Part shown: in pieces, positions 1-30,406 of the stretch
Layout: every line of letters starts with the position of its first letter
Position numbering within the stretch: the stretch's first letter is position 1
Source of the DNA: a virus
DNA length: 30,406 nucleotides
Virus record (IMG/VR): IMGVR_UViG_3300021961_000413
Location: 1 to 30,406 of that record
Direction: 5' to 3' (one strand)
Made by a program: the position numbers and the translations under genes
The notes under the pieces: model-generated
What the model was told of the DNA's origin: nothing
What the model saw: only the letters and a program-made list of their open reading frames with translations
Database searches by the model: none

Positions 1-1
1 C

Positions 2-1111
2 AATAAGATCTATGGTAACAAACTGTTGACTTACACTGGAACAAACAATGTTGCGACATCACAAGGTACTGAGCAGATCACACACATTGGTTTTAATGGA
101 ACCGCAGGTTCTTTGGATGTTTCTGGAGACAATGATTTCTATTTGACCATCACTCCTAACCAGGATGACATGCAGTGGTCAGAGCAGAAGCAAAAGAACG
201 TAACCTTGGTTACCAAAGCTTTAGTTGGTACAAGCCAGGCGATCCTTGCTGAGGAAGTCGTGAAGAATGTAATGAAAAAGTACATGAACAATGGTCTTCC
301 TTTGACTGCTGTAATGTTGAACAGTGCGAACACTGCTGCTGCAATTGGAGCCACTACTGCAACTGTTGTGCATGGTTCTCCTACTGTTACTTACTCAGGT
401 GTACACAGTCTTGCAGTAGGTAACATGGTTCGTCTTGGTGTGACAGGTTCAGGTGTCACTGCCAATGTACCTGTTTACATTGTAAAGGAAGTAGTGAGCA
501 CCACTGTTGTGACTCTTACCAGTCCTTATGCAGGCCCTACTCAGGTTTCCACTCCTATTCCTAACACTGCGCATGGTCTTGTTACTCCTGGCGCAAACTA
601 TGGTATCCGTTTCACTGGTAAGTTACTTCCTTTCACACTTGATTTCTTCAAGTTCAAGCGTACAAACTTCACTGTTCAGATGAAAGGTTTTGGCGTAACT
701 CCATTGAACAAAACACAAAACAGTACATATGGCAATGGAGACGGACGTCTTGCAGCTGAAGAAGAATCATTCTGCAAAGGTTTCCAAGGTGCTCTGAACC
801 GTATGACAGTACCATTACCAGCTATTACAATTGATTCGAACTATCAGACAACTCTTCCAGCTGTGAACACCACTTATGCTGATCAGTTTGTCAACGCGGC
901 TCAATTGTATGAAACGGTTCAGTTTTCTTTCTATGGTGAGAATTTGCACACAACCACTCCAAGTGTGAAAATGCCTGAGACCATCAAGATCTTCGGTATT
1001 TATAATGGTGCAGGTAACCAGATGACAGCTTTAAATACTGGAGTTGTTACTGCGTTGAATGGCTGGATGGCAACCACACCAAGTGCATTTGCAAACCTTA
1101 CAGGTTTCTAA
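2..1111 (+). CDS. Virion structural protein, probable major capsid protein (C-terminal part)
   Basis: The frame is open from the left edge (first full codon at base 2), so the start lies outside the window; a TTG at 26 is just an internal Leu codon. About 369 residues are visible. The segment from roughly residue 105 to 200 is rich in Val, Thr and Gly and reads as an inserted beta-sandwich, flanked by more typical mixed alpha/beta sequence (for example 'TLDFFKFKRTNFTVQMKGFG' after it). There is no signal peptide or membrane segment. Support for a capsid role is indirect: the gene is followed at once by a very strong terminator, as expected for an abundantly expressed capsid gene, and in crAss-like genomes the capsid gene lies upstream of the ring and muzzle genes found further right. 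I cannot match a diagnostic capsid motif, so another abundant head protein is possible. Confidence 0.5.
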   Translation, partial: NKIYGNKLLTYTGTNNVATSQGTEQITHIGFNGTAGSLDVSGDNDFYLTITPNQDDMQWSEQKQKNVTLVTKALVGTSQAILAEEVVKNVMKKYMNNGLPLTAVMLNSANTAAAIGATTATVVHGSPTVTYSGVHSLAVGNMVRLGVTGSGVTANVPVYIVKEVVSTTVVTLTSPYAGPTQVSTPIPNTAHGLVTPGANYGIRFTGKLLPFTLDFFKFKRTNFTVQMKGFGVTPLNKTQNSTYGNGDGRLAAEEESFCKGFQGALNRMTVPLPAITIDSNYQTTLPAVNTTYADQFVNAAQLYETVQFSFYGENLHTTTPSVKMPETIKIFGIYNGAGNQMTALNTGVVTALNGWMATTPSAFANLTGF

Positions 1112-1146
1112 TTTTTCTTTCTGTTTTTTAGTTATTGGTTGGTTGA

Positions 1147-1175
1147 GGGGGCGGGTGTTTGCCTGCCCCCTTTTT
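1147..1175 (+). terminator. Strong intrinsic (rho-independent) terminator
   Basis: A 9-bp GC-rich stem (1147-1155 with 1162-1170, one G-T wobble) closes a 6-base loop and is followed directly by five T residues (1171-1175). It sits 36 bases after the stop of the probable capsid gene and 32 bases before the next start. It is the only classical terminator seen in the window and should cap the upstream transcript. Confidence 0.9.
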
Positions 1176-1206
1176 CAACATATCACATTCCATAAACAAA
1201 ACATAA

Positions 1207-1800
1207 ATGGCGTTACAGTTAAAATTCACAATATGCCAGACTCCCACTTGTACCAAACTGGAATTCAAGGAAGAGACAGGATTATATGATTTGACTTCCA
1301 ATCCAGGAGGTTATGACCAGGATTTTTCCGTTCCAGCCAATCCGGCAACAAGCGAATTTGAAGAAGCGGTATTACAAATAACCACTCCTTTAAACATGGT
1401 ATACACATTTGATGTATATCCCGCATGGCCCACAGTCTCGACAACTAATTATTATACTATAAACGGTACTGATCTTGGGTTTATTGATAATAAGATAGTA
1501 GACGGTCTTTATGAAGCTGTGTACACTATAACTTCGGATACCGAAGAATATGTTGCCAGCAATTATTTTCTTTTTACTTGCCAGATAGATTGTTGCATAG
1601 ACAAACTTTACGGCAAAGTCACACCTGAAAATTCATGCTGTGACTGCGAAAGCAGCAATTACCTAAAGGCTGCTATGGATGCCGAAGGGTATGTATGTGC
1701 GGCAAAGAACGCCTTGGCGTGCGGTAAATTGAATCTTGTAAAAACATTTATTGCAAAAGCCCAATCAGTTTGTGCTAACCTAAAATGCAAATGCTGCTGA
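1207..1800 (+). CDS. Cys-rich putative virion surface protein
   Basis: 197 residues with no signal peptide or membrane segment. The first ~120 residues look beta-rich ('YTFDVYPAWPTVSTTNYYTI'), while the last ~75 form a Cys-rich tail with clusters C-x3-CC, CCDC and a terminal KCKCC. The start ATG follows an A-rich leader (aaaacataaATG) with no Shine-Dalgarno. The stop (TGA) is one base before the next ATG, so the two genes are probably translationally coupled. The CCDC motif recurs in the next protein, suggesting a shared structural or metal/disulfide role. I do not recognise a named family; head decoration or fibre-base protein is an inference from position between the capsid and fibre-like genes. 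Confidence 0.75.
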   Translation: MALQLKFTICQTPTCTKLEFKEETGLYDLTSNPGGYDQDFSVPANPATSEFEEAVLQITTPLNMVYTFDVYPAWPTVSTTNYYTINGTDLGFIDNKIVDGLYEAVYTITSDTEEYVASNYFLFTCQIDCCIDKLYGKVTPENSCCDCESSNYLKAAMDAEGYVCAAKNALACGKLNLVKTFIAKAQSVCANLKCKCC

Positions 1801-1801
1801 C

Positions 1802-3472
1802 ATGGCGTTAAGATATACAAAAGATGAACTTGAACAAATATCCGTAAGGCTCCAATGCTGCGCAGTTGATGCTGCAAAGGAAGCCTTGACGGCTGAGATG
1901 TTCCTTGATCGCGAAAAGAACAAATGCGCATGGAATAAATTCAAGTTCCTTCAAAGAACTTCAAACATACTGAAGGAATACATTCCCGGGGGATTGTATA
2001 CCTATCAGGAACCTCTTGCCATTGAGAATGAGATAAACCCTATTCTTAATGAAACTTACGAATTTAAAGGCGCGACAATAGTCGACGACATACTGAGTCC
2101 TTATTACGGATTTGCTTTTTCAGTTTATAGTGATCCTGACTCAGGCGATACTTACATATACATTATCTACAAAGGCGAACTTTATGCCCTAGCCAATACA
2201 TTGACATATGCAGCGCCTTATATGCGTTTCATAGAAAGTATTGCTTATGACAGTACAAATGATGTGCTTTTGCTTGGAGCTGGAGGAACTATACAAGAAT
2301 ATAGTCTTGCGCCTTTGTTGTTACCTAATCCTGGAGCCCCTACTGCTACAGGATTTGTATCTTTTCCAAGCAGTAACATTGATGCTGCCTACAACAGGAT
2401 AAACAATACTACTTATTTCATAAATACTTTTCCTTTTGAAGTAAGAAAATATTACAACACAGGGTTTTCATACACAATACCTGTTTCAGGAACTCCTTCA
2501 CACGTAGCTGTAAACTCACTTAGTGGAGAAATATGGGTAGTATGCGGAACGGATATAAACATAATAAATCCTTTTACCGATACTGTAACAACAGTAGTGG
2601 ATTTATTTGTTGGATTAGGAGCTTCACTGATAAACAAAATAACATTCAGTGCCCAGTTGAATATGTTCATTGTACCATGGTTTGACGGTATATTTACATA
2701 TAGGACAGCTTTGCTAAACGCAGATGGTACTGTTTACAATACAGACATATACCAAGATGCCAACAATATATATCAAGGCATATACTACCAACAACTTCAA
2801 AAATACATAATAGGCGGAGATTATCAGACTACTGTTCTTCCTGATAATTATGGCTTTGGTACGGAACTTGTCCGTACAATACTCAATGATACCAAATATG
2901 ACAAAGTCATAATATGTACTGACGATTGTGTACCTAATCCTTTTGATCCTGGTTCCCCCATTTGTTCTTCTACTCCTTTCCGTATAACGATATTATCGGC
3001 TGAAAAAGAAGAAGTACCTTTATGCCTTAATGATGCGGATATTACAGGATTGCTTGAAACAGCCCAGCATTATTGCTGTGATTGTTGCCCTAATCCGGTA
3101 GTATCAATAGCAAACCAGTATGACAATCCTTTCGCTCCTGAGCCTTTGGTTGTTCCAGGAGAATTAAAAAAGATATATTACGGATACACCGAAGATGCGG
3201 AAATTGCAAAAAACAATCCACAATCTGTATTATTGATGGCTAATGTAAACAGGTACAATTATCAAGGTGTTTATAATCCTTACAATCCTGCGCCTGCATA
3301 CATAGTTTTTGCATTACCTGTTTCAATGGGCATACCTTCAGGATTCCTAAACCATGTGACTTCAGGAATAGTCACAATGGTACCTACCATGGTATTGTAT
3401 TCAGGTGTTCCTTACCGTTTATACGTATCCACTGCTTTACAACCTACTAACATTAGTTTAGAAGTATACTGA
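1802..3472 (+). CDS. Putative virion fibre/receptor protein with propeller-like middle
   Basis: 556 residues. Residues 1-60 are helical and charged with a CC pair near residue 19. About 90-360 contain repeating beta units of the type seen in YVTN/NHL-like propellers (for example '[20 protein letters not shown]' and later '[20 protein letters not shown]'). A Cys-rich segment follows (C372, C376, then CC425-426 and CC428-429), and the last ~110 residues form another beta domain. The Cys clusters resemble those in the gene just upstream. Start and stop are spaced by one base from both neighbours, so it belongs to the same translation unit. A propeller on a phage surface protein would fit receptor or glycan binding, but this is inferred from repeat texture, not from a recognised family. 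Confidence 0.7.
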
Positions 3473-3473
3473 C

Positions 3474-3911
3474 ATGGCTGATTGCAATTGCACAGGAAAC
3501 TGTAGCTGTGAGAATGGATGTTCTCCTACAAGTCTTCCATACATACAAGGTCCGCAAGGCGTACCAGGGCAAGATGGACTTGATGGTCCACAGGGACCAA
3601 TTGGATTAACAGGTCTTCAAGGTCTTACTGGCCCTGAAGGACCAGAGGGACCAGAAGGACCAGAAGGTCCTCCTGGAGAACAGGGTCCTCCTGGAGAACA
3701 GGGTCTTACAGGGCCTACTGGAGCTAATGGTCCTAAAGGAGACCAAGGAGACATAGGACCAATAGGTCTTACAGGACCTCAAGGTGTACCAGGACCTGCA
3801 GGTGAAGGCGCGGAATGGTTATTCTCTTTGTTAATGTCAGGTGTAGCGTATGATCTTTTCAATATACAATACCAAAACAGGGAATTCGATGAATTTGATA
3901 GTTTTAATTAA
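3474..3911 (+). CDS. Collagen-like (Gly-X-Y) virion protein
   Basis: 145 residues. The N-terminus is very Cys-rich (five Cys in the first 16 residues). Residues 26-112 are 29 uninterrupted Gly-X-Y triplets, including a run of GPE and two GPPGEQ units. The final 33 residues are non-repetitive and acidic. Collagen-like triplets in phage proteins form trimeric rod-like stalks in fibres and head decorations. The Cys-rich start could cross-link the trimer or dock onto the neighbouring Cys-rich proteins. With no sizeable C-terminal passenger, this looks like a short stalk or adaptor, not a full receptor-binding protein. Confidence 0.85.
3630..3701 (+). repeat. Tandem repeats encoding collagen triplets
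   Basis: Four near-identical 9-base units (ggccctgaa, ggaccagag, ggaccagaa, ggaccagaa) at 3630-3665 are followed by two exact copies of an 18-base unit (ggtcctcctggagaacag) at 3666-3683 and 3684-3701. They encode GPE and GPPGEQ triplets. Exact tandem units in frame would let the stalk lengthen or shorten by slippage without a frameshift. Confidence 0.9.
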
Positions 3912-3930
3912 TTAATAAAACTTTACAATA

Positions 3931-4209
3931 ATGGCTATAATAGAAACAAATGGAGGATCAGGTTATTACAATATAGGTACTGTTACTGGACCTGTTACTT
4001 TATTTACCACACCTGCGGATATCAATGGCAGTACCAATGCAATATTCATAGTCTATCTTACATGGTATGGAGGTACATATGAATCTACTTTGGAAAAACA
4101 ACAACGTATAATGGTAGGCCCAAGCACACCTGTCAGGATAGTTGATGATATATCAGGAGGTGGTAACAGATCAGTTACTTGGCATTATACCGGAATGGTA
4201 ATACAATAA
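3931..4209 (+). CDS. Small beta-rich protein between collagen-like genes
   Basis: 92 residues, no Cys, no signal peptide; Gly/Thr/Val-rich with alternating polar and hydrophobic residues throughout ('TVTGPVTLFTTPADI', 'IFIVYLTWYGGTY'), as expected for a compact beta-sandwich. It starts 19 bases after the collagen-like gene behind the A/T-rich leader ttacaataATG. Its position between two collagen-containing proteins suggests a fibre tip, trimeriser or accessory domain, but I recognise no family. Confidence 0.65.
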   Translation: MAIIETNGGSGYYNIGTVTGPVTLFTTPADINGSTNAIFIVYLTWYGGTYESTLEKQQRIMVGPSTPVRIVDDISGGGNRSVTWHYTGMVIQ

Positions 4210-4228
4210 TCTATAAACAAGACAATCG

Positions 4229-5899
4229 ATGGGGTGTAAAAACTGCAATCCTACAAGCATACCTTCACAAAAAGGTCTACAAGGACCGCAAGGACCACAA
4301 GGGGAGCAAGGAGAACAAGGAGATCCTGGAATATGTCCACCTTGTCCTGAAGAACTTTTCATAGGTAAGACATTGTATGTTTCCAAATTAGGAGACGATG
4401 CAACTGCGGTTCCTTATGACATAGCGAACCATTATCTTACAATTACTGCTGCTAAAAATGATGCACTACCTGGAGACACTGTTGTTGTTTTTCCAGGTGA
4501 TTACCCTGAGCACAGTCTTTTTAAGAATGGAGTGCGTTATCATTTTATGAATGGGGCACGCATATTATTAAGCGATTTTAACCCTGCTTTTGATGTTACA
4601 GGTTTTATTGTAAATGATTTTCGTGTTACGGGTGATTTAGAAATTGTATTGTCTGGTAATGCAAACTGTGCTTTAACTATCATAGGGTTAACCCCAGGAA
4701 CTTCTGCATTTTTTGAATGTAAAAGTCTTATTAATAATACGAGTAATCTGGGAAAACTCATATCTATAGCAAATAATCAACCTAATGGAAGCATTACTAT
4801 AATAGTAAAAGAAGATATCATAGCAAGATTACTTGGAATAGAAATTTTGTATATTAATCCTACTTCTCATCTTATAATAAATGCAAACAGACTTATACAT
4901 AAAGGCACTAGTGAGGGATTTAATTTGAATTCATCCCTTATCAGAATAACAGGTGGTGATGCTCCAGCTGGATCAATAACTATAAATGCAAATGAAATAC
5001 GTTCAGAAGGAGTTGGAGGATGTAATCCTATCCTAGTATCAGGTTATGGAGGAAGTATAATCATAAGGTGTCCAAGACTTGTAAATAATTTTACAGGATA
5101 TCCTACTGCAAATATCTTTGTTATAAACCGGGTACCGTATTTCAAGTTTGAAGGTAACATGTATTCAAACCAGGAAGGGTCTCTTGCTGCAGGTGTATGG
5201 ACAAGTGTTGATCAATATCAAACCAAATTATCAAATTACTGGCCTAACAATTTTGAAATAAAAGGTGATATATACGTAGACCAGAATTACGCAATGTACA
5301 TAAATAACGGTCCTGCACGTTTAAAATACAGTGGAAACATTTATGGAAATAACTCAGGTGATGCTGGATTGACAATAGGATTGTGGCCTGATCCTATTCC
5401 TAATTCAGTCCCTTCAGCTATAGTAGTAAAATCTCTTATCTATATAGGAAGACAAAATGACTTTGATTGTGTGACCTGTCCTAATACGTTTGGATCAGAA
5501 ATGGTTTCTTACACATGGTTGAAAGACGCTACGTTAAATCAATTTGCAGAAGGGGCTTCCTGTATATACAAATATCAAGGATATCTTGCAGCTCCTGGAG
5601 GTCCTTATTACAATACCGGTGTTTTGTATGAAGCAACCCAATATCTTGAACTTGACAATGTAAGAATGTATGTTCCTATTTCAGAAGGTGCGTACTGCAT
5701 AGAAGGCGAAACTCCTGGAGTACCTCCTCCTGATCTTGTAGGATATGGTCCTGGAATAGTTCATATATTGGATAATAGCGTACAAATAAACGCATGTGCC
5801 GCTAATATGCCAGTATCACCTGCTATTACAGAAGAAGGAGAACCAGTGTTAATAAACTCTAATTTAATCGGTGATAATAATACATTCATGCCTTACTAA
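4229..5899 (+). CDS. Collagen-stalk plus beta-helix fibre/spike protein
   Basis: 556 residues. A short Cys-containing start (C3, C6) leads into six Gly-X-Y triplets (residues 16-33) and a second CxxC-like pair (C36, C39). The rest is long, with repeated short beta-strand turns rich in Asn, Gly and Ile. The entry segment around residues 48-110 ('TVVVFPGDYPEH', then 'NGVRYHFMNGARI') is typical of pectin-lyase-fold right-handed beta-helix proteins. This combination fits a trimeric fibre or tailspike that binds, and possibly cleaves, a surface polysaccharide. I cannot identify catalytic residues, so enzymatic activity is open. The N-terminal Cys/collagen design matches the gene at 3474, suggesting both attach to the same virion site. 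Confidence 0.75.
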   Translation: MGCKNCNPTSIPSQKGLQGPQGPQGEQGEQGDPGICPPCPEELFIGKTLYVSKLGDDATAVPYDIANHYLTITAAKNDALPGDTVVVFPGDYPEHSLFKNGVRYHFMNGARILLSDFNPAFDVTGFIVNDFRVTGDLEIVLSGNANCALTIIGLTPGTSAFFECKSLINNTSNLGKLISIANNQPNGSITIIVKEDIIARLLGIEILYINPTSHLIINANRLIHKGTSEGFNLNSSLIRITGGDAPAGSITINANEIRSEGVGGCNPILVSGYGGSIIIRCPRLVNNFTGYPTANIFVINRVPYFKFEGNMYSNQEGSLAAGVWTSVDQYQTKLSNYWPNNFEIKGDIYVDQNYAMYINNGPARLKYSGNIYGNNSGDAGLTIGLWPDPIPNSVPSAIVVKSLIYIGRQNDFDCVTCPNTFGSEMVSYTWLKDATLNQFAEGASCIYKYQGYLAAPGGPYYNTGVLYEATQYLELDNVRMYVPISEGAYCIEGETPGVPPPDLVGYGPGIVHILDNSVQINACAANMPVSPAITEEGEPVLINSNLIGDNNTFMPY

Positions 5900-5915
5900 T
5901 TTATAACACATATTG

Positions 5916-6212
5916 ATGAACATAGACTCTACAGCGCTTACCATAATAATAAACATGACGGGATGGGTCGTAGTGGGGTATCTTGCAAAGGCTTACTTTG
6001 ATGACATCAAAATGGTGAAAATCAAAAGCCATGAGATAGACACCAAGTACCAACAGATCCTCCTTGAACAAAGATTGCAGGCACAAAAGATCGAATTCAT
6101 TGAAAGAGCCATTGAAGACATTGACAACAGTGTGCACGAGATCAAAGAGATGCTTGAAAAGAACAACAACATATTGATAAGTGAACTAAAGGAACAACTA
6201 AGAAACAGATAA
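5916..6212 (+). CDS. Single-pass membrane protein with coiled coil
   Basis: 98 residues if started at the ATG at 5916; a TTG at 5913 immediately precedes it in frame but is less likely. Residues about 8-26 form one hydrophobic segment ('ALTIIINMTGWVVVGYLA'), followed by a long charged heptad-rich helix to the end. This layout (N-terminal membrane anchor plus coiled coil) resembles inner-membrane spanins (Rz type) or XhlA-like lysis accessories. The stop overlaps the next start (TAATG). A spanin role is uncertain because a better spanin candidate lies at 8090; it may instead anchor or chaperone the secreted proteins that follow. Confidence 0.75.
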   Translation: MNIDSTALTIIINMTGWVVVGYLAKAYFDDIKMVKIKSHEIDTKYQQILLEQRLQAQKIEFIERAIEDIDNSVHEIKEMLEKNNNILISELKEQLRNR

Positions 6213-7060
6213 TGAGAAAAACCTTATTGGTCATATTATTATTGTTTTACACCGCTCTTGCTTTTCCACAATGTCCAGGACCTGTGATAGGTGTTGCTGT
6301 TGCAATACCTGCAGGTTCATTTAGTTGTGTGCAACAGTCTTTTCCATCTCCCATAGGATTGAATTCCGAAGGTACTGGGGTAACCATGTGTTTCAGTTAT
6401 TACAATATAGGTCCCATAAACCTGAATTACCTTTTAGTAAACGGACTTTGCGGACCTTTTCCATTGTATAACACATTGTCATTCACTATTTATGATTCGG
6501 CGTGTACCGCATTGACAATCGCAGGCTCCATACTTCCGACATCCGTCAATGCGACAATATCCTCCCTTACACCCGGTGCATTCTATACGATATGTTACAC
6601 ATGGGTTCCTAACTGTCCACAGTATTCAGCATGCCCTTTGATATACACAAGCGCATTGCCTGTGGAACTTTTGGATTTCAAGGTAACCGCAGGTAAGGAA
6701 TCAAACAGGATTGAATGGACAACTGCTTCACAAAGTGAGGTGGATTCATTCATAGTGGAAAAATCCTGGGCCATGGATTCATGGGCGCACGTAGGAACAA
6801 TTCAAGGCGCGGGTAACAACAATATCTTGACACGATATGCGGTTGAAGACACTGATCTTTCAAATGGCGTATTGTACTACAGATTGTCCGAAAAACTTTA
6901 TTCAGGACAAATCAACATACTGGACATTGTTTCCTTGAAAAGGAGCATGGTACCAAAAGAAGAAAAAACCTATGACATGCTTGGCCGAACAATCGGTAGG
7001 GATTTCAGAGGTGTAAGAATAATAACAAATGGAACGGATAACAAGATTATTGTGGAATGA
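6212..7060 (+). CDS. Secreted protein with T9SS-type C-terminal tail
   Basis: 282 residues. An N-terminal Sec signal peptide (basic MRK, then a Leu-rich core, likely cleaved near residue 20) precedes a Cys-containing beta domain (to ~150). Residues about 151-250 begin with 'ALPVELLDFKV' and continue with IEWTTASQ, FIVEKS, GAGNN and YYRLSE. This is the domain commonly found next to T9SS sorting signals in Bacteroidota secreted proteins. The last ~30 residues ('YDMLGRTIG...RGVRIITNG...NKIIVE') resemble the C-terminal half of a type A T9SS sorting domain; the usual PNP-containing first half seems missing. Such cargo passes the outer membrane through T9SS and is anchored on the surface or released. 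In a phage late operon this is unusual. Its stop overlaps the next start (ATGA). Confidence 0.8.
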   Translation: MRKTLLVILLLFYTALAFPQCPGPVIGVAVAIPAGSFSCVQQSFPSPIGLNSEGTGVTMCFSYYNIGPINLNYLLVNGLCGPFPLYNTLSFTIYDSACTALTIAGSILPTSVNATISSLTPGAFYTICYTWVPNCPQYSACPLIYTSALPVELLDFKVTAGKESNRIEWTTASQSEVDSFIVEKSWAMDSWAHVGTIQGAGNNNILTRYAVEDTDLSNGVLYYRLSEKLYSGQINILDIVSLKRSMVPKEEKTYDMLGRTIGRDFRGVRIITNGTDNKIIVE

Positions 7061-7581
7061 GGTGTTTACTTCTGTTTATCGCATTGTTCCCTATGCTTTG
7101 CTATGGGCAGCAACATGTTCCTTATATAAAGGGTGAGTACGGTTATGATTTCAATGTTGATAAACCTGTTCAGGGAATTACTGCGGAATATACTTATCTG
7201 AAGGACATAGCCACGCGTTACAACGCAAGGTTGTTCGGCTATACCGTAGGAGTGGCGTATGACAAATACGGCTGGGGTGTGCCATTCTATTATACTGTGA
7301 AGGTAAGTGAATGGAACGAGTTGGCCAGGATAGGAATCATAGCTAATGACTGGATAATTGATTTTGGAGACAAACGTGTGAAGTTTGATCCTGAAAGTAT
7401 AAGGTTGCATGGATCATACGGGTTTGACAATATATTTACAAGAAGAAGGACTGATGGACGTTTATGGTCCATAGAAGGATATGTGCGGTACGGAAAAAAC
7501 GGATTTGAAGCGGGTGCCAGGTTGGGACTCGGGTTTGTGTTTGACAAATACCACACTAGGATATGGTACAACAATTATTAA
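7057..7581 (+). CDS. Secreted beta-rich protein, possibly outer-membrane
   Basis: 174 residues. A clear signal peptide (hydrophobic residues 3-14, probable cleavage after 'MLCYG') is followed by a Tyr/Gly/Phe-rich sequence with alternating strands ('WSIEGYVRYG', 'GFEAGARLGLGFVF') ending in aromatic residues. This pattern suits a small outer-membrane barrel or a periplasmic beta protein. It overlaps the upstream T9SS-type gene by 4 bases and the downstream lipoprotein gene by 19, so the three are probably made together. Possible roles are receptor masking, superinfection exclusion or outer-membrane disruption at lysis; none can be chosen from sequence alone. Confidence 0.75.
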   Translation: MRCLLLFIALFPMLCYGQQHVPYIKGEYGYDFNVDKPVQGITAEYTYLKDIATRYNARLFGYTVGVAYDKYGWGVPFYYTVKVSEWNELARIGIIANDWIIDFGDKRVKFDPESIRLHGSYGFDNIFTRRRTDGRLWSIEGYVRYGKNGFEAGARLGLGFVFDKYHTRIWYNNY

Positions 7582-7856
7582 GGATATGGTTGGCTCTTGT
7601 AATAATATTCGCCATTTCATGCGCTTCACTGCATCAAGAGACACAAACCAAATATCAAAAGAAGCAGTTAAAAAGATTCAGCAAACATAAAAGATATTTC
7701 AAACCACACGCCGGACGCAAACCACATGTGCGTAGAGGCGTGTCGATTTACAAACAAGGACACTACTGGCATCCTGCCGTAGGCAAAAGCGCCAAGAAAA
7801 GAATAAGGTTCAATCCTTGGTTGAAGAAAATAGGAGAAGGTGAGATAGACTATTAA
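7563..7856 (+). CDS. Small basic lipoprotein
   Basis: 97 residues. A hydrophobic N-terminus (residues 5-19) ends at Cys20 in a plausible lipobox (FAISC), although position -3 is Ala and not the more usual Leu. The mature part is strongly basic (many Lys, Arg and His) with an HYWHP motif. It starts inside the previous gene, overlapping it by 19 bases. A small lipoprotein next to a holin could be an outer-membrane spanin partner of the coiled-coil protein at 5916, but the gene at 8090 looks like a complete one-piece spanin. Its basic mature region could bind lipopolysaccharide or peptidoglycan; this is inference. Confidence 0.7.
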   Translation: MVQQLLRIWLALVIIFAISCASLHQETQTKYQKKQLKRFSKHKRYFKPHAGRKPHVRRGVSIYKQGHYWHPAVGKSAKKRIRFNPWLKKIGEGEIDY

Positions 7857-7869
7857 TACATCATATACA

Positions 7870-8109
7870 ATGGCGAAAAACATGAATATCCTAAAGACAA
7901 AGTATTACACAGAGAAGACATCTCCCCTGGCTACTGCATTGGGTGACCTTGCTCTTCTGCTGATTCCTGCAGTCCAGTTGCTGGTTGCAGAAGCCCCTGG
8001 ACTCACCGAGGCTCAACAATATTGGACGCAAGGCGTCTGCACTTTGCTTTTGATCACTGCAAAGTTTCTTTTGAAATTATGGAAAGACAATGAAGAAGTT
8101 TCTGCTTAA
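7870..8109 (+). CDS. Putative holin, two membrane segments
   Basis: 79 residues with two hydrophobic segments, about 20-40 ('ATALGDLALLLIPAVQLLVA') and 53-70 ('TQGVCTLLLITAKFLLKLW'), joined by a short polar turn, with charged ends. Size, topology and position fit a class II-type holin, which forms holes in the inner membrane to start lysis. Its last 20 bases overlap the start of the spanin-like gene, as is common in lysis cassettes. No free endolysin gene is adjacent in this window. Confidence 0.75.
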   Translation: MAKNMNILKTKYYTEKTSPLATALGDLALLLIPAVQLLVAEAPGLTEAQQYWTQGVCTLLLITAKFLLKLWKDNEEVSA

Positions 8110-8584
8110 TATCTGCATTGCGGCAATTGCCGTAATACTTTTCTCAGGATGCAATAAGCATATTGCTCCAAAGACAGAATATGTGTTAAAGGACAGTACG
8201 GTTACTGTGTACACTTACAGGGATACGATGATATACATCATGAAGGATAGTATTGTCATTGACAGTATCCGTGTTCAGGTTGATACTGCAGGACTGGTCC
8301 AACTTAAACCAATAAAAGTAAAGTCTCGTAATGCTTATGTTAAAGCGGAGATAAAAGACAGTCGACTTACAGTTGAGGGTGGTTGCGACAGTCTTGAGTT
8401 GAAGTTCAAACAGCTTACAATTGAAAATAGTAGATTATTGAGTGAGAGTAAAGAAACAGTACAAGTAATTGAAAAAAGCTATGTACCAAGGTTTTACAAA
8501 ATCTGTACATATGGATTTATTTTATTAATCTGTGTATCAATTGTTTACATATATTTTAAGGTTTGGGGCTTGCCGAAGTGGTAA
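8090..8584 (+). CDS. Putative unimolecular spanin (u-spanin)
   Basis: 164 residues. The N-terminus is a lipoprotein signal with lipobox LFSGC (Cys21). The middle is a periplasmic-type region, first beta-like with repeated Thr/Val/Asp ('STVTVYTYRDTMIYIMKDS') and then helical (about 105-130). The C-terminus carries a membrane segment (about 138-156, 'ICTYGFILLICVSIVYIYF'). A lipidated N-terminus in the outer membrane plus a C-terminal helix in the inner membrane is the defining layout of u-spanins such as phage T1 gp11, which fuse the two membranes in the last step of lysis. The overlap with the holin gene supports the call. Confidence 0.8.
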   Translation: MKKFLLNICIAAIAVILFSGCNKHIAPKTEYVLKDSTVTVYTYRDTMIYIMKDSIVIDSIRVQVDTAGLVQLKPIKVKSRNAYVKAEIKDSRLTVEGGCDSLELKFKQLTIENSRLLSESKETVQVIEKSYVPRFYKICTYGFILLICVSIVYIYFKVWGLPKW

Positions 8585-8600
8585 TTTATTACTACATTTG
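8570..8600 (+). promoter_or_regulatory. Possible Bacteroidota-type promoter
   Basis: TACATTTG at 8593-8600 matches the Bacteroidota -7 consensus TAnnTTTG exactly. A weaker TTG at 8570-8572 lies 20 bases upstream, in the range reported for the -33 TTTG box. The predicted start of transcription would fall between the lysis cassette and the gene starting at 8620, a sensible boundary. A single 8-base match is weak evidence, and the phage may use its own polymerase. Confidence 0.3.
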
Positions 8601-8619
8601 GTAAATTCCCCCTTAAAAT

Positions 8620-9723
8620 ATGCGACAAAAATCCAAGATCAAGGAGTTTCTAGAAGAGAATCCTGAACTTCTTGATGGAAATTTCGGGCACACTGCGAAG
8701 CTTTTCAATGTAAGTTATGATGCTGTCCGCTCAGCGGCCCGCAGATTAAAGGAAAGTTTAAGCAGACATGCCGCACAGAAACAGGATCTTTTTGAAAAAG
8801 ACCTGAAAGGCGTTCTTACAAAAGCTAAAACATGGCAGTTGCCAAACGGTGAATGGAGGGAATCCCTCACTTTCCAAGTTGATTATGACCAGCAATGGAA
8901 TGATTACAAAGACAAGTTCTTCGCTGAACTTGAGACCATTGGAAAGAAGAAATTCGCTGATGTCAAAAAACCAAAGACCAACGGTTCGGTATGTCTTGAG
9001 TTGAGTCTTCCTGACCTGCACTTTGGTAAAGGGGACATAGAGGAACTCACCTACAATTTCATCTCCACTTGCAATGATCTTTTAAGCAAGGCCAGGCAGT
9101 TTGGAATAGAAAGGATTCTCATACCTGTTGGTAATGATGGATTGAACTCCGAAGGAAAAAGGTACACTACCACGGGTGGCACGCCTCAGGATGACAGTGT
9201 TGACTGGAAGGTATCCTTCCGTGAATACTGGACTGCGGTTGCTTTGGTTGTGGAAGTCTTCTCGAAGGAATATCCCGTGGATGTGTTGATCATTCCTGGA
9301 AACCATGACACTGAAAGGATGTTCTACATAGGAGATGTCCTTCACGCGTTCTTCAGAAACAATAAGGCTGTGACTGTGACAAACACAGGGGATTACCGTT
9401 CATACTATGAGTATGGTGTGAACATGATCCTGTTTACACATGGCGACAAGGAGAAACTTGCGGACCTCCCTTTGATTATGGCCACGGAGCAACCAGAGAT
9501 GTTTGCCCGCACAAAGTACAGGGAAGTCCACATGGGACACTTGCACAAGGAGAAGGTGAACGAGTTCCGTGGTATAAAGACAAGGTTCCTTCCATCAATC
9601 TGCACCACGGATGAGTGGCACAAGATGATGGGGTATCAACACCAGAAAGCCGCACAGGCGTTCCTTTGGAACAAGGAGAATGGATTGGAAGGTTATTTCC
9701 AAGCAAACCTTTTTGACAAGTGA
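8620..9723 (+). CDS. HTH plus calcineurin-like metallophosphoesterase
   Basis: 367 residues. Residues about 5-45 are a helix-turn-helix-like segment ('HTAKLFNVSYDAVRSAARRL'). From residue ~125 the metallophosphoesterase motifs occur in order: D132-x-H134, GND (171-173), GNHD (227-230), HGD (274-276) and GHLH (306-309). All five metal-binding blocks are intact, so it should be an active two-metal phosphoesterase, for example a nuclease of the SbcD/Mre11-like superfamily or a phosphatase. The N-terminal HTH suggests DNA binding, favouring a DNA substrate. It is followed three bases after its stop by the metalloprotease candidate. Its place between lysis and connector genes is unusual for a DNA-repair-type enzyme. 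Confidence 0.85.
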   Translation: MRQKSKIKEFLEENPELLDGNFGHTAKLFNVSYDAVRSAARRLKESLSRHAAQKQDLFEKDLKGVLTKAKTWQLPNGEWRESLTFQVDYDQQWNDYKDKFFAELETIGKKKFADVKKPKTNGSVCLELSLPDLHFGKGDIEELTYNFISTCNDLLSKARQFGIERILIPVGNDGLNSEGKRYTTTGGTPQDDSVDWKVSFREYWTAVALVVEVFSKEYPVDVLIIPGNHDTERMFYIGDVLHAFFRNNKAVTVTNTGDYRSYYEYGVNMILFTHGDKEKLADLPLIMATEQPEMFARTKYREVHMGHLHKEKVNEFRGIKTRFLPSICTTDEWHKMMGYQHQKAAQAFLWNKENGLEGYFQANLFDK

Positions 9724-9726
9724 CAA

Positions 9727-10158
9727 ATGACAAGATTCACGTTCAGGCATCCTCAATACCCCATAAAGATATGGGTGGTCATGGGCTGTCCACAAAAGGA
9801 CGTGCTTCCTTATATTTCCACAAAGGCTGTACCCATAACTCTTGATGACATTTGTCATGATGCTGATGATTATGAGGAGGAGATTGGAAAAGCCGTGATG
9901 TTCAAGAATGGTTGTTTCCTTATATGGATACGGAGTTTACCCGAGAATCCTTTGACATTGAGCAATCTTGTACATGAGATATTCCACACTGCATATCAAA
10001 TAAGAACATGGATAGGAGCTCCATACCTCACTGATGAGTCGGAAGAGGATTGGGCCTATCTCATATCATGGTTAACAGAAAACATTTTAAAAAAGCATGA
10101 AACCCATAGAAGGAGAGGACGAGGGATTGGAATTGTTCCTGACGTTACATCCCAATGA
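9727..10158 (+). CDS. Putative zinc metalloprotease (HExxH)
   Basis: 143 residues. 'NLVHEIFHTAYQI' contains the HExxH zinc motif (H83, E84, H87). An acidic cluster at 104-108 (ESEED) followed by a helix, 'WAYLISWLTENIL', provides likely third-ligand candidates. This arrangement is seen in small phage and bacterial zincin-like proteins. The C-terminus is basic (KHETHRRRGR). The substrate is unknown; processing of a virion protein is attractive because the next genes encode connector proteins, but this is inference. No signal peptide is present, so it acts in the cytoplasm or in the virion. Confidence 0.7.
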   Translation: MTRFTFRHPQYPIKIWVVMGCPQKDVLPYISTKAVPITLDDICHDADDYEEEIGKAVMFKNGCFLIWIRSLPENPLTLSNLVHEIFHTAYQIRTWIGAPYLTDESEEDWAYLISWLTENILKKHETHRRRGRGIGIVPDVTSQ

Positions 10159-10261
10159 AAGAAAACAGTTCCGCAAACTGAAAAAGAACAACAAACATGG
10201 CTACCCAAAGGGAAATAATATACACGATAAAAAGCATACTCAGGGGCGGACTGATAAGTGA
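10097..10261 (+). CDS. Possible small overlapping ORF
   Basis: 54 codons in another frame, from ATG at 10097 to TGA at 10259-10261, overlapping the end of the metalloprotease gene by 62 bases and the start of the ring-protein gene by 65. The product would begin acidic (EGEDEGLEL) and become strongly basic ('NERKQFRKLKKNNKH'), which looks protein-like and bridges the 38-base gap between the two neighbours. The long overlaps at both ends count against it; I recognise no family. Confidence 0.25.
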   Translation: MKPIEGEDEGLELFLTLHPNERKQFRKLKKNNKHGYPKGNNIHDKKHTQGRTDK

Positions 10262-10955
10262 TGATGACCGTATAACAGACAGGCAAGTCGCATTCATGAT
10301 TGACAATGTCCGAGCTGTTCTTCTGCGTCAACAATACAACAAAGGTCAGAACCTCTCAGACAACAACATACAAACCATCCCCTGCATGGAAGTAACTCAA
10401 GTTGATACTTCATTCATGCAGGACTTTCCTTCAGGATGCACTGTCTATAAAACAGCTCTTCCATTGCCAAAGCCTATAGAATCAAAAGGCAAGGATCTCA
10501 TCACAGGAATCACAGGACCACAACTAGGGTCAATCACTTTTGATTACATACCTTACGCACGCCTGCCTTACGCCACTTTCACAAGATTCAAAAGGCCTTT
10601 GGTGACTTTGTTCAACAGTCATCTGTATTTGATAAACAGTGACTTTACAATGAACATCGCAGTGTCAGGCGTGTTTGAACAGCCCAACAATCTTGCGGAA
10701 TACAACAATTGTGAAGGACTTCCTTGTTTTGATTGGGACACTCAATACCCAATGTCCTCACATCTGATTGATTCAGTGATACGCATGGTAATTGATGAAC
10801 TTGCCCTTATCCTCAAGACTTATCAGGATAGGACAAACAGCGGTGCTTCTGAACTTGAAACACAATTCAACAGCAATGTCACAGGTAAACTGGCCGCGGC
10901 TACCACATCTTCAAAAAAGAAAAGCTCGTCTTCATCAGACAGTAGCGACGACTGA
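10197..10955 (+). CDS. crAss-like connector/ring protein
   Basis: 252 residues. The N-terminal region contains 'RGGLISDDDRITDRQV' (residues 16-31) followed by 'IDNVRAVLLRQQYNKG'. I recognise this pattern from the conserved structural protein preceding the tail-tube/muzzle genes in crAss-like phages, thought to form a ring in the portal-tail region. The middle is beta-rich. A helix near 195-220 is followed by a low-complexity tail of Lys, Ser and Asp ('SSKKKSSSSSDSSDD'). The stop overlaps the next start (TGATG). The assignment rests on recalled similarity and gene order. Confidence 0.7.
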   Translation: MATQREIIYTIKSILRGGLISDDDRITDRQVAFMIDNVRAVLLRQQYNKGQNLSDNNIQTIPCMEVTQVDTSFMQDFPSGCTVYKTALPLPKPIESKGKDLITGITGPQLGSITFDYIPYARLPYATFTRFKRPLVTLFNSHLYLINSDFTMNIAVSGVFEQPNNLAEYNNCEGLPCFDWDTQYPMSSHLIDSVIRMVIDELALILKTYQDRTNSGASELETQFNSNVTGKLAAATTSSKKKSSSSSDSSDD

Positions 10956-11467
10956 TGATGGCTAACCTAGGTAAACGTGGAAAAGGCAGATACAAGGCTG
11001 ACAAAAGCCTTAAGGATGCCTACACTTTTTATGTCGACAGAATGACTCCAGGAGCGCCGCTTACAAAATTCAGCGATACTTCAAACCGAGTCATGCCATT
11101 GACTTCCCAGAGTTACAAGAATGTGGCCCATACGATATTGTCAAAACTGATGGACCAGGTGCTGATGCATTCAAACACATTGCACCTTCCTTACAGGCTT
11201 GGCGAGATACGCGTCAAGAAACTCAAGATGGACATGGGACTGTTGCATCGTTCCAATAACCTGAAGATAGACTGGGGACACTACCAAAAGACAGGAAAGT
11301 TCATCAAGCATCTTAATGAGCACAGGGATAACTGCAGATACGGTTTCTACTGGTTGTGTAAGAAAGGACCGAAAGGAAAGAACCTGTACAAATTCCAGGC
11401 ATTGCGTCAACACCGCAGGACCCTGGCATCCCTTTTAAAGAACACCAACATAGACTACTTCGAATAA
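10955..11467 (+). CDS. Basic protein of the connector gene block
   Basis: 170 residues; ATG at 10955 overlaps the preceding stop, and a second in-frame ATG follows directly at 10958. It is strongly basic, with an N-terminal 'GKRGKGRYKADKSLK', a central helical region, and a C-terminal 'YGFYWLCKKGPKGKNLYKF' then 'ALRQHRRTL'. It sits between two connector-type genes, a place where crAss-like phages carry a conserved small protein. A role in connector assembly or in contacting packaged DNA is plausible; no recognised catalytic motif is present. Confidence 0.65.
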   Translation: MMANLGKRGKGRYKADKSLKDAYTFYVDRMTPGAPLTKFSDTSNRVMPLTSQSYKNVAHTILSKLMDQVLMHSNTLHLPYRLGEIRVKKLKMDMGLLHRSNNLKIDWGHYQKTGKFIKHLNEHRDNCRYGFYWLCKKGPKGKNLYKFQALRQHRRTLASLLKNTNIDYFE

Positions 11468-11468
11468 G

Positions 11469-12269
11469 ATGTTCATAGCAAAATACACAAGTACAAAAGA
11501 AGTCATAAACAACTTCTTCCGTAATACGGCATATAACGAACATGTCAATCTAAGTGACATGGCATATTGGGTTTATGAGGCAATGGAGCTGATAGGAAAC
11601 CCAATGCAATACATACCGAAAGTAATAGGACACAACCAGGATTCAAGTTATGATCTCAGTGATTACAGGGTTGAACTGCCTTGTGATTTCCATAGGTTGA
11701 TAGCCATAGCCATTGACGGAGTGCTGGCAGTCCCTGCAACAAGCATGTTCCATCATCTGATGGGTAAGGATTGCTGTGGAGAAATGACAGATTCATATCC
11801 ACCTGAACTGTTCTATGACAACTTTGGAAACGCATATTCACCACAGGCTTTGCCCTTGAACATGCATCTTTCTACCAATCCACCGTCTTTTACATTGAAT
11901 GACAATTACATAACATTCAATGTAAAGCACGGCAAAGTGTGTATGTCCTATTACGGATTTCCACTTGACAATGAAGGGTATCCTTTGATCCCTGACGATA
12001 TGAAATACAAACGTGCAGTATCAAGTTATTTGCAATACAAGATAGACTACATCATGTGGAGGCAAGACCTGCTTACCGACAAGGTATATGCTAAGTCGGA
12101 ACAGGATTGGTTATGGAACATAGCTTCGGCAGCTTCACATTTGAAGATGCCTGATGTAAACCAAATGGAAGCAATGCGCCGCCAGTTTACAAAGATGATT
12201 GTCAGGAATCAGGATTTCCGTACTGCATTTGCAAATATGGCATTACCTGGTTACAGAGGAAGATATTAA
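11469..12269 (+). CDS. crAss-like ring/tail-tube protein
   Basis: 266 residues. The N-terminal ~50 residues are helical ('DMAYWVYEAMELIG'). 'YRVELPCDFHRLIAIAIDG' (66-84) is the strand-loop-helix pattern seen in head-tail connector proteins of the P22 gp4-like/tail-tubular type. 'IPDDMKYKRAVSSYLQYKI' (174-192) starts the long helix that closely resembles crAss-like ring proteins. It follows the basic protein with a one-base gap and directly precedes the muzzle-type gene, the order expected in crAss-like genomes. Confidence 0.7.
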   Translation: MFIAKYTSTKEVINNFFRNTAYNEHVNLSDMAYWVYEAMELIGNPMQYIPKVIGHNQDSSYDLSDYRVELPCDFHRLIAIAIDGVLAVPATSMFHHLMGKDCCGEMTDSYPPELFYDNFGNAYSPQALPLNMHLSTNPPSFTLNDNYITFNVKHGKVCMSYYGFPLDNEGYPLIPDDMKYKRAVSSYLQYKIDYIMWRQDLLTDKVYAKSEQDWLWNIASAASHLKMPDVNQMEAMRRQFTKMIVRNQDFRTAFANMALPGYRGRY

Positions 12270-12291
12270 TGGATAATGTTTCTGTATAATA

Positions 12292-15200
12292 ATGGCTGAA
12301 CAGATAAAAGACTTTGGTGGAAATGTAAACCGTGATGTTGCATTCAGTAAAGCCAAGGAAGACATACTTTACGATTCGCAAAACTTCAGGATAATCACCG
12401 ATGAAGGCGGGACTCTTGGCGTACGCACCAATATAAAAGGCAATACCAAGATTCTTGAAATTCCCGATACTCCTGCCGAGATAGAATTGATCTTATTAGA
12501 AGAACTGGTTGTAGGACATATATACACTTTGGTTTTCAATATTACAAACTACGCAACTTCGATTACAAGCAGTGTAACTATAACCCTTAATTATTCGGGA
12601 GTAACTTCTTTTTACGGAGCGGTCAAAACACAGTTGCTTACGTATACATTGAATTCTTTGCATGCGCTCTACAATGCGGAAATACTGTTACCTTCGAATT
12701 ATACGAAGCTCATAATACGCGGAACTTTTTCAGGAATAAGTTCTTTTGTCGCAACAGAGGTGGGGCCACCTCCAGTTGATGTGACTTCAAAGGTTTCACT
12801 TTTACTTGCCCGCCCTACTCAAACCGCTTTAAAGATAATAGGTTGGTGCACTATCCGTGATACCATATATCTTCTTACCACAAACGGTACTTTCAATCCC
12901 GATGTAGACCCGCCTCCATACACATCACTTGGGCAATGGTGGCGTCTTGACTATGATAAATCATTGTCTCCTTCAGATCCTTTGAATTACACATTACAAC
13001 TCGTTTACAACAATGAGATGAATGTGACTATTCAAAAACCCGTAGCTAACCCGGGAATGATTGAAGGAAGGTATGAGAACGAGAATATCCAGAAGATATA
13101 CTGGACAGACAATTTCAATGTACCGCGTCAGATAAATGTAGCACCGTCACGTGATTCCATTACAGCGGCGCTTACAGTAGAGCAGCTTAACCTTATTCCG
13201 TCTTTGAACATGGAGCCTGCAAGGATAACAGGAATATCCGACGGAGCTCTTTATGCAGGGGTTTATTTTGTCATGTACAGATTACTCAACCTCAATAATT
13301 CTGAAACAAGGTTTAGCCGTACTTCAGTCGCCTTTCCTATATTAGATGCCAGGGAAGGAGTTGCTGCTGTAGGATATTACCCTGATAAAACCGTAGATGA
13401 TCCTAATGGAATTAATTCGTTTAAATCTATCCGTGTACAAATTGATAACATAGATACTGAATATAACACAATTGAACTTGCAACTGTATGGTATAAGAAC
13501 AATGTTGATCTTCCTGAGATACGGCTAGTCAAACAACTTGGCATTCCTGCAAACGGTAAGATCGATACTTTTATTACTGGCAATGAAGACAAGGTCATCA
13601 TAACACTTGATGAAGCTACTGCCTTTACTACGGCTATAAAAAGATGTAAGACACTTGCAGCCAAGAAGCAGACATTGTTCCTAGGTAACCTTACAATTGC
13701 CAGTCAGAAAGTGGATTTTGACACAAGGACATACAGATTCCCGATAAACAGTACTATTACTACAATAAGGGATGCTTCAGCAAATATCTATACAATAGAT
13801 TCGACGCTGAATTTCCAGATTACTCATATAAACAGTGTACCAACCACACCTTATGATGTTCCGGAAGATTATGACTGCATCCAAGACTATGATGACCAGG
13901 ATCCTACTTCAGACCAGAAGTTCTTATATCTTCCAAACTCGAATGTATTAGGAGGCGAAGGTCCTAATATGAGTTATGTCTTTATAACAAAGACAGCTAT
14001 GAATCTTGATACGGTCGTATTTACTAATAATAACCCTAATTTTCTAGCTGAAAACGGACCTTTTACAACACCTGGTCAAACTACTACTACGTTTGAAAAC
14101 ATATCCTGGACGAATTTTACTGCTCAGAACCAGACATACTCCAACTTCCAATCCCCTTTTAATTACGGATTGTATGAAGGATATACGCGTGATGAGCTTT
14201 ACAGGTTTGGTGTAGTCTTTTACGATCAACTTGACAATCCTACGTTTGTCAATTGGGCGGCCGATATAAGGATGCCTCACATATACATGCCTGATACTAC
14301 TGCTGGAGCATTGTTTACTTCTACAGGATCTGAACCACGAAGCACTGTAAATTATCCTTATCCCAACGGAGATGTTTTAAACACACGGCCTACAAGTTAT
14401 ACAACAGCAACTCAGTATATTTACGGCAATGCGCTTGGAATAAGATTTACATTTAAGAATGTACCTTCTGATTCATATTATCAGACGGCTTCAATTGTAA
14501 GAACAGAACGTACCCAAGGAGACAAACATGTAATTGGACAAGGATTATTCAGGCATTCATATACCGCCGCTAGTTGTTGGGCTGGGGCAGGTGACTGGGA
14601 ATTCCTTTGTCCTATAGATCCTAATGGAAATTCTAGGACTTTTAAACCTGCAAATGGTGATACGTATACTACTTCATCAGGTACGGGAATGGTATGGTCT
14701 TTTCATAGTCCCGAGACAGTAAGGTTTCTTGATCCTACAGGAAGCATTATAAATGAAACAGTACTATCTCCTCCTGGAGCAACGGACACTGTCGAAATAG
14801 TAAGTATCTACGACTCAACACAAAACAAAGGATATTTCGGTTGGTATAATGATGACGAAGAGTATTTTACAGCAGATGGTGGTTATGCTGATGATTTTAA
14901 CATTCCTGGTGGTATTTGCGGTGACGGAGAAATCGAGTATTGGGCAACATTCAGGAAATATTATAATTTCATAGAAACCTCGAGTATCCCTACAGTAATA
15001 AAAGGATATACTGGACCCGGAGGAGGTACTAACAACCCATACAAAGTAGTAAGATTGTTTGATAATGATAGTAAATATTGGAATGCCCAACAAGAAATAT
15101 TTACTACCACAGCTCCATGGTCAAAGAAAATAGCCCCTTGTCTTCCTACCGCTTTTGCAGTAGATCCGCCTGCATGGAAACAAGGAACTGGATGTGATGG

Positions 15201-17127
15201 ACAAAACGCAGGACCTGGATTATCAGGAAATGACGCAGAGCATCATATGAGTGCTTTGGCAAGATGCAATGTACTTGAACTTGATTACAATGAGGCAGTA
15301 CCGGATTTTGCTGAAAATATTTCTTCTAACCGTACAATGTTGTTAAAAGACAACATATGGAATACAGATCGCACATACATAGCTAATTACAAAAAATCAC
15401 CTCCTTTACCTTATGGAGGTAACACTTACTTTACAAGAAGTCTAAATGAATATATCAGCTGTGGAAATTTTGTAAATCTTAATGGAGGATCTGTAGATAC
15501 GATAGTGTTTGGAGGTGATACGGTAATTGAATTGTTTGATAAGATAACAGACCACTTCAATAATTCAGAACACCAAGCAGTTAAAAACGCAGGAGCAAGT
15601 TTTTCACCAGGTCCTAAATGGAGTATAAATTATCCTACTCTTTGCCAATATCCTGCCTTTGTCCGTAATATCATGCGTACGGCTTTTTTCCCAGTTGAAA
15701 CTTCCATTCCGATAGGTTATAGAAGGATACGTCCAGATGAAGCATACTCTGCTACAGCTTTTAACAACGGTGGAAACGTACCTAATAAACTCAGTTGGTT
15801 GGTAGGAAATCCCGATGGTAACCTTGGATCAAATAGGATAGAAGCGGCTGAATATTTCGGACTTGATCCTGTGTATATCCATAATAGCAAAGGCATATAC
15901 AGGTACTTCCCATTCAACCCTTCGACAATACCTACTGAAACATTTGATTGCAGGGTATGGCGTTCTGAGAATAAGATAGACGGTGAACTTATAGAATCCT
16001 GGAGTATATACAAAGCAGGTGCGTTTAAGGATGTAGAATCTGCTTATGGTCCTTTGAACAACCTTGTGGTTTTCCAAGACAAACTTTACTTTATCCAAGA
16101 CAAAGGATTCGGTACGCTGCAGGTTGACGAGCAAAAACTCATTACCGATGCGCAAGGCGAATCGGATCTTGTCCTTGGATCAACAGGATTGCTTGAGCGT
16201 TATGATTACATATCGACCAAGACTGGTACGAAGCATCAGTTCAGTATGAGTGTATCGGATTATACTATGATATGGTTTGATACTCTTGCACGTAAACTCA
16301 TGCGGTATAAACCCGGTGAACTACAACCTGTTTCTGACATCAGAGGTTACCATGCGTTTCTTTACCAAGAAACAGACGGTATCATACAAACTGATGACAA
16401 TCCTTATATATTCCAAGGAGTACATAGTACCTATGATTACAGGTTCAATGAATTCTACATGACGTTTGTACAACCTTCAAACGTATTAAGGGACGGACGT
16501 ACAATGCCTCCTAATCCTTTTACATTAGTATTCAATGAATTGTTTGATGGGTTTGTAGGAAGATATACACACCATCCTACTGTTTACATAAACGACAAGT
16601 CAAACATATTTTCCATACCGGCTAATCTTGATACTCCATTATCTCCTAGTTCGATGTATGTGCATCATTACGGTGATTACTCTGTGTTTTATGATGAAGC
16701 CCCTGCACAATCAACAATAAGTTTTGTAATAAACGAATCTCCTACAATTGAAAAGGTGCTTAACAACCTTGAGGTTTCAGTTGAAGTATTCGATGTAACC
16801 AAGCAGTTGTTTGCACAACCCATGATGTACAAGTTCTTTGACAGGATGCGTGTCTATGACAATTACCAAAACAGTGATTTCATCCAACTGGTTCCCGGAC
16901 TTGCAAGGAAACACAAGACAATATGGAACATCAAGGTTCCATCCGACAGGGTGCTTGATGTTACACAGCCTATATTCGATGCGTCAAATCTAAGTGTCGT
17001 GCGTCCTTCTATAACAAGAAGGTTCAAGGACAAATGGTTCATGGTTGATTTGATATACAACAATGAAGACAATTATAAGATTGTGGCCCATAATGCCAAA
17101 GCCATATTCACTGTAAACTCAAGATAA
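12292..17127 (+). CDS. Muzzle/stabilisation-type tail protein
   Basis: 1611 residues with no membrane segments; almost wholly beta-rich. The N-terminus 'DFGGNVNRDVAFSKAKED' (residues 7-24), the following ILYDSQNFRI, and IYWTDNFNVPRQIN near residue 265 are patterns I associate with the large crAss-like protein often called stabilisation protein and identified structurally as the tail muzzle, which closes the short tail. Length (about 1.4-1.6 thousand residues) and place after the ring genes agree. The last ~150 residues ('IWNIKVPSDRVLDVTQPIF', then RRFKDKWFMVDL) form a conserved-looking C-terminal beta domain. The start follows an A/T-rich leader (gtataataATG). Confidence 0.75.
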   Translation: MAEQIKDFGGNVNRDVAFSKAKEDILYDSQNFRIITDEGGTLGVRTNIKGNTKILEIPDTPAEIELILLEELVVGHIYTLVFNITNYATSITSSVTITLNYSGVTSFYGAVKTQLLTYTLNSLHALYNAEILLPSNYTKLIIRGTFSGISSFVATEVGPPPVDVTSKVSLLLARPTQTALKIIGWCTIRDTIYLLTTNGTFNPDVDPPPYTSLGQWWRLDYDKSLSPSDPLNYTLQLVYNNEMNVTIQKPVANPGMIEGRYENENIQKIYWTDNFNVPRQINVAPSRDSITAALTVEQLNLIPSLNMEPARITGISDGALYAGVYFVMYRLLNLNNSETRFSRTSVAFPILDAREGVAAVGYYPDKTVDDPNGINSFKSIRVQIDNIDTEYNTIELATVWYKNNVDLPEIRLVKQLGIPANGKIDTFITGNEDKVIITLDEATAFTTAIKRCKTLAAKKQTLFLGNLTIASQKVDFDTRTYRFPINSTITTIRDASANIYTIDSTLNFQITHINSVPTTPYDVPEDYDCIQDYDDQDPTSDQKFLYLPNSNVLGGEGPNMSYVFITKTAMNLDTVVFTNNNPNFLAENGPFTTPGQTTTTFENISWTNFTAQNQTYSNFQSPFNYGLYEGYTRDELYRFGVVFYDQLDNPTFVNWAADIRMPHIYMPDTTAGALFTSTGSEPRSTVNYPYPNGDVLNTRPTSYTTATQYIYGNALGIRFTFKNVPSDSYYQTASIVRTERTQGDKHVIGQGLFRHSYTAASCWAGAGDWEFLCPIDPNGNSRTFKPANGDTYTTSSGTGMVWSFHSPETVRFLDPTGSIINETVLSPPGATDTVEIVSIYDSTQNKGYFGWYNDDEEYFTADGGYADDFNIPGGICGDGEIEYWATFRKYYNFIETSSIPTVIKGYTGPGGGTNNPYKVVRLFDNDSKYWNAQQEIFTTTAPWSKKIAPCLPTAFAVDPPAWKQGTGCDGQNAGPGLSGNDAEHHMSALARCNVLELDYNEAVPDFAENISSNRTMLLKDNIWNTDRTYIANYKKSPPLPYGGNTYFTRSLNEYISCGNFVNLNGGSVDTIVFGGDTVIELFDKITDHFNNSEHQAVKNAGASFSPGPKWSINYPTLCQYPAFVRNIMRTAFFPVETSIPIGYRRIRPDEAYSATAFNNGGNVPNKLSWLVGNPDGNLGSNRIEAAEYFGLDPVYIHNSKGIYRYFPFNPSTIPTETFDCRVWRSENKIDGELIESWSIYKAGAFKDVESAYGPLNNLVVFQDKLYFIQDKGFGTLQVDEQKLITDAQGESDLVLGSTGLLERYDYISTKTGTKHQFSMSVSDYTMIWFDTLARKLMRYKPGELQPVSDIRGYHAFLYQETDGIIQTDDNPYIFQGVHSTYDYRFNEFYMTFVQPSNVLRDGRTMPPNPFTLVFNELFDGFVGRYTHHPTVYINDKSNIFSIPANLDTPLSPSSMYVHHYGDYSVFYDEAPAQSTISFVINESPTIEKVLNNLEVSVEVFDVTKQLFAQPMMYKFFDRMRVYDNYQNSDFIQLVPGLARKHKTIWNIKVPSDRVLDVTQPIFDASNLSVVRPSITRRFKDKWFMVDLIYNNEDNYKIVAHNAKAIFTVNSR

Positions 17128-17128
17128 G

Positions 17129-20100
17129 ATGACCTGGTTAAACAAGTTTGACGACGGCGGTAAGTTCGACTTTAAAAAATGGGCCCAAAAAACAGGGCAG
17201 TTTGAAGGTTGGGAAGAAACTGTATACAAGGATACCAAGGGTATCCTCACCATAGGATATGGATTCAATCTTGAGGATCCTGCGATGCGTGCAAAACTCA
17301 AAGCAAAAGGACTTGATGTTCAAGGAATGTTGACTGGAAAAGTAAAGATAAACAAAGAGCAAGCCGCCCCCATTCTTGAAGAGATCTACAAGGAATCCTA
17401 TAATGCTGCAAAATCAAGATTCTCAAACTTTGATTCTTTTCCTGATGAAGTCAAACATACAGTCACTGACATGATTTACAACATGGGTGAGACTAGGTTT
17501 GATCAATTCAAGAAAATGAAAAGCGCCTTGCTTGCTAATAATTTTACTGAAGCTGCAAAGCAAATAGGGGATTCAGCCTATGCAAGTCAAGTAGGCAACA
17601 GGGCCAAAACCCACATAAACCAATTAAACCAAATTGGCAGTTTGACAAGTGCTTCAAATGTGCAGCCTTTTTTCCGTGAGGATATGGCAACCATGCCCAT
17701 GCGTGAAGCCACTTCGGTTTCTCCGTCATATGAGGAACCTGTTCAATTCAGTCCTGTAGCTTCAGATACCACTCCTGCAGCTCCAGTTGAAGCCAATATT
17801 GATCCAACAGATACTTACGTCTGGACTCCAGGCGGCAAGGTTTCTGTAAAAGACTTTGTAGATCAATACGGTGAAAAGGTTTTTGAATCAACTTTTAAAA
17901 CTCCCGTACCGCAATACAAAGATGGAGGACTGACTCTTCCATATTGGAAAGACCTTGACAAACAATACTATATAAACAGCGATCGTACTCCACGTGAATA
18001 TGATAATGGAGGTTATGGATTGGGAAGTCATGTGGTACATGGTGGTCCTACCTGGCCTGAGTATGCCATGGGACTTGACAGTGGTGCCACTTTACACCAG
18101 ACTTTGGATGCATTAAGGGGCAATCCACAACCTAAGATTCTAGACACATCCGCCCAAGGCAATATGCCAAAGAAGGCTGTATATCCATCTTACTATGATC
18201 AAGGGGTAAAGAAGTACTCTTTGCCTGAAGAAGGAAGAAGTCTTTATGGAAAAGGTGGAATGATCAAACGTGCGGATGGTTCATATTCTAAACGTGGGTT
18301 ATGGGACAACATTCGTGATGCAAAGTCAGGTAAAGAACCTACTGACGAAATGCTTAAACAGGAAAGAAAAATACGTGCCGCTGAAAAGAAAGCAGACGGA
18401 GGTCCTATAGGTCCAGAGGAAGAGCAAAAGCCTGGCGTAGCAAGGGTCATGGGTGCTGATGAGGAAGGAACTCCGATATTACGTCCTACCACAGGATACT
18501 ATCTTCCTGAGGTGGAAATATCCGCGGACGCGCCTGATACCTATAACAACTATATCAGGAACAAGTATAAGGACGCAGGTCTTGGCGCAACCATGTTTGG
18601 TTTACCAATAGACTATGCCTTTGGGTTTCCCCAGGCGGCAATGACCAAGGCGTTTACAGGCAAGTACCAGCTTCCTTCAGAAGCCATGGGTATCGAGAAT
18701 CCTGTAGCAGCATTCTTGATAAATGGAGTACTTGATCCTAGTAATCTTGCAGGCGTTGGTTTACTGACCAAGGAAAAAGCGTTGGCCGCTCTTGCCTCTA
18801 GTAAGGAATTAGGACTTCTTTCTAATACATGGAGATTAAATCCTATGGCATATCAATACAATCTTCCTAGAAATACAATGTGGAGAGGGCTTGGTCAAGA
18901 AGGTATGGAAGATGCTGTTAGTTCTGGTCTATTTAGAGCTAAACAAAATGTTGTTCCTGAATATTATCCAGGAACACGTCTTAAAATGAACAAATCTTTT
19001 GGAACAAATCCTTATTTTACACCTAAGTTTAAAACTGTTTCTACATATGGTGATAACTTTTTAGCTGAAGTCCCAAGATCGGCAGCAAATTGGACAAATA
19101 GATATGGTAAACGTCATACTTGGAGTCAATTTGCTGATAGACCTATACCTATAGAAGAGGGTAGAATATTACAGAAAGATTGGTTAAGAGGATACAAGGA
19201 AGTTCCTAAAAAAGAAGATGGTGGTCATGTAACTGATGAATACAAAAAGGTACGTAGCACCGTGCCACGTGTGGCATACACAGCTCCATCAAACATGGGC
19301 AGTGGTCCATGGACACAACGCGGAGTAACTTTTAAAAACGGTGGTCCTACAGATCCAGAACCTCCTGTAGAAAGTGGACTGGCTACACAAGCCATACGCG
19401 CAGCGCTTTATCCTTTCCTTCCTACAAATGCAAGACAACTTACAGCATCAATGATTACAAAAGATTCCAATTTTGGATTACAAGATGCTGGAGAAGGTGA
19501 AAGAATTGCTTTGTACAATACTTTGGAAAAAGCAAGAAAAAGGACAGGCCAAAACAAAGGCGGAACAGAATATGTGGATTATGGCATGGATTACAATACG
19601 GACTTGGAGCATTTGCAAGCCGCTCCATTGAACATATTGACAGGAAGTGCTTTAAGTTCTGACTTCAATGCCGCCACTACTTTTGGAAGGGTGGCGTATG
19701 AGTATGATCCTAAGACACAGACTTACAAGGTTTATGATAGTTATGATTTTGCCAAAACACCTGATATTCAAACAGCATATTCCGGATTTAGAAATGCTGT
19801 AGGTGATGCCGCTGAAGCCAGAGGAATAAGTCCTAAAGGAAAACAATCAAACTACATAGGCAGCATGAGTAAAAAAGAATATCAAAGTAAGGCTCCAAAT
19901 CCTGGAATACTTGATTTCTCATACAGTGATATAAAGAAAACCTTGGCTCCCGTTAACAGTGCGATCAATACAGGTTATGATTACTTCAATAAAGCAAGAA
20001 ATTTTTTAGGATTTGAAGATGGCTCATATGTTGGAGTGACTCCAATGATGAATACAAATGTTCCGGCACCAAGGTACAACAAGACTCCAAATAAAGCCGT

Positions 20101-20191
20101 CATGCCTGTGGTTTATGCCAATGAACCCAATACTCCTGATTGGAGCAAAGGGGCAAAGTTTGAAGACGGTGGTTGGTTAGATAACATTTAA
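17129..20191 (+). CDS. Virion lysozyme/cargo protein, GH24 domain at N-terminus
   Basis: 1020 residues. The N-terminal domain (about 20-170) is a T4-type lysozyme: Glu26, Asp35 and Thr41 reproduce the T4 lysozyme triad spacing (E11, D20, T26) in 'EGWEETVYKDTKGILTIGYG'. After ~200 the protein is a string of segments separated by x-Gly-Gly motifs at residues 10, 266, 294, 305, 376, 424, 698, 738 and 1014. One segment holds 'KRGLWDNIRDAKSG' (388-401) and a Lys-rich helix. Another (about 573-690), made of AT-richer DNA with mostly AGA Arg codons, resembles an ADP-ribosyltransferase-like fold (R586, later IPIEEGRIL). It most likely degrades peptidoglycan during DNA entry; as the only lysozyme here it may also serve lysis. 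Confidence 0.8.
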   Translation: MTWLNKFDDGGKFDFKKWAQKTGQFEGWEETVYKDTKGILTIGYGFNLEDPAMRAKLKAKGLDVQGMLTGKVKINKEQAAPILEEIYKESYNAAKSRFSNFDSFPDEVKHTVTDMIYNMGETRFDQFKKMKSALLANNFTEAAKQIGDSAYASQVGNRAKTHINQLNQIGSLTSASNVQPFFREDMATMPMREATSVSPSYEEPVQFSPVASDTTPAAPVEANIDPTDTYVWTPGGKVSVKDFVDQYGEKVFESTFKTPVPQYKDGGLTLPYWKDLDKQYYINSDRTPREYDNGGYGLGSHVVHGGPTWPEYAMGLDSGATLHQTLDALRGNPQPKILDTSAQGNMPKKAVYPSYYDQGVKKYSLPEEGRSLYGKGGMIKRADGSYSKRGLWDNIRDAKSGKEPTDEMLKQERKIRAAEKKADGGPIGPEEEQKPGVARVMGADEEGTPILRPTTGYYLPEVEISADAPDTYNNYIRNKYKDAGLGATMFGLPIDYAFGFPQAAMTKAFTGKYQLPSEAMGIENPVAAFLINGVLDPSNLAGVGLLTKEKALAALASSKELGLLSNTWRLNPMAYQYNLPRNTMWRGLGQEGMEDAVSSGLFRAKQNVVPEYYPGTRLKMNKSFGTNPYFTPKFKTVSTYGDNFLAEVPRSAANWTNRYGKRHTWSQFADRPIPIEEGRILQKDWLRGYKEVPKKEDGGHVTDEYKKVRSTVPRVAYTAPSNMGSGPWTQRGVTFKNGGPTDPEPPVESGLATQAIRAALYPFLPTNARQLTASMITKDSNFGLQDAGEGERIALYNTLEKARKRTGQNKGGTEYVDYGMDYNTDLEHLQAAPLNILTGSALSSDFNAATTFGRVAYEYDPKTQTYKVYDSYDFAKTPDIQTAYSGFRNAVGDAAEARGISPKGKQSNYIGSMSKKEYQSKAPNPGILDFSYSDIKKTLAPVNSAINTGYDYFNKARNFLGFEDGSYVGVTPMMNTNVPAPRYNKTPNKAVMPVVYANEPNTPDWSKGAKFEDGGWLDNI

Positions 20192-20202
20192 AACAAAATA
20201 TA

Positions 20203-23200
20203 ATGTCAAAAGCAAAAGAAATGTTGAAAATAGCAGGCTTTGAGGACACTCCTGAAGGTCGTGCTGCTTTTTATAAGAAGTTTCCTACGCAAAATCATTG
20301 GGAAAAAAGATATGGTAATGGTGGAAATGTTATGTCATACGAAGCAGGCGGACCTACTACACCAATGGTAGGCCCTGACATGTATGCACAAGGTGGATAC
20401 ACTTATCCACAACCTACTGGTGATGTCTTTGACATGATGGGGTTACCCCAGATCAATGCTTACATGCACGGTGGTGATGTGGAAGCATATGAAAGAGGTG
20501 ATTCAATCATAGGTGGTGGTGCAGGAGGATTGAATTTCTTTCCTGACAGGAAATCTTTTATCGGAGGAATATACGAGAATTACGGACTTGATCCGAAAAG
20601 ATTGGAAAGGTTTGCCCGTAATAGCGCATTATATCCTACAGAATTGACTACTGCAGGATTTGACAGGACAGGAATAACAGGAGGCATGGCCCTTAACAGG
20701 ACAAAGAAGCCTCTTTATGATGTAGCAGATGCGTATCTTACAGGCTCTGCAGGAAAAGTAAACACTATGACTCGTTTACCTAAAGACGGTTCAATGCCTG
20801 GTATGAAATCCGAATGGCGAGAAGCTTCACAACCTTTTGCTTCAATAGGTGTTAATGCTGAAATGCGTAACTACCTTTCAGCGTTTGGGCCATCAGGACG
20901 TATAGATGATAGGAATAGGCGTGGATTCACAACAGCAGGTGGTAATGCAGGAGTAGGACTTCAATATGAGAATAACAGTATTTCCCCTTATTTAAATATC
21001 AATCCAAGGATAGGATATAATTTTGGAAAGAGGCTTCTTACAGGAAAGAAGAGTTTGAATGATCAACCTTTTACGGCTTATGCAGGTATGAATGCTACGG
21101 TAAATGACCTTCCGGCAATTGCTGGGAAAGATGTGCCTTGGTATGATAGCATGCTTACAGGAGCTAGCAAAGCTGAATGGACTGCTGGTCTTGAAGGCAG
21201 GATAGGTTCACGTAATGGTACTTGGAATGTCACAGGTAGTTTATCCTCACCAATGGCCTCTCCTGAACAAAATTACGGGTCGTATGAAAAAGCAGGTACT
21301 TTCCAACAACAGACTGGTAAAGGTCCTAGGTTTAATGTGGGAATAAAAAGAAAATTTGCCGAAGGTGGTGATATACAAGATGTGATTGCAACTGCAAACC
21401 GTTATGACAATTGGCTTAACCCACCTATAAACAAATATGGATTAGGCGATTACATAGGACCTGTAGGTGATATCCTTACTGGAACTGCTGATACAGCTTT
21501 ATCAGCATTAGGAGGACAGGACATCATAGGTGATAAACAATATAGTGATACAGGGTTTGGTACCACTATGAAAGACGCCAGTCATTATGCTGGAAGTGTT
21601 GCTGAATCACTTGTGCCTACTGTGATCAGCTATGTGCCAGGTATAGGACAAGTTGTATCTCCTGCTCTTAATGCTTTTCAAACTGCTGTTGGAGGTATTA
21701 CTCCAACAGATTCACAAAGGTTAATGTCTAAGAGCGGCCAAATGGCTGCTAAAATAGGTATGGGACTTGATCTTGCAGGAGCCGTGACAAGTCTTGGAAC
21801 AGGTGCTGCAAAAGCAGGAGCCACTGCAGCCAAGATGGGCAAGGCTGCTAAGGTAGCCAGTCTAATAAATAGGGGTTCTAAAACTGTACAGACAGCAAAG
21901 GATATTTATGATACAGCATCTAATCCAAATGCTGACTTTGCTGATTGGATGGGTGCTGCAAGTGGAGGATTGGGCATTGCAGGAAACTTTGGAGGAGCTG
22001 ATACAGCGGATACTCTTAAAGCAATGAGTAAATTCGGTAACCTTGGAGCGCAAGGAATTAAAACAGGTCAAGCGCTTTCATCAGGAAAGCTGGATGCCGG
22101 GCAATCCATGTCAGCCCTTACAGGACTGGCTGGAACTGCAGCAAATACTTTTGGATCTGTGGCTAGCGACAATTCTAAAAAAATATACGATGCAGTAGGT
22201 GGAGGATTGAACACAGCTGCTTTGATGGCTAATATCTACAATGCTAATAAAGAATATTTACGTGATGGTGGATATTATTCAGGAAATATGCGTAAATTTG
22301 CAAATGGCGGACCTACTGAAATTAACGTAGAAGGTAATGAACTCATGATAGATCCTTCTAATCCAGGAGGTGGCGGAGTTCCAAGCATAGCAGCCAACTA
22401 CCAAAACATCCCTCCACATCCTGAAGACGGTTCACTTGACATGGGTGGAAATGTAATGGCGCGACAAGGTAATTTTATAATACCTAAATGGGCTAAGACC
22501 AAATATGAAAGAGCTGCTAAAACCAATGACAAGTTGTATGCTGATGCCTTAATGAATAACATCTCAAGGAAAAAGCAGCAAAAGGAAATGGAGGAGGCTA
22601 CTCAACAGATGTATGCGGAACAAGAAATGACAAACGGTACTCCAAGTCCTTTTGAACAGTTTGTAGCACAATACGGAGGATTTGTACCTGCGTATGGAAT
22701 GGGTGGTGATATTGAAATGTATGGTGATGGAAGTGAGGTGGATAAAGCTCGTGCAGAACTAGAAGACCTCAAAAAAAATCGTGCAGAAATGCGCCGCTAT
22801 GTAAAAGAAACTTGGAGAGCTTCAGGTCTAGACAATTGGCGTTCAAAATTTAGAGAACAATGGAAAGATAAAGACGACAGTGATGACATAGAATTTAGAA
22901 CTCGTTATAAAAAAGATATTAAAAGCGCTAAACAAACCCTAAGAGAAGCCCAAGAAAAGGCCAACACACCTAATCCTAGTGCTCCAGGTGCAGGAATGTT
23001 TGAGCAATCGACTTTTGAAAAAGCTCTTCCATATGCAGGACCTTTAATAGGACTTGGTTACAGTTTATTTCAAAAACCTTTTAAACTTAATGCAGAGGAT
23101 TATATAGTCACTGACAGGGTAAATCCATACGAAGATACGTATGTACCTGATTATGACTTATATAACACAGCCAAGTATTCAATGAGGCAGGCTGCAGGTT

Positions 23201-23580
23201 CAAGCGGTGCTTATCTTGCCGCAATGCAGGGACTTTACAACAGGTTTGCAAAAGGTACTGCTGAAGAAAAGCGTAAAGTCAAAGAAGCTAATCAAGCCCG
23301 TAAGATGGCAGCTGATGTTGAGAACCTGAAGATCCAACAAGAAAATGCAAAGACAAGAATGACTCTTGCTGATTACAATGAGAAACAACGTTCTGAACGA
23401 ACCAATGCTATTCTCCAAAGTTTGATAGGTGAAACTGGACTTACAGCAATGGCTATGAAAGCTCGAGAAAACGCATTGATGGAAAATGCTTTAAAAGCCC
23501 GTTACCCTGTGTTCTTTGGATTTGAGAAATGGAATGAAGAATGTCCTAATGGAAAAGATGCTAATGGTAATTGTAAGTAA
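20203..23580 (+). CDS. Large virion cargo/ejection protein with x-Gly-Gly linkers
   Basis: 1125 residues. Ten x-Gly-Gly motifs (near 40, 49, 64, 90, 388, 689, 702, 748, 825 and 834) divide it. Between 91 and 388 the sequence is beta-rich with alternating strands ('ISPYLNINPRIGYNFGKR', ending FNVGIKRKF), like an outer-membrane barrel. About 410-680 is Ala/Gly-rich and weakly hydrophobic, as in ejection proteins that insert into membranes. 'EINVEGNELMIDP' and 'GNFIIPKW' (about 706-760) form a motif recurring in phage virion proteins. The C-terminal ~250 residues are helical and charged, typical of crAss-like cargo proteins. It follows the lysozyme gene by 11 bases. Function is inferred from context. 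Confidence 0.65.
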   Translation: MSKAKEMLKIAGFEDTPEGRAAFYKKFPTQNHWEKRYGNGGNVMSYEAGGPTTPMVGPDMYAQGGYTYPQPTGDVFDMMGLPQINAYMHGGDVEAYERGDSIIGGGAGGLNFFPDRKSFIGGIYENYGLDPKRLERFARNSALYPTELTTAGFDRTGITGGMALNRTKKPLYDVADAYLTGSAGKVNTMTRLPKDGSMPGMKSEWREASQPFASIGVNAEMRNYLSAFGPSGRIDDRNRRGFTTAGGNAGVGLQYENNSISPYLNINPRIGYNFGKRLLTGKKSLNDQPFTAYAGMNATVNDLPAIAGKDVPWYDSMLTGASKAEWTAGLEGRIGSRNGTWNVTGSLSSPMASPEQNYGSYEKAGTFQQQTGKGPRFNVGIKRKFAEGGDIQDVIATANRYDNWLNPPINKYGLGDYIGPVGDILTGTADTALSALGGQDIIGDKQYSDTGFGTTMKDASHYAGSVAESLVPTVISYVPGIGQVVSPALNAFQTAVGGITPTDSQRLMSKSGQMAAKIGMGLDLAGAVTSLGTGAAKAGATAAKMGKAAKVASLINRGSKTVQTAKDIYDTASNPNADFADWMGAASGGLGIAGNFGGADTADTLKAMSKFGNLGAQGIKTGQALSSGKLDAGQSMSALTGLAGTAANTFGSVASDNSKKIYDAVGGGLNTAALMANIYNANKEYLRDGGYYSGNMRKFANGGPTEINVEGNELMIDPSNPGGGGVPSIAANYQNIPPHPEDGSLDMGGNVMARQGNFIIPKWAKTKYERAAKTNDKLYADALMNNISRKKQQKEMEEATQQMYAEQEMTNGTPSPFEQFVAQYGGFVPAYGMGGDIEMYGDGSEVDKARAELEDLKKNRAEMRRYVKETWRASGLDNWRSKFREQWKDKDDSDDIEFRTRYKKDIKSAKQTLREAQEKANTPNPSAPGAGMFEQSTFEKALPYAGPLIGLGYSLFQKPFKLNAEDYIVTDRVNPYEDTYVPDYDLYNTAKYSMRQAAGSSGAYLAAMQGLYNRFAKGTAEEKRKVKEANQARKMAADVENLKIQQENAKTRMTLADYNEKQRSERTNAILQSLIGETGLTAMAMKARENALMENALKARYPVFFGFEKWNEECPNGKDANGNCK

Positions 23581-23616
23581 TCAATTGAGTTTCAATAACC
23601 TAATAAAAATATAGTT

Positions 23617-26070
23617 ATGCCGTTTTCAATATACGATAAGATACCTAAGTCTCCATTACCTAGTTCTCCCTTTGATTTCATAGCAAAGCTTGCTGAAGGA
23701 CAAAAGCAGGATCTTGATAAACTTGATGCTCGTATTGCTGAAACTCAAGGATTATTTGCAAAACTTACTCCTGCTGAAGGACATGAACCTTGGGCTCAAA
23801 AAGTATCTGATAGATACAATAAAGACTTAAATGATTTAATGGATAAATATGGAGGCAATCCACTTTCAAGGGAATTTAGCAGAGCTCTTACAGGATTAGC
23901 AACAACTTTTGCAAAAGACAGGGAGGTAAGGGATATCATAGACTCACGTGAGTTTTATGAAAAAAACTCAGGTACCATACAACAAGCAATCTATAATGGA
24001 GCTATTGTAAATGCGCCTGGTATTATGGATCAAGAGCATAATTACGTACCAGGAAACAGGACGCGTTATAGTTGGGATGCTTTTAAGGTTACTCCTTTTG
24101 GTGATGCAGGGGCTTCAATAAGAACCATATTCAACATCTTAAGAGACAATAAAATGAAGGATGAAAACATCAAACCTATTGGTGTTAATCCTGATGGTAC
24201 TAATATATATGAAAGCACTGTTACAGAACGTATTTGGAACAATGAAGATACTAGAAAAGAGACAGCTTTGTCAATTCTTAATACCGTCTTTGATCCTACT
24301 CGTCCTGATGCTGGATTCAATTATTTAAGGGCAAACGCTGAACAATTGTTTCTTGGAGATGTAGAGGCTCAAAAAGCTTATGTGGGTGAGTATATTAAAA
24401 ACCAAGGAATTCCTTGGAATGTTAACTGGATTTCTGAAACCAAGACTTTACAGAATGTAAAATCAGGAAAAGGAAGTGGTGATGGAAGTGATGATGTTGC
24501 TAAAAAAGTCGCTGTAAATACTACGGTAGCTTTAGACTATATGACTGATCAACAAGGAAATAGGATTACTACTGCTGATATGTTGCATAATGAAGCTACT
24601 GCATACGAATCTACAATAAATTCAATACTGACTCCTGAAACATTTAATACTATTTCAGATGATTTATTAGGACCTGTTGATGCTTCTGGTAAAAGAACAA
24701 TAGCTCCAAATGCTGTTGTTATGGATGAAACTACCGGCTATAGATTGATAAATACCGCGCTTATACAAGATAAAATAGCAAAGCAACGTGCTGAAGATTA
24801 TAATATGGAGTTAATGCACGCTCAAAATAAACAATTGGCTGCTAAACAAACAGAAATTTATTTCTTAGAGCAAGCTGGATTTAAAGCTATCTATGATAAC
24901 AATGGTAATATTGATATTACAAGTCAAGTTCCTGTTTCTACATTAGGCAAAGCAGAAGCAATTGCATTTGATAAGGCTAGTCGAATCAGTATTAATACTG
25001 AAGCAGGTCCTCAAGAAATGAATTTTATTCCTGGAATAGGAGAAGTAAATGCAACAGAGTGGAATAAAAAATTCAACGCTCCTAATCTTAGGATGACTAG
25101 AGAAGGACTATTAGAATATTTACGAGGTGTTCAAAAAAGCACTAGTGGTCAGACAATAAAATTAACAGATGATGCTATAAATAAATTTATGGCTGACTTT
25201 GATAAAGAGCGTACTATTGCTTTGGCATCCTTGGATAAGAATTACAAAAGGTTTAATGATAGTTTGACTAACTATCTTAATAGTACAATTTATACAAATG
25301 GATACAACTATAGTATTACTAAAGATACGGATAAAAGGCGTATAAAGGATTTGTTACCTCTTGCTTTGGAACAACGTGACATAGAAAGAGCCAACTTTGG
25401 TTCCAAAGGTGGAGATTATGAACAAATTGTATCTGAACAGGATAAAGAAGATATCATTAAAGACGTACTTGAAAAAACAAAAGATGAAAACTATGATTAC
25501 AGTAATTTAAGTGTCAGGTTTGATGAATCTAAAGGAAAATTTGTAGTGGATATTGCGACAGACGATAAAGGAGTTCTTGAAATAGGATCGTTTGATCAAA
25601 GTGCTTTAGCCGCTATAGTACAAGAACAAGATCCTAATTTAAGTACTGTATACTTAAATAAAAAATCAAGTCTTATTGCGCAACTTGAAAGTAGTAATGG
25701 CCGTTTTGCCGCTCTAAATGTTCCTATACAAGATGCTACTGGTAAAGTAATAGAGAATAACAGGGTTGTAGTCAAAAGTGCTTTTGAAAATCATGGTACA
25801 AGTATAACTCAAGGTGATTATTTATTTACTTTACCTGAAGCTCCTGGTAGTGTACTTATAGCTAAGAATCAATGGGCTCTTATCAATATGACGGATGCTT
25901 ATACAAGTTTAAAGCAAAGTGGTAAAACCGGAACTGATTTATCTGATGGTATTGTAAAATACATGGAAGCTTATGGAATAACATCTGTTTCTGACAGAGC
26001 CTATAATGTAGGTGGTAAGTATTTTCCAAGTCAAAGTACCAGGGTAAGTCCTGGTCCTGTGGGAAAGTAA
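23617..26070 (+). CDS. Internal virion (cargo) protein, zero-frame product
   Basis: 817 residues. Mainly helical and charged; no signal peptide. The N-terminus 'FDFIAKLAEGQKQDLDKLD' starts a coiled-coil region, followed by mixed segments and a low-complexity linker 'GKGSGDGSDD' near residue 290. No recognised catalytic motif. It sits between two other large internal-protein candidates, fitting the crAss-like cargo block. The last codons read GTG GGA AAG TAA: a canonical -1 slippery heptamer lies directly before the stop, and the -1 frame stays open for 153 more codons, so this 817-residue protein is probably the major product with a longer 970-residue minor form. The start follows an A/T-rich leader with no Shine-Dalgarno. 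Confidence 0.75.
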   Translation: MPFSIYDKIPKSPLPSSPFDFIAKLAEGQKQDLDKLDARIAETQGLFAKLTPAEGHEPWAQKVSDRYNKDLNDLMDKYGGNPLSREFSRALTGLATTFAKDREVRDIIDSREFYEKNSGTIQQAIYNGAIVNAPGIMDQEHNYVPGNRTRYSWDAFKVTPFGDAGASIRTIFNILRDNKMKDENIKPIGVNPDGTNIYESTVTERIWNNEDTRKETALSILNTVFDPTRPDAGFNYLRANAEQLFLGDVEAQKAYVGEYIKNQGIPWNVNWISETKTLQNVKSGKGSGDGSDDVAKKVAVNTTVALDYMTDQQGNRITTADMLHNEATAYESTINSILTPETFNTISDDLLGPVDASGKRTIAPNAVVMDETTGYRLINTALIQDKIAKQRAEDYNMELMHAQNKQLAAKQTEIYFLEQAGFKAIYDNNGNIDITSQVPVSTLGKAEAIAFDKASRISINTEAGPQEMNFIPGIGEVNATEWNKKFNAPNLRMTREGLLEYLRGVQKSTSGQTIKLTDDAINKFMADFDKERTIALASLDKNYKRFNDSLTNYLNSTIYTNGYNYSITKDTDKRRIKDLLPLALEQRDIERANFGSKGGDYEQIVSEQDKEDIIKDVLEKTKDENYDYSNLSVRFDESKGKFVVDIATDDKGVLEIGSFDQSALAAIVQEQDPNLSTVYLNKKSSLIAQLESSNGRFAALNVPIQDATGKVIENNRVVVKSAFENHGTSITQGDYLFTLPEAPGSVLIAKNQWALINMTDAYTSLKQSGKTGTDLSDGIVKYMEAYGITSVSDRAYNVGGKYFPSQSTRVSPGPVGK
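26038..26055 (+). promoter_or_regulatory. Hairpin just upstream of the slippery site
   Basis: ACCAGG (26038-26043) and CCTGGT (26050-26055) form a perfect 6-bp stem with a 6-base loop, ending 5 bases before the slippery heptamer. The segment 26048-26054 is also perfectly complementary to 26097-26103, the 3' arm of the downstream stem, so the two structures could compete. Confidence 0.4.
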
Positions 26071-26105
26071 CAGGTTCTGGCTCTTCGTCTGGGATACCAG
26101 GACCT
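26061..26105 (+). promoter_or_regulatory. Programmed -1 ribosomal frameshift signal
   Basis: The heptamer G GGA AAG (26061-26067) is in the zero frame as X XXY YYZ and is the same heptamer used by the phage lambda G/GT frameshift. The stop TAA follows at once (26068-26070). After a 4-base spacer, 26072-26080 pairs with 26097-26105 in a 9-bp stem (one G-T wobble) with a 16-base loop, the expected place for a stimulatory structure. Slippage leads into an open -1 frame to 26528. Confidence 0.8.
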
Positions 26106-26528
26106 AACAATACTCCACGCAATAACACAAGTGGAGGCACAGGCAATACGACACGCAAAAAAGGACAGACTCTTGCGGATTACAATATGAACCCAGGTAA
26201 CCTCAGGTTTGCAAATCAAACAGGAGCTGTCAATGAAAATGGTTGGGCTAAGTTTAGCAATCCTCAAGATGGTATAAAAGCCCTTGAAAGTCAGATCATG
26301 CGTGATGCCAAAAGAGGTGACAATATTCGTACCTTTATAGAAGACTATGCACCTAATAATGAAAATGATACCGAGGCTTATATAAAACACATGGCCAGTA
26401 CCCTTGGAGTATCTGAAGACACTTCATTGACGGATATCATTTCTTCACAAGGTATAACGGCTATTGCCAAAGCAATTGCCATGAAAGAAGATGGAAATTA
26501 TTACAATACGATAAAAGACTTATTTTAA
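26067..26528 (+). CDS. Minus-1 frame extension: linker plus NPGNLR wall-domain
   Basis: 153 residues reached by -1 slippage at 26061-26067, giving a 970-residue fusion. The first ~40 are a Gly/Ser/Asn/Thr linker ('SGSSSGIPGP', 'TSGGTGNTT'). From fusion residue ~857 the sequence reads MNPGNLRF, then GWAKFSNPQDGIKAL, FIEDYAPNNENDTEAYIKHM and LGV. This conserved order (NPGN-I/L-R, aromatic/Phe then Gly-Ile, YAPP.EN.T..Y) is one I recognise from phage virion proteins annotated as structural or transglycosylase-like. An ATG at 26187 lies exactly at the domain edge, but starting there would waste the linker, which is open back to the slippery site. The next gene starts 2 bases after this stop. Confidence 0.75.
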   Translation, partial: VTGSGSSSGIPGPNNTPRNNTSGGTGNTTRKKGQTLADYNMNPGNLRFANQTGAVNENGWAKFSNPQDGIKALESQIMRDAKRGDNIRTFIEDYAPNNENDTEAYIKHMASTLGVSEDTSLTDIISSQGITAIAKAIAMKEDGNYYNTIKDLF

Positions 26529-26530
26529 AA

Positions 26531-29500
26531 ATGAGACCGAACCTTTTAAAAATCAATCCTAAGACACAACAAACCTATACTCCTGCTGAACTTGCTGAAC
26601 TGGATCTGCAGAAAAGAGATGCTGAAATATCAGGCGCTCCTTTTGGAGGTCTTGAATCTGTTAAGACTGGAAGTATCCGTGAAATTGTACCTGATGCTAC
26701 AAATGATTTCTTTGAGTATTCAAGGTCAGGATTTGTAATAGGTAATGACAATGAGGAGACTCGTGCCCAGTTGCAACCTTGGTATGAGCAATTAGGTAAT
26801 GCCACTGTCAAAATGGGGGGCTTGGCAGGAACAACTTTTCTTGATGGTACTGTAGGTTTATTAGCTGGTCTTGCCAACATAGGTATGGCAAGTAGTGAAC
26901 AAGGTGTTGTTAATGCTTTTGTTGATAATCCTTTTAGTAGTTGGATGGTTGATTTGCAAGAACAAATGGAGCGTGCTCTTCCCAACTATCGTACAAAAGA
27001 AGAACAGCAAAATGCGTTTTATGAAAACATGTTGTCAGGGACAGGTGCCGCCAATTTCTGGGGTGATACGGTATTGAAGAATGCCGGATTTGCAATTGGA
27101 GCCCTTGGAGCAGGTGTGGTTACTGGAGGTGCAGGCGCTGAATTATTAGGACTTAACCGTTTAATGAAAACCTCTCAGCTTCTTGAGGGTCTTACTCTTG
27201 CAGCAAAAGAAGGTAAGGTACTATCCCAAGCTGAAGTAGCTGCTGCAAAAACACTTACTGCGGAAGGATTAGCCTCAAGTCGTGCGGCGGATGCCATAGC
27301 TGAACTTGAGAAAGTGACAAAAGCCATAAAAGCAAAAACCGCTCAAAACCAATTGATATCCTCTTTTGTAGGATCAGTAGGTGAAGCAAGGATAGAAGCC
27401 TTAAGCAATTCAAGGGAATTCCAAAAAACCCGTATCCAAGAATATGACAAGGCTTTGGAAGACGGATTGATAACACAAGAAGAGTATCAAGACAAGATGA
27501 ATAATCTTGACAATGATGTTTTGAATTATCAGAACTCTTTGTTTGGCGCAAACCTTGCGCTGTTGAGTATTTCAAATTACTCACAGTTCAAGAATGTATT
27601 TTCAAAAGGATTCACTCCAAACAAAATAGCTACAAACGCAGTCAAGGAAGTGGAGAAGGATGGTCTTCAATTGTATGAATTGGCTGCCCGTACCAGACTT
27701 CAAAAAGGAATGGATTATGCCAAACTCCTGAAGAATCCTTTGGTTGAAATGACGGAAGAACAAGGACAGTATGCTTTGCAGAAAGCGGCTGATACTTACT
27801 ATTCCATGAAGACTGACAATGACGCCAACTCGATAATGAAGAACATGATCTTTTCTTTCGGTCAAGGATTGAAAGAGGCTTATGGTACAGCTGATGGTTG
27901 GGAGAATGCCTTTGTCGGAATGATAATAGGTGGTCTGGGCGTGCCTACCATAAAACGTAAGGAATCAGGGAAGTATGGCCTGGGTCTTGCTGGCGGAGTA
28001 ATGGAGGATTACAGGGAACAGAAACTTGAAAGGGACAGGCTTGAGATGGGGGTCAATACAGCCAATAGCCTTATCAAGGATTCAATGACACAGAAGCTTT
28101 ATGATTCAAGTGTCGTAAATGTCGCCCTTGAAAAGAAGTTCAACCAAGCTGTACAGGAGAATGACCGTATGAACGGCAATCTCATATCAGCCATGCAGCT
28201 TGCAAACATGGTTGATGCCTTTACCCAGATAGGAAGATATGATGACCTGGTAAAACGTCTGCAGGATGAGAACAACCTCAGTGCTGCGGAATTGAGGCAA
28301 AAGTACAGGACAAAGGCACAAAGTCCTATTACCGGCAAAGAACAGGATGTTGATTTCTTCAACAACATGACTGATGACCAGGTAAAGAATTACATCAAGG
28401 ACAAGTCTGAGACTGCAATAGCCCGTGCTGAAAAGATAAAGAAGATCCGTGAGAACATAGATGTCAGGTTTTCAAATCACTCTGAAGACGCTAGAAAAGA
28501 CCTTCTTTTAAAGTCCGCTGGAATTGTAGACATGGACGAAAGGATCACCAAGCTTCTTGATGAACTGAAAGTCGATACTGCGAATAACTTCCATAGGGGA
28601 CTTGAGAACCTGAAAAAGAACCTTACTCCTCAGGAGTTCAGTTCAATGCTTACAAACATCGCCGTATCTGACTTTTCAGATTTTGCGACTCCTGTTGATC
28701 TTGAGCAGTTCCTTAAAAAGCAGAACGGTCTTGCAAATTACGAACGCCTTGTAAAGGAATACATAGATTACCAGACTGATGTAGAGAAAAAAATAAACTT
28801 TGCCGAGAAAGCCCGTGACCTTTACGGCTTGATTGCAAAGAGGCAAATGTTCAATGACACTTATTTCAAGATGTCTGATCCGGAATATGCCGCCAATCAG
28901 GATGCCGCGAATGAGTCATTCAGAAATGAAGCTCAGATTGCACAGCGTGCATCTGATGAAAGACGTTACCGTCTTTACAAGGAGAATACAAGTGACGATC
29001 CTGAGTTTGGATTTGACAGTACTGAGTTCGAGGTTATCACTGGACGTAATGAGATGAACACTGTGAAAGGTGTGAAGACCAAGGAAGATGGTACCAAGGA
29101 GGAAGTGGGTCCCATTCAATTTGTGCGTAAGGATGATGAGGTACGTGAATCCAAGACAGGAGACAAGTATCAGACTTACTACTACCTTGATGAGAATGGC
29201 AAGGAAAAGAAGATTGACATTCCCAATCCTATAGAGGATTCAAGACAGGAGGACGCCGTGACAAGGTTGAAGTATGCCAAAGGGGATGCCAATAACCTTG
29301 TTGATGAGAATGGAAACAAGTACAGTCTTGACGATCTTGTGCAGGATCCTACCTTCATGAAGTCAAAGGCTGTTTCAATAGGAGAACAAAGGCAACAGAT
29401 AATAGATGGCGTAAGACAAGAGACTCTCAAGCAGTTGTTTGACAACAACGCCAAGCTTATACAAAACATAAGCACACAGATAAAAAGCACGCAAGAGGCT

Positions 29501-30406
29501 ATTGACCAGGCAAAAGCATTGCTAGCCCGTGCACGCGCCAACAAATCAGGTAAGACACGAGTAAAGATAAACGGAAAGATAACCGTCTATACGATCTTCG
29601 GACTTGAAGCTGACCTTGCAAACCTTGAAAAGGGTCTTGAAGATCTTTACAAGCAACGCAAGGATACAAGTGACAACAGCCGTGAGATCCTTTTCAAGAT
29701 GCGTCAAGCCGAAGCGAAAGGATTCACAAGAGGACAGTTTGCAGAAGACATTGCAGCGATTGAAAAGCAGAACGCCGATGTGCAGAAGTCCTTGGATCTT
29801 GCCACTGAAAAAGCGAAGAAACTAAGAAGACTTATCCAAAGACTCAAGAACCTTGTAGGAGTGGTCTATCCGAAGTTCAAGGCGATGTACCGCAAAATGA
29901 ATGGGGTGGATCCTTCACAAGAGGATTATGAGTTTGTAAAGAACAACCTCAAGACCTTCGGAATACTTTGGTGGTCCAAGAACATGAATGAGGAGTTGTC
30001 AAAACTCAAAGCGGAAGAGGCAGCCAGGTATGAGAACATAACTGCAAGGGAAGAGGAACTTGCCGGAATTGAGCAGGAGATAGCCGAGCTTCAGGATATG
30101 CTGAAGATGTCAAATCAAATGATCGCAGAGATCAAGAAGGACCAACAGTTCTTTGAAGAAGGTTTGGCAAAGGTGCTTGCCGCCCGTAGGGCTTCACAGA
30201 CTCCTGCTGCAAAGAATGCAGAAGCCGCAAGTAAGAAAGCCACTAACCCCAAATCAAAAGGTATTGATGAAGAGGTTACGGCTGAAGAGGAGGTCAAGCG
30301 TCAGAAGTTCTCATTGAAGGGGTTGATGAAATCCATCATGAACATCTTCAGTACCACTGGTAGGCATATCAATGCTGACAATACTCTTACAAAAGTAACC
30401 AGTCAA
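26531..30406 (+). CDS. Giant virion cargo protein, incomplete at right edge
   Basis: The frame is open from ATG 26531 to the last base: at least 1292 residues. Two Gly/Ala-rich hydrophobic stretches (about 96-123 and 185-210) could enter membranes. The sequence between them includes 'LQEQMERALPNYRTKEE', a pattern seen in large crAss-like internal proteins. Residues 480-900 are helical and charged. Around 880-940 is a small beta segment ('DKYQTYYYLDENGKEKKID'). About 960-1215 is a long coiled coil, then a Lys/Ala-rich linker. In crAss-like genomes the block after the muzzle holds very large cargo proteins and a virion RNA polymerase further on. No catalytic motif is visible in this part. The start follows the previous stop by two bases behind an A-run. 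Confidence 0.75.
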   Translation, partial: MRPNLLKINPKTQQTYTPAELAELDLQKRDAEISGAPFGGLESVKTGSIREIVPDATNDFFEYSRSGFVIGNDNEETRAQLQPWYEQLGNATVKMGGLAGTTFLDGTVGLLAGLANIGMASSEQGVVNAFVDNPFSSWMVDLQEQMERALPNYRTKEEQQNAFYENMLSGTGAANFWGDTVLKNAGFAIGALGAGVVTGGAGAELLGLNRLMKTSQLLEGLTLAAKEGKVLSQAEVAAAKTLTAEGLASSRAADAIAELEKVTKAIKAKTAQNQLISSFVGSVGEARIEALSNSREFQKTRIQEYDKALEDGLITQEEYQDKMNNLDNDVLNYQNSLFGANLALLSISNYSQFKNVFSKGFTPNKIATNAVKEVEKDGLQLYELAARTRLQKGMDYAKLLKNPLVEMTEEQGQYALQKAADTYYSMKTDNDANSIMKNMIFSFGQGLKEAYGTADGWENAFVGMIIGGLGVPTIKRKESGKYGLGLAGGVMEDYREQKLERDRLEMGVNTANSLIKDSMTQKLYDSSVVNVALEKKFNQAVQENDRMNGNLISAMQLANMVDAFTQIGRYDDLVKRLQDENNLSAAELRQKYRTKAQSPITGKEQDVDFFNNMTDDQVKNYIKDKSETAIARAEKIKKIRENIDVRFSNHSEDARKDLLLKSAGIVDMDERITKLLDELKVDTANNFHRGLENLKKNLTPQEFSSMLTNIAVSDFSDFATPVDLEQFLKKQNGLANYERLVKEYIDYQTDVEKKINFAEKARDLYGLIAKRQMFNDTYFKMSDPEYAANQDAANESFRNEAQIAQRASDERRYRLYKENTSDDPEFGFDSTEFEVITGRNEMNTVKGVKTKEDGTKEEVGPIQFVRKDDEVRESKTGDKYQTYYYLDENGKEKKIDIPNPIEDSRQEDAVTRLKYAKGDANNLVDENGNKYSLDDLVQDPTFMKSKAVSIGEQRQQIIDGVRQETLKQLFDNNAKLIQNISTQIKSTQEAIDQAKALLARARANKSGKTRVKINGKITVYTIFGLEADLANLEKGLEDLYKQRKDTSDNSREILFKMRQAEAKGFTRGQFAEDIAAIEKQNADVQKSLDLATEKAKKLRRLIQRLKNLVGVVYPKFKAMYRKMNGVDPSQEDYEFVKNNLKTFGILWWSKNMNEELSKLKAEEAARYENITAREEELAGIEQEIAELQDMLKMSNQMIAEIKKDQQFFEEGLAKVLAARRASQTPAAKNAEAASKKATNPKSKGIDEEVTAEEEVKRQKFSLKGLMKSIMNIFSTTGRHINADNTLTKVTSQ

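Follow-up and report, generated by a model that had tools for sequence, protein, structure and literature searches.

It is very likely that the last gene before the giant gene in a 30.4-kb virus record (hereafter the window, i.e., the whole stretch of DNA that was analysed) is translated with a programmed -1 ribosomal frameshift at a G GGA AAG heptamer, giving a minority 970-aa form of a presumed cargo protein that carries a wall-cutting domain. The signal is seen directly in the DNA, and so is the -1 frame, which is open here and under selection in relatives; the arrangement as a whole recurs in other phages. The slip itself is inferred, as no protein evidence is available.

The putative slip site and the gene that carries it

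The 0 frame of the 817-aa gene ends, by direct reading of the window, in CCT GTG GGA AAG TAA (Table 1). A preliminary description of this DNA had reported a slippery heptamer in the right frame abutting a TAA stop, followed by a 4-base spacer and a 9-bp stem-loop, and each of these elements was found exactly as described, the spacer between heptamer and stem being TAAC (26068-26071). The stem-loop has a predicted folding energy of -14.7 kcal/mol. The region 26068-26130 folds with z = -2.7 relative to dinucleotide shuffles, and folding as good as this is found in only about 2.5% of random ORF ends. The bare GGGAAAG string is not rare (2 copies in the window against about 4 expected); in the phase G GGA AAG it occurs once in the main genes of the window, at this site. 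In the predicted fold of 26031-26110 the heptamer is preceded, at a distance of 5 nt, by a further hairpin, ACCAGG/CCTGGT (26038-26055), which might modulate the slip if it forms as predicted. Shine-Dalgarno-like upstream stimulators are common at E. coli frameshift sites; they are not obligatory.

Table 1. Features of the two-frame gene and its surroundings in the window, and the kinds of extension found at equivalent junctions
Feature	Position or locus	Strand	Basis or remark
Crassvirus muzzle/stabilization protein	12292..17127	+	phrog_28748, 6.4e-92; tblastn to named crassviruses
817-aa gene, 0-frame product, last before giant gene	23617..26070	+	homologues in L049/L051, E about 2e-50
Slippery heptamer G GGA AAG, X XXY YYZ phase	26061..26067	+	sole in-frame copy in main genes
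-1 frame extension, 153 codons after the slip plus stop	26067..26528	+	frame open from 26019
0-frame stop TAA, adjoining heptamer	26068..26070	+	direct reading
Stem-loop, AGGTTCTGG (26072-26080) with CCAGGACCT (26097-26105)	26072..26105	+	9 bp, one G-U, 4 nt past heptamer
Phage lysozyme/endolysin-type domain in extension	26181..26507	+	part aligned to PDB 9vvp_L
Giant gene start, cut by window end	26531..30406	+	phrog_32390 match; gene order
Extension group 1	window		endolysin-type
Extension group 2	L034		Phage_lysozyme2, PF18013, 3.4e-18
Extension group 3	L049/L051		phrog_90 endolysin, 3.1e-12
Extension group 4	L084		NlpC/P60, PF00877, 2e-7
Extension group 5	L035/L063/L143/L159		lysozyme-like by motif only (E-S-G ... 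G-K-Y-Q)

The window can be placed as Crassvirales-like by its muzzle homologue together with a syntenic cargo/giant-gene module, the muzzle being followed by proteins of 1020, 1125 and 817 aa, then by the extension and the giant gene. The virion cargo of crAss001 includes gp47 (262 kDa) besides the cargo proteins gp45 and gp46 (PMC10172136). Direct comparison of the 817-aa protein with proteins at the gp46 position was not significant, and bridging profiles gave weak N-terminal matches only. The 817-aa gene is presumed to encode cargo by position and a weak N-terminal profile match alone. Its homology to the gut counterparts does not go beyond weak N-terminal similarity, so the label is positional. 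The term "cargo gene" used in the preliminary description thus holds for the place before the giant gene and goes further than the homology supports. The 817-aa protein is probably injected together with the DNA. As a separate observation, the 1020-aa gene, the first after the muzzle (17129-20191), encodes an N-terminal Phage_lysozyme domain (PF00959, 2e-8) and is a candidate for a second virion wall enzyme of this phage, in this case in frame.

The -1 frame is open back through the 0-frame stop and closes at 26526-26528. The predicted fusion has 817 + 153 = 970 residues with the junction GK-VTGSG; the 153 codons, the 970 residues and the junction are as given in the first reading. The extension (P0002) had no significant match in Pfam, and it matched phrog_873 endolysin (8.5e-21), phrog_2276 tape measure (8.3e-18), phrog_7182 "tail injection transglycosylase" (5.7e-13) and the solved phage protein Gp29 (PDB 9vvp_L, 1.5e-12); the first and last of these substantiate the earlier remark that the -1 frame contains a recognisable domain. 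The extension is endolysin-type and does not qualify as a frameshift-added Ig-like domain. Its domain family has places in 367 phage records, T7-like internal virion proteins included. A linker rich in G, S, T, and N lies between the cargo part and the domain. The AlphaFold model of the extension alone was poor (pLDDT 44).

Equivalent junctions in related phages

Relatives were located with the muzzle protein as anchor because no usable relatives came from searching viral contigs directly with the extension and with the cargo protein, or phages with the cargo protein. The muzzle searches gave some 190 loci, many of them short or overlapping, and searches with a cargo alignment and a giant-gene alignment found only phages already known from them. 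Among genome contigs a first muzzle alignment found nothing and a second found six MAG contigs; those that reach the site have no extension. About 40 loci, and more besides, cover the site, and in these the start of the giant gene falls within a range from 31 nt upstream to 35 nt downstream of the preceding stop. A separate wall-enzyme-like ORF, where one intervenes, always occupies the -1 frame, and this frame continues open upstream across the stop, as observed at all nine distinct junctions: the window, L034 (G007), L035 (= L006 = L007), L049, L051, L063, L143 (extended as L196), L159, and L084 (= L085 = L086). These nine are not all independent, as L049 and L051 are near relatives and L063, L143, and L159 share a domain. 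The extensions form five groups without mutual BLASTP similarity (Table 1), and their domains resemble kinds borne by phage virion or lysis proteins. For the L159 family "lysozyme-like" rests on motifs, since no fold matched its model (pLDDT 75) significantly. The window and L049/L051 share a homologous cargo body (about 31% identity) but have non-homologous extensions, which amounts to a domain swap behind the same type of junction.

Slippery heptamers abut the stop at four of the nine junctions, as G GGA AAG in the window and as A AAA AAG in L034, L049, and L051. In L063, L143, and L159 G GGA AAG is found 42-45 nt before the stop. One or the other thus lies at most 48 nt from the stop at 7/9 junctions, compared to 10 of 1109 other ends, taken from ORFs of at least 150 codons in related phages (Fisher p = 1.6e-12), and abuts it at 4/9 compared to 0/1109 (p = 1.9e-9), in line with the earlier opinion that such a coincidence is hard to get by chance. 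The p-values are optimistic, as the junctions are not all independent and both heptamers were picked after a generic scan; counted once per domain group, a strong heptamer is present in four of five groups. The generic X XXY YYZ scan did not discriminate (22/201 -1 junctions versus 18/119 +1 junctions, many of TTTAAA types), which is why the test was limited to A AAA AAG and G GGA AAG. A candidate in L097 (3260-4275), where A AAA AAG precedes a stop by 3 nt and the -1 frame is open, was rejected, as it is actually an ATGA overlap of two genes.

The stem starts 4 nt after the heptamer in the window, 6 nt in L049/L051 (9-bp stem), 7 nt in L063, 5-6 nt in L143, and about 6 nt in L159 (all three with a strong stem), and 2 nt in L034, where the spacer is short. 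Between L143 and L159 nine pairs of the stem are kept, with one double change from A-U to G-C and one change from U-G to C-G; these were counted by hand, as a MAFFT alignment of the four L035-type junctions leaves the 3' stem arms unaligned. L049 and L051 are only 72% identical over the 50 nt that precede the stop, yet do not differ in heptamer, stop or stem arms. Two junctions are weaker cases: L035 has A AAC CCC or G GGG GGA in place of either strong heptamer, and L084, with its run of nine A, lacks a good stem. Such a run is a typical transcriptional slippage sequence, and it is what speaks for the frame being shifted by RNA polymerase and not by the ribosome. It is very improbable that this accounts for the arrangement, however, as GGGAAAG in the window, L063, L143, and L159 stands without a long homopolymer, and a ribosomal mechanism agrees with the in-frame X XXY YYZ phase and with the stems that follow.

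The -1 ORF of L159/L143 is under purifying selection (dN 0.29 and dS 0.97, compared to 0.41 and 0.72 for the cargo body). The frame by itself could also be read from a start of its own, and the hydrolase would then be a separate small protein made by translational coupling or internal initiation with the heptamer as a bystander. In the window such a protein cannot be excluded, because an ATG (26187) sits at the edge of the domain. Start codons between stop and domain are likewise present in L049/L051, L063, and L034, that of L063 being an ATG 5 nt past its stop, and the -1 phase is favoured by coupled gene overlaps too. Nevertheless this origin of the hydrolase is unlikely. The first ATG, GTG, or TTG of the -1 frame is codon 106 in L159 and codon 73 in L035, in both within the domain, so that the domain could not be made there by independent initiation at the usual codons. 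Separate synthesis also leaves unexplained the heptamers, absent or rare at the 1109 other ORF ends, the -1 frame that is open back through the stop, and the fact that other wall domains are fused in frame at this position.

These fusions are found in eight loci (L010, L011, L015, L023, L064, L069, L074, and L173), where the product has a C-terminal HxxGxAxD ... EWWH domain in frame. The domain is labelled M15 from this motif and from weak matches to M15 carboxypeptidase profiles (LdcB, DacB, YodJ). The extension is lacking in L130, the muzzle of which is 47% identical to that of L084, and the intervening ORF is absent from the reference phages cr1_1, cr118_1, cr106_1, cr128_1, DAC15, and phi14:2. 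Presence, absence and exchange among relatives indicate that the extension has been gained, lost and exchanged. An extra 272-aa ORF in L173 was considered as an enzyme and rejected, as it resembles the giant gene start.

Homologues with the two parts in one frame and no slippery site had been named beforehand as one observation that would refute a frameshift. In-frame fusions do exist in other relatives, but with a different, M15-like domain, and for this reason they do not indicate a sequencing error in the window. An assembly error or recent mutation, i.e., a base missing from a contig that truly has one reading frame, is conceivable in so far as the lineage of the window is represented at the junction by one contig only and relatives have in-frame fusions of other domains. 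It can hardly be upheld, as the same -1 offset with a slippery heptamer is found in different phages from different metagenomes and as identical junctions recur in independent assemblies (L006/L007 and L084/L085/L086). The conservation check proposed earlier gave support from distant relatives, in which heptamer, stem and -1 architecture recur. No homologous junction followed by an identical domain turned up, as the contigs of the close relatives, L002 and L003, end before the site.

Some of the contigs contain other irregularities. The muzzle match of L003 (4192-8951) covers the whole protein at ~94% identity with a longest open frame of just 1121 codons, and is read as an interrupted copy or an assembly error. 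In L002 about 2 kb (15750-17820) within the homologue of the 1020-aa gene of the window is unmatched, and the order of matches is rearranged. Cargo or giant genes are divided into consecutive ORFs in L173 (20154-20972) and L164 (12050-13702), probably by assembly indels or as broken genes. The structural genes of L125 (cr56_1) are fragmented under table 11, which fits stop-codon recoding in that lineage, and L125 was excluded from the ORF-end statistics.

A proposed role at entry and its precedents

Programmed frameshifting would work as follows. A minority of the ribosomes on the 817-aa gene would slip by -1 at G GGA AAG and continue in the -1 frame, with assistance from the stem-loop that follows and possibly also from the neighbouring stop codon; the efficiency is inferred, as is the slip. 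The short 817-aa form would be the bulk cargo protein, and a few 970-aa copies per particle would carry the enzyme and open the cell wall locally at ejection, so that the slip would limit the amount of hydrolase made. Packaging in the virion, enzymatic activity and the role at entry are likewise inferences. On this reading the C-terminus of the gene serves, in this phage group, as a docking site for exchangeable wall-acting domains, where those that arrived out of frame are read via frameshift signals and others are fused in frame.

It is tempting to extend this to environmental crass-like phages in general, and here our confidence is lower, although we consider it probable that -1 frameshifting is a recurrent adaptor, by which the last cargo gene repeatedly gains unrelated peptidoglycan-cutting domains behind slippery signals and a set minority of the ejected cargo bears an enzyme. 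This suggests a way for crass-like phages to set the dose of a wall-opening enzyme at entry, and how the wall is opened at entry is unsolved both for the most abundant viruses of the gut and for their relatives in the environment. The junctions also form a natural experiment, with unrelated enzyme domains independently placed behind -1 signals at a single gene position. Because gene callers split such genes, annotations list the enzyme as an ORF of its own or miss it.

Neither frameshifting in crassviruses nor a frameshift-added wall hydrolase was found reported in open-access full-text literature, which is no proof of absence; within that literature the earlier statement that no frameshift fusing a wall-acting domain to a crAss-like cargo protein had been described was not contradicted. 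The mechanism is known from lambda G/GT and from Ig-like domains, and its use for a wall-cutting domain on cargo looks new.

In lambda G/GT a -1 shift at G GGA AAG gives a C-terminally extended minor product, and the window is alike in heptamer, direction and type of product. The G and GT proteins are assembly chaperones encoded upstream of the tape measure gene in long-tailed phages, whereas the window has a presumed cargo gene of a short-tailed-type phage with an extension that is predicted to be enzymatic. This two-frame gene sits between the muzzle-proximal genes and the giant gene, and it does not qualify as a tail chaperone gene of the G/GT kind (for the tail assembly frameshift see Xu et al., 2004, as cited in PMC8008677). 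T7-type gp16 is similar in that an ejected protein cuts the wall at entry, and the domain family of the window is found in internal virion proteins of Kayfunavirus and other phages. In gp16 and similar proteins, however, the domain is in the main reading frame and hence in every copy. crAss001 has the same neighbourhood of muzzle, cargo genes (gp45 and gp46) and giant gene, but neither a wall domain nor a frameshift is reported for it (PMC10172136). The closest precedent is the Ig-like domains of phage proteins (Fraser et al., 2006; Atkins et al., 2016, PMC5009743; examples are phage T3 and Lactobacillus phage A2), some of which are in frame and some added by a -1 or +1 shift, a pattern that is attributed to non-homologous recombination and selection (PMC5009743). 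There, as here, a minority of a virion protein gains an exchangeable C-terminal domain that in relatives is in frame or absent. Their domains are Ig-like and sit on coat or tail proteins, whereas here the domain is a wall-cutting enzyme, its carrier is a presumed ejected cargo protein of crass-like phages, and one position is shared by several unrelated enzymes.
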